Position numbers and translations under genes: made by a program. The notes under the pieces are model-generated. The model was given only the letters and a program-made list of their open reading frames with translations. It made no database searches and was not told the origin of the DNA. 64,000 nucleotides of DNA from Idiomarina sp. (GTDB lineage Bacteria > Pseudomonadota > Gammaproteobacteria > Enterobacterales > Alteromonadaceae), in contig JAIUMU010000002.1 of assembly GCA_022565355.1 (NCBI GenBank), positions 124,001-188,000 of the forward strand, given 5' to 3'. This document shows positions 1 through 64,000 of this stretch, piece by piece (positions within the stretch are counted from its first letter, which is position 1; each line of letters starts with the position of its first letter).

Positions 1-1236
1 TTTATCTATTTCTACATCTGTTAAAGTAGGGTGCACCAAAAACATCAACGAAGTTTCACCAAGTTCTTTGGCAACAGGTAGCGGCGCAGCGGGCCGCCAG
101 CCAGTATTATCAAAGGCCTTTTCTAAATATACTTCCGAGCATGAACCTTGAAAGCATGGTACGCCGCGTTGGTTAATTTCGGCTACAATGCGATCTCGGT
201 TCCAGCCAGAGGCTAAATGCTCAGGGTTAATAAACATGTAGCACTTGTAAGCAGCATGGGCACAGCCCTGCTCTTGCAAACCCTCAGCACTTTGTGAGCC
301 TGAACTTTCTGTGCCTACGCTCTCTGGGCCTGCACTGGCCACACAAGCAGCACAGGTTTGTGGGCAAGTGCCTAATTTGCTATCAGGCACGCGCAGTAAT
401 GGAAACAGCCGGCCTACTTGCCATATTGCTTCGGCGTTTTTCTGCCGTGCCGCTGTCCACTCGGCCATACGGCGCAACTGAATACGGCCAATAGCGGCTT
501 GCATTTCTGTCATGCGCCAGTTGGTGCCAAAGCTTTCATGCAGCCAGCGAAACCCCGGTGGGTGCTCGCGTTCATACACGGCTTCATAACTTTTGCCGTG
601 ATCTTTATAGCTCCACATCTTTCGCCACAAGGCTTCATCGTTGGTGGTTACCATGCCACCTTCACCGCCGGTGGTCATAATCTTATCTTGGCAGAAACTC
701 CACGCCCCAACATGGCCAATACTACCCGCCATCTGGCCTCTGTATTTTGCACCATGGGCTTGCGCGCAATCTTCAATTACATAAAATTTATGTTTAGAGG
801 CCAACGCCATAATCGGGTCCATATCCGCCATACGCCCCGCCAAATGCACCACAATCACCGCTTTGGTTCTATCGGTAATTGCGCCTGCTATGGTGTGCGC
901 CTCTATGTTCTGGCTATCGCGATCTACATCTACAAACACTGGTGTAGCACCCGCGCTTACCACGGTAGATACCGAAGCCAAAAACGTACGTGGGGTTACA
1001 ATCACCTCATCGCCTGGGCCAATGTTCATAGCCTTCAGCGCTAAATCAAGCGCCAACGTACCATTACCAACCGCAATCGCGTATTCAGTGCCACACCACG
1101 CAGCATATTCTTTTTCAAACGAACGGCACTCTTGGCCTGTCCAGTAATTCACTTTGTTGGAGAGCACTACATCACGAACGGCGTTGGCTTCTTCTTCAGT
1201 GAATGAAGGCCACGGGGAGAATGGGGTGTTTAGCAT
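1..1236 (-). CDS. DegT/DnrJ/EryC1/StrS-family sugar aminotransferase (3' end outside window)
   Basis: Reverse-strand frame open from ATG at 1234-1236 to the window edge, 412 codons with no stop, so the C-terminus is missing. The protein begins MLNTPFSPWPSFTEEEAN. It has the fold-type I PLP aminotransferase pattern: VGNGTLALDLAL, PGDEVIVTPRTF, VVHLAGRMADMD, VIEDCAQAHGA and the Schiff-base lysine segment SFCQDKIMTTGGEGG. This family transfers an amino group, usually from glutamate, to a keto-sugar nucleotide. A Cys-containing, Ser/Glu-rich stretch near codons 300-330 (CPQTCAACVASAGPES) looks like a loop expansion. It starts 13 nt after the ATP-grasp gene and is the last visible gene of the polysaccharide locus. 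Family assignment is firm; the sugar substrate is unknown. Confidence 0.88.
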   Translation of the reverse strand, partial: MLNTPFSPWPSFTEEEANAVRDVVLSNKVNYWTGQECRSFEKEYAAWCGTEYAIAVGNGTLALDLALKAMNIGPGDEVIVTPRTFLASVSTVVSAGATPVFVDVDRDSQNIEAHTIAGAITDRTKAVIVVHLAGRMADMDPIMALASKHKFYVIEDCAQAHGAKYRGQMAGSIGHVGAWSFCQDKIMTTGGEGGMVTTNDEALWRKMWSYKDHGKSYEAVYEREHPPGFRWLHESFGTNWRMTEMQAAIGRIQLRRMAEWTAARQKNAEAIWQVGRLFPLLRVPDSKLGTCPQTCAACVASAGPESVGTESSGSQSAEGLQEQGCAHAAYKCYMFINPEHLASGWNRDRIVAEINQRGVPCFQGSCSEVYLEKAFDNTGWRPAAPLPVAKELGETSLMFLVHPTLTDVEIDK

Positions 1237-1249
1237 AAACTTCCTAGTA

Positions 1250-2260
1250 TCAATTAACGCGTAGCAAGCGATCACACTTTGAGAACATTATTCCAGCTTT
1301 GTAATTATCAAATAGCGAGACATCACTATTACCTTTTAACCACTCAATGTAGATTGCCGCCGCGTTAATGCCTGCTTCATGAGAGAACGGGTAACCTCCA
1401 CCAAAACGAGGGTTCAGCTCTAGTACGTAAAGCTCGCCATTTTTCTCAAATACATCACAATCCATATTACCTACATGCTTTAAAGCTGAGCCTAATCTCT
1501 CGCCAAGCTCCTGAAAACGGTTTTCAACAACAGAAATAGCTTTATCAGTTTCACCAGAGCGCATCGTTAGCTTTTCCCGCACGTAGGTACCAAAATACTT
1601 ACCATTTAAATCATTAAGCACGTCCATCCCATATTCTTTTCCGGGTAACTTTTCTTGAATCAGAATTGCTCGTTCGATATCAACTTCACTAGCTTTAGCA
1701 AGAATCGTTCGTTTCAACCTAATAGTCTGCAGTTCATAAGCAAGCTTTAACTCTCTTCTGTCTTCAGGAAAGTCTATACCTATCGATGCACTTCCCCAAC
1801 GGGGCTTAACTACCAGTGGAAATTTCAATTCCCCAGTGTCAATAGCTTCAAGAGCTTCACGAAGTGTAAGGTAAGTTTGCGGTGTCTTTAAACCCAATTT
1901 TCGCAAGAACTCAACTGTCTTCCATTTATCAAAAGCGATATCGATAACCAACGCATCCGCCACAATTATAGTAGCTCCAAGAGATTCGAGCTCCTTTTTT
2001 GCTTCGGCTAACAAAGGCAGCTCAAGGTCATTGAGAGAAATAATCGCATTAATTTTGTGCTCTTTAACTATTGAAGCGATTTCTGAGATGTAGTCTTCCG
2101 AATAGATAGACGGAACCAATAGAGACTCATCCGCATCAATTAATGCTGGAGCACTGGCACTCATATCAGCGGCGAACACCTTACCTTTCCCTACTAAACA
2201 GTCTTTGAAATAGTTAATTAAGTAATTGCGGCGACCCGCACAGGTAAAAAGTATATTCAC
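1250..2260 (-). CDS. ATP-grasp ligase of the polysaccharide locus
   Basis: 336 aa. The N-terminal pre-ATP-grasp Rossmann half begins MNILFTCAGRRNYLINYF. The ATP-grasp core has the phosphate/adenine-binding stretch VVKPRWGSASIGI (about residues 150-162), then IQEKLPGKEYGMDV. The Mg-binding ELNPRFGGGYPFSHEAGIN lies near residue 285. The closest well-known architecture is the CarB-like/PylC-like ATP-grasp group, which makes carboxylate-amine bonds through an acyl-phosphate. It is far too short to be carbamoyl-phosphate synthase. It lies 3 nt downstream of the PLP enzyme gene and 13 nt upstream of the aminotransferase. I infer a ligase that joins an amino acid or similar group to a sugar; the substrate cannot be read from the sequence. 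Confidence 0.8.
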   Translation of the reverse strand: MNILFTCAGRRNYLINYFKDCLVGKGKVFAADMSASAPALIDADESLLVPSIYSEDYISEIASIVKEHKINAIISLNDLELPLLAEAKKELESLGATIIVADALVIDIAFDKWKTVEFLRKLGLKTPQTYLTLREALEAIDTGELKFPLVVKPRWGSASIGIDFPEDRRELKLAYELQTIRLKRTILAKASEVDIERAILIQEKLPGKEYGMDVLNDLNGKYFGTYVREKLTMRSGETDKAISVVENRFQELGERLGSALKHVGNMDCDVFEKNGELYVLELNPRFGGGYPFSHEAGINAAAIYIEWLKGNSDVSLFDNYKAGIMFSKCDRLLRVN

Positions 2261-2263
2261 TAG

Positions 2264-3172
2264 TTATTCAGCCAAATAGTTAAAAACGCCGCCAGTATGC
2301 CAAAACAATATATTTTTACCTTCTAATTTGTTCTGTTTAATATATTGCTGCATCCCATAAAATCCTTTTGCTGTATAGGTATAATCCAACATAAATCCAA
2401 AATCCCGCAAACTTCGTTTCGATAGGTTTTCTATGGCTTCGTTTGCTTGACCATAACCCCCACACAAATAGTCATCCAGAACTACCACCGCTCGATCGGT
2501 ACAGCTTATTTCGTGATGTTCGCAAAGCTCAGAATAAAACTCTTTCACAACTTTTTCGGCGGCCTCTCGTTTTCTTCCAACAGAGATACCTATCACTTGC
2601 GTATTTATGAACTCATGCTTGTCTAATCCAGCAAGGATACCAGATTGAGTAGAACCAGTTCCGGAAGCGTGGAAGATGTAATGCGGGCTCCAATCATTTT
2701 CTATGCAATAGGCTTTTAGTTCTTCTATCGCATCGATGTAGGCCAAGCCACCCTCAAGAGTGTGACCTCCACCCTGAAGATAATATGGATTCAATCCCTG
2801 ATTTTGATATGCTGTCATCGCTCTATCCATTGCTGGGCCAATATCCATAGCCTGATCGACAAACACACAGTTTACACTAGTATCCCGCATTACCCGTGCA
2901 TTTCCACCTTGGCAGGAAAAGTCTTTTTTGGAACCGTGCAAGACTAGAGTGCATTTAATTTTTCGATATGCGGCATAGAGCGCAACAGCTCGGCAATGGT
3001 TGGATTGAATACCGCCAGTGGTTACAATTGCATCAGAGCTAGTTCTTTCGATATCTCGCGCAATGTATTCTATCTTTCGGCCTTTATTTCCACCACCGAG
3101 AAAAGGATAAATATCGTCTCGAACTACTTTGTAAAGGAATGAATCAGCCTCTCCGGTGTGTATATTTAACAT
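2264..3172 (-). CDS. D-cysteine desulfhydrase / ACC deaminase-like PLP enzyme
   Basis: 302 aa from ATG at 3170-3172, chosen because GAGGG sits five bases upstream; a longer frame to 3196 has no such site and lies deeper inside the previous gene. Fold-type II PLP family: the PLP-lysine motif GGGNKGRKIEYI is near residue 30, followed by TTGGIQSNHCRAVA for carboxylate binding and the phosphate loop HASGTGSTQSGILAGL. Known members release ammonia and an oxo-acid from D-cysteine or aminocyclopropane carboxylate, or racemise or eliminate related amino acids. Its 5' end overlaps the sugar transferase-GNAT gene by 29 bp, so translation is probably coupled. Presence in a glycan locus is unusual and suggests supply of a nonstandard amino acid. 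The exact reaction is uncertain. Confidence 0.8.
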   Translation of the reverse strand: MLNIHTGEADSFLYKVVRDDIYPFLGGGNKGRKIEYIARDIERTSSDAIVTTGGIQSNHCRAVALYAAYRKIKCTLVLHGSKKDFSCQGGNARVMRDTSVNCVFVDQAMDIGPAMDRAMTAYQNQGLNPYYLQGGGHTLEGGLAYIDAIEELKAYCIENDWSPHYIFHASGTGSTQSGILAGLDKHEFINTQVIGISVGRKREAAEKVVKEFYSELCEHHEISCTDRAVVVLDDYLCGGYGQANEAIENLSKRSLRDFGFMLDYTYTAKGFYGMQQYIKQNKLEGKNILFWHTGGVFNYLAE

Positions 3173-4304
3173 TACCACCCTCAATCTTGTACCCAAATAA
3201 GCTTCGATTAAAAGATTCTTTGGTGCAAAAATAATAGCATCTGTCTACAAGCAAACCGTTCTTCTCAAGCTCGCCTTTCTTTATTTCTTTCAAAGCAAAG
3301 CCCATTCTCTCTACCGACTTTCGAGAAGCTATGTTGTCAATATCAATCACAGACTTAATTAATGTGGCGCCAAATATATCGAATCCATAAACTAAACGCA
3401 TAAAATGCGTCATACTTCCTATACCCTGCCCTTTCATTTCCGGATTAACAAAAGTGTATTGCTCACACTCTCCATGTTGCGCCCCCGTCAGGCCGGCCAT
3501 AGCAATTGGTATCCCGTTATGTGTTAAAACTAAATCAACTCTAGAGTTATCCTCTGTAACTCTCTGAAACCATGATCTCGTCGCGCTCATTGTTATCGGT
3601 AATTGTAGATTCATTGATTGGTAAATACGTGAATCATTTAACCACTCGACTCGATATGGTAGATCCTTTTCGCAAAGGGGTCTTAAAATATATTCATTAG
3701 TTCGAGCTATACTCAATAGTGTTCCACGTGAACTAGGTAATATATTTACGTTTTTACTAGAGAAAACTTTCAATACTGTTTTGCACAAGATACCAAGGTC
3801 AATTTTAAATGAAACGTTTTCCACATAACGAACATCTAATTCGAGTTTTTCGTCCCATGTTAAGCTATTTCTGCCCGTAACTTGAGCCAAACCGGTAATT
3901 CCCGGCCTAATCAAATGGCGCGCCTTTTCCCGTGAAGTGTAGTGTGGTAAATATTGTTTCAGCAATGGTCTGGGCCCAACAAGACTCATATCACCTTTAA
4001 TTACGTTGATAAGTTGGGGGAGCTCATCAAGCGAGGTTTTACGTACTAAAGCGCCCATTCTTGTCAATCGCTCATTATCTGGTAATAATTTACCATTCTC
4101 GTCTGTTGTATCTGTCATGGACTTAAACTTAATGATACGAAAGAACTTTTCGTTCTTTCCCGGCCGCTCTTGAAAAAAGAAAGGTGTTCCTCGGTTAGCA
4201 AAAGATAAGCCTACCATTACAATAATAAAAATTGGACTAAGTAAAATAAAGCCAATTGTCGCCAACACAAGGTCGATAGTGCGTTTGAGAAATAATCTAT
4301 ACAT
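3144..4304 (-). CDS. Bacterial sugar transferase fused to a GNAT acetyltransferase
   Basis: 386 aa from ATG at 4302-4304 (upstream AAGAG); a GTG at 4334 would add ten residues. Residues 1 to about 195 are a WcaJ/PglC-type phosphoglycosyl transferase: one N-terminal hydrophobic segment (TIDLVLATIGFILLSPIFII), then FFFQERPGKNEKFF, KFKSMTD, RKTSLDELPQLINV, GDMSLVGPRPLL and RPGITGLAQVTGRN. These enzymes place the first sugar-1-phosphate on undecaprenyl phosphate at the inner membrane. Residues about 205-375 are a RimJ/RimL-like GNAT domain with acetyl-CoA loop NPEMKGQGIGS and a C-terminal NIASRKSVERMGF block. Such acetyltransferases are usually separate genes, so the fusion is notable. It is probably the initiating enzyme for the repeat unit. 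The GNAT substrate is presumably the amino group of the same sugar, which is inference. Confidence 0.88.
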   Translation of the reverse strand: MYRLFLKRTIDLVLATIGFILLSPIFIIVMVGLSFANRGTPFFFQERPGKNEKFFRIIKFKSMTDTTDENGKLLPDNERLTRMGALVRKTSLDELPQLINVIKGDMSLVGPRPLLKQYLPHYTSREKARHLIRPGITGLAQVTGRNSLTWDEKLELDVRYVENVSFKIDLGILCKTVLKVFSSKNVNILPSSRGTLLSIARTNEYILRPLCEKDLPYRVEWLNDSRIYQSMNLQLPITMSATRSWFQRVTEDNSRVDLVLTHNGIPIAMAGLTGAQHGECEQYTFVNPEMKGQGIGSMTHFMRLVYGFDIFGATLIKSVIDIDNIASRKSVERMGFALKEIKKGELEKNGLLVDRCYYFCTKESFNRSLFGYKIEGGNVKYTHRRG

Positions 4305-4447
4305 AATAACTCTTAAATGGATCTTAACGTTCACAAACTAGTAAATGGAAAGCTTTAAACGGGCTTAATAATTGCTTATGAGTGTTGAATAGAATCAAAA
4401 CCTATAGTTGGGGCAAAAAATCGAACGTAAACATCACTCGATGTTTC

Positions 4448-5668
4448 TCACTTATTCTTCGTATGAACCAACTCCAAAACCGCTATCAGTTCCTCTGCGA
4501 GCTTATCTCTAGAAAAATCACGCTGTGCCACTCGACGCGCATTTCGCCCACAACTTTTTAGCTGCTCTTCATCGTTAATCAAATCAACAAGCATCGATGC
4601 AGCTTGCTCGGTGGGTTCAGCAGGCAAAATCACTCCTATTTGATCGCTTTTGAAAATGTCAGCTTGCCAACCACCGTAGTTAATCGCTATTGGTTTCCCT
4701 GCCGCTAGTGCATCGAAAAATTTATTGGCACTATTCGCCCACATCTCCTGCAGATTTATGAACAATGACGTTGATACGGTAGCCGCAGCAAATACATCAG
4801 GAATTTCATTCTTAGCTACGCGCTCAAACATGAAAAAATTCTTATTAAGTACACCGAGTTCCAAAGCCCGATTGCGAACCTTCTCATCATCCACACCGGC
4901 TCCAATCACTAAAAAGCGAACTTCTGGTGATATTTCATAAGTTTTAGCCGCTAAATCAGCTAAATAACTAACCCCATTAATGTGGCCTAGTGTACCTGCA
5001 TAAATTACCAGGGGACGATCTCCCAACCATTCTTGAGATTCCCTAAAGGGATTCCCATCAACGGTCTCAGGATTGAATACATCTAAATCACAACTGTTCG
5101 GTACCGTCGAGATCTGCTCCTTTGGGTAACCTGTTCTAGCAACCCCCTCCGACATACCTGGAGACAAGCCTATGACGTGCTCTGCGTTAAAGTAAGCGTA
5201 CTTCTCCAAGCGCTTGGCCATCCATATTAAAATGGGTGATTTAATCGCCCCCATAGCAATGGGGAGTTCCGGCCAGAGATCTCTTACCTCAAAAACCATC
5301 GGAACCTTAAGCTTCTTTTTAGCTTTTACCGCAGGAATAGCAATTGTTAATGGTGTGCTTGTTGCAAAAATGATATCACCACCAATATTAATCGCTTTCC
5401 TTCCTGCCTTCAGCGCAAACTTGAAAAAAGCACCAACTCTATCTTTGTAGCTCATCTTATTATTATACTTGACAGCCAGCCAATGAATGTGAATCCCTTC
5501 GTCTATAGTATAGAACCACTCTGAGCTAGGCTTATCGCTTTGTCTGTAGCTTGTGATCATGTGGACTTCATGCCCCCTCGCTACCATTCTTCTAGCCATT
5601 TCATATGAACGCGTTCCACCTTTCATCGATGGAGAATTAAAATATTGATGCAAATAAATTATTTTCAT
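4448..5668 (-). CDS. Glycosyltransferase family 4 (WbuB-like)
   Basis: 406 aa, GT-B fold. It opens MKIIYLHQYFNSPSMKGGTRSYEMA, with the glycine-rich acceptor loop and then ARRMVARGHEVHMIT. The C-terminal half has the donor-site pattern VIYAGTLGHINGV and EMWANSANKFFDALAAGKPIAIN. This resembles WbuB-type transferases that add an N-acetylated deoxy-amino sugar to an undecaprenyl-linked acceptor on the cytoplasmic face. No membrane segment is obvious. It lies 52 nt downstream of the preceding glycosyltransferase gene and 113 nt upstream of the sugar transferase. Donor and acceptor are not predictable here. Confidence 0.87.
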   Translation of the reverse strand: MKIIYLHQYFNSPSMKGGTRSYEMARRMVARGHEVHMITSYRQSDKPSSEWFYTIDEGIHIHWLAVKYNNKMSYKDRVGAFFKFALKAGRKAINIGGDIIFATSTPLTIAIPAVKAKKKLKVPMVFEVRDLWPELPIAMGAIKSPILIWMAKRLEKYAYFNAEHVIGLSPGMSEGVARTGYPKEQISTVPNSCDLDVFNPETVDGNPFRESQEWLGDRPLVIYAGTLGHINGVSYLADLAAKTYEISPEVRFLVIGAGVDDEKVRNRALELGVLNKNFFMFERVAKNEIPDVFAAATVSTSLFINLQEMWANSANKFFDALAAGKPIAINYGGWQADIFKSDQIGVILPAEPTEQAASMLVDLINDEEQLKSCGRNARRVAQRDFSRDKLAEELIAVLELVHTKNK

Positions 5669-5720
5669 TATATAAGTTTGCTTATAATTTCAAAGTAAAT
5701 ATCAAATATTAATAAACAAA

Positions 5721-6710
5721 TTAGTATTTGTTATCTACCGTGTCTAACATGCTAAGGAAATTTCTCTTTGATTTCGTACTAAAGAGTTCAAGCTTTTCCT
5801 CGAGCCCCTTGCAATTTCTGAAACCTGAATTCTGTTCAGAAAACTTACTCAGCTCAATGATATATCCAGTTGATTCAAACTCATCGACCGTCTCTTTCTG
5901 ATGTGGGTAAACCAGACAAGTCAATCCATAAGAGAGACTTTGGAAAAGCTTGTTAGGCATTGAACCCATTATATTAATTGAGGTGCTTGGAAATGCCATG
6001 TACGAAAACGAATAATTTAATAAAAACTCCATATCATCCGGGCTGTAAGGCCCCTTAAACTCTCCACCGTTTGATCCTATCAATTCTAGTATTAGAGATT
6101 TCCATTTAGTAGACACTTTCGAAGAGAATACTCCATATAAATCTATAGCAATACCCAATCTTTGAATAGTTCGTAACTCATCAATACATATTCTATTCGG
6201 CGAAATTAAGCCAAAATAGCAACATCTATCAGATTTATTATTATTTCTAATAGAATACAAACCATCGCAACCCATATTGTACACTACTCGAGCAGTCACA
6301 CCGTAGCGAGAAAATAAACTTCTCTTTAACGTACGGCTTACGGTTATAACCTTAACTCTTCGTATTATTAAGGGCTCAAACAACTTCGTAAAGAAACTTG
6401 TGAGCTTCCTAATATTTTTCCAATCGAAACCTAAATTATGGATATCATGAATATCATATACTAGATTAGCTTTAAAGCATTTGAAGCGTTGTAAGATAAC
6501 CGAAAGAAGAAGTTGAGGTAACATGGCTTGCTGGTGAAAAACAACCGTCGAGTTAGGAGAGAAAAGTACGCGAAATAGCTCGTGATTGAATGAAAATCGG
6601 TTGGGAATAATAATTATACGTGAATCTTTATACAGTGACATTTGATACGAAACTCTTGAGCCTCTACTTGTAGCCTGTGTTGAGACATGATAAATAATTT
6701 TTTCTGTCAT
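5721..6710 (-). CDS. Probable glycosyltransferase of the repeat-unit assembly
   Basis: 329 aa, AT-rich codon use like its neighbours wzy and wzx. The protein has the outline of a GT-B glycosyltransferase: an N-terminal half with VVFHQQAMLPQLLLSV and LVYDIHDIHNLG, a middle VITVSRTLKRSLFSRYGV typical of the GT4 interdomain region, and a C-terminal half with MGSMPNKLFQSLSYGLTCLVYP, matching the donor-binding PNKxxE region although the usual glutamate is replaced. The divergence is expected for a serotype-specific transferase. Donor and linkage are unknown. The 188-nt gap before it (6711-6898) is AT-rich and shows no clear element. Confidence 0.68.
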   Translation of the reverse strand: MTEKIIYHVSTQATSRGSRVSYQMSLYKDSRIIIIPNRFSFNHELFRVLFSPNSTVVFHQQAMLPQLLLSVILQRFKCFKANLVYDIHDIHNLGFDWKNIRKLTSFFTKLFEPLIIRRVKVITVSRTLKRSLFSRYGVTARVVYNMGCDGLYSIRNNNKSDRCCYFGLISPNRICIDELRTIQRLGIAIDLYGVFSSKVSTKWKSLILELIGSNGGEFKGPYSPDDMEFLLNYSFSYMAFPSTSINIMGSMPNKLFQSLSYGLTCLVYPHQKETVDEFESTGYIIELSKFSEQNSGFRNCKGLEEKLELFSTKSKRNFLSMLDTVDNKY

Positions 6711-6898
6711 AATTATTTAATTAACATTCCCTATTTAAATTTTTGATGGTGAGCAGTAATATAATAATGGTTATTTCAACACGAGAAATAGATCCCTAAA
6801 TACATAATAAGCACTGCCTCGATACAGCATAAGATAAGTTAGCATCAATCCTATTTATCTATCTGTCTCATAGTAGCCCAGTGGCTTTTCCTTCGCAA

Positions 6899-8173
6899 CT
6901 AATCACATGCATCGCGCCTTTTTAACAAAAAAGCCAAAACAAATCCCAAACCAATTCCGTGAGTTAATAATGCTGTTGGAAGGTCTGCGCTTAGAATTAA
7001 ATTACGAGATGAAATCAAGATAGCTGATAAAACCAAAAGGTTCTCTGAGTTGTTGCGAGCTAGGCTATCGAATAGTCTAAAAATAACCCCTACAACTAAA
7101 CCATAAAATAAAAGCCCAAACACTCCTGCATGCATGAATCCCGTTGATATGAATGAGTTATTGACATGACTACCTGTCCCCCTCCAATCTCCTATCAACC
7201 GCGCAGGTCCGACATAATAGGGATATTCAATCAAAGAAGATAAAACAGAGTTAGACCAAAGTACTTTTGGTGCTTCCGAGAAGAAAATATAATAGTCAAA
7301 TGTATTCTTGGCAACCACGAAAAATGTCCGACGTACAAAAAGCGTGGCCCATAAGCTTTCGTCGTTATGTAGCCAATGCAATAATGAGATCAGTACGATC
7401 ACTGTAACGCTAAAAATTAAAGGCGCGAATGATCGATATTTTTCGAACCAGAACCAAAGCGCGATTATGAGAAATGGATAAAATAAGACGGACTTGTGCG
7501 AACTAAATCCGAACCAAATAATATGAATTGCGATACCAATAAAAACAAGCCCGTAACGTTTACGAAACAATGCCAAACCGATAAATAAGGGCCCCACTAC
7601 TTGCGTTCCCCAGTTAATTAAGTATGCCATAAAGCCAATATAGGCTGAGCTTGATATATCCTCTCTATAGTCATATACGCTAGAAAGGTCCAAATTAAAA
7701 TATTGAAACCCGTTTGTAAATATGAACCAGAATGTTATCGTTAGTATCGATGATACTATAATCATATGTACGATAGTATCGCCGCCCTTAACTGACGGTA
7801 TTTTTATTTTCTTTCCTTTTGAAAAAAAATAAACCACCCCGGAACACATTAGTATTAATAGTAAGAACTCGCGACTCTGATCACTCAGCGAATAATAGCT
7901 CAATATCGGAAACAAAAAAGCGTAACCCATAGTAATTATAAGATAGTCTGATACTTTTTCTAAATACTTAGGAAGAAGCTTTATAATTACAAGAGTGTAA
8001 ACCCAGCTTTCAATATATTTTATAGGGTCGACTAACAAGTCGAACCCCCCATATTCAAAAACAGGATGAACAAACACAACATAACTTATGTCAAGAACTA
8101 ACCGAAGCGCAATTAACGAAATCCACACCGAGGTAGACCTTTCCAGAAAGGTAAAAACTTTAATTTCCTTCAT
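6899..8173 (-). CDS. wzy: Wzy-type O-antigen/capsule polymerase (candidate)
   Basis: 424 aa with about ten to twelve hydrophobic segments spread along the whole protein, for example FLLLILMCSGVVYFF, IIVSSILTITFWFIF and FSVTVIVLISLLHWL. A larger hydrophilic loop sits near residues 285-345 (NDESLWATLFVRRTFFV). Wzy polymerases have little sequence conservation and are recognised by this topology and by position. It lies between wzx and the glycosyltransferases in a locus with wza-wzb-wzc, and no other polymerase candidate is present. It would join undecaprenyl-linked repeat units on the periplasmic face. AT-rich composition fits a serotype-variable gene. Confidence 0.72.
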   Translation of the reverse strand: MKEIKVFTFLERSTSVWISLIALRLVLDISYVVFVHPVFEYGGFDLLVDPIKYIESWVYTLVIIKLLPKYLEKVSDYLIITMGYAFLFPILSYYSLSDQSREFLLLILMCSGVVYFFSKGKKIKIPSVKGGDTIVHMIIVSSILTITFWFIFTNGFQYFNLDLSSVYDYREDISSSAYIGFMAYLINWGTQVVGPLFIGLALFRKRYGLVFIGIAIHIIWFGFSSHKSVLFYPFLIIALWFWFEKYRSFAPLIFSVTVIVLISLLHWLHNDESLWATLFVRRTFFVVAKNTFDYYIFFSEAPKVLWSNSVLSSLIEYPYYVGPARLIGDWRGTGSHVNNSFISTGFMHAGVFGLLFYGLVVGVIFRLFDSLARNNSENLLVLSAILISSRNLILSADLPTALLTHGIGLGFVLAFLLKRRDACD

Positions 8174-8285
8174 TCTCTATATACAACCTGCATTTAGAGC
8201 TTCGATTACATGCTCAATTAGATTATCTTTTTAACGGGTCCAAAATTTGGCAAGGTAAATATATAAGCAACTATAGCTTGGTCCG

Positions 8286-9587
8286 CTATAGGTTGTTAGC
8301 AATGTTTTTTTCTTGGTTTACTGCGTTACGCAAGCAAAAATATATTATCAGGTAATATATAAAATATGCAAAAACCATAGAATACGACAGTATTTCAATA
8401 AAACCAATTAGTTCGAGCTCATTAAACTTAGCAATAGAAAAAACCAACAGGACTATAACTAATGCTAATGTATCATAGATCAATTTCCACTCTTGCTTTT
8501 GAAGTGCCGATAGAACCCTACTCATGCTCCCAGCAATTAAAGACGCGCACATCCAAGGGGATATCAAGACTATAATTTGCCCCATATCTCGCCATTCAGA
8601 ACCAAATATAAACTCAGTTAATAGTGGTGCGAAAAGTACAGCTAAGGAAAATATAAATATTGCTGCGAAAACTAAAACAAATGATAGCTTTATAAATAAC
8701 TTAAAACCTTTTTTCATCTCTTTTCTTCGAATAAGCTTCCCAATTTCCATATGAAATATATCACCAATACTCCTGCCTATTTGGTTATTAGGGATTGCGT
8801 ATACTAAACGTGCTAGCCCATATAAGCCTGCGGCCTTCACACCGTATAACGATGCGATTATTGGTACAGGTAAAGCTAAAGATAGCTGATTAAGAATTGC
8901 AGAAGGCATTTCATATTTTGCATATTTTATATATTTTGAAAAAACTAATCGTAATCGACTATAGCTCCATTTAGGTATTGCTTTTATTTTTTTTCTGATC
9001 TTTGTTCTAATTGAAATTAATGCAGACCAAGAGCCTAGGATTTCTGCTATAAAAAGCCCTAACACCCCCGCCCCAAAAATTCCTGCTATAACTCTGGCAA
9101 AAGAGTTTGCCGCTGATCTCGAGATTGTTGCTAGTGATATAGTGGGAACAAGCTGTAATCTTAGGGCCCATGACCTATACATCATGAATAGCCCAAAACC
9201 CAATAAAGAAAACAACGCTATAATCGGAGTCCATTTCGGTAGCTCCTCGAATCCTAATAAGCTAAACTCGATTAATATATGCAATACAATCATTCCAACA
9301 AAAGCCATAAAGAATGTGAGGGCTGAACCGAGTCTAAATACGTGGTATGCCTCGAGCTCATTTTGACATATTAACAGTGCGCCTTCGTAACGCCATGTTA
9401 AAGTTGTATTCCAAAAGTTAAAGAATGCTAAAAATATTGAAATAATACCGATCATTTCGGGACTGTATAGCCTAGTGACTATCGGTAGTGATAGCGCAGT
9501 TATGAGTTGTGCTGAAGCTGTCCCGGATATAAGGATTACAAAGCTTCGAATCAGCCCCCTTTTTTTTACCTGTATTCTTAACGGCAT
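8286..9587 (-). CDS. wzx: Wzx-type polysaccharide flippase
   Basis: 433 aa polytopic protein of the MATE/MOP flippase superfamily. The amphipathic start RGLIRSFVILISGTASAQLITALSLPIVTRLYSPEMIG is the standard PST/Wzx signature (TGTAxAQ followed by LY.PE..G). About twelve membrane segments follow, and KSGLYGLARLVYA-type helices recur in the middle (AGLYGLARLVYAIPNNQIG). It moves undecaprenyl-linked repeat units across the inner membrane. It is followed by wzy and preceded, 29 nt upstream, by the wbpE-like gene. The family call is firm; substrate specificity is not readable. Confidence 0.88.
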   Translation of the reverse strand: MPLRIQVKKRGLIRSFVILISGTASAQLITALSLPIVTRLYSPEMIGIISIFLAFFNFWNTTLTWRYEGALLICQNELEAYHVFRLGSALTFFMAFVGMIVLHILIEFSLLGFEELPKWTPIIALFSLLGFGLFMMYRSWALRLQLVPTISLATISRSAANSFARVIAGIFGAGVLGLFIAEILGSWSALISIRTKIRKKIKAIPKWSYSRLRLVFSKYIKYAKYEMPSAILNQLSLALPVPIIASLYGVKAAGLYGLARLVYAIPNNQIGRSIGDIFHMEIGKLIRRKEMKKGFKLFIKLSFVLVFAAIFIFSLAVLFAPLLTEFIFGSEWRDMGQIIVLISPWMCASLIAGSMSRVLSALQKQEWKLIYDTLALVIVLLVFSIAKFNELELIGFIEILSYSMVFAYFIYYLIIYFCLRNAVNQEKNIANNL

Positions 9588-9616
9588 AATAGCTCGATTA
9601 ATAGAAAATCATTTGC

Positions 9617-10702
9617 TCAGATATTCGCAAGCAGCGTATTACAGATGAATTTTAGATCTTTTGATTCCAAATAGGGATGCATCGGTAAGCTTAATACTCT
9701 TTCGGCAATAAGGTCACCACATTGCAAGTTGTCGTTATCATCTCGAACTGCAGGCTGTTTATTAAGCGGAACGGGATAATGTATGGCTGTGGGAATCCCC
9801 TTCTGCTTCAACTTAGCCTGAACTTTGTCCCGGTCCTCTAATTTAATTGTATACTGGGCCCAAGAGCTTACGTTGTATTTTTCAATAAACGGTTTTACTA
9901 AAATCCCAATATCGTTTAGTAAATCATTATAATTCGCAGCAATCTGATTACGTGAGCTTACTTCCTCGTCCAATATCTCTAATTTTGGCAATAAAATTGC
10001 TGCCTGAATCGAATCAAGCCGACTATTTACTCCAACGCGGATATGGTGATAACGTTTGTCTTGACCATGTCTCGCTATTTGCCTCATTATCAACGCTAAC
10101 TCTTCATTATTAGTAAATATGGCTCCCCCATCTCCATAACAACCTAAAGGCTTACTAGGAAAGAAACTTGTACACGCAATGGTAGTTAAATTACACGACT
10201 TCTTACCTTTATAAGTGGCGCCAAAACTCTGTGCCGCATCTTCAATAACAGGAATATTGTATTTACTCGCGATAGCATTGATCGCGTCAATATCCGCACA
10301 CTGACCATATAAGCTCACTGGAATTATGGCTTTCGTGCGTTGCGTAATAGCGGCTTCGAGCTTTGTTGGATCTAAATTGTAAGTTTTTGGATTTATATCT
10401 ACATAAATAGGTTTTGCACCCAATAAAGCAACTGTTTCAGCCGTCGCGATGTAGGTAAACCCAGGGGTAATAACTTCATCTCCTGGCCCAACACCTAACG
10501 CCATTTGGGCAATTTGAAGCGCATCAGTACCATTTGCTACTGCAATGCAGTACTTTGCTCCAGTGTAAGCCGCTAGCTTTTCTTCAAGTTCAGTAACTTC
10601 AGGACCTAAAATATATTGCCCGTGAGCGAGCACTCGTTGGATACCTGCATCAATTTTTTCTTTAATACGGGTTTGCTGTGCTGCTAAATCAATGAATTCC
10701 AT
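9617..10702 (-). CDS. wbpE: WbpE-like UDP-2-acetamido-3-oxo-glucuronate aminotransferase
   Basis: 361 aa, full length for the DegT/DnrJ family. Motifs: MEFIDLAAQQ start, AVANGTDALQIA, PGDEVITPGFTYIATAE, VSLYGQCADID, VIEDAAQSFGA and the PLP lysine K184 in SFFPSKPLGCYGDGGA. WbpE uses glutamate to aminate C3 of the 3-keto sugar made by WbpB. The gene is contiguous (0 nt) with the wbpD-like gene and follows wbpA and wbpB homologues, which supports the assignment over other DegT enzymes. The product is UDP-2-acetamido-3-amino-2,3-dideoxy-D-glucuronate. It acts in the cytoplasm. Confidence 0.9.
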   Translation of the reverse strand: MEFIDLAAQQTRIKEKIDAGIQRVLAHGQYILGPEVTELEEKLAAYTGAKYCIAVANGTDALQIAQMALGVGPGDEVITPGFTYIATAETVALLGAKPIYVDINPKTYNLDPTKLEAAITQRTKAIIPVSLYGQCADIDAINAIASKYNIPVIEDAAQSFGATYKGKKSCNLTTIACTSFFPSKPLGCYGDGGAIFTNNEELALIMRQIARHGQDKRYHHIRVGVNSRLDSIQAAILLPKLEILDEEVSSRNQIAANYNDLLNDIGILVKPFIEKYNVSSWAQYTIKLEDRDKVQAKLKQKGIPTAIHYPVPLNKQPAVRDDNDNLQCGDLIAERVLSLPMHPYLESKDLKFICNTLLANI

Positions 10703-11299
10703 TTATGAATCATCTCTTTCTGATAGAGTGCGAATAATTCTATTTTTTTCTAGGGTGTAAAGGTCGCCCGTATGCTTACAAACCGCTATACCTTCTCCGG
10801 TTACTGGCAAGTCAAGTTGCTCTCCATACTCGCTCATCCATCCAATCTGCTTAGCGGGTACACCAACAACAAGAGCAAAGTCAGGAACATTCTTATTTAC
10901 CACTGCACCAGCGCCGACAAAGGAAAACTCACCGATAATTACACCACAAACGATAGTGCAATTTGCACCAAGGCTCGCACCACGCTTTACTCTCGTATCT
11001 AGGTACTGGTCTTTTCGCTCGATAAGTGAACGTGGATTATATACATTCGTAAAAACCATACTGGGCCCGCAAAACACACCTTCTTCAAGATATACGTTAT
11101 CGTATACTGAAACGTTATTTTGAATTTTGCATTTATCACCAATTTCTACTTGGTTTCCAACAAACACATTCTGGCCTAGAGAAACACCCTTTCCTATCTT
11201 GGCACCACCACACACATGAACAAAGTGCCAGACACGGCTTCCCTCACCAATTTGTGCGCCTTCGTCAACTATCGCAGATTCATGCTTGTAGTATTTCAT
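10703..11299 (-). CDS. wbpD: WbpD-like UDP-sugar 3-N-acetyltransferase
   Basis: 198 aa left-handed beta-helix protein. Hexapeptide repeats run from about residue 10 to 135 ([70 protein letters not shown]). Catalytic-type histidine is in VWHFVHV, and the acetyl-CoA end loop is [17 protein letters not shown]. The family acetylates the C3 amine of UDP-GlcNAc(3NH2)A to give UDP-GlcNAc(3NAc)A. Position between wbpB and wbpE homologues, with no gaps, fixes the pathway. Confidence 0.9.
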
Positions 11300-11301
11300 A
11301 T

Positions 11302-13556
<2,255 letters not shown>

Positions 13557-13579
13557 AAATATCCATTTTTATAAAAGTT

Positions 13580-15910
13580 CTAATTGTTACTACTCTCATA
13601 CCCATAAGAATAATATCCATAGCTACCATAACCATAAGAGCTGCGGGCTGTTTTCTCAATGCCGTTCAGAATTACGCCTTTAATCTCAATTCCAGCTTTA
13701 TCGAAGCGCTCAATGGTGAATTCCACTTCTTTTACTTGGTTCTTCATAAAGCGAGCCACAATCAAGTTTGTACCAGCATAGCGGCCTACAATTGCAGGGT
13801 CTGTTACTGCTAGTATTGGTGGCGTATCAATAAGTATCATATCGTAGTTGTCGTTGGCCCAATCGAGTAGCTCACCAAAGCTTTTCTGCATTAAAAGTTC
13901 TGAAGGGTTCGGCGGCACCGTGCCACGGCAAAGGAAATCGAGCCCTTCTATGCCGGTTTGCGCTATAGCTTTACTGCGTTCGCAGCGCCCTGCCAATATA
14001 TTGGAAAGGCCCTGCTCGTTCGGTAGGTTAAAGGTGGTGTGCATATAGCCGCGGCGTAAATCCGCATCAATTAGTAGTACCTTCATGCCGGCTTGTGCCA
14101 ACACTACCGCTAAGTTGGAGGTTACAAAGGTTTTGCCTACTTCTGGGCTAGGGCCTGAAATCATTACCACTTTGTTGGTGGCCTCTAACATGGCGAAGTG
14201 CAAGCTAGTGCGCAATGAACGCAGCGCCTCTACCGCATTATCTTCGGGGTTATCGCGGGCCAGTAGCAAAGTATTAAATTTCTGTTTCTGCGCATGTTTT
14301 GCTTGATGCCATTTTCCGCGCCCACGCTTAATGGCCATTTTCATTTTCTCTTCAACTTTTAACTGTTGCTCAGAAAGTGGCACCGAGGCATATACCGATA
14401 TGCCTACATCTTCCAATTCTTTCGGGGTTTCTATACCCCTGCGAACAAAGCCTAGGAAAAAGGCAATACCCACACCCACCATGCCGCCCAAAATAATTGA
14501 GAGTGCCAGAATAAGCGCTTTTCTTGGTGCTACCGCACCAGGTGAAACGCTGGAATCATCAATAATGCGCACATTACCCACGGTGCCGGCGCGCAAGATA
14601 TTCATTTCTTGGTTGCGGTTCAGTAACTGTAAATAAACTTGCTGGCTTACTTCTACATCGCGAGTTAGGCGCAGAATTTGTTGCTGCGCTTCTGGTAACT
14701 CGCCAATTTCTCCGCGTAATAGCTCGCGTTCGGTTTGCAGTTGCTCGCGCTGCTGGTTTAGTGCACGGTAATTCGGGTGGTTAGTGGTGTATAAGCGCGA
14801 GAGTTCAATTTCCCGAATACTCAGCTCATTTAAGCGTTGGTCTATTTCCACCATTTGCTGCAGCACGCGCTGGGTATCAAACTGAATATCTACCGATTCA
14901 TTTTGTAATCGATAGGCATTTAACTCGTTTTCTGCCGCTTGCAATTCTTGCTGAATACGCGGCAATTGCGCTTCAATGAATTCCTGGCTACGTTCTATTT
15001 CTGCCGCGTTGCGGCGTATATTCTGTAGCAAATACTCGTTGGCAACCGCATTCAGTGCCCCTTGAATTTGTTGCCGATTACTGCCGGTAATGCGCAGATC
15101 CAGAATACCGGTTTGTCGGCCGCGCTCGCTAACACTTAACGATCTGCGTAGGGAATCAATCGCCCGTAGTTTTGTGGTTTGGCTTACAAAAAACTCCGTA
15201 TCTGGGCGCGCATGCAGCTCGCTAACCCGCATAATTACCCGGCCAAATGGGGTTTCAGTATCTATATTGGCGCCACTTACGCCTTCAAGTACGAGTTCGT
15301 TTTCAAGCCATAAGGAGAATGCAGCTGCGCTCCCAGTTTCAGTACCAATGCGATCACCCGCAACTAGCGTAAGTTCTTGCCCAATTAAGCTTTGCGGTAA
15401 GCGCAGCTCACCAAACTGTAGGCGTTCACCACCCCAAGCATTAGCAGTAAATAAGTTAGCACTATTCGGCTCGCTACCGCGATAACGCCGGGCTATCCAC
15501 TCGCCAATAATGGGGAAGTAATTAGGCTGTACACTAATATCTAAGCGTTGCTGTTCTACTACGGTGCCGAGCACCATGCGCGAACGTAGAATCTCAATTT
15601 CGGTAGCCGCGGTAGAACCCTGCTCAAACATATCGCCCAATTCGCCTAGCCCCGGGAAGCCGCTACTTTTCGATTCTATTTGTACCAATGCATCAGCTTG
15701 GTATATTGGCGTGCTCAGCGTGCCGTAGGCTAAACCTAAAATGGCTGCCGCAGCAGTACAGCCCATTATCCACCATTTGTAATCGAACAAAGTGGCGAAT
15801 AAGCGGCTTAAATCAATTTCATCATTGTTGGTACTTGCGCTGTTGGCACTGCCGCTATGCGCTTTTGATGAATTGGCAACCTGCCCTGTTAACTGCGTTT
15901 TATCTACCAT
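13580..15910 (-). CDS. wzc: Wzc-type polysaccharide co-polymerase and tyrosine autokinase
   Basis: 776 aa. Residues about 20-200: Wzz domain with a first membrane segment (WWIMGCTAAAAILGLAYG). The middle is a long periplasmic coiled coil (about 290-430, QEFIEAQLPRIQQELQAAENEL). A second membrane segment follows (ALILALSIILGGMVGVGIAFFLG, about 465-490). The cytoplasmic BY-kinase has Walker A SGPSPEVGKTFVTSN, Walker A' VLLIDADLRRGYMH and Walker B MILIDTPPIL. The tail is the tyrosine cluster, seven Tyr in the last 20 residues. It controls chain length and export through cycles of autophosphorylation reversed by Wzb. It lies 25 nt downstream of wzb and 23 nt upstream of wbpA. Confidence 0.95.
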   Translation of the reverse strand: MVDKTQLTGQVANSSKAHSGSANSASTNNDEIDLSRLFATLFDYKWWIMGCTAAAAILGLAYGTLSTPIYQADALVQIESKSSGFPGLGELGDMFEQGSTAATEIEILRSRMVLGTVVEQQRLDISVQPNYFPIIGEWIARRYRGSEPNSANLFTANAWGGERLQFGELRLPQSLIGQELTLVAGDRIGTETGSAAAFSLWLENELVLEGVSGANIDTETPFGRVIMRVSELHARPDTEFFVSQTTKLRAIDSLRRSLSVSERGRQTGILDLRITGSNRQQIQGALNAVANEYLLQNIRRNAAEIERSQEFIEAQLPRIQQELQAAENELNAYRLQNESVDIQFDTQRVLQQMVEIDQRLNELSIREIELSRLYTTNHPNYRALNQQREQLQTERELLRGEIGELPEAQQQILRLTRDVEVSQQVYLQLLNRNQEMNILRAGTVGNVRIIDDSSVSPGAVAPRKALILALSIILGGMVGVGIAFFLGFVRRGIETPKELEDVGISVYASVPLSEQQLKVEEKMKMAIKRGRGKWHQAKHAQKQKFNTLLLARDNPEDNAVEALRSLRTSLHFAMLEATNKVVMISGPSPEVGKTFVTSNLAVVLAQAGMKVLLIDADLRRGYMHTTFNLPNEQGLSNILAGRCERSKAIAQTGIEGLDFLCRGTVPPNPSELLMQKSFGELLDWANDNYDMILIDTPPILAVTDPAIVGRYAGTNLIVARFMKNQVKEVEFTIERFDKAGIEIKGVILNGIEKTARSSYGYGSYGYYSYGYESSNN

Positions 15911-15935
15911 TTATCTCTTCCGGCTATGCTACTAA

Positions 15936-16406
15936 TTATTTAAGTTTATTTGCCCACAACATACTGTTGCGCTCAATCAATTTATAGATTTGCTCGAATA
16001 CCTCATCGCTTTTGCGATACGGATCGGGAATATCTTTGTTCCCTTCCCGTTGGGTATCCCATTGCCCCAGCAGCATGGTTTTTGCCAGGGCTTCTGGAAA
16101 GCGCTTGGCGATATCATCGCGGTGGCGCTGTTCCATTACTAAAATTAAATCGTGGTTGCGGCCCAGCTCGCCCGTAAATTGCTGGGCAGTATGCTCTGGG
16201 CACATTAGCCCATGCTTTTCCGCAGTAGCGCGAGCATGGCTATCCATAGCATCGCCTACCTTCTCGCCATTTTCGTTAGTAGATACCATGGCATACAGCC
16301 CCGCCGAGTTAATCTGCTTATGCGGCAGTTCTCGTTGCAATAGAAACTGGGCGGTAGGTGAGCGGCATATATTGCCTACACACACTACGAGTATTTTATC
16401 GAACAT
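15936..16406 (-). CDS. wzb: Wzb-type low-molecular-weight protein tyrosine phosphatase
   Basis: 156 aa. The CX5R(S) P-loop is at C9-R15 (VCVGNICRSPT), and the general-acid aspartate is in DIPDPYRKSDEVF near residue 130. The family removes phosphate from the tyrosine cluster of Wzc, which permits reassembly of the export complex. Gene order wza-wzb-wzc is the textbook one. A short inverted repeat lies in the 66-nt gap between wza and this gene. No strong Shine-Dalgarno is seen before the ATG. Confidence 0.95.
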   Translation of the reverse strand: MFDKILVVCVGNICRSPTAQFLLQRELPHKQINSAGLYAMVSTNENGEKVGDAMDSHARATAEKHGLMCPEHTAQQFTGELGRNHDLILVMEQRHRDDIAKRFPEALAKTMLLGQWDTQREGNKDIPDPYRKSDEVFEQIYKLIERNSMLWANKLK

Positions 16407-16434
16407 GGCGGTTTGCTTTACTCAAGTTAGTTTT

Positions 16435-16456
16435 GAACGAACAGTTTTGTTCGTTC
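16435..16456 (-). other. Intercistronic hairpin between wza and wzb
   Basis: Perfect 8-bp stem GAACGAAC / GTTCGTTC with loop AGTTTT. It is followed on the wza side by a twice-repeated AACTAAGAA(C/T)GAAC stretch. It could be an RNA processing or partial termination point between wza and wzb. There is no long U run, so a full terminator is unlikely. Confidence 0.4.
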
Positions 16457-16472
16457 TTAGTTAAGTTCATTC

Positions 16473-17591
16473 TTAGTTCAGTTCGTTACTAGTACGCGAA
16501 ACCTGATACAAGCCGGTTACCGTAGGCATAATCAAGCTAATTACACGGTTCCAACGAGCCACTGGCGCTGCGGTTACAAACACAATATCGCGTGATTGTA
16601 ATTCAAACTGATCGGCCAGAATATATGAAGTGGCCTGTTTTACATTTAGCTGATACACATCCACGATGTAATCGGCACCTTCTGGCGCCTGGCGGAATAC
16701 GAAAATACCACTGGCATCGGCACGTTGCTCGGCTACCCCACCCGCTTCGGCAAGTGCTTCGGCCAGTGTCATCCGGGAGCGATTTACGGGTATTGAACTA
16801 GCACGGTTTACTTCACCAAGTACAAATACTTTATTTACATCGTTGCGCTCTACATGCACTACATCACCGTGCTGCAACAAGGTGTTTTGCGTGGTATCGC
16901 CCCGGGTATATAAATCTTGCAACGAATAGCGCTGTTCAGTGCCATTGCGGCTAAGTACCACGTTGCGCCAATCGGCCATTTCGGTAATGCCACCCGATTT
17001 ATTAATCGCATCTAGCAGTGTCATGGGTACATTGGTTACCGGCTGAGTGCCCGGCTGTTTTACTTCACCGGTTACATACACGCGCTTGCTGCGAAATGCC
17101 GCTACGGTTACATCTACTTGCGGATCTTCAATGTAGTTACTGAGGCGTTCGGTAATCAGCTTTTGAATTTCGGTTACTTGCAGGCCATCTACTTGCACCC
17201 GGCCAATATAAGGGTAAAAAATGGTGCCATCGTTATGCACCCAGTTGCCGGCTTCAGCAGCACTGCGCTGAGCGCCTGCTGGAATGGTGAGTTCTGGGTG
17301 GTTCCATACGGTAATAGTAAGCACATCGCCACGGCCTACGCGGTAATCGTATTCCGCCTGCTCGCGTTCTAGCTCGGCATTAAACGCTGGGGCTTGCCGT
17401 GGGCTGCGTAAATCAGCAATTAGGTTGGGCGTGATATTATGAAACTGCACTTGGCCAGCTAACTCATCGCTGGCTTTATCACGATCCATGTGGCTGCCGG
17501 GGGCAAACACACAGCCGCTTAATGCCGCCATTAAGGTAAGCGTGCTAATAAGCTTAAATAAACGAGCTGGCATTTCATTAACATGTAACAT
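16473..17591 (-). CDS. wza: Wza-type outer-membrane polysaccharide export lipoprotein
   Basis: 372 aa from ATG at 17589-17591 with AGGAA seven bases upstream. Type II signal peptide with lipobox ALSGC, lipidated Cys27. The Poly_export (PES) domain begins YDYRVGRGDVLTITVWNHPEL. SLBB domains follow, with RVYVTGEVKQPGTQPV and KVFVLGEVNRASSIPV. A C-terminal amphipathic stretch, WNRVISLIMPTVTGLYQVSRT, matches the alpha-helical outer-membrane pore of Wza. It exports the polymer across the outer membrane together with Wzc. Size and domain order are normal for the family. Confidence 0.95.
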   Translation of the reverse strand: MLHVNEMPARLFKLISTLTLMAALSGCVFAPGSHMDRDKASDELAGQVQFHNITPNLIADLRSPRQAPAFNAELEREQAEYDYRVGRGDVLTITVWNHPELTIPAGAQRSAAEAGNWVHNDGTIFYPYIGRVQVDGLQVTEIQKLITERLSNYIEDPQVDVTVAAFRSKRVYVTGEVKQPGTQPVTNVPMTLLDAINKSGGITEMADWRNVVLSRNGTEQRYSLQDLYTRGDTTQNTLLQHGDVVHVERNDVNKVFVLGEVNRASSIPVNRSRMTLAEALAEAGGVAEQRADASGIFVFRQAPEGADYIVDVYQLNVKQATSYILADQFELQSRDIVFVTAAPVARWNRVISLIMPTVTGLYQVSRTSNELN

Positions 17592-17632
17592 GGAATAGTT
17601 CCTGCTTTAACTTTGGCGATTTTTAACGAATT

Positions 17633-17875
17633 TTAGCGAAGTTTTATTGCGGCAATATGTGCCTTTATCCAACCATCTTCAGAATCAATTTCAACAACTT
17701 TGCCACTCAACCCACGAATAACCGCATGTGTTGCGGTTGGCACGCGGCTTATTTCTCGTTGAGCAGCCAACACCACACTTTGTGGTGAATGTGATTTTGG
17801 TGCAGCAAATGTAATAACAACTTCATTACCTTGGTATATCTCAATCTTGTACCGTATATGTGTTGTATCGCTCAT
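17633..17875 (-). CDS. Small conserved-looking orphan, first gene after the ops leader
   Basis: 80 aa, no recognised family. Predicted soluble: no signal peptide or membrane segment. It looks like an alpha/beta fold with YKIEIYQGNEVVITFAAP at the start and GLSGKVVEIDSEDGWIKAHIAAIKL at the end. It lies 62 nt downstream of the ops element and 41 nt upstream of wza in the same direction, so it would be the first translated product of the operon. It could be a real small protein or a leader ORF. It has no strong Shine-Dalgarno. Confidence 0.55.
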   Translation of the reverse strand: MSDTTHIRYKIEIYQGNEVVITFAAPKSHSPQSVVLAAQREISRVPTATHAVIRGLSGKVVEIDSEDGWIKAHIAAIKLR

Positions 17876-17937
17876 TGTATCTGTGCCCCATCCTTGAAAC
17901 TTCTGGTGCTCGGGCGTAAACCGAGCTCATTTACTGG

Positions 17938-17949
17938 CACGCTACCGCC
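17938..17949 (-). promoter_or_regulatory. ops element (RfaH recruitment site) in a JUMPstart-like leader
   Basis: The reverse strand reads GGCGGTAGCGTG, a perfect 12/12 match to the E. coli ops sequence. The bases before it (GTAACCTAAG) partly resemble the JUMPstart context GTTAAGCCAGG. It sits about 90 nt after the ugd stop and 63 nt before the 80-aa orphan, on the strand of the wza operon. In E. coli, RNA polymerase pauses at ops, RfaH binds the exposed non-template hairpin, and long polysaccharide operons escape Rho. An rfaH homologue is at 27090-27587. A promoter between ugd and this site is expected, but I could not identify its hexamers with confidence. Confidence 0.88.
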
Positions 17950-18038
17950 CTTAGGTTACGGGCCCTACATCCCAGTATTGTGGTTTTGTTTTTATCTGGC
18001 TTCTATTGCTTGCAGCGGCTAGCTCAACATTTTCCCTG

Positions 18039-19205
18039 TTAATCGCTATTGAACAAATCGCGGGTATACACTTTTTCGGCTACATCACTAAGTTCGGCCG
18101 CAAAGCGATTAGAAATAATCACATCACTTATTTGCTTAAACTCTTGCATATCGCGCATTACGCGGCTGTTATAAAAGCTTTCTTCTTGCAGAGCAGGTTC
18201 ATACACCACTACTTCAATGCCTTTGGCCTTAATGCGTTTCATTACGCCCTGTATTGCTGAAGCGCGGAAGTTATCCGAGCCAGTTTTCATTACTAGCCGA
18301 TACACCCCCACTACTTTGGGGTTTTTAGCGATAATCGCATCGGCAATGAAATCTTTACGAGTGCGGTTCGCATCTACAATAGCTCGCACCATATTTTGCG
18401 GTACTTCATCGTAGTTTGCCAACAGCTGCTTGGTATCTTTTGGCAAGCAATAGCCGCCATAACCAAAGCTCGGGTTATTGTAATGGCTGCCGATACGTGG
18501 ATCGAGGCACACCCCTTCAATAATTTCTTTGCTATTTAAACCATGCACTTCGGCATAGGTATCCAATTCATTAAAATACGCAACCCGCATCGCCAAATAC
18601 GTGTTAGCAAACAATTTAATGGCTTCGGCTTCGGTGCTGCTGGTGAAGAGCGTTTCTACATCTGGTTTAATGGCAGCTTGTTGCAATAACTTGGCAAATA
18701 CTTCGGCGCGCTCGCTTTGTTCACCTACAATAATACGGCTTGGATAAAGATTATCGTGCAGCGCTAGGCCTTCACGCAGGAATTCTGGCGAAAAAATGAT
18801 GTTATCTGTGTTGAATTTTTCTTTCAGCGCCTTGGTGTAACCCACTGGAATGGTGGATTTAATGATCATTACCGCATTAGGGTTGATTGCCAGCACATCG
18901 GCAATTACTGCCTCTACCGAACTGGTATTAAAGTAATTGGTTTTGGCATCATAATCTGTGGGCGTTGCGATAATTACGTAGGTTGCGCCGCTATATGCCT
19001 CGGCTTTATCAAGCGTGGCATTGAAATAAAGGGGCTTGCTCGCCAAGAAATGTTCGATATCTTTATCAACAATGGGCGATTTTTTTTGGTTGAGCATATT
19101 CACGCGCTCGGGGATGATATCGAGAGCATGAACTTCATTGTGTTGGGCAAGGAGAATGGCATTCGAAAGGCCTACATAGCCTGTCCCTGCTACTGCGATC
19201 TTCAT
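18039..19205 (-). CDS. ugd: UDP-glucose 6-dehydrogenase
   Basis: 388 aa from ATG at 19203-19205 (AAGGA upstream); the frame extends 13 codons further without a good start. [21 protein letters not shown] is the NAD-binding fold. Then [51 protein letters not shown] and the catalytic cysteine in [14 protein letters not shown]. This is the short single-chain Ugd class typical of Enterobacteria-like capsule loci. It oxidises UDP-glucose to UDP-glucuronate. It lies upstream of the ops leader, so it is probably expressed partly apart from the operon, from the divergent region shared with pgi. Confidence 0.95.
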
Positions 19206-19345
19206 ACTTAATTCCTTGGAGCGCCGTTTATAGTGTGCCTGCATCTATTTGTGTTGCAATGCGTGGATAGTTTTTATTGTTTTTTATTATTGTATTGGCC
19301 ACTACACAAATTGAGCCGCAGATTGTAACCCATTCAGGTGCGATT

Positions 19346-19354
19346 TGTTATACT
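19346..19354 (+). promoter_or_regulatory. Candidate extended -10 promoter for pgi
   Basis: TGTTATACT matches the extended -10 form TGnTATAAT in all but one hexamer base and lies 47 nt upstream of the pgi ATG. No well-placed -35 hexamer is seen, as is usual for extended -10 promoters. The surrounding 157-nt ugd-pgi gap is AT-rich. Confidence 0.5.
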
Positions 19355-19401
19355 TATGTGTTAAATTTATGCAAATGTTTTATCAAAGGAATTGAATTTT
19401 T

Positions 19402-21027
19402 ATGCCTACTTCTTCCAGCCACAGCGCTTCTTTAATCCCCAGCGAACCCAGTGATTTAGCTGCCCATGCAGCTACATGTGGCGATGTGGTGTTTGATTGG
19501 AGCTACCAGTTTATAGAGCCTAAGGTGCTTGCTGATTTTGCTTCGGCCCGTTTGCCTGCGGATTTTAATGAACAGCGTGAAGCATTGCTAAATGGCCGCT
19601 ATATGAATGCTTCTGAGCAGCGGGAAGTGCGCCATGCTTTAAGCCGTGGGCGCAATAGTGTGGTGCGTGGCGGTTCTTCGTATTCTGGCGGGCTGGGTGG
19701 CTCTTCGCTTCAAGGAAGTGCCGGTGATTCCAAGTTTGCTCAAATAGTACGCAAGCTGCGCTCTGGGAAATGGCTAGGCGCTACCGGTAAGCCGATTACC
19801 GATGTGGTGAATATTGGTGTGGGTGGCTCGGATTTAGGGCCATTAATGGCCAGTTTTGCTCTGCGTGAGTTTGCTTCTGATGTGCAGCAACATAAATTGA
19901 ATACGCACTTTGTGTCGTCTATGGACGGTGGCCAGTTGTATGCGGTGCTGCCGATTTGTAACCCGGAAACTACCCTGTTTATTGTTGCCTCGAAATCCTT
20001 TGGCACCATTGATACCTTCGCCAATGTGGATACGGTGAAAGTGTGGGTGAAGGAATGGTTTGCGGGGGCTGGTTCTGCGGCTGGGGGTTCTGCTCCGGCG
20101 GCTGGGGGCGAAGTAAACGAAAAGCTCTGGCTAGAGCACCACGTGATTGGTGTTTCCGCGAATGTGAAGCGCATGACAGAGTACGGTATTCCACCGGCAC
20201 ACCAGTTGGTGTTTGAAGAAGCCATTGGCGGACGTTTTTCTATGTGGAGCGCAATTGGCTTGGCCATTGCCACTACCTGTGGCCTTGGCGTGTTTGAGCG
20301 CTTATTGGAAGGTGCCGCCAAGATGGACGAGCACTTTGCTACGGCCCCGCTGTTAGAGAATATTCCCATGCTGATGGCGGTGTTGGGGGTGTATAACCGA
20401 GAAGAGCGCGGCATCAATAATATTGCGATTTTGCCCTATGATGGGCGCTTCCGACATTTGCCTTCGTATTTGCAGCAATTAGATATGGAATCGAACGGTA
20501 AGCAATACACGGCCACCGGTGAGCCGCTTAGCACGCCTACGGGGCCGATTGTATGGGGTGGCTTTGGCCCGAATGGCCAGCACGCGTTTTTCCAGCATTT
20601 GCACCAAGGCTATGATGCCTTTTGTGCTGATTTTGTATGTGTACTACATCGTGATGCCCCGCAGTTTTCTGCTGGCGTGGCGGCTTCGTTAGCTTCACAA
20701 CAAAAACTTTCGGTGGCGAACTGCTTAGCGCACCGCCGATTAATGGCCTTTGGCTCGCAATCTTCAGTGCCGGCGGAGCATTACCCAGGTGGGCACCCTT
20801 CTTCGTTGTTTGCTTTGCGCAAACTTACCCCCGAAAGCTTCGGCGCCATTGTGGCGGCCTACGAGCATAAAGTATTTGTTCAGGGCCTAATTTGGGGCCT
20901 GAACTCGTTTGATCAGCCCGGCGTAGAGAAAGGCAAGCAAGTGGCGGTTTCTACCCTGCGCCGCATTCGTGGCGAAAGCGATGAAAGCTTTGATGCTTCT
21001 ACCGACGGCATTATTGGTATGTTGTAG
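19402..21027 (+). CDS. pgi: Glucose-6-phosphate isomerase
   Basis: 541 aa, slightly under the E. coli length (549). Phosphosugar-binding signatures: DVVNIGVGGSDLGPLMA, FIVASKSFGTIDT, GGRFSMWSAIGL, GPIVWGGFGPNGQHAFFQ (catalytic His) and GLIWGLNSFDQPGVEKGKQ (catalytic Lys). It interconverts glucose-6-phosphate and fructose-6-phosphate and so feeds both the UDP-GlcNAc and the UDP-glucose needed by the neighbouring locus. Two Gly/Ser/Ala-rich loop insertions stand out: one near residue 90-110 (GGSSYSGGLGGSSLQGSAG) and one near 222-236. The SD is AAGGA. A palindromic repeat begins on the base after the stop. Confidence 0.97.
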   Translation: MPTSSSHSASLIPSEPSDLAAHAATCGDVVFDWSYQFIEPKVLADFASARLPADFNEQREALLNGRYMNASEQREVRHALSRGRNSVVRGGSSYSGGLGGSSLQGSAGDSKFAQIVRKLRSGKWLGATGKPITDVVNIGVGGSDLGPLMASFALREFASDVQQHKLNTHFVSSMDGGQLYAVLPICNPETTLFIVASKSFGTIDTFANVDTVKVWVKEWFAGAGSAAGGSAPAAGGEVNEKLWLEHHVIGVSANVKRMTEYGIPPAHQLVFEEAIGGRFSMWSAIGLAIATTCGLGVFERLLEGAAKMDEHFATAPLLENIPMLMAVLGVYNREERGINNIAILPYDGRFRHLPSYLQQLDMESNGKQYTATGEPLSTPTGPIVWGGFGPNGQHAFFQHLHQGYDAFCADFVCVLHRDAPQFSAGVAASLASQQKLSVANCLAHRRLMAFGSQSSVPAEHYPGGHPSSLFALRKLTPESFGAIVAAYEHKVFVQGLIWGLNSFDQPGVEKGKQVAVSTLRRIRGESDESFDASTDGIIGML

Positions 21028-21170
21028 AGATTGGGGTCAGTGAGCACCGTCTCCGTCCCCAATCTTTTTGGGGACAGAGGAAACGGGGCTGTAGGCCTTT
21101 AGATATCTGGGAGTGCGGTTCGCGAAGCAAAGAATGGGGTCAGTGACGGTGCTCACTGACACCATTTTAC
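21028..21170 (+). repeat. 143-bp palindromic repeat, copy 1 (direct-repeat partner at 26288)
   Basis: It starts AGATTGGGGTCAGTGAGC on the base after the pgi stop codon. It contains a 28-bp unit with ends GGGGTCAGTGAG and CCGTCCCC, and a terminal 28-bp near-palindrome, GGGGTCAGTGACGG...CTCACTGACACC. The copy at 26288-26430 has the same length and orientation; I count 12 mismatches in 143, with no gaps. Confidence 0.9.
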
Positions 21171-21180
21171 TACCAAACAA

Positions 21181-21214
21181 AAAAGGGACTCTTGCTAGCA
21201 AGAGTCCCTTTTTT
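21181..21214. terminator. Bidirectional intrinsic terminator between pgi and the giant lipoprotein
   Basis: Perfect inverted repeat AAAAGGGACTCTTGC / GCAAGAGTCCCTTTT around TA, with a T run on one side and an A run on the other. It can terminate both the plus-strand pgi transcript and the minus-strand lipoprotein transcript. Confidence 0.93.
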
Positions 21215-21226
21215 ACGTGCCTTTGG

Positions 21227-24200
21227 TTAGTTGTTGTAAATCACCAGTGGATTCCCTGGGCCAACATTAGCGTTGCTCCAATCCAGCACCGTGCCACTGG
21301 CATTGCTCACTTCACCCTGCAAGCGCAACTCGTAATGCACATCATTTGCTAGCGGTAAGCCTTCATACACATCCAAATCACCGCGATCTGGAATAATGTG
21401 CAAGGTATTCCCCAGCCAGTACGGCACAAACTGCACTGCTTCGCCGCTACTTTGCTCTACTAGTTCAATGGCCTGCATCACGCTCTCGCGGTTCATTGGC
21501 TGATTGAAGCGCAGCGCAATGGTTACCTCGGTAGATTGCGCAAGGCTATGTTTATCGCTTAACCGCACATGCAACGCTGGTGCTATTTCGGCAGGCTCAT
21601 TCACCCTCAATGGCTGCACATTTACCAACCGCGCATCTGCATTATAGTGCTCTGGAACAGGCCACTGTGTAAAGCTTGTCGCTTGGCTTTCACCTGCCAG
21701 CACACGATCTAAATCTAGCTTGCCTACAAACGAGGTTTGCGTAGATTCGTTGCGCCCCACAAAGGTAATCTCACCATTAGCTTCAGCCCAATGCAACACC
21801 GTTAACACTTCACCATTTGGCAGCTGGAAAACTGTATCTTTGGTGTTCTCAGCAAGGCTTTGGCGGCGAATAATATCTTGTGATCCAAAGCTAACATGCT
21901 CTACTTCCTCAACAAAGAACATACTATCACCGCGCAAAATTAACGGTTTGTTCTTATATATACGGTTATACCAACTCCAGAATTCATCATCTAACTGCAG
22001 CTGTTTTCGAGCGTTCGTTCTTGGCAAAATTGACTCGATGGAGCCGTAATTCACCGCATATAAATCACCATGCTCATTAGTAAAGAGTTCATTTATCTCG
22101 TAACCAAATGCTAACGAAGTTCGCTTAACTTCCCAACCATTAACGTTACCAATGCGGAAAGAATTATTAGCAGCATTCAAAATTGCATACTGGCCAGGCT
22201 TATCAACTATTATCCTTGCATTTCCGGGGGTAGATGCATTCTCCTGAACTTCACTATCTCGTCTAAGCTGAACTCTATTATCTTGTCGTACTTGATCCCA
22301 AAACTGTATTGCATAATAGTTTTTGTCTATCGCCTGGAGTCCATAAACATAGAAGGATTGCGATGAATTAACCACAGTCGTATCTCCATCAAGGACCTTT
22401 ATAATTTTCTTGTATTCGCCCTGCTCTATCCAACACTGTGAACTTGTATCGCTACAGTGGCTTTCCTTGAAGCTATAAGCTTCTAAATAGAGGGCTCCAG
22501 CCCATTCTCCATTCTCTATTTCAGTAGATATCGATAATGGATTTCTTTTTCCCCATAATGCCATTGAGTTTGGATGATGCTCTCCAGGCGGCATCCAACC
22601 CTCTACAAAGCACGAGTGCTCGCTCGTTTCTAAATCAACTTTGAAAATCGCACAATTGTTTCTAGCTATTATGGTTCGGTTATCAATGGTGTAATCGTTG
22701 TTGTTATAATTACTAAGCGCGATGATCGCCCACCGTTGATCTGGCGTTACCACAAATGAATACACATAAGAGCTATCTCTGCTCTCAATTACCGGTAAAA
22801 CCTCACCATCGGCCGTTACTTTCATCAAGTTAGTCGGCTTCGGCGATCGATCTACCCAATAGCCCATGCCCTGCTCTTCTGCCGCACTAGCTTTGGTATC
22901 GGTATCGAAAGCCGCAACCGGACGATCATAAAGAATAAAGCTTTGTGCGCCCTGCACGTGGAAGCGCAGATCGCTGGCCGGTGCATACGGCGTAGCCGAA
23001 ACCACATCACTTATTAAGGTTACTTCACCGTAGAAATCGGTAACCACGGCAACATAATAGGTTGTGCCGTTGTTTAACCCGGTAACTTCGGTTGGCGAGC
23101 TGGCCTCTGTGATAAGGATATTGCCATCTGCTGTGTAATTGCTAAGAGTAATATCTGCGCTTTTAGCAATAACCACTGTGTTCACAATTTCCTGCGTGTT
23201 GCCATACCCTGGATCTTCAAAATTAACGATCAACGATTCATCAGCAGAATAGGCCTCGAGCTCTTGCGCTGCATAGGGTTTCGATATGTTTACATACAGG
23301 TTCGAACAGCGCCAAGATTGTGTTTTGGGCACCAGATACTCCACATACTCTGGCGTTACACTCAGCTCGCACTCACTGTTAGCCGAAGCCTGCACTAACT
23401 CGCCGCTATTGCGGCCGTGATAGAAGCGGTTCATTTGGCCAATAACGGCCTGAACTCGCTGCTCGGTATGGCCACTTGGCGCTGAAACCGACACGCGAAC
23501 TTTCATAAACTCGATGGGCTCGCGCTTAACAAAGCTTGCTGGAATATAGGTTTCCTGGCCGTTAATCGGCATTGTGTTGCTGTTGAAGATAACCCGTGGC
23601 GATGCGGCATTCGTTATATCTGTGAACTGCAAATTCGCCACACTTGCGATACTTCTGCCCCCTAAATAAAGGCCTAAATCTGCATAATCTGCCGGGGCAA
23701 ACTGCACATCTTTGAGTACCGTTACGGTGCTTTCAGTATCATACCAGTACCATTTTATTAAGGTTTCTTCTTCGCCCGGTGCGTTCACCCATACCGAGAT
23801 TTCGCCATCCACTTTTTCGAGGCGTAGGTTCAACCAATTCGTGTTGTTATGTTCGAAATCGTACCAGTACTGACGTGGACCGTTGCTATCCCAGAAGAAA
23901 ATGCTCAAATGACCACTTTCATTGCTCAGCTTTAGCCATTCCTTATCGTTATCCGCCAAGGAAATTTCTACATGCTGCCAGCGCGGAACAGTGAATGAGA
24001 GTTCAAAGTTCTGTAAATCCGCAGAAATATCGAGATCCGCAGGAATTTTGGCACTACCAGCACCATATGGCTTATACAACGTAATAAGCGGGCCACTGCC
24101 TGCGGGTACATCATACTCATCGGATTCATTTTGAATAGCGAAGTAGTGATCACCCAGAGAAAGCACTGCGTAGCGGCCATTGGCGGCTATTTCTGAGCCG

Positions 24201-26206
24201 GCAAAATCGAGCGCGCGGCCCTTGCTATCCAGCATATCTTCGCTGAACTGCAAGCTATATTGCGTAGTGCGCGATAAGGTTTTCTTGCCGCTATCCTGCA
24301 GCCCGGTTAGATCGGGAACGAGGTGCAAGGTGCGCCCAAACCAAACGGGAATGAATTCAACTTCTGCGCCTGATGTTTCATCGAGCAAGGCCAAGCTATC
24401 TAGCACCGATTGTTGATTCATGCTTTTCGAGAAACGTAAGGTGATGGTTTCACCTTGCAGTACATCGTTACTCACCGTAACTACGGGGGCTGCACCATCA
24501 TCTTGTTCTGGTTCACGATTGCTAATTAACAATACATCCCGCACTTCTGCAACGGCGCTGGAGGCCGAGGTAACTGGAGTTATTTTGAGATATTCGTTAA
24601 TACTCTCGCCGGCAAAGTAACCATTAAGATCCAGCTCACCGATTACCGCTTGGTTGTTGATTAAATCAACTGCGGCAAACACCACCTGCTCATCGCCCAC
24701 TTGCCAATTCATGAGGGTGAGGCGGTGAGTTTCATAATCTTCATCAAGTAATGAGAATTCGGCGCCTGTTTCGGTATTTAAGCCACGAATAACCGACACT
24801 TCGCCATAAAACGGTGCCGTAACGCGCTCTGGATAGAGCAGGTACTGGCTGGTTAACTGCGGCTGTAATGACCGGTTATTAAAGAAGCTCGTGTTATCGA
24901 ACCTCGCCAGTGGCGTTTCGTTATAGGGCAATTTCGAGCGCAGCTCACCGCTACTTAGGCCATAGAGGTTGCCGTTGGCGCCCAGAATGAACTTTTCCAG
25001 CCAATGGTTTTGCTCTAAACGGGTTTGATAAAAGCCACCGGCCGCGCGCGGCTTAGTAAAACGAACGTGAGAGTTTTGGTAAAAGGTAATAGTATCCATA
25101 TCATCAAGCAGCACTTGCTGAACATGGCCAGTGTGGATGGTGAATACTTGACCCGCTTGGTTAATAAGCTGCAACAGGTAGTTATTGATACCGTTATCGT
25201 AGTGGTAGATCAGCACCGAGCCGCTGCTGCCTGCGTAAAAGCCGTTTAACGATTGCAGATCGTTAGTTACGTTGCTGATATCCCCGTTATGGGTGAGCTT
25301 CTTTAACTGATAGGTGCCTGGATAATTGATGCCACAATGCGCTTCGCAATCACCTGAAACGGTAAAAGAACCGCCTTGGAAATACATATTGCCAATCCAA
25401 TTTCCGGCCTCATCGCGCTGATCATCAAATTGGATACTGCGCGCGTTTAACGACAGCGATGAATTATCGATCGGTTCCATGATCATGTTCTGCACCGCGC
25501 AACGGTAAGCATTGGTGGCTAAATCTACTAAGAACACTGCGCAACGGTTTTCGGCAATTACCCGCCCATAATCAGCTTCGTAATCCCCATACGGCGATAA
25601 CGCTACCACAATGCTTTTGCCATCTGGCGTTAGCACAGCTTCCGACACATACACTGAGCCATCAAAATCAATCACGAAATCTGATGAATCATCAGAGAAT
25701 GTGCCGATTAAGTTGGAGCTATTGGGTGGCGGCGGGCTTGTTTGGGTTTGGTTTTGTATGCCTACCGATGGAGCGGTAGGGCTTAAATCTGCATTGGTAC
25801 GGTAGAATGTTTGCGCGAATGTTTGCAGTACATTGGCATCAGACACACGGAAACTAAGCGTACCCGCGTTACCAATAAAGGTTGCCGACACTTCACACGC
25901 CGCGGTTATTGCACCTGTGGTGTAGGTATCGCCGCTTAAAGAGCCTTCGCAGCCTGTTACTTCATCTATTTGAAACCCGGAGTTCGGGGTAACGGTAAAG
26001 GTTGTGGTGTTACCGCTAGTTACCGTGCGCGAGGAAGGCGAAATAGAACCGCCGGCATTCGCCGTAGCATTTACCGTGAATGATGTGGGTGTAGTACCAC
26101 CGCCTGTATTACCGCCTGTGTTACCAGTTGATTCGGAAGAACCACCGCCACAAGCAGTGATTACAAGAGTAGATAACGTGATAAGTGCTAAACGATCCAT
26201 GCGCAT
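21227..26206 (-). CDS. Giant surface lipoprotein with tandem-duplicated halves
   Basis: 1659 aa. Start at 26206 has GGAGG nine bases upstream. Signal peptide with lipobox VITAC (Cys19), followed by a Gly/Ser/Thr-rich linker. Residues about 40-110 are an InlB B-repeat-like domain (FTVNATANAGGSISPSSRTV). Two homologous halves follow, about 115-690 and about 1130-1655. Each has a FRV/FHV start, a VTPD..I.ALS region, NRCAVF.VDL / NNCAIFKVDL, a beta-propeller-like middle, and a C-terminal Big_5/SbsA-like Ig domain (LRFSKSMNQQSV and LRFNQPMNRESV, then HLVPD/HIIPD). Between them is a lamin-G/concanavalin-like stretch and a fibronectin III-like domain (NGTTYYVAVV). Function is unknown; I infer a cell-surface or periplasm-facing outer-membrane protein. 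It is flanked by 143-bp direct repeats. Confidence 0.8.
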   Translation of the reverse strand: MRMDRLALITLSTLVITACGGGSSESTGNTGGNTGGGTTPTSFTVNATANAGGSISPSSRTVTSGNTTTFTVTPNSGFQIDEVTGCEGSLSGDTYTTGAITAACEVSATFIGNAGTLSFRVSDANVLQTFAQTFYRTNADLSPTAPSVGIQNQTQTSPPPPNSSNLIGTFSDDSSDFVIDFDGSVYVSEAVLTPDGKSIVVALSPYGDYEADYGRVIAENRCAVFLVDLATNAYRCAVQNMIMEPIDNSSLSLNARSIQFDDQRDEAGNWIGNMYFQGGSFTVSGDCEAHCGINYPGTYQLKKLTHNGDISNVTNDLQSLNGFYAGSSGSVLIYHYDNGINNYLLQLINQAGQVFTIHTGHVQQVLLDDMDTITFYQNSHVRFTKPRAAGGFYQTRLEQNHWLEKFILGANGNLYGLSSGELRSKLPYNETPLARFDNTSFFNNRSLQPQLTSQYLLYPERVTAPFYGEVSVIRGLNTETGAEFSLLDEDYETHRLTLMNWQVGDEQVVFAAVDLINNQAVIGELDLNGYFAGESINEYLKITPVTSASSAVAEVRDVLLISNREPEQDDGAAPVVTVSNDVLQGETITLRFSKSMNQQSVLDSLALLDETSGAEVEFIPVWFGRTLHLVPDLTGLQDSGKKTLSRTTQYSLQFSEDMLDSKGRALDFAGSEIAANGRYAVLSLGDHYFAIQNESDEYDVPAGSGPLITLYKPYGAGSAKIPADLDISADLQNFELSFTVPRWQHVEISLADNDKEWLKLSNESGHLSIFFWDSNGPRQYWYDFEHNNTNWLNLRLEKVDGEISVWVNAPGEEETLIKWYWYDTESTVTVLKDVQFAPADYADLGLYLGGRSIASVANLQFTDITNAASPRVIFNSNTMPINGQETYIPASFVKREPIEFMKVRVSVSAPSGHTEQRVQAVIGQMNRFYHGRNSGELVQASANSECELSVTPEYVEYLVPKTQSWRCSNLYVNISKPYAAQELEAYSADESLIVNFEDPGYGNTQEIVNTVVIAKSADITLSNYTADGNILITEASSPTEVTGLNNGTTYYVAVVTDFYGEVTLISDVVSATPYAPASDLRFHVQGAQSFILYDRPVAAFDTDTKASAAEEQGMGYWVDRSPKPTNLMKVTADGEVLPVIESRDSSYVYSFVVTPDQRWAIIALSNYNNNDYTIDNRTIIARNNCAIFKVDLETSEHSCFVEGWMPPGEHHPNSMALWGKRNPLSISTEIENGEWAGALYLEAYSFKESHCSDTSSQCWIEQGEYKKIIKVLDGDTTVVNSSQSFYVYGLQAIDKNYYAIQFWDQVRQDNRVQLRRDSEVQENASTPGNARIIVDKPGQYAILNAANNSFRIGNVNGWEVKRTSLAFGYEINELFTNEHGDLYAVNYGSIESILPRTNARKQLQLDDEFWSWYNRIYKNKPLILRGDSMFFVEEVEHVSFGSQDIIRRQSLAENTKDTVFQLPNGEVLTVLHWAEANGEITFVGRNESTQTSFVGKLDLDRVLAGESQATSFTQWPVPEHYNADARLVNVQPLRVNEPAEIAPALHVRLSDKHSLAQSTEVTIALRFNQPMNRESVMQAIELVEQSSGEAVQFVPYWLGNTLHIIPDRGDLDVYEGLPLANDVHYELRLQGEVSNASGTVLDWSNANVGPGNPLVIYNN

Positions 26207-26243
26207 TCCTAGCGCCCTCCATAGCGTTTACATAATTATTACA

Positions 26244-26273
26244 ATTGTATTCTAATTAACTGATTTCGCGCAA
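26244..26273 (-). promoter_or_regulatory. Candidate sigma-70 promoter for the giant lipoprotein
   Basis: On the reverse strand, TTGCGC, an 18-nt spacer and TACAAT, about 40 nt before the start codon. The -10 is good, the -35 poor. Confidence 0.35.
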
Positions 26274-26287
26274 TAAATAAATGCGGG

Positions 26288-26430
26288 AGATTGGGGTCAG
26301 TGAGCACCGTCTCCGTCCCCAATCTTTTTGGGGACAGAGGAAACGGGGCGGTAGGCCTTTAAATATGTAGAAGTTTGGTTGGTGAAGCACAGAATGGTGT
26401 CAGTGACGGTGCTCACTGACACCAATTTAC
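26288..26430 (+). repeat. 143-bp palindromic repeat, copy 2
   Basis: Same orientation, same length and about 92% identical by hand alignment to 21028-21170. The two copies bracket the 5-kb lipoprotein gene. It fills most of the 330-nt gap between the lipoprotein start and the first small ORF; the rest is AT-rich promoter-like sequence. Confidence 0.9.
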
Positions 26431-26440
26431 TGTACAAAAA

Positions 26441-26472
26441 TTGATAGTTTTTGCAATGTGTACTAATATAAT
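26441..26472 (+). promoter_or_regulatory. Weak candidate promoter for the two small ORFs
   Basis: Perfect -10 hexamer TATAAT at 26467-26472; the nearest -35 candidate TTGATA is 20 nt upstream, which is longer than optimal. It begins just after repeat copy 2. Confidence 0.35.
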
Positions 26473-26536
26473 GAGCCTTGAAATTGGTGATAAAAAGTCG
26501 CTAGTCCGATTAAAAAGTTAAACTTCTAGGTGCTAA

Positions 26537-26716
26537 ATGCCGAATCAAAACGAAAACAACACAACTACCTATACATTCGACTTACCTCGAATGCAGGACG
26601 CTGTGTGCGGCATAGACAGCAATGAAGTAGTCGTTTTATCAGGGAATTTAACTCCAGAACAAGTGCAGTCTGAAATGGAGCGTGTTTACTTTGAACTAGT
26701 TGCCCAGGAGGGGTGA
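26537..26716 (+). CDS. Small hypothetical protein (59 aa)
   Basis: 59 aa from ATG at 26537, beginning MPNQNENNTTTYTFDLPRMQ and ending EMERVYFELVAQEG. It is acidic and soluble-looking. No family is recognised. It lies 24 nt upstream of a second small ORF in the same direction, so the two may form a two-gene unit behind the TATAAT at 26467. The Shine-Dalgarno is weak (CTAGG). Confidence 0.45.
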   Translation: MPNQNENNTTTYTFDLPRMQDAVCGIDSNEVVVLSGNLTPEQVQSEMERVYFELVAQEG

Positions 26717-26740
26717 TTCAACACAAAAGGATTTTTTGTC

Positions 26741-27076
26741 ATGGAAAGACAATTATCGGTAAGCTTTAGCTTCTTGAAGATATACATGAATTTGAGTGAA
26801 CAACCTCCCTCGCGCCACCCTGATGAAGCCTCTGATAAAGACAAGATTAACCATTTCATTTCTGCATTCCTAAGCCACGGGCTTGGTGATACTCAGCACT
26901 TCCCCGGTCGTTTAAAAGAATCCACTGACGTTGACAAAGATGATTTGCAGAAGTTCTCTGAAAGCTACATTAAGTTAGTCGATCTTAATAGTCATCCACC
27001 ATTTGTACTTCCCACAATCCAGGATTTTGAAGGTGACGCTTCTATTCCGATGTTAAAATTACGTTTGATAAAATAA
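26741..27076 (+). CDS. Small hypothetical protein (111 aa)
   Basis: 111 aa, start supported by AAGGA nine bases upstream of the ATG. It begins MERQLSVSFSFLKIYMNLSE and ends DASIPMLKLRLIK. It is charged, without signal peptide or membrane segment. No family is recognised. It is convergent with rfaH, with only 13 nt between stop codons. Together with the 59-aa ORF it could be a small accessory pair such as a toxin-antitoxin or phage-defence remnant, but nothing in the sequence shows that. Confidence 0.5.
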   Translation: MERQLSVSFSFLKIYMNLSEQPPSRHPDEASDKDKINHFISAFLSHGLGDTQHFPGRLKESTDVDKDDLQKFSESYIKLVDLNSHPPFVLPTIQDFEGDASIPMLKLRLIK

Positions 27077-27089
27077 GGGGTCATTATCT

Positions 27090-27587
27090 CTACGAAGCGG
27101 CAGTAATGTCGCCTTCATCGAGCTCGAGGCGTTGGGATTTACCGAGCATTTCCAGGAGCACGAAGCAGCGGCTTTCGCCATCGGCGATGTCGTAAATGCC
27201 TTTCAGGCCGGCGAATGGGCCGCTGAGGATTTCTACTGGGGTGCCGGTTTTGTACATGCCGTTGGCGGCGCCTTCTTCCGTTTCTTCGGTGCGCGCTCGC
27301 ATATCATCGATTACTGCTGCGGGCACAATGGCAGGATAGCCACCAAAACGCACAAAGCCGTTTACGCCGCGCGTGCTGCGCAATGTGGTGTAGTTTTCTT
27401 GGGCTAAATCGAGGTAAATGAACAGGTAGTTCGGGAATAAAGGCTCGAGCACCGATTGGCGTTTGCCGCGCACTCGTTTCTGCACCTTCCAACGCGGACA
27501 GAAAGTGGTAAACCCTTGATTTTGCAGGTGCCATTCCGCACGCTCAATTTCTCGTGGCTTACAATGCAACAAATACCATGATTCCAT
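27090..27587 (-). CDS. rfaH: RfaH, operon-specific NusG-like antiterminator
   Basis: 165 aa, close to E. coli RfaH (162). NGN domain: MESWYLLHCKPREIERAEWHLQNQGF, VQKRVRGKRQ, EPLFPNYLFIYLDL, STRGVNGFVRFGG. The linker is acidic (EETEEGAA). The C-terminal KOW-type domain has TPVEILSGPFAGLKGIYDI and SRCFVLLEMLGKSQRLEL. RfaH binds the paused transcription complex at ops, suppresses Rho termination and recruits ribosomes. The perfect ops site at 17938-17949 makes the 17-kb polysaccharide operon its obvious target. It lies 87 nt after bcsC in the same direction, so it may be partly co-transcribed with the cellulose genes. Confidence 0.93.
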   Translation of the reverse strand: MESWYLLHCKPREIERAEWHLQNQGFTTFCPRWKVQKRVRGKRQSVLEPLFPNYLFIYLDLAQENYTTLRSTRGVNGFVRFGGYPAIVPAAVIDDMRARTEETEEGAANGMYKTGTPVEILSGPFAGLKGIYDIADGESRCFVLLEMLGKSQRLELDEGDITAAS

Positions 27588-27674
27588 CGCTACGATCTCC
27601 CTCTACTGCTGTTAGAGAGCGCAGTGTACTTGAGCGGGCATTTGTACGCAATCGCCCACCCAAAAACCCAAATC

Positions 27675-30600
27675 TTATCTATCTACATAACGCGTAGGCG
27701 GATCCGGCGGACGTGTCACAGGCTGGTTGTTGCCGCCAAAGTGATAGCGGAAATACATTAACCCTTGGTTGGGTGAGAAGGTATCAGAGCGAATTAGGTT
27801 TACCTGCAGCCCCACATACAAGGCCTCACTAACTTGATATTCCACATTGCCGGTGAAGCTATGGCTGCGGCCACCGCCGGTGCCTGGCGCCCACACGGGG
27901 TTGATGCCGGTGTTACCAATGGCGCCAACCGCTTGCTCTTGCAGGCCAGCATCGCTGGGGTAAAACACTTGTTCGGTAAGGTTGGTATCGGAATAGCCAA
28001 TGGCACCGCGCACTAAATACGAGAAGCGCTGATAACGACCAAACACGGTTACCGGCACGCTTAACGATTGGTACAGTTCGGGGCTGTAATAGTTACCATG
28101 GCCAAAACTCGGTTGGCTCAGATCTTTATCAAAACCCCAGGATAAATAGGTAAGCCCTACGGTTAGCGCGAACGGCTCGCTTTCGTACGCACGCCAGTAG
28201 CCGCCGGTGTATCCATACCAACGGTTGTTCGATGCCACGTTGTGGCCGCTGTAATAATCGTAGCCTAAGCTGCTCCACCAACCCAGTGCGCCGCCCTCAT
28301 CCCAGCTGAGCCCTACGCCCACGCCGTTGCGGGTAACTGCTCCCCAGCTGCGATCTGAGAATGGGTCTTGCACGCCAGAGAAGCTGATCATGGTGGTGGT
28401 TTGAATACGCCGATCGGCGCTTAACCGAACACCAAAATCACCTAATTCACGGCGCACACCAATGCCACCCACCCACTCAGAGCGGTTAAAACCTACTGGG
28501 CTGCGGCCGATATCGAACCACCAATCGCCCAGTTCCGCACCCACGCCTACCGCTACGCCCCGCTCTTCCGCTTCTGGCTGCACCCCTGAAGGACAATCGG
28601 TTTCGCACAACAAGCCGGTACCGAAGCGCTCACGCCAAAAGGTATCATCTAAATCTGCGGCGCCCGCGTTAATGCGCATTGGGTCTGCCCGTAAAAACCA
28701 ATAGCCATCGCGTTCGTTGAAGGGCACGCGTAAATCAACCATAAGGGTTTCGGCGGTAAGTTCGGTAATGCCCGGCGTGCCGCTTTTCGAGCTACGATCG
28801 TAGCCCACATACAATACGGTTTCGCTGAGCCCACTGCTGGCAGCAGGTGCACTTGGCCCCGCGCCTGTTTGAATGGAGCGTTCATCAAGGCGCAATGCTA
28901 ACGCCTGCATGCCCTCTGAAAATGCGCTGGGCTCGATGGCCGCTAGGCTTTCCCGAGCTTCTTCATCGCGATCTTGGCGCGCTAAAAACAACGCATAAGC
29001 AAACTGGGTGTCTTCAGCACCGCTTTCCTGCGCTAATAACTGCGCAAATGCGGCTTCCGCTGCCGGCAATTCATCGCGGGCTTCATAGGAAAGCGCCAAC
29101 GCATACACTAGCCATGGGCTATTCGGAGTAAGCTCGTAAGCCGCCAACAAAGCTTCGTGCGCCGCCTCGTGCTCGCCCTGCTCTTGCAGTTCGCTGGCCT
29201 GTTCTTGCAATGCCGCCGCTTGCGCCTGCAACGCATTCACCCGCGCTTGTTCATAGCTGGCTAACAAACGATTGTATTCACCGCCCAACTCGCTTTGCAG
29301 CTCGGGGTTTAAATTGCCATAAAACTCGCGCAGGCCCGCTTCGTTCTCTGCATCTCGGTAATGCCCAAGCAATGCCCACGCCGCCTGCGAGCTATCGGGT
29401 TGCAATGCCAACACGCGATAAAAGCCTTGGTATGCCGGTGCGGTGCGCCCTTGCGCAGCAGCTAACCGCGCCTGACGCAAGGCAATTAATGCAGGCTGCT
29501 CGCTCGCTTCTGGGTGCGCTTGCAAACCAGCAAGGGTGTTCGCCGCTTGCGGCACCCTACCGGCTTCTAATTGGCTATCAAACACATTCACATCGCGCCA
29601 AAACCGAGTGATTTCCACCATTTCTTGCCACTGGCTAACCGTTGGATCGGTGGCAGCGGCGCGCTGAAAATGACCGAGCGCCGCTTCGTTATCTCCTTCT
29701 TCCAAACTAGCGTAGCCCATATCTGCCATACGTTGTGCATCTAAAGTGCGGCGCATAATTGTGCTGCTTTCCGCAAGCTCAGCATGTTCAGGAAATGCCT
29801 GCCGCGCAAGTTCTATTAAGGCGTAATTTTCGGTGCTTGGTTCTAGCCTACTGGTGGCGCGCACTAATATGCCTAAAGCTTCTTGGCCATAGGTGCCCTC
29901 GCTACTAAGCACAATTAAACGCTGATAATCACTTGCGCTGTGGCGATCTGCTAACAAGCGCACACGCAATAAGGTAAGTTCAGTACGAATTGAGAGCGGA
30001 TGCTCTTCGTGTAAGCGTTCTAAATTAGCCAGCCCAGCGGGTTCGCCCGCACGTGCGGCGCTTTCCCAATATTCTAGGGCTAAATCGAGCGTTTGTGGGC
30101 TTTCTGGAAACACCTGCTGCCAGCGGCTGAACGCCTCAGTGTGGCGCCCCGCCAAGGTTAGCATGCGCGCATCGGCCACGGCATTGCGTTGCTCGTTGGG
30201 CAAGCCTACTAATTCCCGCAACCGTTGCGTAGCGGCATGGTTCGGCGCCAATGTTTGTAATTCATTGAATAAATCTTGCGCGCGAACCACATCGCGCTGC
30301 TGCATGGCCAGTAATGCTTGCACTTCGATAATGCGCGGGCTATTTGGATGTACGCGCAACAATTGTTGTAGCACCCCTTCAATACGATCTGGCCTGCCGC
30401 GCTCATACCAATAACCAATGCGCTCTTCGAGCAGCGCCGCGGATTCTTGGCTGAAATCATCGGCTGGCTGGTTAGCTTGGGTTTGAGTTTGCGCCTGGGT
30501 TTGCGTTGAAGCAACCTGCCCAGCCGCCTGCGCCGAAGACACTAGCCCCGAACCACTCGCCACAACAGCCAGCGATTGGCTCCCTGCCTCGGCGGCATGG

Positions 30601-30689
30601 TTGTTTGGAAACACATACGCCAAACCCGCCAGCGCCACTGCGCCCGCAGCTAACCACAGTGTTTTAGGTGCTGATTTAGGTGCAGCCAT
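27675..30689 (-). CDS. bcsC: BcsC, TPR scaffold and outer-membrane cellulose export porin
   Basis: 1004 aa, shorter than the E. coli protein (about 1157). N-terminal signal-like segment TLWLAAGAVALAGLAYVF. A low-complexity Gln/Thr linker follows (AQTQTQAQTQTQ). TPR repeats run from about 85 to 605 (IEGVLQQLLRVHPNSPRI, HFQRAAATDPT, ALLAAYELTPNSPWLVYALA). The last 370 residues or so form a beta-barrel, with alternating aromatic strands and ending MYFRYHFGG followed by a short tail. It guides cellulose through the periplasm and outer membrane. It overlaps bcsZ by 14 bp. Confidence 0.93.
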   Translation of the reverse strand: MAAPKSAPKTLWLAAGAVALAGLAYVFPNNHAAEAGSQSLAVVASGSGLVSSAQAAGQVASTQTQAQTQTQANQPADDFSQESAALLEERIGYWYERGRPDRIEGVLQQLLRVHPNSPRIIEVQALLAMQQRDVVRAQDLFNELQTLAPNHAATQRLRELVGLPNEQRNAVADARMLTLAGRHTEAFSRWQQVFPESPQTLDLALEYWESAARAGEPAGLANLERLHEEHPLSIRTELTLLRVRLLADRHSASDYQRLIVLSSEGTYGQEALGILVRATSRLEPSTENYALIELARQAFPEHAELAESSTIMRRTLDAQRMADMGYASLEEGDNEAALGHFQRAAATDPTVSQWQEMVEITRFWRDVNVFDSQLEAGRVPQAANTLAGLQAHPEASEQPALIALRQARLAAAQGRTAPAYQGFYRVLALQPDSSQAAWALLGHYRDAENEAGLREFYGNLNPELQSELGGEYNRLLASYEQARVNALQAQAAALQEQASELQEQGEHEAAHEALLAAYELTPNSPWLVYALALSYEARDELPAAEAAFAQLLAQESGAEDTQFAYALFLARQDRDEEARESLAAIEPSAFSEGMQALALRLDERSIQTGAGPSAPAASSGLSETVLYVGYDRSSKSGTPGITELTAETLMVDLRVPFNERDGYWFLRADPMRINAGAADLDDTFWRERFGTGLLCETDCPSGVQPEAEERGVAVGVGAELGDWWFDIGRSPVGFNRSEWVGGIGVRRELGDFGVRLSADRRIQTTTMISFSGVQDPFSDRSWGAVTRNGVGVGLSWDEGGALGWWSSLGYDYYSGHNVASNNRWYGYTGGYWRAYESEPFALTVGLTYLSWGFDKDLSQPSFGHGNYYSPELYQSLSVPVTVFGRYQRFSYLVRGAIGYSDTNLTEQVFYPSDAGLQEQAVGAIGNTGINPVWAPGTGGGRSHSFTGNVEYQVSEALYVGLQVNLIRSDTFSPNQGLMYFRYHFGGNNQPVTRPPDPPTRYVDR

Positions 30690-32025
30690 TCAGTACCTCT
30701 TGGCTTACCACCAGCGTGCCGTTACTGTGGAATTCGGTACACTGCACCGCGCTAAGGCCGAACATCAGCAGCATTTGCGTGTAATAAATTTCCCGATAAT
30801 CGTTTGGGTTGGTGGCCACAATGCGGGAAAGCTGTTCTTGCACGTTTTCACCTTGATCCCCTTCGATATCCGCCAAATAACGCAACAACACCGCCGAAAA
30901 GCCGATATTTCCGCGTCCGCTAGCGCGCACTTCGCCGTTTCTCTCTTCACTAGAGCCGCGGATTTCACCAGAACCATCAGGCCGAGTGAAGCGTTCCGCT
31001 GGAAAGCCGCGCTCATCAATGAATTCATACATATGCTGAAATGAATTGAGCAATTGGCCATCTTGCGCCAGCCACAAATAGGTACGAATGGCATCGTAAT
31101 CGCCATGCTGCACATTCTCTTGATGCGCAGCGCCCGTTGCCGCCACCGTAAGTACTTGGCCGGCATAATCCACCGCTAGCCAATCGGGCACCATGCCATG
31201 CCCTTCATTGGCAAGCTGCTGTATAATTTGCGTACTGGTTTGGTAAATCTCCTGCCAGCGCGCATCGCCACTGTAGGCCGCTAATCCGCGCAGCTGTACC
31301 AACGAGAAATAACTTGGGTTCACAATGATGTAGTTTTCGTGCACAAAGCCTTCTGGCGCGGGCAATAACACGAGGCCTTGCACGCCCTCACTATGCGCGC
31401 CGCTCGAAGCTCTACTCACAGCACTATCTGCGTCACCAGATGTCGCAGTGGCATCCAAACTCTCGCCGCCCAACACAATCGTACTGGTAGCTAATAAACG
31501 CCGCGATATGCGCTCAGCCAAGGCTGCATAGCGCGGCTCTTGCCAGAGTTCCGCCGCTGCATATAGCGCATAGGCCATCCAAATATCAGCATCACTGGCA
31601 GGGTTGGCATCAAGAATATGCCATTGCCCATCTTCATCTTCGCCCCATAACCAAGCGGGTAACCGATCGCCCAACGCCCCTTCGGCAAGATTATCATTCG
31701 CCCACTGCAGCATTAAATCGAACTGACCCTGATCTTGCGCCAGCAAAGCAAACCACATGCCGTAAGCCTGCCCTTCACTGGTGGAAATAGAGCGCTCGCC
31801 GCTGTTATCAATTACCCGGCCATACTGGTTTACTAGGTGTTCTAAAAAGCGTTGGTAATGCCAGTTAAAGCGCAACGCGTGCGGGGTATCTTCCTGCACG
31901 GCAAACGCACTTTCCGCGGCCTCGGCAACTTTCTCCGTGGGCACGGGGGGTGGTTCGGGTGGCGAGCACGCGGCTAACAACAGCCCCATGCTCAACACGT
32001 AACTCGCAATAACCGCGGCGCGCAT
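30676..32025 (-). CDS. bcsZ: BcsZ, GH8 endo-beta-1,4-glucanase, lipoprotein form
   Basis: 449 aa. Glycoside hydrolase family 8: the general-acid glutamate is E84 in STSEGQAYGMWFAL, DADIWMAYALYAA carries a substrate aspartate, and VNPSYFSLVQLRGLA follows. It trims periplasmic cellulose and is needed for normal polymer output. It carries a lipobox LLAAC (Cys20) followed by a proline-rich linker, so it should be lipid-anchored, while E. coli BcsZ is a soluble periplasmic enzyme. A Ser/Ala/Asp-rich insertion sits near residues 190-215. It overlaps bcsB by one base (TAATG) and bcsC by 14 bp. Confidence 0.93.
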   Translation of the reverse strand: MRAAVIASYVLSMGLLLAACSPPEPPPVPTEKVAEAAESAFAVQEDTPHALRFNWHYQRFLEHLVNQYGRVIDNSGERSISTSEGQAYGMWFALLAQDQGQFDLMLQWANDNLAEGALGDRLPAWLWGEDEDGQWHILDANPASDADIWMAYALYAAAELWQEPRYAALAERISRRLLATSTIVLGGESLDATATSGDADSAVSRASSGAHSEGVQGLVLLPAPEGFVHENYIIVNPSYFSLVQLRGLAAYSGDARWQEIYQTSTQIIQQLANEGHGMVPDWLAVDYAGQVLTVAATGAAHQENVQHGDYDAIRTYLWLAQDGQLLNSFQHMYEFIDERGFPAERFTRPDGSGEIRGSSEERNGEVRASGRGNIGFSAVLLRYLADIEGDQGENVQEQLSRIVATNPNDYREIYYTQMLLMFGLSAVQCTEFHSNGTLVVSQEVLNGCT

Positions 32026-34295
32026 TAACTAGTGCGCTCCAAACGCCGACGCGCCAAGCCACTCAACAACCAATACAACACCAGCACTAAGGTTACCAGT
32101 GCAATCAGGGTAAGCACTGATACCAATACCGGATAACGGGAAAGGTGGAAGTACATGCGCGTAAAGAAGCTTAGCTCACCTACATAATACGCTTCATAGC
32201 TTGGCAAATGACGCTCATTGCCCGGCGTAATTAAGCTCATAAAGCCGCTTACGTTCATGGTGCGGTCTGCCGAGCGCAGCAACTGGGTTACCTCATTCAA
32301 AAAACTATCTTGATTGGCGGTTAGCGCAACTACGGTTGCCGATTTGTGCAGTGGCGATTGGAAACTTACCAACGCCGCGCTTGGCCCACTTATGCTAGCC
32401 GCTTCAGTGGGGCTAAACATGAGCTGTTGTGCGCCCGCCAGGCCATGGTGGCCAAGCTGTTTATCTAAGGTGCTGCGGCCAAAACGCTGTAGCCATGCAT
32501 CTAGTGCGGGGCCACCGGCAATGAGAATATCGGCGCGGCTGTTGGCAGGCACTTCACTTACCTGCATTACCTGCAATAACGTGGCCGGATAACCGGTAGA
32601 ACCACCAATTAACGCCAAGGTTTGCAGCGCGGCGGAAACTTCATGATCAGTGGGGGTATCGCTTACCACCAAAATACTGTTGGCCAAATCATCGTAACGC
32701 GAGAACGGGTAACCGGCTTTGGCGAACAACTGTAAATTCGGCATTTCCGTGTAGTGCTGATAGCCGCGAATATCCACGCTGGAATTACCATCGATAACCC
32801 CTGTGGTGTTATGAATAGGCGTTACTAGGCATTGCTCGGCACGCGCGCTAAAGGTGAAATCAAAATCAAGCCGGTTAATGGCGCCCAGCTTAAAGGCTGG
32901 CACATTCAAACTTGGCTGGGAGAATGGATTGTTATCCAGCAATGGCACACGAATACGCTCGCTAGAACCACCAAAACCACTTTGGTTCAGCGAATAGCCA
33001 CGAATGAAATCATCATTGATATAAACTCGCAGGCGGCTTTCATCGAGCTCTACCGGCGGGGTGTAGCGGAATTTCAAATCTACCGGAATACCTTTGCGCT
33101 GCCATACGAATAAATCGGGTGGCAACCTTAGCGTTACGCTTACCGGTTTACTGCGATAGCCAGAACGTTGTAAATCGCTTTCAAAATCCACCAACTCGGA
33201 GAAGGTTACCGGCCGCTTCGTGCTAATCCAACGCGGCGCCGAATACGCCTCGCGCGGCTGCAAACGGTTCGCCAACTCTTGCGCATTAAAGCTCACTTCC
33301 GGACCACTTAAACCAGCGCGGTGCGTTACCAACCCTTGCGCTGCGGTAACCAAACCAGCAGTATCGGGCGCTTGCACCAATAGCATTTTGTACACTTGGT
33401 TCACCGGGTTGGTGATCACGCGCACCGTAGGCTCGCTTACATCGGGATAATCGCGGAATAACCACGGCCGTTCGTTATTGGTAAGGAACACAACCGCGTG
33501 GGCATCGGGCCAACGGTGCACTTCATGCTCAAACGCCGCATCGTTACGGTAGCGATATAACTGGGTGGCTACGCTGCGCCAATCGGCTTGCGCACCAAAA
33601 TAGCTAGAGAAAATACCCGCGGCTTGCACCACGTTGGTATCCAATTGCTCTGGAATAACATAGTGAAATTCGGCGCGGTTGAAATCACGCACATCGAAGA
33701 ATGGCTCTGGAAACCAGGATAAATCGTTGGCAAACACCAGTTGCCGGCGGTTTAGCTCGATACGGCTATCGCCGGCGAATTCCAGCCAAGCACTGTTAGA
33801 TAATGCGGAACACATATCGCCCTCAGCCAAGGCCAGTAATTCGAAGGTGATTTCGTTATAGGTGTTAAAGTATTCCGCTGGCAAGGTTACCCGCAATTGA
33901 TGGCGCTGCTCGGCTTCGTTTACATTCACCCGCACGGCACGCACCAATTCGCCATTAAAGCGAATGCGGAATTGAGAAATATCGCGCACCAAGGTAGGTG
34001 AATATTGGTAGTTCAGATACAGCACGCCACCTTCGGCGAGTTGATCGATACGGCTGCCAAAACCCAAGGTAAGCTGCTCGTTGGTGCCATCCATGCGCAG
34101 GCTATCACCACCTGCTAGCTCGCGGAACGTGTAGCTAAGTTCATGCACTGGCAAATCAACCACCGTGCTTTCATACACTGGCGGCAGCTCTTCTTGCTGC
34201 TGCGCATGCGCGGGGCTGCCAAATACACTCATTGCGCTTAGCACCATCGCTACTGCGATGCCTGTGCTAAAAACCAATACCGAAGGTTGTTGCAT
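32025..34295 (-). CDS. bcsB: BcsB, periplasmic cellulose synthase subunit
   Basis: 756 aa, normal length. Signal peptide ending PAHAQQQ, then alternating carbohydrate-binding and flavodoxin-like domains with NEITFELLALAEGDMCSALSNSAWLEF and FTFSARAEQCLVTPIHNTTGVID. The C-terminal membrane anchor is VLVSVLTLIALVTLVLVLYW, which packs on BcsA. It guides the nascent glucan across the periplasm. It starts one base after the bcsA stop. The family was once called cyclic-di-GMP-binding, but the c-di-GMP site is on BcsA. Confidence 0.94.
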   Translation of the reverse strand: MQQPSVLVFSTGIAVAMVLSAMSVFGSPAHAQQQEELPPVYESTVVDLPVHELSYTFRELAGGDSLRMDGTNEQLTLGFGSRIDQLAEGGVLYLNYQYSPTLVRDISQFRIRFNGELVRAVRVNVNEAEQRHQLRVTLPAEYFNTYNEITFELLALAEGDMCSALSNSAWLEFAGDSRIELNRRQLVFANDLSWFPEPFFDVRDFNRAEFHYVIPEQLDTNVVQAAGIFSSYFGAQADWRSVATQLYRYRNDAAFEHEVHRWPDAHAVVFLTNNERPWLFRDYPDVSEPTVRVITNPVNQVYKMLLVQAPDTAGLVTAAQGLVTHRAGLSGPEVSFNAQELANRLQPREAYSAPRWISTKRPVTFSELVDFESDLQRSGYRSKPVSVTLRLPPDLFVWQRKGIPVDLKFRYTPPVELDESRLRVYINDDFIRGYSLNQSGFGGSSERIRVPLLDNNPFSQPSLNVPAFKLGAINRLDFDFTFSARAEQCLVTPIHNTTGVIDGNSSVDIRGYQHYTEMPNLQLFAKAGYPFSRYDDLANSILVVSDTPTDHEVSAALQTLALIGGSTGYPATLLQVMQVSEVPANSRADILIAGGPALDAWLQRFGRSTLDKQLGHHGLAGAQQLMFSPTEAASISGPSAALVSFQSPLHKSATVVALTANQDSFLNEVTQLLRSADRTMNVSGFMSLITPGNERHLPSYEAYYVGELSFFTRMYFHLSRYPVLVSVLTLIALVTLVLVLYWLLSGLARRRLERTS

Positions 34296-34296
34296 C

Positions 34297-37002
34297 TTAA
34301 TTCACCTTTTCACCAGGAAAATAGGGTAATAACGAGCGGAGGAACCGCCCAAACTTTGCCAAAACAGAGAATAATGGCGCTAAACGTGGCGCGAACATCA
34401 ACGCCATGCGCTTGTAGCCTCGCCCGCCCACGGCCAATACTTCACGAAAACTCGACATGGGCCGTTCTTGATAATCTGTATTCCGCCAACCCACCCAAGC
34501 ATCGGCGCGCGAGAAGGTAGCGCGAATCAAAGCTTGCTGATCGTGGGTTTCATCTACTTGTAATAGTGCACCGGCTAAGTTGCCGCGCCGCGATACAATA
34601 TGCGCACGAAACGAATGGCTACTGAGGCCATCTTGCAGTAACACATCTACTTCATCATTTTGCTCAAGCCAGCAGTTTTCCGGGAGCTTCAAGCCAAGGC
34701 CACGATCGGAATAATCCACCAACTCAACTGCATAAGCATGTTCAGAACGGGTAATTACGGTAATCGGCCGGTTTACTTGAATACGATGAGCCGCCCGCAC
34801 CTGCTTAGCTTCTTCTGCTACAGCTACCGCGCCGCCTAGAATAATGAGGTTGTAACTCACCCATACCAAATTTAAGATGATCACTAAGTAATCGTTGCTG
34901 GGCCCGGTAGTTAAGCGCCACAAGCCGAAAAGAAAACCCGAAATACATAACGACACTAAAATTAGATACGGCCGCGATACTTCCCAATCGAAGAAGCTTG
35001 TTTGGTTAATACCACCTTTCGCCGTTACATTAAATTTGCCGTGCTTCGGTGCAAATAAGGCTACCAATGTGGGGCGCATAATGTACCAAGCTAGCACGGT
35101 TTCATACATTTCTGCCCAAAATGAATGCCGATATCGGCCTTGAGTGCGCGAGTTGGTAAGGTACGAATGAACGATATGCGGTAACGCAAACAAGGCAATC
35201 ATAATTGCGGGAGCAAAGATGATGTAGCTGTTTAATAACAAAAAGGCTAACGGCGCTAGAATAAAAATTAACCGTGGTAAACCGTTTAAGAAATACAGCA
35301 TGGCGTTGGCGTAACAAATGCGCTGGCCAAGGTTTAAGCCTTTGCCGAGCAACGGGTTATCCAGCCGGAAAATTTGTGCCATGCCTCGCGCCCAGCGAAT
35401 GCGCTGGCCAATATGCGCGGAAAGGCTTTCGGTAGCTAAGCCCGCAGCTTGCGGAATATTTAAGTACGCAGAGGTGTAGCCCAGCCGGTGCATTTTTAGG
35501 GCTGTATGGGCATCTTCGGTTACCGTTTCGATGGCTACCCCACCTACTTCTTCCAGCGGCCCGCGTTTTAATACCGCACACGAGCCACAGAAAAAGGACG
35601 CATTCCACATATCGTTGCCATCTTGAATAAGCCCATAAAACAATTCGTTTTCGTTGGGCTTATTGCGGAACATGGTAAGGTTTTTCTCAAACGGATCGGG
35701 TGAGAAAAAGTGATGTGGTGTTTGCAGTAGCGCCAGCTTCGGATCTTCATGGAACCAGCCCATAGCCAGCTGCAAGAAAGAGCGCGTAGGAATATGATCG
35801 CAATCAAAAATCGCGATAAATTCACCCTCGGTAATTTTCAGCGCATTATTTAAGTTACCCGCCTTCGCGTGGGTATTATCTTTGCGCACGATATACCCTA
35901 CACCCACCTTTTTGGCGTACTCGGCAAAATCGCTGCGCTTGCCATCATCGAGCAGGTATACGTTCAGCTTATCTTCTGGCCAATCCATTGCCAGCGCCGC
36001 CAAAATAGTGGGGCGCACCACATGCAATGGCTCGTTATAACTAGGAATATACACATCTACCGTGGGCCATTTACTGGTATCACTCGGAAGCTTGGCCACA
36101 TGTCGCTGCAGTGGCCAAATGGTTTGCACATAACCGAGGATAAGGATGGTCCAGGCATATAGTTCGGCACTGAGCAGCAGCAAACTGAGCAGTGTATCGG
36201 TAGGCACATCCCAGTTAATGGTTTGCGTAACCCGCCAGTACAGATAGCGCGAGCTTACCAGTATTGAGAGCACCACCATGAGCAACATGGCACCGCGCTT
36301 TTGCACATCGCGCACCCACAGTGCGGTTGCCCAAAACACCAGCAGAAGAATAGCCTGCGAGGTGCCATCCGCCGGCATAGTAATGGTGAAACTTACTACT
36401 AGCGCAGCGAATATGGTGAGCAAGATACGCACCGTGCCATTGTTGAGCCATTTATAGGCGCCCACATCACCGAAAGCGGCAATTACATCAGTGCCTTTGC
36501 GGGTGTAATAGGCTTGAAAATTGGTATTCCAGAGCTGCTTGAGCTTGCTGAACCAAGTTTTTGCTTGGTCTTTTGCTTTGGTTTTTGCTTTTGTGCTGGC
36601 TTGGGCTTTTGTGCTGGTTTGCGTGTTGTTCGCATACACAGTATCGTCGCGCACCAAGGCGGGATCGTTAATTTCTCGCAACTGTTGGGGATCTTCAGGA
36701 ATGAAAATCGGCTCTGGCGTTGCTTCAGTATTACGCTCATGGCGAAACAGAACTAACCAAATCAATTGGATTACCATGCGCAGCGGATCGAGCGGCCGCA
36801 GCTTGCTGAAGTTGATTTGTGGAAACCAATAGCGCAATTGTGAGCTGTTTGGGCGTGATGTATTGGTTTGAGAACCACTTTTTCTGTCGTTCAGAGCGGC
36901 GATGTTCAAAACGAACACCTCAAAATACAGGCCGAGCAAATGCGACAACGCTTGCTTACGCGACATTGTACGTCGTGATTGCTGCCACAGTTTCCGTATC
37001 AT
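34297..37002 (-). CDS. bcsA: BcsA, cellulose synthase catalytic subunit (GT2 + PilZ)
   Basis: 901 aa. N-terminal extension of about 280 residues with a Lys/Ala/Thr repeat tract (KAQASTKAKTKAKDQAK near 130-150) and membrane segments. GT2 domain: DDGKRSD, DCD at about 400-402, TED near 495 and the QRIRW glucan-binding motif near 530. More membrane helices follow. The PilZ domain at about 730-830 has RAAHR and DYSDRG, the two c-di-GMP-binding motifs. It polymerises UDP-glucose into cellulose and extrudes it through the inner membrane when c-di-GMP is bound. It overlaps bcsQ by 4 bp. Confidence 0.96.
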   Translation of the reverse strand: MIRKLWQQSRRTMSRKQALSHLLGLYFEVFVLNIAALNDRKSGSQTNTSRPNSSQLRYWFPQINFSKLRPLDPLRMVIQLIWLVLFRHERNTEATPEPIFIPEDPQQLREINDPALVRDDTVYANNTQTSTKAQASTKAKTKAKDQAKTWFSKLKQLWNTNFQAYYTRKGTDVIAAFGDVGAYKWLNNGTVRILLTIFAALVVSFTITMPADGTSQAILLLVFWATALWVRDVQKRGAMLLMVVLSILVSSRYLYWRVTQTINWDVPTDTLLSLLLLSAELYAWTILILGYVQTIWPLQRHVAKLPSDTSKWPTVDVYIPSYNEPLHVVRPTILAALAMDWPEDKLNVYLLDDGKRSDFAEYAKKVGVGYIVRKDNTHAKAGNLNNALKITEGEFIAIFDCDHIPTRSFLQLAMGWFHEDPKLALLQTPHHFFSPDPFEKNLTMFRNKPNENELFYGLIQDGNDMWNASFFCGSCAVLKRGPLEEVGGVAIETVTEDAHTALKMHRLGYTSAYLNIPQAAGLATESLSAHIGQRIRWARGMAQIFRLDNPLLGKGLNLGQRICYANAMLYFLNGLPRLIFILAPLAFLLLNSYIIFAPAIMIALFALPHIVHSYLTNSRTQGRYRHSFWAEMYETVLAWYIMRPTLVALFAPKHGKFNVTAKGGINQTSFFDWEVSRPYLILVSLCISGFLFGLWRLTTGPSNDYLVIILNLVWVSYNLIILGGAVAVAEEAKQVRAAHRIQVNRPITVITRSEHAYAVELVDYSDRGLGLKLPENCWLEQNDEVDVLLQDGLSSHSFRAHIVSRRGNLAGALLQVDETHDQQALIRATFSRADAWVGWRNTDYQERPMSSFREVLAVGGRGYKRMALMFAPRLAPLFSVLAKFGRFLRSLLPYFPGEKVN

Positions 37003-37877
37003 TCGTTAGCGCCCTTGTTTGTAGGGGCTGGGGCTTGCGTTGCGGCCTTGCTTGTGGCCGCTTGTGCAGAATCCGCTATGTTTGCTTTGCGAGCGGGAAG
37101 ATCCGCCAAGTAGCCCGCTAACCACAGTGCTAGGGCATCAAAATCGCGGCTTACTTGCGCGCTGCGATGATAATGATGCACCGGCTGCAATGCGGCAAAG
37201 GCTTCTACGGCATGTTGATCACGATGCACTGCCACTGGCAACAGCATCGAGCTATGTAATACGCCATGCAAATAATCGCTGCTATCACGGGCGATAGCTA
37301 AATTCGGCGCCATTTGGTTTATCAGCACCTTGCTATGAGCCTGATACTCGCTTTGCTGAGGCAAGGTATGCGTAGAAAAGCGCAACAGTGCACTGGCTAA
37401 GCGTGGTTCGGGCTGCAGCACATTAATGATTACATCGGCATGTTGGTAAACCCATTGCCGTAAAGGGCCTGCGGTGCGGGGCACATCCACGAATAAAATT
37501 CGGTCTTTTAGCTGCAACAAGGGCGCCAGCATACCGGGCAGCTTCTCGTTCAAGGTATTAAGCGCGCGCTCTTCTTGGGTGGCGGGCACGCGACCAAAAG
37601 GAATAAAGGGATAGCCTTGATCACTTTCAAATACGCAATCTTCGATGCCCTTACCTGTTGTGGCTGCGTGATTGGTTGCTCGGGCCGCGGCTGCTTGAGG
37701 TAATAGGCCATCGGTAACTTCAAGCTGCATACCAAAATGAGCGCCCAGGCAGTTATCGAGCTGCAAATCGAGTGCAATACTGCGGGTGCCAAAGTTATTC
37801 ATGGCAACTGATAAACCCGCGCAAACGGTAGTTGCGCCGCTACCGCCCGATAATCCTTGTATGCCAACTACGTGCAT
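36999..37877 (-). CDS. bcsQ: BcsQ, MinD-like ATPase of cellulose secretion
   Basis: 292 aa (YhjQ family). Degenerate deviant Walker A GLSGGSGATTV lacks the signature lysine, as E. coli BcsQ also does. Then LDLQLDNCLGAHFGM and Walker B ILFVDVPRT. It works with BcsR to assemble the BcsA-centred machine at the inner membrane. GGAG precedes the ATG. It overlaps bcsR-like by 10 bp and bcsA by 4 bp. Confidence 0.9.
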   Translation of the reverse strand: MHVVGIQGLSGGSGATTVCAGLSVAMNNFGTRSIALDLQLDNCLGAHFGMQLEVTDGLLPQAAAARATNHAATTGKGIEDCVFESDQGYPFIPFGRVPATQEERALNTLNEKLPGMLAPLLQLKDRILFVDVPRTAGPLRQWVYQHADVIINVLQPEPRLASALLRFSTHTLPQQSEYQAHSKVLINQMAPNLAIARDSSDYLHGVLHSSMLLPVAVHRDQHAVEAFAALQPVHHYHRSAQVSRDFDALALWLAGYLADLPARKANIADSAQAATSKAATQAPAPTNKGANE

Positions 37878-38242
37878 GGCTGCTCCTGTTCATTCGCGGC
37901 ACTGCTGCTTGCGTTAGTGTTCTTTTGCTCGCTAGAGCCTTCAGCCTGGTGACAAGAGCCTTCAGCTTGATTACAAATTAAGGCCAAGTTCAAGGTATAA
38001 AGCGGCCAGCGTTTTTCCACTTCCCGCAGGCGCGTGTTAAAGCGCACTTCCACGTAAGGAATGGAAAGATCATTCACATGCCCGCGTAAACGATTAATAT
38101 CGGCAGCGTTAGCACTTACCTGAATGTTAGTTTCGCTTGCCTTTGCTTCTGTAGTGGCGCTGGCTGCAGAAGCCACAGTTTCGCTCGCGGCATCTGGCTT
38201 TTGCACGTTTTTTTGTAGCGGATTAAACAACTGTGGTTTCAT
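37868..38242 (-). CDS. bcsR: BcsR-like small subunit
   Basis: 124 aa, about twice the E. coli BcsR length (62). The informative block is LSIPYVEVRFNTRLREVEKRWPLYTLNLAL (residues about 58-89 including the KRWPL motif), which resembles the BcsR core with its RWPL near the C-terminus. Both flanks are low-complexity Ala/Ser/Thr and Glu/Asn/Ser tracts. Position directly before bcsQ fits. BcsR couples BcsQ to the synthase. The call relies on a short motif plus synteny. Confidence 0.68.
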   Translation of the reverse strand: MKPQLFNPLQKNVQKPDAASETVASAASATTEAKASETNIQVSANAADINRLRGHVNDLSIPYVEVRFNTRLREVEKRWPLYTLNLALICNQAEGSCHQAEGSSEQKNTNASSSAANEQEQPCT

Positions 38243-38442
38243 AAACAGGGCTTCTTTAGTTATCTTTATTTTGTTTGATAAATGAACTTGTTTGTGAATT
38301 ATATGAGAGTTAGGTTATTCTTGATAGGCAAACTTTACGGAAAAATCAATAGATTCAGAATTTTAACAGCTGCATAATATTTTAAACTAGTTCATTCGTT
38401 ATAGTGTTTGTTTAATTTTTAACTTGGGCAAGGGGCCTTTAC

Positions 38443-39789
38443 TTGATTTCTTTGCAACATATTATTCCAAATATCGAACAGAAGTTGCCGCCGCTATTAA
38501 CCGGCGAGGCACATTGCTTTGTTGTGCAAAGCAGCATGTGGAGCGATTTCCTAACGCAGCATTTATGTTTGCAAGAAACCACGTTAGTGCTTGGTAGCGC
38601 CAATACACTTGAACGTTTGCAGCGCTTTACCAGCGATTTGCTCAACAATGAAAATTTGCGGTTAGCGGAATGGAAACATTCGCGATGGTTTCGTAACCAC
38701 GGAATATTACGATCTATTGCGCAAGCCGCTGCAGGCAGCAAAATTATTAATTTTCATGTGAATTATCGCGAGTTAAGTGAAATAGAACGTTCGGTATGCT
38801 CGCGCGAATTTTTATTACGGCTAAAAAATTGGGCGGCGGCGAATGACAAGTTGCTTATTTTTACCTTGCAAGCCGAAGTAGATAACCCCGACCTCACCGC
38901 ATTTTTAAATTCTTCTGCGCGCGGCTTTACCAGCCTGCATATGATTTATCAAGGCCAGCCAAACTGGCAGTGGAATTTGCAATATTGGTTCCGTGGCTAC
39001 GCAATTAACCGCTGGAGTTGGGAATTAAAAGAAGAATTATTACCTAATGGCGGCGTAAACTTTCAATTTGTTACCCATGATAATTTTGCCGCCGATACTA
39101 GCCGCATGGGTGAAAAAGCGCCGCGTTTTGTGTGCAATACCGCAATTGATGAAGGTGAATTTGTACCCAGCGAGTGGCAGGCTATTGGTAGCGACACTGA
39201 ATTGCGGGATGTGTTACCGCAAGGCACTGATGCAGCCGTTCTTTTGGGTATTCCTTCGCGCGAACAACTATTAAATGTTGCCGCCCGAATTTATGAGCTG
39301 CGGAAATATTTTGGCCCTTATTTGCGCATTATTGCTCGCGAACGTGATGAATCATTACGGCTGCAAGATGAGCGTATTCTTATTAGTAGTGGCGCGAATT
39401 TAGTATTACCGAGTGAAATTAGTACTCGCCGTATTATTGGCATTGCAGAAACCACCGTGGGCTTTTATTACTCGCTTACCTTAGCCGATAGTTTTGCGGA
39501 AATAAAAAGTAACCAACTTACCGAAGAAGTGCGTGGCTATTTAATGCCCCTCGCGTTTTTGAGTTCTATTTATACGCTGGAGAAAAAAGCCGAACAGCAA
39601 GCGCTAGATTCTGTGCTAATTCGTGCCGAGCCTGGCACCGGCCTTACCGCCCATTCCATTGTACGGCGTTTTTCTAGCCGTCGGCCGGGAGATGTAATCA
39701 CGGTAATTGGCGACCAGGTATATTTGTATTTATATGGCTGCCGCAGTTTGCTCCGGCTCCGATATATACCGCACCTTCCGCGCAAGTAA
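38443..39789 (+). CDS. bcsE: BcsE, c-di-GMP-binding cellulose regulator, C-terminally short
   Basis: 448 aa from a TTG start at 38443 with AAGGGG seven bases upstream. N-terminal REC/ATPase-like region (TTLVLGSANTLERLQRF), a middle region, and a C-terminal GIL domain with the RxGD c-di-GMP signature at R414-D417 (SRRPGDVIT) followed by YLYLYGC. E. coli BcsE has RTGD at about 415-418 but continues to 523, so this protein appears to lack roughly the last 75 residues. BcsE binds c-di-GMP and BcsR/Q and boosts synthesis. It is divergent from bcsR across a 200-nt AT-rich gap. It ends 11 nt before bcsG. Confidence 0.85.
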   Translation: MISLQHIIPNIEQKLPPLLTGEAHCFVVQSSMWSDFLTQHLCLQETTLVLGSANTLERLQRFTSDLLNNENLRLAEWKHSRWFRNHGILRSIAQAAAGSKIINFHVNYRELSEIERSVCSREFLLRLKNWAAANDKLLIFTLQAEVDNPDLTAFLNSSARGFTSLHMIYQGQPNWQWNLQYWFRGYAINRWSWELKEELLPNGGVNFQFVTHDNFAADTSRMGEKAPRFVCNTAIDEGEFVPSEWQAIGSDTELRDVLPQGTDAAVLLGIPSREQLLNVAARIYELRKYFGPYLRIIARERDESLRLQDERILISSGANLVLPSEISTRRIIGIAETTVGFYYSLTLADSFAEIKSNQLTEEVRGYLMPLAFLSSIYTLEKKAEQQALDSVLIRAEPGTGLTAHSIVRRFSSRRPGDVITVIGDQVYLYLYGCRSLLRLRYIPHLPRK

Positions 39790-39800
39790 CCAGCGCACCC

Positions 39801-40976
39801 ATGTTGGCGATACAGCGTGGCAGTGGCGATCCGGATGCTATTTTGGCGCGCTTTTATGCGCAGCAAAGCCAAATTCGCTTAAGCCCTCCGAGCGTGCCGA
39901 ACCCAAATTTCGATATTTTAATTCTCAATGTTTGCTCACTATCGTGGCAAGATTTGCAGCAATTTGATCTGCTGGATCATCCACTGTGGGCGCAAGCCGA
40001 CATTATGCTCAGTAATTTTTACACCGGTAGTTCGTATTCTGGGCCGGCCACCTTGCGCTTGTTGCAAGCTAGTTGCGGCCACGTGCCTCATCGGCAGCTG
40101 TTTGAACCGGAAGGCGAATGCCTGATTAACGAGCAGCTTGCAGCCCTTGGCTTTGATGCTGAGATTCGCATGAACCACAGCGGCGCGTTTGATAACTTTT
40201 TACGGCAAATTCGTGAGCTTGGCGGCATGCAGGATGCACAGGTTGTGAGCCCCGAGCAATTTCCAATTGCTATGAGTGGCTTTGACCAGGCACCGATTCG
40301 GGCAGATAGCGCAATATTTACTGATTGGCTGGATACTCTCGGTGAAACGCCGAAATTCACCTTCTATAACACCATGAGTTTGCACGATGGCAACCGTTTA
40401 TCGGGCTTTCGCGGTAACAGTATGGCGAGCTATCGAACGTGGGCCAAAAACCTGCTGGATGATACGCTGCAACTGTTTCAAGATATTGAGGCAAGTGGCC
40501 GCAATGTGCTGGTAGTAATGGTGCCGGAGCATGGTGCGGGGCTGCAAGGCGATCGCATGCAACTGCCCGGTATGCGTGAGATTCCAACCCCTGAACTTAC
40601 CCATGTGCCCGTGCTGTTTAAGCTATTTGGTGAGGGTGTTTCTGGGGCTGCTGGTTTGAGTGCGGCGGGTTCAGGTGCCGGTTCAGGTTTAAGTTCTGGC
40701 GCAGGTTCTGCTAGATCGAGCGCGGATTCTGGCACACGGCCGCACGAACTTGTGCAAATTGGCCATGCCACTGGGCCTAGCGCAATTGCCGAAGTGATAT
40801 ACGAAATTATCCGCCAACAGCCGTTTACTGGGGGACGTTATCGCCCTGCTGAAATCGCTGGAGCGGTGAACGAAACATTGCCTGTGTTGGAAAATGACCG
40901 GGTGATTATGCTGAATGTGGAAGGGCAGTTTCTTCTGCAAATTAACAATGGAGAGTGGCGGCCTTATAACCGCTAA
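39801..40976 (+). CDS. bcsG: BcsG catalytic domain (cellulose phosphoethanolamine transferase) lacking the membrane domain
   Basis: 391 aa; E. coli BcsG is about 559 with an N-terminal multi-helix membrane region. Catalytic residues align by spacing: Zn-ligand C45 (NVCSLSW), nucleophile S80 (SSYSGPA), H195 (SLHDGN), E243-H244 (VPEHGAG). The numbering offset to E. coli is about 198 residues, which is the size of the missing membrane part. No signal peptide or transmembrane segment is seen, and no Shine-Dalgarno precedes the ATG. The reading frame is open upstream only to a TAG at 39675 and has no other ATG. A Gly/Ser/Ala-rich insertion lies near residues 280-305. It may be soluble and inactive on periplasmic cellulose, or exported another way. 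Confidence 0.85.
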   Translation: MLAIQRGSGDPDAILARFYAQQSQIRLSPPSVPNPNFDILILNVCSLSWQDLQQFDLLDHPLWAQADIMLSNFYTGSSYSGPATLRLLQASCGHVPHRQLFEPEGECLINEQLAALGFDAEIRMNHSGAFDNFLRQIRELGGMQDAQVVSPEQFPIAMSGFDQAPIRADSAIFTDWLDTLGETPKFTFYNTMSLHDGNRLSGFRGNSMASYRTWAKNLLDDTLQLFQDIEASGRNVLVVMVPEHGAGLQGDRMQLPGMREIPTPELTHVPVLFKLFGEGVSGAAGLSAAGSGAGSGLSSGAGSARSSADSGTRPHELVQIGHATGPSAIAEVIYEIIRQQPFTGGRYRPAEIAGAVNETLPVLENDRVIMLNVEGQFLLQINNGEWRPYNR

Positions 40977-40993
40977 ACAAGAAGGATAGCAAC

Positions 40994-42529
40994 ATGGACG
41001 TAATACACCACGGCGCGGCAAGCGGCGTTACCGGCTCATGCCACGAGCTCGTTGTAGCACCCGGCGCCTCAGTTTTAGTGGATATTGGCTTGTTTCAAGG
41101 GGCAGAAACCAGCGGCGCCGATACAGTTAGCGGTGATGCCGGCGAGAACAACCAAGCCATTGATTTTTCACTCGATAATGTGCGCGCGTTAGTAATTACT
41201 CACTGCCACATAGACCACGTGGGCCGCCTACCCTGGCTGCTCATCGCCGGATTCCGCAAACCCATCTTTTGTACTCGCGCCACCGCACATTTGCTGCCCA
41301 TGGTAATCGAGGACGCCCTAAAAGTTGGCCTCACCCGCAACGCCCAACTCATTCAAGCCGTGCTGAAACTGCTAAATGGCCTGCTGCATCCCGTAGATTA
41401 CGATGAATGGCTCGAGCTTGGCACCATCGATGCCGCGCTGCCGCTGCGCCTGCGCTTCCGCCAAGCCGGCCACATTCTTGGCTCTTCTTATGTTGAATTT
41501 GAGGGGGCAGAGAAGAAGGGGTCAGTGAGCGCGGTGTCGGAGAGAGAGGTGTCAGTGACGGTGGTGTCAGAGACGGCGGTGTCAGAGACGGCGGTGTCAG
41601 ACACCGCGCTCACTGACCCCAATCTCTCGGGCAAGCCGCAGCGGATCGTGTTTTCTGGGGATTTAGGCTGTAAAAACAGCCCCTTATTGCCGGACCCGCA
41701 GCCGCTGGAGCGCGCGGATATGCTGGTGTTGGAATCTACCTACGGGGATAAAAATCATGAAAATCGTGCCGAGCGGCAGCAACGCTTACAGCGCGTGATT
41801 GAGCATTGCGTTGCCGATCGTGGCGCCGTGCTCATTCCAGCCTTCAGTATTGGCCGCACGCAAGAGCTGCTGTACGAGCTGGAAGATATTATTTACCAAT
41901 GCAAACAAGCTGAATGCGCCAAGGAACAGAGTATTTGGCAAGATATCGTGGTGATCGTTGATTCACCGATGGCCGCCGAGTTTACCCAACAGTATCGTAA
42001 GATGCGCGATTTATGGGATGCCGAAGCGCGCGGCAGGCTAGCTGATGATCGCCATCCGTTGAACTTCAAACGTATGCATATCGTTTCCAGCCACGCAGAA
42101 CACGAGCGTTTGGTGAATTATCTGCGCAGCACCGGCGAACCCTGCATTGTGATCGCCGCCAGCGGCATGTGCACCGGCGGCCGCATGGTGAACTACTTGC
42201 GTGCATTACTTCCCGACCCACGCACCGATGTACTATTCGTTGGCTTTCAGGCTTCCGGCACGCCAGGCCGCGATATTCAACGCTATGGGCCGCGCGGCGG
42301 TTACGTGGATCTTGATGGCGAACGGATATGGATAAAGGCGGAGATTCACACCCTCGGCGGCTATTCCGCACATGCCGACCAGCAAGAACTTATCGAGTTT
42401 ATCGCCACCGCTGAACACGTTGGCCATGTGCGCCTAGTGCATGGCGATGCCGCCGTGCAGCGCGCCTTTCGTAGCATACTGCAGGAGCGCTTCCCGGAAA
42501 TGACCGTAGATTGCGCCTGCGATTTATAG
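40994..42529 (+). CDS. MBL-fold beta-CASP RNA nuclease-like protein with in-frame repeat insertion
   Basis: 511 aa. Metallo-beta-lactamase motif THCHIDHVG near residue 70, QAGHILGSSYVEFE, VFSGDLG, LESTYGDKNHE, and the beta-CASP part with PAFSIGRTQELLYEL, DSPMA, ASGMCTGGRMVNYLR and the C-terminal GYSAHADQQEL. This matches the CPSF73/YsH1-type prokaryotic RNA-processing family. Residues about 173-211 are encoded by a 103-bp palindromic repeat (41518-41620) and read VSETAVSETAVSDTALTDP; this falls between the VEFE and IVFSGD strands, a surface loop in the fold. The SD is AAGGA. It follows bcsG by 17 nt and converges on hipA. Confidence 0.87.
   Translation: MDVIHHGAASGVTGSCHELVVAPGASVLVDIGLFQGAETSGADTVSGDAGENNQAIDFSLDNVRALVITHCHIDHVGRLPWLLIAGFRKPIFCTRATAHLLPMVIEDALKVGLTRNAQLIQAVLKLLNGLLHPVDYDEWLELGTIDAALPLRLRFRQAGHILGSSYVEFEGAEKKGSVSAVSEREVSVTVVSETAVSETAVSDTALTDPNLSGKPQRIVFSGDLGCKNSPLLPDPQPLERADMLVLESTYGDKNHENRAERQQRLQRVIEHCVADRGAVLIPAFSIGRTQELLYELEDIIYQCKQAECAKEQSIWQDIVVIVDSPMAAEFTQQYRKMRDLWDAEARGRLADDRHPLNFKRMHIVSSHAEHERLVNYLRSTGEPCIVIAASGMCTGGRMVNYLRALLPDPRTDVLFVGFQASGTPGRDIQRYGPRGGYVDLDGERIWIKAEIHTLGGYSAHADQQELIEFIATAEHVGHVRLVHGDAAVQRAFRSILQERFPEMTVDCACDL
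41518..41620 (+). repeat. 103-bp palindromic repeat inside the MBL nuclease gene
   Basis: Perfect 21-bp terminal inverted repeats beginning GGGGTCAGTGAGCGCGG and ending CCGCGCTCACTGACCCC. Inside are four imperfect 15-bp units of the form GGTGTCAGAGACGGC, two of them identical. The length fits 28+15n with n=5. It is read in frame as part of the protein. Confidence 0.92.
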
Positions 42530-42543
42530 ATTGGACAAACAAC

Positions 42544-43791
42544 CTAAACGCGGAAGCAGTTTTCTTTTAGAAGCTGGCTTTCGCGGCTAAGCCCAAGTTG
42601 GTTTGCTGCTACTTTCCAGGTTTTTACCGCTTGCATTACTTCATCATAAATTTTAATGGCGCTAGTTTTATCGATACGGAAATATTCCGCTACTGAAAAT
42701 GCCAATTCATAATCAAGTTCATTGGAGTGCTCGTTTATGTTTAAGCTCAAACCGTAACTATCAGATTCAGGATTGATATCGTAAGCAGGTGATAGCTGCC
42801 AGCCATTTTGAGTGAGCAAAAATCCATGATTCCGTAGATGGTCATCGGTGTTTGATACCGCGATAGAGAAAACGATTCTCCGCCACAATTGTTCTAAATC
42901 TTGTTCTGGGAAAGAACCATTCATTACAATAAATTCTGCAAGTTCAAGATATGACGCACCTTCATGCTTGCCATCATAGTAGCCTAATAAGGTCATTGCA
43001 GAAGCAAAATGTATTCTGGTATCGCCGGTACGATCAAATCGCTTCGTAATGAATGTATGATGATTGGTATTTAATCTCTCTACATGAGCGGCCGCCATTT
43101 CAACTTTCGCCTGTTTTGCGAGAATATGGCACACCTTCTCCCAACCACCGATATCAACTGGGTCGTTTCTATTCGGAAACTTTGCAATCCACAATGCATT
43201 TTCACTATCAATAATATTCGCTTTTGGCCGAGCTCCCCCAAGGGATGAGCCTGGAGCAATCAGCATATTCAGCCATTTTAAATAATTTTCATTGCTTACA
43301 TCAGGATCATCTTCCAAATGCAGTGCTGCATACTCTAATTTTTTTAAAGATGTTTGCGGTGGCGCCGACAATTCAGTGTTGTTATCTAACCACTCTGATT
43401 GCGAATTTATACGGAATCGCAAACCACCCATTCTGCAGTGATCATGCACTCCTAGTAGATAATCAAATTCGCTTAAACGAGCTGATTCGCGCTTACCCAT
43501 TCGATGAAGCAACGCTGCTCTACGTTGCATTAACACTCGCCCCCATCGATCGGGGCTCGAATCTAGAAAAACTCTGAAATTCAGGTTGGTATCATCGTTA
43601 TACTGAATTCCTCGATACAAATTCAAGCTTGGATCGAGAGCTATACGGTGCTTCGATGACAGAAAATTATCATCATAGGCAAACGAGAATACTTCATGGC
43701 CACGGGTTTCATCACACGCGAGAATCCCCATTTTTTTCGGTTCAATAATAGGTTGCCAATGTGCATATACCTCTACGGACTTGCGCTTCAT
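42544..43791 (-). CDS. hipA: HipA-like serine/threonine kinase toxin
   Basis: 415 aa. HipA N-domain (Couple_hipA-like), then the kinase-like core: the activation/ATP loop APGSSLGGARPKANI, FITKRFDR, the catalytic loop SNTDDHLRNHGF and the Mg-binding AYDINPE. E. coli HipA phosphorylates glutamyl-tRNA synthetase and causes persistence; related HipA proteins have other targets. All core residues look intact. The start codon overlaps the stop of the HTH gene (ATGA), the normal antitoxin-toxin coupling. It converges with the MBL nuclease gene, 14 nt away. Confidence 0.9.
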   Translation of the reverse strand: MKRKSVEVYAHWQPIIEPKKMGILACDETRGHEVFSFAYDDNFLSSKHRIALDPSLNLYRGIQYNDDTNLNFRVFLDSSPDRWGRVLMQRRAALLHRMGKRESARLSEFDYLLGVHDHCRMGGLRFRINSQSEWLDNNTELSAPPQTSLKKLEYAALHLEDDPDVSNENYLKWLNMLIAPGSSLGGARPKANIIDSENALWIAKFPNRNDPVDIGGWEKVCHILAKQAKVEMAAAHVERLNTNHHTFITKRFDRTGDTRIHFASAMTLLGYYDGKHEGASYLELAEFIVMNGSFPEQDLEQLWRRIVFSIAVSNTDDHLRNHGFLLTQNGWQLSPAYDINPESDSYGLSLNINEHSNELDYELAFSVAEYFRIDKTSAIKIYDEVMQAVKTWKVAANQLGLSRESQLLKENCFRV

Positions 43792-44093
43792 TGCCGCCCC
43801 TTCAGTAACTCAATATCCTGCAACTTCCGCCCTAGCGGATCATTAGACGCTAATTCTTCAAGATTTTGCTCGAGCCCCAACACCGCCATCACCATGACAT
43901 AAACTCCCATGCTTACTGAGGGATCGCCATCAAACACTCGCTTCACCGTTTTTGGATCAAAACCGGTTCTTTCGCTAATAAGAGCTTTTGTATAGCCTCG
44001 ACGCTTCATTGCTAATAATAGGTTCTCACCAAAGCGCTTCATTAACTTCTGCTGAGTTGGAAACAAAGTTCTATTCCAGTTTCGTTTTGCCAT
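43788..44093 (-). CDS. hipB: HipB-like XRE-family antitoxin
   Basis: 101 aa. Helix-turn-helix at about residues 22-60 (FGENLLLAMKRRGYTKALISERTGFDPKTVKRVFDG), then the SVSMGVYVMVMAVLGL dimer strand typical of HipB-like antitoxins. It should neutralise HipA and repress its own promoter. Upstream (44094-44160) is very AT-rich. It contains the near-palindrome AGGATTTTATTCCT (44103-44116) and TATATTCCCATATATA-like inverted sequence, both possible operators though unlike the E. coli TATCC-N8-GGATA site. Confidence 0.85.
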   Translation of the reverse strand: MAKRNWNRTLFPTQQKLMKRFGENLLLAMKRRGYTKALISERTGFDPKTVKRVFDGDPSVSMGVYVMVMAVLGLEQNLEELASNDPLGRKLQDIELLKGRQ

Positions 44094-44213
44094 AACTAAT
44101 ATAGGATTTTATTCCTTCCTTTTTGCTTATATATGGGAATATAATACCAATATTAGCACCGCGATCAAAATTCATCCAGTATTTTGGCGAGATACCCTAA
44201 GCTGGGTGGCAGT

Positions 44214-45269
44214 TTAAGTATCGCAGTAGCCCGAAGGGAAGAGTACGAGGTGATCGAGGTTGAGGCGTAAGCCCACTTCTTGGCCGAGTTCGTATTGGTT
44301 GTGCGAGGGCGCCATGCAGAGCAAGTGGCTGCCGTTTTCTAGCTCGGCGGTATACAAAAAGTGCGCGCCACGGAATCCGCGGGCGACGATTTTTGCGCGC
44401 CGCTCTGAGGTGTCATCAATCACGATATCATCGGGACGAATGAGCACATCTACTGCTTCACCCTCGGTGCCGCGCACCACTTCATCACCACGCAATAATC
44501 CGAGCGGTGTATCTACTTCAAGGTTATCGGTAACTGAACCGTGTACCAGTACCCCTACACCAATAAAATCGGCCACCAAATGATGTGCAGGCTGATGATA
44601 CAAGCCATACGGAGTATCCCATTGCAGCAAGCGGCCGTGGTACATCACGCCAGCGCGATCTGCCATAGCGAACGCTTCTTGTTGATCATGGGTAACCAAC
44701 AGCGCGGTGATGCCCTCTTCTTTCAAAAGGTTGCGCACCTCCGCAGCAAGCGATTCGCGCAATTCCGCATCCAGAGAAGAAAACGGTTCGTCCATCAACA
44801 ATAGGCGCGGCTTCGGCGCTAATGCTCGTGCCAGCGCGATACGTTGTTGCTGACCACCAGAAAGTTGATGCGGATATCGCGGCCCATAACCTGCCAAGCC
44901 CACGTGGGAGAGTAACTGGTTTACACGCTTGCGTTGCTCTTCATCTGATTGCTTGCGAATACCAAAGGCCACGTTTTCAAACACGGTAAGGTGTGGGAAC
45001 AAAGCGAAATCTTGAAACACCATGCCAATGCCGCGTTTTTCCGGCGGAATATGCTGGCCAGGCGAGCTTACCAAGCGTCCATCGAGTTCGATTCTGCCCG
45101 AGGTAACTTGCTCAAATCCGGCAATTGCTCGTAGTAAGGTGGTTTTGCCGCAGCCGCTAGGACCGAGCAAACAGCCAATATCGCCTTCACCAAGATAAAA
45201 GCTAACGCCATCAACAATGGTTTGTCGATCGAAGCTAACTTCTACACTGCTTAGTTTTAACTGGCTCAT
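44214..45269 (-). CDS. fbpC: Ferric iron ABC transporter ATPase
   Basis: 351 aa. Walker A GPSGCGKTT, Q-loop VFQDFALFPH, signature LSGGQQQRIAL, Walker B LLLMDEPFSSLD, switch VTHDQQEA, and a C-terminal TOBE-type domain. This is the FbpC/SfuC type, and it is assigned by the neighbouring permease and Fe-binding protein. It lies 116 nt downstream of fbpB; that gap is almost filled by an octamer array. Confidence 0.9.
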   Translation of the reverse strand: MSQLKLSSVEVSFDRQTIVDGVSFYLGEGDIGCLLGPSGCGKTTLLRAIAGFEQVTSGRIELDGRLVSSPGQHIPPEKRGIGMVFQDFALFPHLTVFENVAFGIRKQSDEEQRKRVNQLLSHVGLAGYGPRYPHQLSGGQQQRIALARALAPKPRLLLMDEPFSSLDAELRESLAAEVRNLLKEEGITALLVTHDQQEAFAMADRAGVMYHGRLLQWDTPYGLYHQPAHHLVADFIGVGVLVHGSVTDNLEVDTPLGLLRGDEVVRGTEGEAVDVLIRPDDIVIDDTSERRAKIVARGFRGAHFLYTAELENGSHLLCMAPSHNQYELGQEVGLRLNLDHLVLFPSGYCDT

Positions 45270-45294
45270 GCGTTTCCTTTATTTATTCGTTTCA

Positions 45295-45382
45295 ACGTAT
45301 GTACGTATTCGTATATCTGCATATCCGTAAATGTGGATATCTGTATATGCGGATATCTACATATGCGCATATCCGCATACAC
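45295..45382. repeat. Tandem octamer array NNATATNN, 11 units
   Basis: Eleven consecutive 8-bp units, each centred on ATAT or a one-base variant: for example GTATATCT, GCATATCC, GGATATCT, GTATATGC, ACATATGC. Nearly all have TAT at positions 4-6. It fills the fbpB-fbpC gap. Similar arrays are at 49147-49170 and 54291-54330. Confidence 0.85.
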
Positions 45383-45385
45383 CCA

Positions 45386-47149
45386 CTACACCGGCTCGTA
45401 AATCTCGCCTGGCCGGGGATCCAGCGGCCGCGCTTCTTCTTTACTCAAGGTTTGCCGCCGGTTCATGGCGCGGCTTAATAGGATTACCGGAATCAAGCCC
45501 GCTAATACAATCATGATGGCAGCCGGGCCGGCATCGGCTAAGCGTTCATCGCCCGCCATTTCATAAGCCCGCACCGCGAGGGTGTTAAAATTAAAGGGCC
45601 GCAACACTAACGTGGCCGGCAATTCTTTTAACACATCCACGAACACCAAGATGCCCGCGGTAATTAAACTTGTACGCAATAGCGGAAAGTGAATGCGAGT
45701 GAGTACTTCCTGGGATTTTAACCCTAAAATTCTGCCCGATTCGTCCATCGCGTGGCTAATTTGGCTCAACCCGCTTTCCACGGTTTGAATGGAGATCGAT
45801 AAAAAGCGGACGGTATAAGCAAACAACAGCGCAATAATGGTGCCGGAGAAAATTAACCCCGGATTCACGCCAAAAACGCTTTCGCTGAAGGCAATAATTC
45901 GATGATCTAGCCAACTGAGCGGCACCATTACACCTACCGCAATCACCACGCCCGGAATGGCATAACCAAGCGAGGCGAAACTTACCGAGGCTTTGGTAAT
46001 ACGAGTGCTGCTGGTTTGTTGGCGCTTACTGGCCACGCGCTTGCCGTAACAGAGCCAAAGCGCGAAGGTAACGGTAATCACCGCCGCTAACGCAGCTAAC
46101 ACGAGGCTGTTGCGGATAAGAATCCAGAAGGCGCTATCGGTCCACACATCAAGGCGATCGAATGACCAGCTTAATAGCTGCAATGCTGGCAATAAGAAGC
46201 CGAACACTACCGGTAGGAAACACACCATGAACGCGAGCACGGCTTTACCGCCGCGCAAGCGCATCGGCCGCGTGGCATGGTTGCTGCGGCCGGCATGGTG
46301 ATAGCGGGATTGTTTGCGTGATATGCGCTCTACCAACATCAACACCACTACGGCGCTCAATAAAATGCTGGCCAATTGCAGCGCCCCTACTTTGTCGTCC
46401 ATGCCATACCAGGTGCGGAAAATGCCGGTGGTAAAGGTGGTAACGCCGTAAAAGTGCACGGTGCCGTAATCGGCCAAGGTTTCCATCAGCGCCAAAGTAA
46501 CGCCGGTAGCGATGGCCGGACGAGCCATGGGCAACGCAACCCGCGAGAAGCTTTGCCAAGGGCCCAAACCCAACGTACGGCCAGCCTCAATGGCGGCGCG
46601 AGATTGTTCGATAAATGCGGCGCGGGTAACGAGGTACACGTAGGGAAATAAAACAAAGCCCATTACCAGCACAGCGCCGGTAAGGGAACGGATTTCTGGG
46701 AAGGCGTAATCGCCGAGGCCCCAACCCGAGAGCGTGCGCAAGGCGCTTTGCACCGGACCTTCAAAGCTGAGCATGCCGCTGTAGGTGTATGCGGTGATAT
46801 AAGCGGGCATGGCCAGCGGCAAAAGCAGCGCCCAGCGCAGCCAACGTACGCCGGGGAATTCGCAGGCGGTGGTGAGCCACGCGGTGGCCACACCGATCAC
46901 GAGCACCATGAGGCCAACACCTAAAAGTAGAATGGCGCTATGCTTTACATATTCGCCGATCACGGTGCTGAATAAGTGGCTTAAGGTGGCCCGTTGTTCT
47001 TCGCCAGCGAGGCCTATAAAAAAGCTCGCCACTACCACGATTAATGGCAGGCAAATAATAACGGCAACAAGTGGCAACGAAATATCGTGCCACTTGCGCC
47101 ATAATTTCACACCTAAGTGCCTACCTGCTTTACCTATGGTACGAACCAT
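45386..47149 (-). CDS. fbpB: Ferric iron ABC transporter permease
   Basis: 587 aa, the fused two-lobe permease of the FbpB/SfuB family, with about twelve membrane helices. BPD_transp motifs are in both halves: EAGRTLGLGPWQSFSRVALPMARPAIATG, and MDESGRILGLKSQEVLTRIHFPLLRTSLITAG, the EAA loops that dock the ATPase. It moves Fe3+ delivered by FbpA across the inner membrane. It lies 26 nt after fbpA. Confidence 0.92.
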   Translation of the reverse strand: MVRTIGKAGRHLGVKLWRKWHDISLPLVAVIICLPLIVVVASFFIGLAGEEQRATLSHLFSTVIGEYVKHSAILLLGVGLMVLVIGVATAWLTTACEFPGVRWLRWALLLPLAMPAYITAYTYSGMLSFEGPVQSALRTLSGWGLGDYAFPEIRSLTGAVLVMGFVLFPYVYLVTRAAFIEQSRAAIEAGRTLGLGPWQSFSRVALPMARPAIATGVTLALMETLADYGTVHFYGVTTFTTGIFRTWYGMDDKVGALQLASILLSAVVVLMLVERISRKQSRYHHAGRSNHATRPMRLRGGKAVLAFMVCFLPVVFGFLLPALQLLSWSFDRLDVWTDSAFWILIRNSLVLAALAAVITVTFALWLCYGKRVASKRQQTSSTRITKASVSFASLGYAIPGVVIAVGVMVPLSWLDHRIIAFSESVFGVNPGLIFSGTIIALLFAYTVRFLSISIQTVESGLSQISHAMDESGRILGLKSQEVLTRIHFPLLRTSLITAGILVFVDVLKELPATLVLRPFNFNTLAVRAYEMAGDERLADAGPAAIMIVLAGLIPVILLSRAMNRRQTLSKEEARPLDPRPGEIYEPV

Positions 47150-47175
47150 GAGTTTCCTTGCTTAATTTCGTTCGC

Positions 47176-48216
47176 TTAGCGCCAGCCGGCTCTATCCATT
47201 AAACGCACTGCAGCGGCATTGTTCTCGCCCAGTTCGCTCATTGATATCTCATCGGCTTTGAAGTTGCCCCAGCTTTGCAGTACTTCGCTCCACTGTGCGT
47301 TCGGATTCACTGGATACTCGGAGTTCGCTTCGGCATACCAGTTTTGTGATGATTCGCGAGCTAAGAAATTCATTAACTTGATAGCATTCTCTGGATTGCG
47401 CGCGCTTTTGATAAGGCCAATACCGGACACATTCACGTGAGTGCCGTAGCTGTCCTGTGCAGGCCAGGCAATGGCTACTTTGCTAACGGTATTTTGGTTG
47501 GTGGCATCTTCGCTAAGGCTCATACCGCCAAAGTAATAGGTGTTGGCGATAGCGATATCACATTGGCCCGAGGCTACCGCATGAATTTGATCACGATCGC
47601 CGCCCACCGGGTTGCGCGCGAAGTTGGCTACTAAGCCGCGTGCCCACTCTTCGGTAACGGCTTCGCCGTGATGCGCGATCATGGCGGCTACCATGGATTG
47701 GTTGTAAATATTATCCGAGGAACGCACGCAAATACGCCCGCGCCACTGCTCATCGGCAAGGCTAAGGTAATCGGTGATTTCTTCAGGGTTTACCCGTTCT
47801 TTTGCATAAAATACTGGCCGTGCGCGCATGCTTAAGCCATACCAATGCCGCTCGCTATCCCGCAGGTGATCAGGCACTGCGCCTTCTAAAATTTGCGTGT
47901 GGATAGGTTGGAATAAGTTCGCTTGTTTGGCTCGATGCAATGAACCCGCATCTACGGTAAGGAACAGATCTGCTGGAGTGTTTGAGCCTTCGCTTTGAAT
48001 GCGCGATAACAGGCCGCTGCCAGAACCGGTGAGGAGGTTCACGCGAATGCCGGTTTCGGCGGTAAATTCATCGAGAAGCGGTTTGATGAGGCCTTCGTTG
48101 CGCGATGAGTAGAGGTTCACTTCATCACTGCTGCCGCTGCAGGCAATTAATGATGATACGGCAAGGGTTCCAGCCGCCAGCGCTAACAATACTTTACTGC
48201 CTCGATTCATTCTCAA
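47176..48216 (-). CDS. fbpA: Ferric iron-binding lipoprotein of the Fbp transporter
   Basis: 346 aa. Signal with lipobox SLIAC (Cys26), so it is a lipoprotein rather than a free periplasmic protein. Type II periplasmic-binding fold: VNLYSSRNEGLIKPLLDEF, FLTVDAGSLHRAK, and the adjacent-tyrosine Fe ligand motif ANTYYFGG. It captures Fe3+ for FbpBC. A Fur box lies 44 nt upstream of the start, which indicates iron repression of fbpABC. Confidence 0.93.
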   Translation of the reverse strand: MRMNRGSKVLLALAAGTLAVSSLIACSGSSDEVNLYSSRNEGLIKPLLDEFTAETGIRVNLLTGSGSGLLSRIQSEGSNTPADLFLTVDAGSLHRAKQANLFQPIHTQILEGAVPDHLRDSERHWYGLSMRARPVFYAKERVNPEEITDYLSLADEQWRGRICVRSSDNIYNQSMVAAMIAHHGEAVTEEWARGLVANFARNPVGGDRDQIHAVASGQCDIAIANTYYFGGMSLSEDATNQNTVSKVAIAWPAQDSYGTHVNVSGIGLIKSARNPENAIKLMNFLARESSQNWYAEANSEYPVNPNAQWSEVLQSWGNFKADEISMSELGENNAAAVRLMDRAGWR

Positions 48217-48259
48217 ACCTCCTAATTTGTATGCTCGCTATTCTAAACGAACAGATCGT

Positions 48260-48280
48260 AAATGACAATCGTTATCATTT
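48260..48280. promoter_or_regulatory. Fur box upstream of fbpABC
   Basis: AATGACAATCGTTATCATT forms a near-perfect inverted repeat that closely follows the Fur consensus GATAATGATAATCATTATC. Its position 44-64 nt before the fbpA start fits promoter occlusion by Fe-Fur. Confidence 0.85.
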
Positions 48281-48316
48281 ACATCACTTTCGGAGTACCT
48301 CTTTTGGGCGCAGATC

Positions 48317-48467
48317 GGGGACAGAGAGAATGGGGTCAGTGAGGCGCCTCACTGACCCCAATCTTCCCCGCGCGCCACAAGGATGCAATCAGCCAAAGGG
48401 CTGGCGGGCGGTTTTCTCTGTCCCCAAAAAAGTTGGGGACGGAGACGGTGCTCACTGACCCCAATCT
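48317..48467 (-). repeat. Composite palindromic repeat between fbpA and the MBL phosphodiesterase
   Basis: Two parts. 48332-48359 is a perfect 28-bp palindrome with arm GGGGTCAGTGAGGC. It lies within a GGGGACAGAGAGAA ... TTCTCTGTCCCC pair. The rest, read on the reverse strand, repeats the first 60 bases or so of the 143-bp element (AGATTGGGGTCAGTGAGC...). On that strand it begins on the base after the stop codon of the 48468-49226 gene. Confidence 0.88.
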
Positions 48468-49226
48468 TTACAGCACAAAAAAATCGTGGAGGTCGGTGCG
48501 CAGCGCTTCAGCGCAAGACGGTTTGAGGTGGGAGATCCACACTTGTTTGGGGCGCATGGCCATATTGGCAACGGTGGTGCGCACCATGCTGGGGGTCATG
48601 TGTTTGGTACGTACGGCGAGCTCGTGCATATCATCGGTGAATGAGCATTCGAGCATGAAGATATCGATTGTGCCGAGCTTGGCGAGTTCGGCATCAAGCA
48701 AAGCTCCGGCGGTGGTATCGGAACTAAATACGAATTGTTCGCCGCCAATGCGCGCGCTTACGCCAACGGTGGGAATCGTATGATCTACCGGGAATACCGT
48801 AATATCTACACCGCCCCCGGCTGCAACACCACCAGCCCCCGCTTCAGCAAGGTTAAACCGATCGCCAGGCTGGATTTCTACGAATTGTAAAATCGGTCGT
48901 TCCGGCGTAGGCAACACCGTGTAATCAGGCCAAATCGCGTTATTAAAGATATTTTCCCGCAGCGTTTGAATGGTATGCGCTTGCGCATATACGGTAACTT
49001 GCTGGCCGTTGTTATCGAACATATTGCTCAAAAACAAAGGCAACGCCGCAATATGGTCCATGTGTGCATGGGTGAGCACCACCGCCCGAATTTTGCGCAT
49101 TTCCGCCAATGGCAACGAGCTTAAGCCCGTGCCGGCATCAATAATCGCATATTCGCATATGCGGATACATGTGCTGCCACCGCTATCACTAAGGCCGCCA
49201 GAGCAGCCCAAAACATCAATCTTCAT
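48468..49226 (-). CDS. MBL-fold cyclic-nucleotide phosphodiesterase-like protein
   Basis: 252 aa. Metallo-beta-lactamase core: MKIDVLGCSGGLSDSGGST, the HxHxDH motif LTHAHMDHI, FPVDHTIPTVGV, FSSDTTAGA and a final ISHLKPS. The layout resembles class II 3',5'-cyclic nucleotide phosphodiesterases and related RNase Z-like hydrolases. Substrate is not certain. A Gly/Ala-rich insertion AEAGAGGVAAGGG lies near residue 130. Near the N-terminus, residues in STCIRICEYAII are encoded by three ATAT octamers (49147-49170). The start overlaps the upstream DUF3429 stop by 4 bp. Confidence 0.75.
   Translation of the reverse strand: MKIDVLGCSGGLSDSGGSTCIRICEYAIIDAGTGLSSLPLAEMRKIRAVVLTHAHMDHIAALPLFLSNMFDNNGQQVTVYAQAHTIQTLRENIFNNAIWPDYTVLPTPERPILQFVEIQPGDRFNLAEAGAGGVAAGGGVDITVFPVDHTIPTVGVSARIGGEQFVFSSDTTAGALLDAELAKLGTIDIFMLECSFTDDMHELAVRTKHMTPSMVRTTVANMAMRPKQVWISHLKPSCAEALRTDLHDFFVL
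49147..49170. repeat. Three-unit NNATATNN octamer array inside a coding region
   Basis: GCATATTC, GCATATGC, GGATACAT in register. They are read on the reverse strand as CIRICEYA of the MBL protein. Same type as the arrays at 45295 and 54291. Confidence 0.6.
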
Positions 49227-49666
49227 CCACCAACCCGAAGTTCAGTTGCTACGGTGATAAACCATAAAAAATGCGTACCTGCTACTACGAAGGTAACCGG
49301 CTGACGAAGTTTTTCATACCACTTCTCGCCTACCCGCCGCACATCATATTTCACCCACAGCATATACAAAATCGCGAGCACCACTAAGGCCCACAGCGCA
49401 GGTAAAAATACTACCGCACCCCAACCCACGAGCGCCGGCAACATACAAATAATTAGCGAGCCTTGCGGTTTTTCAAGCTTGTCTGCCATTACTAAGCCGA
49501 AGTGGATACCGCCCAAGAACGATAAAATCACTGCGCTATACACCAAAAACACCTGCAGCAACGGCTGTTGCCACCAACCAATGGCACCAATAATTGCGGT
49601 AGCCAAAAATGGCACTACGCCAGCCCAGGTTAAGCGATTTGCTGTTACGATCGTTGCTTCATTCAT
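49223..49666 (-). CDS. DUF3429 family membrane protein
   Basis: 147 aa with four or five hydrophobic segments: VVPFLATAIIGAIGWW, QVFLVYSAVILSFLGGIHFG, LIICMLPALVGWGAVVFL, LVVLAILYMLWVKYD and FVVAGTHFLWFITVA. The SFLGGIHFG motif and size match the DUF3429/TMEM69-like family, whose function is unknown. It lies within a run of minus-strand transport genes and overlaps the following MBL gene by 4 bp. Confidence 0.82.
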   Translation of the reverse strand: MNEATIVTANRLTWAGVVPFLATAIIGAIGWWQQPLLQVFLVYSAVILSFLGGIHFGLVMADKLEKPQGSLIICMLPALVGWGAVVFLPALWALVVLAILYMLWVKYDVRRVGEKWYEKLRQPVTFVVAGTHFLWFITVATELRVGG

Positions 49667-49702
49667 TCTTTGTCCCTACCAAGTTCATTCTCAACACAGG
49701 AT

Positions 49703-50683
49703 TTAAATAGGCGCGTTGTTCGCAAACACAACCCACGCCAAATAACCTAAATACGCAACCAGTAACACGCCGCCTTCCAGCCGATTAATTCGCCCCGGCC
49801 GCTTAGCTTTTTTCACCCGGAAGGCAAACACCAGCACCGCCAACGTGAGCAGCCCCATTACCAAATAATCTCGGGTAAGCACTTCCGGCGCTACCGCGAA
49901 TGGATGAATTGCGCCAGCAATACCTACTACGGCAAGGGTATTGAAAAGGTTTGAACCAATAATATTGCCGAGCGCTAAATCATGCTCATTTTTGCGGATT
50001 GCAGCAATGGCACTGGCCAGTTCCGGCAATGAGGTACCAATCGCTACAACGGTAAGGCCAATCACGAGATCACTAACGCCAAAGGCTTCAGCAATATCTA
50101 CCGCCCCCCACACGAGCAGCCGCGAGCTCGCAATCAATAGGAACAAGCCTACAAACAACCACATCATCGCACGAGCGATGGGCATATCCCGGGTGGAAAG
50201 GTCCGCTTCGGTTTCTAAACCCAAGGCATCTTCACCATTTAAGCCCTGCTTAATTGACCAGCCCATCACCGCAAAGAATACGGCAAGTAAAATCAAAGCA
50301 TTCCAGCCACTTACGAAGCCATCATACACAACCCAACCGGCCAGCAAGGTAACCGCAATTAAAATCGGCATCTCGCGGCGCAGTACGTTCGATTGCACGG
50401 TAATGGGCGCAATTAATGCGGTAATCCCCAACACCATACCAATGTTGGCGGTATTCGAACCAAAGGCATTACCCAGTGCGAGGCCAGGATTCCCTTGCGC
50501 TGCTGCAAATGCGGAAACCACCATTTCCGGTGCGGAGGTACCAAAGCCAATAATCAGCATACCAATCAACAATGGCGACATGCCAAAGTGCCGAGCTGTT
50601 ACCGCGGCCCCTTCAATAAAGCGGTCTGCGGACCAAATTAATAACGCCAATCCAAAAACAATGGCAACGCCTGCAAGTAGCAT
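49703..50683 (-). CDS. Na+/Ca2+ antiporter family protein (YrbG-like)
   Basis: 326 aa, about ten helices in two inverted repeats. Alpha-motifs: IIGFGTSAPEMVVSAFAA with NAFGSNTANIGMVLG, and AIGTSLPELASAIAA with NIIGSNLFNTLAVVG. These are the ion-coordinating repeats of the CaCA superfamily. Probably exchanges Na+ or H+ for Ca2+. It starts 3 nt after the Na/Pi transporter stop. Confidence 0.92.
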   Translation of the reverse strand: MLLAGVAIVFGLALLIWSADRFIEGAAVTARHFGMSPLLIGMLIIGFGTSAPEMVVSAFAAAQGNPGLALGNAFGSNTANIGMVLGITALIAPITVQSNVLRREMPILIAVTLLAGWVVYDGFVSGWNALILLAVFFAVMGWSIKQGLNGEDALGLETEADLSTRDMPIARAMMWLFVGLFLLIASSRLLVWGAVDIAEAFGVSDLVIGLTVVAIGTSLPELASAIAAIRKNEHDLALGNIIGSNLFNTLAVVGIAGAIHPFAVAPEVLTRDYLVMGLLTLAVLVFAFRVKKAKRPGRINRLEGGVLLVAYLGYLAWVVFANNAPI

Positions 50684-50686
50684 AAT

Positions 50687-52363
50687 TTACTCTTTCCGCT
50701 CAGTTTCTTTGCTTTCATTAGGGGCAGAGAGAATGGGGTCAGTGAGCACGGTGTCTGACACCGCCGTCTCTGACACCGCGCTCACTGACCCCATCATCTT
50801 CTCCCCAGCATTCGGGTACAGAACCGCAGCGATACGCAGCACGCGGCGGGCACTTTCTTCAAACAGGGAAATAATGTTGAGCATGCGGGTTACTTCCGGC
50901 GCACTGCGCTCGCCCGCTTTCACCGCATTCAATAAATGGCTGCGGCGCGCACGGCGAGTGGCGGCTATATCCGCGAGCAGCTCTTGCCGCTCACTCACGG
51001 TGAGCTCTTTATAATTCACCGGCCGCATCACATCCATAATTTGCGCGCTCAGTTTACCGCGCAGAGCCATAGCGATATCGTCTTGGGGCACGCGCGCCAG
51101 CTCATGCAGGGTATCTTTTAGCTGCACACACTCTTCGCGCGCCCAACTTAAATTCAAAAAGGTTTCCGCTTGCTCGGCCAATGAACCACTGCTACTTAAT
51201 TTATTGCCAAACTCTTGAATAGACCCCAGCAGCGCTGTGGTGTGGAAATCTTCTTCAGGCGGCGCTTCCGCATCGGCATCAATAATTTTCCGCGCCCGCC
51301 CAAGCAACTGCTTGAACACGCGTTTCAGCTCAGAATGCATTGCCGCCACACCCATTGCTGGGATTTCTAACACCGTATCATCTAAGTAGCGCGGTTTTTC
51401 CGAGGTAAGGCCTGGCTGCTTAATCCAACTTTCAACTTTGCGAATAAGGAAGCCGGATAAGAACCACATTAACACCAAACTCAACAAGTTAAACAAGGTA
51501 TGGAACAACGCTAGGCCGGTACTAATGTTTGCGCGCGCATCACCGCCCGCTAGCCATTGAGAAACCCACCATAGCGGCACTAACAGAATTAGGGCAATGA
51601 CCGCCGTAAGGACCTTTTCAATCACGTGGATCAGCGCCAACCGCCGCGCGTTGGTAGTGGCGCCGATGGAGGAAAGCATACTGGTAGCAGTAGTACCGAT
51701 GTTGGCACCAATTACCAATGCCGCACCCAGTAGCGGCGTAAGCACACCAGTAACTGACGCGGTTAAAATGATGGCCAAAGCCGCCGAAGACGATTGGATC
51801 ATGGCGGTAAGCACCGCCCCCACTAGCACGCCGAGCACAATGCCCCAAGCACCCGTAGCACCGAGTTGCTCAAGAGGTAGATAATCCACCACATCAATAA
51901 AGGCATCGCGCAGAATACCAAGGCCTAAAAACAGCACCCCAAACCCTGCCAGTGCCGTTCCAACATGGGGCGCACGGGGTTTATTGCTGAGTATCAGCTT
52001 GAGTAGCATGCCCACACCAATTAGCGGCAGCGCAATTAACTCAACCCTGATTTTTAAGCCCACTAGCGCCACAATCCAGGCGGTCATCGTGGTGCCGAGG
52101 TTGCTACCAAACACCACCCACGCTGCTTGTTTTAAGCGCAGCATACCCGCATTGGTAAAACCCAGCGTAGCCACAATTACCGCACTCGATGATTGCACCA
52201 AAGCGGTAATACTAAAACCAGTGAACGCAGCCCGTAACCGTGTTTGCGTGGAGCGCTCGAGCATCCCGCTCAGCGCTTGCCCTGCCGCTGCTTTCAGGCC
52301 ATCGGTCATCATGCCCATACCGAGCAACAATAAACCCAGTCCACCTAGTGTCATCATTAACAT
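50687..52363 (-). CDS. Na/phosphate cotransporter family protein with PhoU-like tail
   Basis: 558 aa from ATG with AAGGA upstream. Two Na_Pi_cotrans repeats with the QSSS motifs (LVQSSSAVIVATLGF and MIQSSSAALAIILTA), about nine helices, then a cytoplasmic PhoU-like helical domain (residues about 340-510). The last 30-40 residues, including VSAVSETAVSDTVLTDP, are encoded by a 58-bp palindromic repeat, so the natural C-terminus has probably been replaced or extended. It probably imports phosphate with Na+. It is preceded by the GDT1-like gene (54 nt). Confidence 0.9.
   Translation of the reverse strand: MLMMTLGGLGLLLLGMGMMTDGLKAAAGQALSGMLERSTQTRLRAAFTGFSITALVQSSSAVIVATLGFTNAGMLRLKQAAWVVFGSNLGTTMTAWIVALVGLKIRVELIALPLIGVGMLLKLILSNKPRAPHVGTALAGFGVLFLGLGILRDAFIDVVDYLPLEQLGATGAWGIVLGVLVGAVLTAMIQSSSAALAIILTASVTGVLTPLLGAALVIGANIGTTATSMLSSIGATTNARRLALIHVIEKVLTAVIALILLVPLWWVSQWLAGGDARANISTGLALFHTLFNLLSLVLMWFLSGFLIRKVESWIKQPGLTSEKPRYLDDTVLEIPAMGVAAMHSELKRVFKQLLGRARKIIDADAEAPPEEDFHTTALLGSIQEFGNKLSSSGSLAEQAETFLNLSWAREECVQLKDTLHELARVPQDDIAMALRGKLSAQIMDVMRPVNYKELTVSERQELLADIAATRRARRSHLLNAVKAGERSAPEVTRMLNIISLFEESARRVLRIAAVLYPNAGEKMMGSVSAVSETAVSDTVLTDPILSAPNESKETERKE
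50735..50792 (-). repeat. 58-bp palindromic repeat in the 3' end of the Na/Pi gene
   Basis: Read on the coding strand it starts GGGGTCAGTGAGCGCGG and ends CTCACTGACCCC. It has the same core as the 103-bp copy but 45 bp (three 15-bp units) fewer. Terminal 21-bp inverted repeats differ at one base. It is translated in the same frame as in the MBL nuclease. Confidence 0.92.
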
Positions 52364-52417
52364 GCAGGCATTCCTTTTTCAGCTGAGCTGATATGCTATG
52401 CGTTTAGCTAAGCCAAC

Positions 52418-52981
52418 CTATGCGAGCAGGGCCGCGAGGCCAAGCACCACAAACACGATACAACCAATGATTTTTATAACATGAAGCGGCACATGTTTGG
52501 TAATCCATGCACCAAAGAAAATTACGGGCGCCAATACCAAACTCATACCCAGCACCGCGCCGGCCGCTACTGGCAGAATCGTGCCGTAGTGCGCCGCCAG
52601 CATCATGGTAACAATTTGCGATTTATCGGCAATTTCAGAAAGGCTTAGCAGCAAAAACGCTGCTAAAAATGGTCCAAAGCGCGCAAATTTGGAAGGTTTG
52701 TGCACATCTTCGTGTTTTTCGGGTAACAGCATGGCAAGGCCCATGGCGATAAATACCGCTCCAACAATGATAGATATCCAATCACCGAAAATAGCATCAC
52801 CAGCGAAAAAGCCTAGGGTGCTGGCAATACCGTGCATTAATATCATCGCCAGAACCATGCCAGCAAGGATCGCTGCGCGCTGTTTGGGGAATCGCGCGGC
52901 CAACAACAACGCAATAAATTGGGTTTTATCCCCTAATTCGGCAACTGCCACCGCCACTAAGGCTGCAAAAAACTCTACCAT
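52418..52981 (-). CDS. GDT1/TMEM165 (UPF0016) family divalent cation exporter
   Basis: 187 aa from ATG at 52979-52981 (GGTGGTGAG upstream). The frame runs on to 53143, but that part is repeat-derived. The family signature ELGDKT occurs in the first half (AVAELGDKTQFIALLLAARF) and as EIADKS in the second (LSLSEIADKSQIVTMMLAAHYG), with six membrane helices in two repeats. Bacterial members such as MneA export Mn2+. I see no yybP-ykoY riboswitch upstream. It is first in a minus-strand run with the Na/Pi, YrbG-like, DUF3429 and MBL genes. Confidence 0.9.
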   Translation of the reverse strand: MVEFFAALVAVAVAELGDKTQFIALLLAARFPKQRAAILAGMVLAMILMHGIASTLGFFAGDAIFGDWISIIVGAVFIAMGLAMLLPEKHEDVHKPSKFARFGPFLAAFLLLSLSEIADKSQIVTMMLAAHYGTILPVAAGAVLGMSLVLAPVIFFGAWITKHVPLHVIKIIGCIVFVVLGLAALLA

Positions 52982-53056
52982 CTCACCACCGTGCCAACAT
53001 CCTTTTATACGTTGCCCGCATTCTAACAAAGCCGCTGCTATTGCGCTATGCGCACG

Positions 53057-53177
53057 AGTGCTGTGGAGCCGGCGTGGCTTACTCTGTAGGGACGCCGTAA
53101 ACCCTTCCGTGGGGCTTGGCTGCCGCATCCTTGCGGCAGACACCCTACAGAGTTAAAGCCACACCACCTCCAGCACT
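53057..53177. repeat. Nested inverted repeat upstream of the GDT1-like gene
   Basis: Outer arms AGTGCTG(T)GGAG...GTGGCTT...ACTCTGTAGGG pair with CCCTACAGAGT...AAGCCAC...CTCCAGCACT. The core (GACGCCGTAAACCC...GCATCCTTGCGGCAGACA) is nearly the same as the core of the 58819-59011 element, in the opposite orientation. It lies within the 288-nt gap between the GDT1-like gene and the next plus-strand gene. Confidence 0.85.
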
Positions 53178-53269
53178 AGTTTTCGCCTACCGCGCTTGCC
53201 CATATTGGCGGAAAAGTGAGCAAGCACCTACACTAAGGGTAGACACATGACAATAACGAAGGGGGCCGT

Positions 53270-54106
53270 ATGAACGGTATAACCAAAGCGTTGTTTGCGA
53301 TTGTTGTAGCCATGCTGGTGGGTTGTGCACCAGTGAATCAGGATGAGCCCGATGTAACTGAAATGGAGATGGATCCGGAACCTGTAGTGGAAATGTATTC
53401 GGAGCCCACGTGCACCTTAGTGATGGGTTTTGAAAGCTGGGAACCGTACCAATACACCAGCGTAAATGGTGAAATGGGTGGTGTAGATATAGAGATTGCC
53501 CAACGCGCGGCCGCCCACATTGGTTGCGTATTGCGCGCCCAACAAGGTACTTGGCGCGATTTGCTGATTTGGCTACAAGATGGCGAAATCGATTTAGTAA
53601 TGGGTGCATCACTTACGCCTGGTCGGCTTGAGTATGCCCACTTTTCCATTCCCTACCGCGATGAGCAATTTAGCTTATTTATTCGCAGTGCCGAAGCACG
53701 CCGCCACAACATGGATAGTATTGAGGAATTTCTTGCCGAAGGCCTGCGGGTTGGCATCGTAAATGAGTATTTTTACGGTGAAGAGATGCAAGAACTCATG
53801 TACGAAAGCGAATATGGTTCGCAATTTGTGGGCGCCCGTTTGAATGAGCTGAATATGGCGCGATTATTGGATGGCGATATTGACGGTTTTATGGAAGATA
53901 ACTTGGTAGCGGCTTCCATTATTCGTAGACGTGGATTTGCCGATTTAATTACTCGCCACAAAATTAGCTTGCCTCCCTCTGAGGTATACGTGATGTTCTC
54001 GCGCAGCGCAGTTACCGAAGCTGAAGTGGATGAGTTCAATTTAGCCTTGCAGGAGTTAATTAATACTGGGTTCATTGACGATTTAATTACCCGCTACGGC
54101 GGCTAG
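53270..54106 (+). CDS. Solute-binding family 3 lipoprotein (orphan)
   Basis: 278 aa. Lipobox MLVGC (Cys19), then an acidic Glu/Met/Pro linker. The SBP_bac_3 domain has FESWEPYQYTSVNGEMGGVDIEIAQ, GTWRDLLIWLQDGEIDLVMGASLTPGRLEYAHFS and GLRVGIVNEY. Such proteins bind amino acids or similar small solutes, or act as sensors. No permease or ATPase is nearby, so the partner is unknown. GGGGG precedes the ATG. A clear terminator follows 63 nt later. Confidence 0.85.
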   Translation: MNGITKALFAIVVAMLVGCAPVNQDEPDVTEMEMDPEPVVEMYSEPTCTLVMGFESWEPYQYTSVNGEMGGVDIEIAQRAAAHIGCVLRAQQGTWRDLLIWLQDGEIDLVMGASLTPGRLEYAHFSIPYRDEQFSLFIRSAEARRHNMDSIEEFLAEGLRVGIVNEYFYGEEMQELMYESEYGSQFVGARLNELNMARLLDGDIDGFMEDNLVAASIIRRRGFADLITRHKISLPPSEVYVMFSRSAVTEAEVDEFNLALQELINTGFIDDLITRYGG

Positions 54107-54169
54107 TTTTTGTAACCTTTATTGGTGATTTCATTGGTGCCTTTTTGGGTAACCTTGATAGGCTCAATA

Positions 54170-54200
54170 GAAAGCGCACATCTCGTGCGCTTTCTTATTT
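54170..54200 (+). terminator. Intrinsic terminator after the solute-binding lipoprotein gene
   Basis: Stem GAAAGCGCAC / GTGCGCTTTC with loop ATCTC, followed by TTATTT. Confidence 0.88.
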
Positions 54201-54290
54201 CTGGCTTCGGTTTTTCGCTGGCTTTCGTTTTGTGCTCAAGTGGCTATATTTAGGGGGCACACTTAGGGCGCACATTTAGTTAATATATAT

Positions 54291-54330
54291 GGATATCCAT
54301 ATATATGCATATGCGGATATCCATATATGT
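54291..54330. repeat. Five-unit NNATATNN octamer array upstream of arsR
   Basis: GGATATCC, ATATATAT, GCATATGC, GGATATCC, ATATATGT in perfect 8-bp register; the first four are each self-complementary. It lies 137 nt before the arsR ATG. Such palindromes could serve as ArsR sites, but the same repeat class occurs away from ars genes. Confidence 0.8.
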
Positions 54331-54466
54331 AGTATGCTTTAATTTAGTTGGTTTGTTTTAGTGGCTTAACTTCAGTGGTATGAGTTTAGTGGCTTTAACT
54401 TAATGGAGCCGCCCTAGTGAGCTTCCACAGGCCAACTCCATTCACCGTTTCCCAAAAGGACACCGG

Positions 54467-54805
54467 ATGTATAACGCAATCGACATTTGTAAAGCCTTTG
54501 GCGATGATACTCGCATGCAAATTATGCAGTTATTAAATGCCAGCGAGCAGCTGTGTGTATGTGAACTAACCGCCGCGTTGGATTTATCCCAGCCGAAAAT
54601 ATCGCGCCACCTTACCATCCTGAAAAATGCCGGCCTCGTAGATTGCGAGCGCAAAGGCCAGTGGATGTTTTATAAGGTTTCCGCCGCGGCCCCAGCTTGG
54701 GTAGATACGATGTTACATGAGCAAAATAGTGCCTTTGGCCCAGCGTTAATGCGTGCCAATGCGCGTTTGGATGCCATGGTTTCTCGGCCTGAGCGCTGCT
54801 GTTAA
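54467..54805 (+). CDS. arsR: ArsR-family arsenic-responsive repressor
   Basis: 112 aa winged helix-turn-helix. The metal-sensing pair is C30-V-C32 in the alpha-3 LCVCEL motif. The recognition helix is LSQPKISRHLTILKNAGLV, and the protein ends in CC, which may add a third thiol ligand. It should release the operator when As(III) binds and so derepress acr3-gapdh-arsJ downstream. AAGGA precedes the ATG. Confidence 0.93.
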   Translation: MYNAIDICKAFGDDTRMQIMQLLNASEQLCVCELTAALDLSQPKISRHLTILKNAGLVDCERKGQWMFYKVSAAAPAWVDTMLHEQNSAFGPALMRANARLDAMVSRPERCC

Positions 54806-54920
54806 GAATTGTGCACTGCTACTGACAATAAAACGCCGCTGCTCACCACAGCGTCGAGGCAAAGAAGAAAGCGCCGCAGCGAGCAACAAGGCGCAGTGGC
54901 TGACAAAATAAGGGAAAGTA

Positions 54921-55979
54921 ATGGGAATTTTTGAGCGGTATCTCTCAGTTTGGGTTGCTCTGTGTATTATTGCGGGTGTGGCACTTGGAGTTGTTGTTCC
55001 CGATGTATTTAATGCCATCGCTGCAGCCGAAGTTGCACAGGTAAACTTAGTAGTTGCGGTACTGATTTGGGCAATGATTTTCCCAATGATGACCCATATC
55101 GATTTAAGCTCTATTAAAGATGCTACGCGCAAGCCGAAAGGGTTAATTCTTACCTTGGTGGTAAACTGGCTGATTAAACCCTTCACCATGTTTGGCCTTG
55201 GTTACTTCTTTTTCTTTGTGGTATTCAAAAACTTCATTCCTGCCGAAGATGCTTCGCAATATTTAGCCGGGGTTATTTTACTTGGTGTTGCCCCCTGTAC
55301 CGCCATGGTATTCGTGTGGAGCCAACTTACCCGCGGCGATGCAAGCTATACTCTGCTACAGGTTTCGGTAAACGACGTAATTCTTATTTTTGCCTTCGCC
55401 CCTATCGCTGGTTTACTACTGGGCCTTACTGATATTTCGGTACCTTGGGAAACACTTACCCTCTCGGTTGTGCTGTATGTAGTGCTGCCACTCATTGCCG
55501 GGGTGTTGGTGCGGAGAGCATTACTTGGTAGCAGATCACAGAATTCAGGCGGCGAAAAGAATACAGCGCGCTTAGCCGCATTTCAGGCAAAAATAAAACC
55601 AATGTCGATCGTTGGCCTATGCTTAACCGTATTGATTTTATTCGGGCTGCAGGCAAACTCGATTATTAATAGCCCCTTTGTAATGCTATTAATTGCGATA
55701 CCGCTGATACTGCAAACGTACTTTATTTACGCTATAGCACTGGGGGGCGCATGGTTTTTACGCTTACCCCATAACATTGCAGCACCGGCCTGCTTAATTG
55801 GCACCTCGAACTTTTTCGAGCTAGCTGTGGCGGTTGCCATCGGTGTATTTGGGATTGCCTCGGGGGCAGCCCTTGCTACTGTGGTTGGCGTACTCGTGGA
55901 AGTGCCAATCATGCTTTCTTTAGTAGCCATTGCAAACCGTTTAGCACCGAAATTTAACGAACGAGCAAAACAACATTGA
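54921..55979 (+). CDS. acr3: ACR3-family arsenite efflux permease
   Basis: 352 aa with about ten helices. It starts [23 protein letters not shown] and carries the conserved family cysteine in [15 protein letters not shown], then [18 protein letters not shown]. It exports As(OH)3 driven by the proton gradient. It lies 115 nt after arsR and 10 nt before the GAPDH gene. Confidence 0.95.
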
Positions 55980-55989
55980 GGTACACACT

Positions 55990-57003
55990 ATGAGTAAAAG
56001 AAAAGTACGCGTAGGTATTAATGGATTTGGACGTATCGGCCGCTTGGCGTTACGAGCTGCTTTCGATAGCCCAGAGTTAGAGTTTGTGCTGATTAACGAT
56101 CCAGGCACCGATGCCACAATGATGGCTCACTTACTCGAGTTCGATTCTACACACGGACGCTGGCCACATGCGGTAAGCGCCAGTGAAAACACCATCCATA
56201 TTGATGGCCATGAAATTGCCTATTCCCAGCATAAAGACTTTACCAAGGCAGATTTCAGCAACTGCGATATCGTAATTGAAGGCTCGGGCAAGTTTAAAAC
56301 CGCAGAAGCACTGCAGCCGTTGTTGGATCAAGGTGTTGAACATATTGTGGTAACGGCGCCGGTGAAAAGTGAAGGCGTGCCTAATATTGTGGTAGGTGTA
56401 AATGACGAGGATTTCGATGCTCATGAACATGCCATCGTAAGTGCGGCTTCGTGCACCACGAATTGCTTGGCTCCGGTTGTGCAGGTAATTAAAAACACCT
56501 TTGGTATTAAGCATGCTTCCATGACCACCATTCACGCTCTTACCAATACGCAAAGTATTTTGGATGCACCACACAAAGATATGCGCAGAGCACGAGCATT
56601 GGGATCATTAATTCCTACCACTACTGGTTCTGCCAAAGCGATCACCATGATTTTCCCTGATTTAAAAGGCAAAATTAATGGCCATGCAGTGCGCGTGCCG
56701 ATCGATTGCCCTTCATTAACCGATATGGTGTTTGAAGTGGAAAAAGCCACTACAGCCGAAGCGGTAAACGCTGCATTGAAAGAAGCAGCGGAAGGCGATT
56801 TAGAGGGCATTTTAGGTTACGAAGAAAAGCCGTTGGTATCGATTGATTACAAAACCGACCCACGCTCGGCAATTGTAGATGCGCTGTCTACGCTGGTAGT
56901 AAATGGCACGCATGTAAAAATTTACGCTTGGTATGACAACGAATGGGGTTATGCAAACCGCACCGTTGATCTGGTAAAACGCATTGCGGCTTCGCGTAGC
57001 TAA
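55990..57003 (+). CDS. ArsJ-associated glyceraldehyde-3-phosphate dehydrogenase
   Basis: 337 aa. NAD fold [19 protein letters not shown] and the catalytic cysteine in [18 protein letters not shown] genes placed beside arsJ use arsenate in place of phosphate to form 1-arseno-3-phosphoglycerate, which ArsJ exports, so this copy probably serves arsenate resistance rather than glycolysis. The stop overlaps the arsJ start (TAATG). Confidence 0.93.
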
Positions 57004-58181
57004 TGAATCTTAAGCAATATCTGGTAATTACGGGCAATTATTGGGCGTTTACGCTCACTGATGGCGCCCTGCGCATGTTGGTGGTGTTGTTTTTCCACCA
57101 ACTGGGCTACAGCCCGCTCGAAATTGCCATGTTGTTTGTTTTTTATGAGTTTTTCGGCGTAGTTACCAACCTTTTAGGGGGGTACCTTGGCGCGCGCATC
57201 GGCTTAAATAGGACCATGCAAATCGGCTTGGTGCTGCAAATTATCGCCCTCGGCGCCCTTACCGTACCCACGGAATGGCTGACCATTGTGTGGGTAATGT
57301 GCGCGCAAGCGATTTCCGGGATCGCCAAAGATTTAAATAAGATGAGCGCCAAAAGCGCCATTAAGATGTTGGTTCCCGGCAACGCCCACAGCACCTTATA
57401 TAAGTGGGTAGCAATACTCACGGGTTCGAAAAATGCGTTAAAAGGGGTAGGCTTTTTCTTAGGTGGCTTACTACTCACATTGCTCGGCTTCGTGGGCGCG
57501 CTGTGGGCCTTGATGTCGTTACTCATTGTGGTGTGGCTGGCCAGCTTAGTGTTGCTGCAAAGCGAGCTTGGCGTTGCCAAAGTAAAGCCAAAGTTCAAAG
57601 ACATCCTCTCGAAAAGCCGCGCAATTAACGTACTTTCCGCTGCTCGCATGTTTTTATTTGGCGCCCGAGATGTGTGGTTCGTGATTGCCCTGCCGGTAAC
57701 CTTAAGCCAAGTATTCGGCTGGGATCATTGGCAAGTAGGCGCATTTTTAGCGATTTGGGTGATTTTCTACGGCTTTATTCAAGCCATTGCGCCAAGAATT
57801 GCTAAGGCCGATGCCTCCGCGTTTCTGTGGGCAGCGCTGCTTACCTTAGTACCGCTAACTATTGCTGCCTTGCTGCAATTCGGTGGGGCTTGGGGGGTAA
57901 GCCCGCAACTGAGTATCGTGATCGGTTTGCTGCTATTCGCCATGCTGTTCGCTATCAACTCATCGCTGCACAGCTACTTAATTATCCGCATCGCGAATGC
58001 CGACGGTGTTTCGCTCGATGTTGGCTTCTACTACATGGCCAATGCCATGGGCCGTTTGATTGGCACCATCCTTTCTGGCCTCGTGTTCCAAACCGCCGGC
58101 TTTATCGCCTGCTTACTCATTTCGGCGCTATTCTTAGCACTCAGCGCCGTAATCGTAAAACCCCTCGAAACTAAAGTTTAA
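57003..58181 (+). CDS. arsJ: ArsJ organoarsenical exporter (MFS)
   Basis: 392 aa, twelve-helix major facilitator protein. It begins [31 protein letters not shown], a start characteristic of ArsJ, and has SGIAKDLNKMSAKSAIKML after helix 4. It exports 1-arseno-3-phosphoglycerate, which decays outside to arsenate. It completes the arsR-acr3-gapdh-arsJ operon. No arsC is seen, and none is needed for this route. Confidence 0.93.
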   Translation: MNLKQYLVITGNYWAFTLTDGALRMLVVLFFHQLGYSPLEIAMLFVFYEFFGVVTNLLGGYLGARIGLNRTMQIGLVLQIIALGALTVPTEWLTIVWVMCAQAISGIAKDLNKMSAKSAIKMLVPGNAHSTLYKWVAILTGSKNALKGVGFFLGGLLLTLLGFVGALWALMSLLIVVWLASLVLLQSELGVAKVKPKFKDILSKSRAINVLSAARMFLFGARDVWFVIALPVTLSQVFGWDHWQVGAFLAIWVIFYGFIQAIAPRIAKADASAFLWAALLTLVPLTIAALLQFGGAWGVSPQLSIVIGLLLFAMLFAINSSLHSYLIIRIANADGVSLDVGFYYMANAMGRLIGTILSGLVFQTAGFIACLLISALFLALSAVIVKPLETKV

Positions 58182-58188
58182 CAGCGAA

Positions 58189-58258
58189 AGATTGGGGTCA
58201 GTGAGGGCGGTGTCAGTGACGCGTTCCTCTGCCCCCATTCTTCTGCCCCCATTCTTCC
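58189..58258 (+). repeat. Degenerate palindromic repeat after arsJ
   Basis: It begins AGATTGGGGTCAGTGAGG seven bases after the arsJ stop and lacks a matching right end. It ends with a duplicated CTGCCCCCATTCTTC. Confidence 0.75.
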
Positions 58259-58270
58259 GCAATGGCGCAC

Positions 58271-58717
58271 TTAGCTGTCGTTAGTGTTGTTTAACGTACC
58301 TTTTTTCATAATACGCTCTACGTTAATTGCGATTGTGAGCAGTAAAATAAGGCTTTCTTTGAACAGCGATAACATAATTACCGCGAAATATCCGTAAATT
58401 AGCGTGAGCAAGAACACACCTAACGCAGTAGCGGCATAGCCCGTGAACAACCCACCAATTAAAACAATAAAGGCCACTACTGCAATTACTGGCCAGCTTA
58501 GGAAAATGATTCCATCCCAAGCAGTTTTAATCCAAGTAAACACTGGGAATTCCGAGGTTTCATCAACCGTTTTGTCCTCTTCGTTCATTTCCCGCATCGC
58601 CGCCAAACGAAACGCTGTACCTTTCCAGATCCGCCATGGAATGGTGAAAAACCGTACCACACATAGAATTAGGGCTTGAATAAACGCCGGCCCAAACTTT
58701 CCTTGAATATTAGACAT
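58271..58717 (-). CDS. Small membrane protein of unknown function
   Basis: 148 aa. A first hydrophobic or amphipathic helix near residues 10-28 (FIQALILCVVRFFTIPW), an acidic middle (MNEEDKTVDETSEF), then two or three membrane helices (IIFLSWPVIAVVAFIVLIGGLF, ALGVFLLTLIYGYFAVIMLSL, SLILLLTIAINV). No family is recognised with confidence. It is convergent with arsJ and divergent from gltB. Confidence 0.6.
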   Translation of the reverse strand: MSNIQGKFGPAFIQALILCVVRFFTIPWRIWKGTAFRLAAMREMNEEDKTVDETSEFPVFTWIKTAWDGIIFLSWPVIAVVAFIVLIGGLFTGYAATALGVFLLTLIYGYFAVIMLSLFKESLILLLTIAINVERIMKKGTLNNTNDS

Positions 58718-58818
58718 TGCTCTATCTCCTTGTTTTGTAGTGAGTTCCTAATAAACCACAAAGTTTAGTAGCGTTAAAGCACTTTCTTAACTAAAAGTTA
58801 ACAAACTGCCAAGAGAAA

Positions 58819-59011
58819 GGGGTCAGTGAGGCACTTCTCTGTCCCTCCCGCGCAGCGCAGTTTGGTGGGCTAGTTGCTGAACTCGAGTGTCTGCCGCATG
58901 GATGCGGCAGCCAAGCCCCCATGGATGGGTTTACGGCGTCTCGAGGGAAGCAACTAGCCCACCAAACTACAGCGCTGCGCCATGGGGACAGAGAAACGCC
59001 TCACTGACCCC
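58819..59011. repeat. 193-bp four-level nested inverted repeat upstream of gltB
   Basis: From outside in: GGGGTCAGTGAGGC / GCCTCACTGACCCC; TCTCTGTCCC / GGGGACAGAGA; CGCAGCGCAG / a CAGCGCTGCG-like partner; then an 18-bp perfect pair TTTGGTGGGCTAGTTGCT (58861-58878) with its complement at 58949-58966; then CTCGAG on both sides. The core matches that of 53057-53177. It occupies half of the 397-nt gap between the small membrane protein and gltB; the gltB promoter should lie in the remaining 100 nt. Confidence 0.92.
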
Positions 59012-59114
59012 GATCTATTCCCTAGGCAATTCTTGGTATTCACGGTGGTTATATGCACATTCACAGAATAATGATAAGTTAATAAGTTGTTATACGTTTA
59101 GGTGGGAGTTGTAT

Positions 59115-62100
59115 ATGTTCGAGCGTTCGGTACTTAAGCCAAATTTGCGAAAGCCAAATTTGCGAAAGCAAAATCCAGATGCGTTGTACGGTGCCGCCAC
59201 GCAAGCGAACACGGTGCGTGATAACTGTGGTTTTGGTTTGATTGCACAGCTTGATGGCGAGCCGAGCCATACCATTGTGCAACGCGCGATTACTGCGCTC
59301 GATAGAATGATGCATCGCGGTGCTATTGGCGCTGATGGTAAAACCGGCGATGGTTGTGGTATCCAAATGCAGCTCCCGAAGGCGTTTTTTCAAACCATTG
59401 CCGAGGAACAAGGCTGGAAGCTTGGGAAGAAGTTCGCTGTTGGCCATGTGTTTTTAAGTGCTAATGATGAGAAGCGCAGCCGTGCTAAACGTATTCTTGA
59501 AGAAGAATTGAATAAAGAAACCTTAAGTGTGCACGGTTGGCGTGAAGTGCCTACCTCGCCCGAAGTGCTAGGTGAAATTGCGGCAAGCACCTTGCCGGTG
59601 ATTGAACAAATTTTCGTTTCTGCGCAGCCTGGATGGCGCAAGAAGGATTTGGAACGGCGCTTATATATGGCTCGTCGCCGCGCCGAGAAGCGCATTGCTA
59701 TAGGCGCTTCAGCCGAGCGTGGTGCACCAAGTAACACCGCGAGTACTTCCCCTAATCCTGATGCACCAAACAGCGCCGCTAACGCCGATCCCGATTTCTA
59801 TGTAGCCTCTTTGAGTTGCCTGCTGATTGTGTACAAAGGCCTAATGATGCCGGCAGATTTGCCGCGCTTTTATCATGATTTGGCCGATGAGCGCCTGCAA
59901 AGCGCAATTTGCGTATTTCATCAGCGTTTTTCTACGAACACGCAACCGCGCTGGCCACTTGCGCAGCCCTTTCGTTTTTTGGCGCACAATGGCGAAATCA
60001 ATACCATTGCCGGTAATCGCCAATGGGCGTTGGCCCGCAGCTATAAAATGCACTCGCCGCTACTACCCGATTTAAATGATGCTGCGCCGTTTGTAAGCAG
60101 CGAAGGTTCGGATTCCTCTTCGCTGGATAACATGCTGGAAATGTTGCTCGCCGGGGGTATGGATTTGTTTCGGGCCATGCGCTTGCTCATTCCGCCCGCG
60201 TGGCAAGGTGACCCCACGATGGACGCCAAGTTGCGTGCATTTTACGAATTTAACTCGATGCATATGGAGCCTTGGGATGGTCCAGCCGGTGTGGTATTAA
60301 GCAATGGCCGCCACGTAGCCTGCAGTTTAGATAGAAATGGTTTGCGCCCTGCTCGCTTCGTTATTACTGATGATCGCACTATTACCGTGGCTTCGGAAGT
60401 GGGCACCTGGGATTACCAACCTGAGCAAGTAATAGAGAAAGGCCGTTTAGGCCCCGGCGAAATGCTGGCGGTGGATACCTATAACGGCAAAATTTGGCGC
60501 AGCAAAGAAATTGACCGCGATTTAGAGAGCCGCCACCCCTACAAAGAGTGGCTGGATGCGCATATTTTACGGCTCACTCCATTCGCGAAATTAAGCGCAG
60601 AAGCTATCGGCAAGCGCCTATTTGATGATGCCACTATGGCGGTGTACCACAAGCAATTCTATTACTCGCGGGAAGAAATTGAGCAAGTGATTAAAGTGCT
60701 GGCAGCCGATGGCCAAGAGGCTACGGGATCGATGGGTGATGATACCCCAGTGGCAGTGTTATCGAGCAAACCACGCCTGCTCTATGATTATTTTCGGCAA
60801 CAGTTCGCGCAAGTAACCAACCCGCCAATTGACCCTATTCGAGAGCGTCATGTGATGTCGTTAGGCACTTGTATTGGCCGCGAACAGAACATGTTTAACG
60901 AAACTTCAGGCTATGCCAATCGGGTGCTATTTGAAAGCCCGGTGCTGATGTATACCGATTTAAAACAGCTAAAAGCGTTGGATGACGAGCATTACGCTTG
61001 GCGCAGTTTTTCTTTGCAGTTCAACCCCACCGAACACACTCTTGCCGAAGCAGTGCAGGCATTAGCGGACAACGTAGAGCAAGCCGTACGCAAGGATAAA
61101 ATTGTTATCGTAATCCTTACTGACCGCGCCATTGCTAAAGGCCTGCTGCCAATTCCTGCCGCTATGGCCACCGGCGCGGTGCAAAACCGCTTGGTAACGC
61201 AACAATTGCGCTGTGATGCCAACATTATTGTAGAAACCGCCTCGGCGCGTGATTCCCATCATATTGCGGTGTTGGTGGGGTTAGGCGCAACGGCGGTGTA
61301 TCCGTTTATGGCCTATGAAACCATTGAACAGCTGGTAGACAAAGGTGGTTTGCAGCTGCCTGTGCGGGAGGCTGTAAGCAATTATCGGCAAGGTATTAAT
61401 AAAGGCTTACTGAAAATCATGTCCAAAATGGGCATTGCGGCAGTGTCGAGCTACCGCGGTGCGGGCTTGTTTGAGCTGGTTGGCGTGGCCCCAGATGTAC
61501 ATGAACTTTGTTTCCCTATCTGCCATCGCCGCATTAACGGCGCGAGCTTTGAACATTTCCAGCGCGATCTGCAACTGTTGCATCAACGGGCATGGCTACC
61601 GCGCAAACAGGTAGAGCATGGCGGGCTGCTGAAGTACGTGCATGGCGGGGAATATCACGCCTATAACCCTGAAGTTGTGGCCACGCTGCAGCGCGCCGTG
61701 AACAACCGCGATAGCGCCGAGTACGCGCGCTTCGCTATCGCCGTAAACAACCGTCCCGTAGCCATGCTGCGCGATTTGCTCCGCCTAAAACCTCCCCTGA
61801 TCGCAGAGGATGGGGACAGAGAGAAAGGGGTCAGTGAGCACGGTGTCAGTGACGGCGGACAACGACCCCAATCTACTGTTTTTTCCGCAGAAGCGGACAA
61901 AAAGCCGTTGTTTGCGCGCTTTGATACGGCGGCGATGTCGATTGGAGCGCTAAGCCCGGAGGCGCATGAAGCACTGGCGATTGCGATGAATAAGCTGGGT
62001 GGGCACTCGAACTCTGGCGAAGGTGGTGAAGATCCGGCGCGTTTTGGCACTCTGAAGAATTCGCGTATTAAGCAGATAGCGTCCGGCCGTTTTGGCGTAA

Positions 62101-63809
62101 CGCCACATTACTTGGTGAACGCCGATGTGCTGCAAATCAAAATTGCGCAAGGGGCGAAACCTGGTGAAGGGGGGCAACTGCCGGGTGAAAAAGTTACTGC
62201 GGAGATCGCTAAACTACGTTTCTCTGTGCCCGGCGTTACACTCATTTCGCCGCCGCCGCATCACGATATCTATTCCATTGAAGATCTCGCCCAATTGATT
62301 TTCGATCTCAAACAGGTAAACCCAGATGCGCTTATTTCGGTGAAACTGGTTTCTGAGCCCGGCATTGGCACCATCGCCACGGGGGTGGCCAAAGCCTACG
62401 CCGATTTAATTACCGTAAGCGGTTACGATGGCGGCACCGGCGCCAGCCCACTTACTTCAGTGAAATACGCCGGTTCACCTTGGGAGCTTGGCCTCGCTGA
62501 AGTGCATGAAGCATTAGTTACCAACGGCCTGCGCCACAAAGTGCGCCTGCAAGTGGATGGTGGCTTGAAAACTGGCCTCGATATCATTAAAGCAGCCATC
62601 TTGGGCGCCGAAAGCTTCGGCTTTGGTACCGCCCCCATGATAGCGTTGGGCTGCAAATACCTGCGTATTTGTCATCTTAATAACTGCGCCACCGGCGTGG
62701 CTACGCAAGATCAAACGCTGCGCCAACAGTTCTTCAATGGTTTACCGGAAAAGGTAGAAAACTATTTCCATCTGCTGAAAGAGGAAGTGGAAGGCTATCT
62801 TGAGCAACTGCAGGTAGCCGATATTACCGATCTAATCGGCCGCACGGATTTATTAGAACAAGTAAGCGATAACTTACACCACAAGGCCGCCGCTATCGAT
62901 TTGGCGCCAGTTCTTAAATCGGCCGGTGTTACCTCACAGCAGCCGTTATTTTGCACAGAAAAGAATCCGCCACACGATAAAGGCGCACTTAACCAACGGC
63001 TACTTGCAGAATGCAGCGCCGCCGCGCAACAACGCAAAAGCCGCGATTGCCATTTCCCGATTCGCAACGATGATCGCTCGGCAGGTGCCAGCCTTTCCGG
63101 CTTCATTGCCAAGCAACATGGTTTGCAGGGTATTGCCGGTACACCCCTACGCTTGCACTTTACCGGCACTGCCGGACAAAGCTTTGGCGTGTGGAACGCC
63201 CCTGGCCTGCACCTGTTCTTAACTGGCGATGCTAATGATTACGTAGGCAAAGGCATGGCGGGAGGCCGTATTACTCTGCAACCTGCCGCCAACGCCTCGT
63301 TTGCTAGCCACACCGCTGTAATTATGGGCAACACCTGTCTATATGGCGCTACCGGCGGACGTTTGTATGCCGCTGGGCTTGCAGGTGAGCGCTTTGCCGT
63401 GCGCAATAGCGGTGCGGTAGCCGTGGTAGAAGGCATTGGCGATCACGGCTGTGAATACATGACCGGCGGTGTGGTGGTGGTACTCGGCAACACCGGCATC
63501 AATTTCGGTGCCGGCATGACCGGAGGTATGGCCTACATTTTGGACGAAAACAACGATTTTGAGCAACGCATGAACAGCGAGCTTACCGAAACTGTAGCCA
63601 TTGAATCGCCGATTTTGAAGGAGCATTTACGGGGCTTTATTCACGATCATATGGAGCACACCGGTAGTGAGCGTTCCCGGCAAATTTTGGCCGAATTCGA
63701 AGAATGGTTACCGAAATTCCGGTTGGTGAAACCAAAAGCCCGCGATATTCGTGATCTGCTTGGCCATCGCGCTCGTTCCACCGATTCCATTCGTGTGGAG
63801 GTAATGTAA
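59115..63809 (+). CDS. gltB: Glutamate synthase (NADPH) large subunit with in-frame repeat insertion
   Basis: 1564 aa from ATG at 59115 (AGGTGGGAG upstream). The frame runs back to 58887 only through repeat sequence. A 37-residue propeptide with a duplicated [11 protein letters not shown] precedes the N-terminal nucleophile C38 ([11 protein letters not shown]) of the class II amidotransferase. Then [14 protein letters not shown], the central domain, the FMN-binding domain ([42 protein letters not shown]), the Fe-S/GlnE-like part [17 protein letters not shown], and the C-terminal beta-helix ([11 protein letters not shown]). Residues about 899-920 ([14 protein letters not shown]) come from a palindromic repeat. 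A low-complexity Ser/Asn/Pro/Ala loop lies near 205-225. It makes glutamate from glutamine and 2-oxoglutarate with GltD. Confidence 0.95.
   Translation: [1564 protein letters not shown]
61811..61869 (+). repeat. Palindromic repeat inside gltB (43-bp unit with GGGGACAGAGAGAA leader)
   Basis: The 43-bp unit 61827-61869 starts GGGGTCAGTGAGCACGG and ends GACCCC with a degenerate right arm. It is preceded by GGGGACAGAGAGAAA, the same leader as in the copies at 48317 and 50721. It is translated in a different frame from the other two intragenic copies. Confidence 0.88.
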
Positions 63810-64000
63810 TGGCTAAAAATATCTATCAATTCGTAGATGTGGGCCGCGCCGAAGCACCGAAACGCGCCTTACACGAACGACAAATTGAGTTCGTAGAAAT
63901 TCATCAACCCATGCAGGGCGATCATGTAGCGGCCCAAGCCGATCGCTGCCTAGATTGCGGCAATCCCTATTGCGAGTGGCAGTGTCCAGTGCACAACTAC
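63809..64000 (+). CDS. gltD: Glutamate synthase small subunit (3' end outside window)
   Basis: The first 64 codons only. The start overlaps the gltB stop (TAATG). It begins MAKNIYQFVDVGRAEAPKR and contains the first cysteines of the N-terminal Fe-S region, CLDCGNPYCEWQCPVHNY, typical of GltD. It supplies electrons from NADPH to GltB. Confidence 0.95.
   Translation, partial: MAKNIYQFVDVGRAEAPKRALHERQIEFVEIHQPMQGDHVAAQADRCLDCGNPYCEWQCPVHNY

Follow-up and report, generated by a model that had tools for sequence, protein, structure and literature searches.

The nuclease gene and its in-frame element

The window, by which we mean the whole 64-kb stretch of DNA that was analysed, encodes at 40994..42529 on the forward strand an MBL-fold/beta-CASP nuclease of 511 aa. 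Pfam recognises Beta-Casp (1.3e-33), RMMBL (3.8e-13) and Lactamase_B (4e-9) in this open reading frame (ORF), and the best solved relative of its product in the PDB is the ribonuclease TTHA0252 (7.1e-87 with a family profile); the three domains and conserved motifs identify it as a TTHA0252-like beta-CASP nuclease, and its invariant residues were located in an alignment of 13 retained homologues. The neighbouring BcsG-like ORF (window 39801-40976) has a best stretch matching only profile positions 163-441 of 516 and is rich in glycine, serine and alanine near its end; it may be shortened or wrongly started.

Within the nuclease frame, at 41518..41620, lies a 103-bp element of the TIR/REP type with 15-bp internal units, which is read through as GSVSAVSEREVSVTVVSETAVSETAVSDTALTDP. 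As the initial annotation had described, the 21 bases at one end are the exact reverse complement of the 21 at the other, and it sits in the frame of the ORF. The 15-base periodicity extends over 41501-41620 as a reference copy and five overlapping copies of 60-71% identity. The element folds strongly both as RNA (-71.4 kcal/mol, where shuffles average -37.7; z -9.8) and as single-stranded DNA (z -8.5), with none of 200 shuffles as good in either case, and scans of the 64-kb window gave no Rfam match at gathering scores and no tRNA. Only two of the six frames across the element are free of stops, namely the one in use and its mirror on the opposite strand, whose peptide closely resembles that of the used frame. 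The suggestion that the element was tolerated because its frames carry no stops thus fails, since the other four contain them.

The insert occupies a turn that is short at the corresponding place in the TTHA0252 alignment and that connects the conserved GHILGS and FSGDLG stretches, which we take to hold the metal ligands of the nuclease; here 53 aa lie between these two motifs. The alignment gap that had been forecast for residues 173-211 is found, as congeners lacking the insert align up to about residues 168-172 and resume at about 211-217. The stretch that they lack, approximately residues 171-214 (41504..41635, forward strand), is delimited by alignment breaks and is somewhat wider than the element. 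In a structure model predicted from a 22-sequence alignment (pLDDT 82, pTM 0.84) the element falls in a low-confidence loop, in agreement with the loop position proposed earlier, with residues 175-186 and 192-212 predicted at pLDDT below 50 between strands 165-171 and 217-220. A second stretch that varies in length among congeners, residues 36-52 (window 41099-41149), is also predicted at pLDDT below 50.

A repeat family and a transposase in the same region

The element is one copy of a multi-copy family, as expected of the mobile-type repeat that the initial annotation had supposed. In its own genome (G000; 2.72 Mb, 95% complete) the exact 11-base head GGGGTCAGTGA, termed head A, occurs 36 times and its reversed control not at all, and all 36 copies lie on contig C2 at 38,180-204,268, a span of 166 kb or 6% of the genome. 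Paired elements in this genome measure 28, 43, 58 and 103 bp, that is 28 plus 0, 1, 2 and 5 times 15, besides composites of 131 bp. Three such composites, REPIN-like with their outer heads 103 bp apart, lie in the window at 21033..21163 (one inner head mismatched), 26293..26423 (two inner heads mismatched) and 48332..48462. The window also contains a 58-bp paired element (50735..50792) into which the 3' portions of two convergent open frames extend, a single head followed 15 bp further by a one-mismatch head (58194..58219), a single head on the upstream side of the glutamate synthase gene gltB (58819..58829) and another upstream of the proposed gltB start (59001..59011).

The paired lengths of 28 plus multiples of 15 are consistent with growth by whole 15-bp units, so that the reading frame is kept, in line with what had been proposed for gain and loss of units. 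This stepwise series, together with the 15-bp periodicity, is also what local coding sequence would give if it had simply expanded by tandem repetition or slippage, with no mobile DNA involved. As a full account such an expansion is highly improbable, the same sequence being found at many other sites, intergenic, genic and beside the transposase, and the existence of the multi-copy family rules out slippage as the sole origin; slippage is nevertheless the likely source of the unit number.

A single match to Y1_Tnp in the whole G000 genome (6e-17) falls inside the C2 head cluster, in an open frame of 232 aa on the minus strand (C2:101961-102701). Its best match is the NCBIfam REP transposase model REP_Tyr_transpos (6.3e-19; 68.3 bits, below the 80-bit cut-off), and the motifs HIH and YIELNPV, presumably the signature motifs of such a transposase, are visible by eye, as in HUH/RAYT-type proteins. 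Family repeats flank the frame on both sides, the upstream copy being a head with one mismatch, and GGGGTCAG is present at both of its ends, giving the flanking GGGGWSAS arrangement of a TIRtron. The window element has two inverted heads in one hairpin, as a REPIN does; the extragenic dispersed population of REPINs has no counterpart here, as some copies are genic and the cluster is regional, and by eye no GTAG tag stands beside the palindrome. Judged by sequence, the published TIR/REP element class fits the G000 repeat family, and the element in the nuclease gene is probably a non-autonomous TIR/REP-type miniature element mobilised by the Y1/HUH transposase of this genome.

Occupancy of the same turn across Aliidiomarina

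The comparison within Aliidiomarina, the genus to which the named loci L047, L052 and L054 point, covered 17 genomes, our own and 16 others, with one genome per species. A close orthologue of the nuclease was found in 16 of these, G005 having distant matches only. Loop DNA was called palindromic when its inverted arms reached at least nine bases, a threshold passed by six of the 16 orthologues: G000 (21 bases), G006 (32), G003 (13), G008 (11), G013 (9) and G014 (9), each arm being matched by 0-3 of 200 mononucleotide shuffles. Locus L047, on a named contig, also passes it and looks like the same assembly as G003, which it therefore repeats. The other ten orthologues have 12-15 aa between the two motifs, except G004 with 24 aa. 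Loops were parsed at 100 of 110 loci, and of the ten others four (G004, G016, L033 and L036) were read by eye only. Two parsed loops stayed below the threshold and were not counted as palindromic, namely L025 (from G012), of normal length with a 7-base arm better than all 200 shuffles, and L038, with an 8-base arm matched by 5 of 200 shuffles.

Outside the genus, arms of nine bases or more were absent from the other parsed loci. The parsed loops of other genera are mostly short; those of L051, L074, L091, L101, L108 and L113 are long (31-43 aa) and consist of other sequences with inverted-repeat arms of only 5-8 bases. The same loop encoded by non-repeat DNA in unrelated genera, which would have spoken against the initial interpretation, did not appear among the parsed loops.

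An assembly artefact or a pseudogene might be suspected, as the species is represented by a single draft genome and long hairpins can disturb assembly. We regard this as very improbable: the frame is open, its residues are conserved among the 13 retained homologues, and similar occupation is seen in five other genomes, including the single-contig G008, and in L047 (apparently the G003 assembly again). A host role for the peptide, or for the mRNA hairpin in, for example, control of the nuclease's own message, could draw on the very strong RNA hairpin within the message of a ribonuclease-like protein and on the presence of the insert in three sister species. However, the encoded peptides differ between species, five other congeners having different loop peptides, 10 of the 16 orthologues have no such insert, and unrelated genes of the same region carry such inserts too. 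The earlier description of the repeat as domesticated is thus very improbable, and the different peptides and the insert-free congeners lead us to favour tolerance, with the insert probably neutral for the protein.

A tree of the nuclease protein, built with the loop omitted, requires the palindrome label to change at least twice. We read these as two gains because the repeat classes differ; the tree by itself also fits a gain with losses.

Local repeat families and transposase neighbourhoods

Each of the six palindromic loops matches repeats in the neighbourhood of its own genome (BLAST of fetched stretches, E up to 0.05), with 68 aligned pieces in G000, 31 in G006, 34 in G003, 21 in G008, 32 in G013 and 21 in G014, self-matches included. 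The loops had no match in the distant stretches read, which amounted to 132 kb in G006, 120 kb in G003 and 140 kb in G008; G013 and G014 were compared with the neighbourhood only. Genome-wide counts of family cores point the same way, with some exceptions. In G003 all 17 sites of the main head lie on C7 at 135-226 kb (reversed control, one), and in G006 14 of 18 core sites lie on the nuclease contig and four elsewhere. G008 is a complete genome in a single contig, and there nine of the ten sites of the loop core fall in a 103-kb arc that includes a transposase, the tenth being at 474 kb. A second G008 family has 13 of its 18 sites near transposases at 79 kb and 2.708 Mb and five at 1.42-1.54 Mb, two of them within the far stretch used. 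That the G008 cluster marks the replication origin was considered and set aside, GC skew showing no sign flip there, being negative in 2.66-2.74 Mb and 0-0.16 Mb and positive at 1.30-1.44 Mb.

Y1 transposases were found in 16 of the 17 genomes and not in G006, where the gene may have been lost or may lie in an assembly gap. Transposase and nuclease share a contig in 13 genomes, with the nearest transposase about 3 to 77 kb away, and are on different contigs in G013 and G015. By similarity the compared transposases form two groups, one found in 11 genomes and the other in 6, a division made without the other copy of G014 (L143). Both groups occur in G007, where they lie about 21 kb apart (L222 and L216) with different abundant 12-mers around each, and in G014, where the other copy shares 47% identity with the G000 transposase. 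The second group includes the G013 transposase and the G014 copy near the nuclease, and GTAG-tagged repeats and 12-mers are abundant around both; the G013 and G014 loops match these local GTAG-rich repeats, but have GTAC or GTGC beside the palindrome instead of GTAG. Also near a transposase in G014 (L164; C45, about 46.9-49.5 kb) is a regular array of palindrome units spaced every 110-118 bases or so.

Other occupied genes

A second gene of the window with an in-frame family element is gltB, encoding the glutamate synthase large subunit (59115..63809, forward strand, start codon proposed; Pfam GATase_2, Glu_syn_central, Glu_synthase and GXGXG). Its 43-bp element (61827..61869) has unlike ends, GGGGTCAGTGA and GACAACGACCCC, and a scan over 218 kb of C2 gave no other exact GACAACGACCCC head. 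In G000, G003 and G006, three sister species, in-frame repeats are also present in a photolyase-like gene and in a small conserved ORF next to the transposase, so that with the nuclease four genes carry elements in all three, gltB of G006 only partially; the names photolyase and gltB come from Pfam matches obtained in G000 only. The small ORF (G000 C2:101391-101813, or 17391-17813 of L010) contains repeat sequence in all three species and has no Pfam family in any of three homologues; by gene order alone it would be a candidate HolD. In the G003 photolyase (L255) the loop insert is an in-frame tandem array in which a 39-bp unit, read as KVPELRDNDPNFI, recurs in three near-copies.

Loops of gltB were parsed at 14 of 15 loci, the exception being G008, with mononucleotide shuffles. 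Outside the trio, comparison with a genome's own family covered the gltB genes of G005 and G001, and by eye, with 12-mers as the reference, both also contain part of their own repeat; in G001 the match is 15 of 16 bases and the loop has normal length. Where the photolyase orthologue lies on another contig, or 1.4 Mb away as in G008, inspection by eye shows no loop repeat in any of the five parsed (G001, G005, G016, G008 and G002; G011 and G004 were unparsed).

Element ends in three sister species

Beside head A (GGGGTCAGTGA) we distinguish head B (GGGGTCGTTGTC). The C2 stretches scanned in G000 hold 36 A and one B, C34 of G006 holds no A and 14 B, and 160 kb of G003 hold 10 A and 17 B. The nuclease element has unlike ends in G003 (B...A) and like ends in G000 (A...A) and G006 (B...B). 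The gltB element is A...B in both G000 and G003, its right end being the one B head of G000, and this right end, GGACAACGACCCC, is common to all three sister species. The left end of the nuclease element stands in the same frame and at about the same codons throughout the trio (KKGSVS, KKMGSLS, QKMGSLS), and there is almost no similarity among the three interiors.

The simplest reading of these sequences suggests one old insertion per gene, whose arms were later made alike, and the unlike ends of the nuclease element in G003, both A in G000 and both B in G006, favour rewriting in place. The direction of change is left unfixed by the weak placement of G003 within the trio in the nuclease tree (84/67).

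Repeated fresh insertion would dispense with rewriting altogether: the turn would be among the few places in the cluster region that tolerate extra residues, and local palindromes would land there again and again. The two or more changes in the tree and the involvement of two transposase groups are in keeping with this, as is the fact that the same turn holds long non-palindromic loops in other genera. Elements also lie in conserved coding sequence less often than its share predicts, as if most had been purged (5 of 20 against 12.5 expected in G000, P 0.0008; 6 of 13 against 9.5 in G003, P 0.03; 6 of 11 against 8.4 in G006, P 0.10; exact cores only, some of the ORFs being small). The left ends of the trio at about the same codons and in the same frame, and the shared gltB right end, argue instead for one event per gene, and we consider repeated insertion a real possibility of somewhat less than even probability.

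A proposed history of the loop

The account that we consider reasonably likely is of an ancestral insertion in the trio with later rewriting in place, by a TIR/REP-type miniature element probably moved by the Y1 transposase, and of independent occupation of the turn elsewhere in the genus. The ancestor of the three sister Aliidiomarina species would have acquired the element in the beta-hairpin turn of the nuclease, where it could survive by having hit an open frame with a length that is a multiple of three and by adding only a floppy loop. Its arms would later have been rewritten, each species now showing its own resident type, most likely through arm-to-arm copying (hairpin template switching), perhaps assisted by repeated action of the transposase at the same hairpin. 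Arm copying alone would be insufficient, because the interiors of the elements are almost wholly different; new interiors may have arisen in an additional step, for example if other local repeats were inserted or exchanged sequence with the element. Elsewhere in the genus an independent occupation of this turn is probable, and in two of the species concerned the repeats there belong to a different transposase group.

This account is weakened by G006, which combines a highly symmetrical element with no transposase found, by the stray core sites (4/18 in G006, 1/10 in G008 and 5/18 in the second G008 family) and by the misfit of head B to GGGGWSAS. More broadly, gene loops might act as long-term refuges for miniature mobile DNA: as deletions there are constrained to be in frame, elements in important genes would outlive intergenic copies and have their arms rewritten to the resident type, while the family would spread mainly within about 100-200 kb of the transposase. 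We put this forward as a rather unlikely generalisation; if it is true, the host proteins of sister species hold a running record of their selfish DNA.

Selfish DNA seems to settle repeatedly in the nuclease loop, and the case shows a route by which such DNA can lengthen protein loops. REP-type elements are extragenic by name and their mode of spread is poorly understood. This genus offers aligned copies of one element in sister species, clustered near the transposase and at fixed gene loops, which allow one to ask whether transposition is local and by what means the symmetry of the arms is maintained.

Relation to known systems

In the literature consulted, mostly without subscription papers, we found no report of this Aliidiomarina case, of several genes sharing occupied loops with re-typed ends among sister species, or of repeat confinement near a transposase across a whole genus.

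The closest described systems are the TIRtrons, in which, according to the accessible text of PMC3733652, TIR elements with a GGGGWSAS motif flank TIRYT tyrosine transposases. The present family resembles them in having an HUH tyrosine transposase between inverted repeats, with heads that fit the motif (GGGGTCAG), and in the occurrence of its repeats as singles, dimers and groups. It differs from what that text describes in that all exact heads lie in a 166-kb span around the gene, in the copies inside conserved genes at shared loops, and in a second head, GGGGTCGT (head B of G003 and G006), that falls outside the published motif. Most REP families are genome-wide, with one clustered exception, in the portion of PMC3733652 available.

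REPINs with their RAYTs share with these elements the paired inverted heads that form hairpins and a RAYT-like gene, and the 131-bp composites are likewise comparable; REPIN doublets are randomly distributed in extragenic space in the passages available from PMC3116915, whereas the present family is regional and partly genic. Two further published findings, again from partial texts, are that TnpA-REP proteins are reported to cut single-stranded REPs in vitro (PMC8266576) and that the arms of an imperfect palindrome are known to become alike through template switching between them (PMC8604942, PMC7202029, PMC8794818). Rickettsia palindromic elements, of about 150 bp, likewise place palindromic DNA in frame within protein genes as outlined in the accessible parts of PMC10969869 and PMC3733652; the likeness is one of description, and the linked transposase and local clustering seen here set the present elements apart from that description.

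In-frame GTAG/CGTC REPs inside known genes have already been published, and the accessible text of PMC3733652 includes, besides a REP within a photoreactivating enzyme of Thauera, a pair of Xanthomonas species with different REPs at about the same recB site. The in-frame repeats described here within known genes are of the same kind; unlike the intragenic REPs as that text presents them, they are found in four genes of all three sister species and have re-typed ends, and across the genus two repeat classes share one loop. In-frame REPs are therefore already known, and what appears to be new is the shared, re-typed occupancy together with confinement near the transposase.
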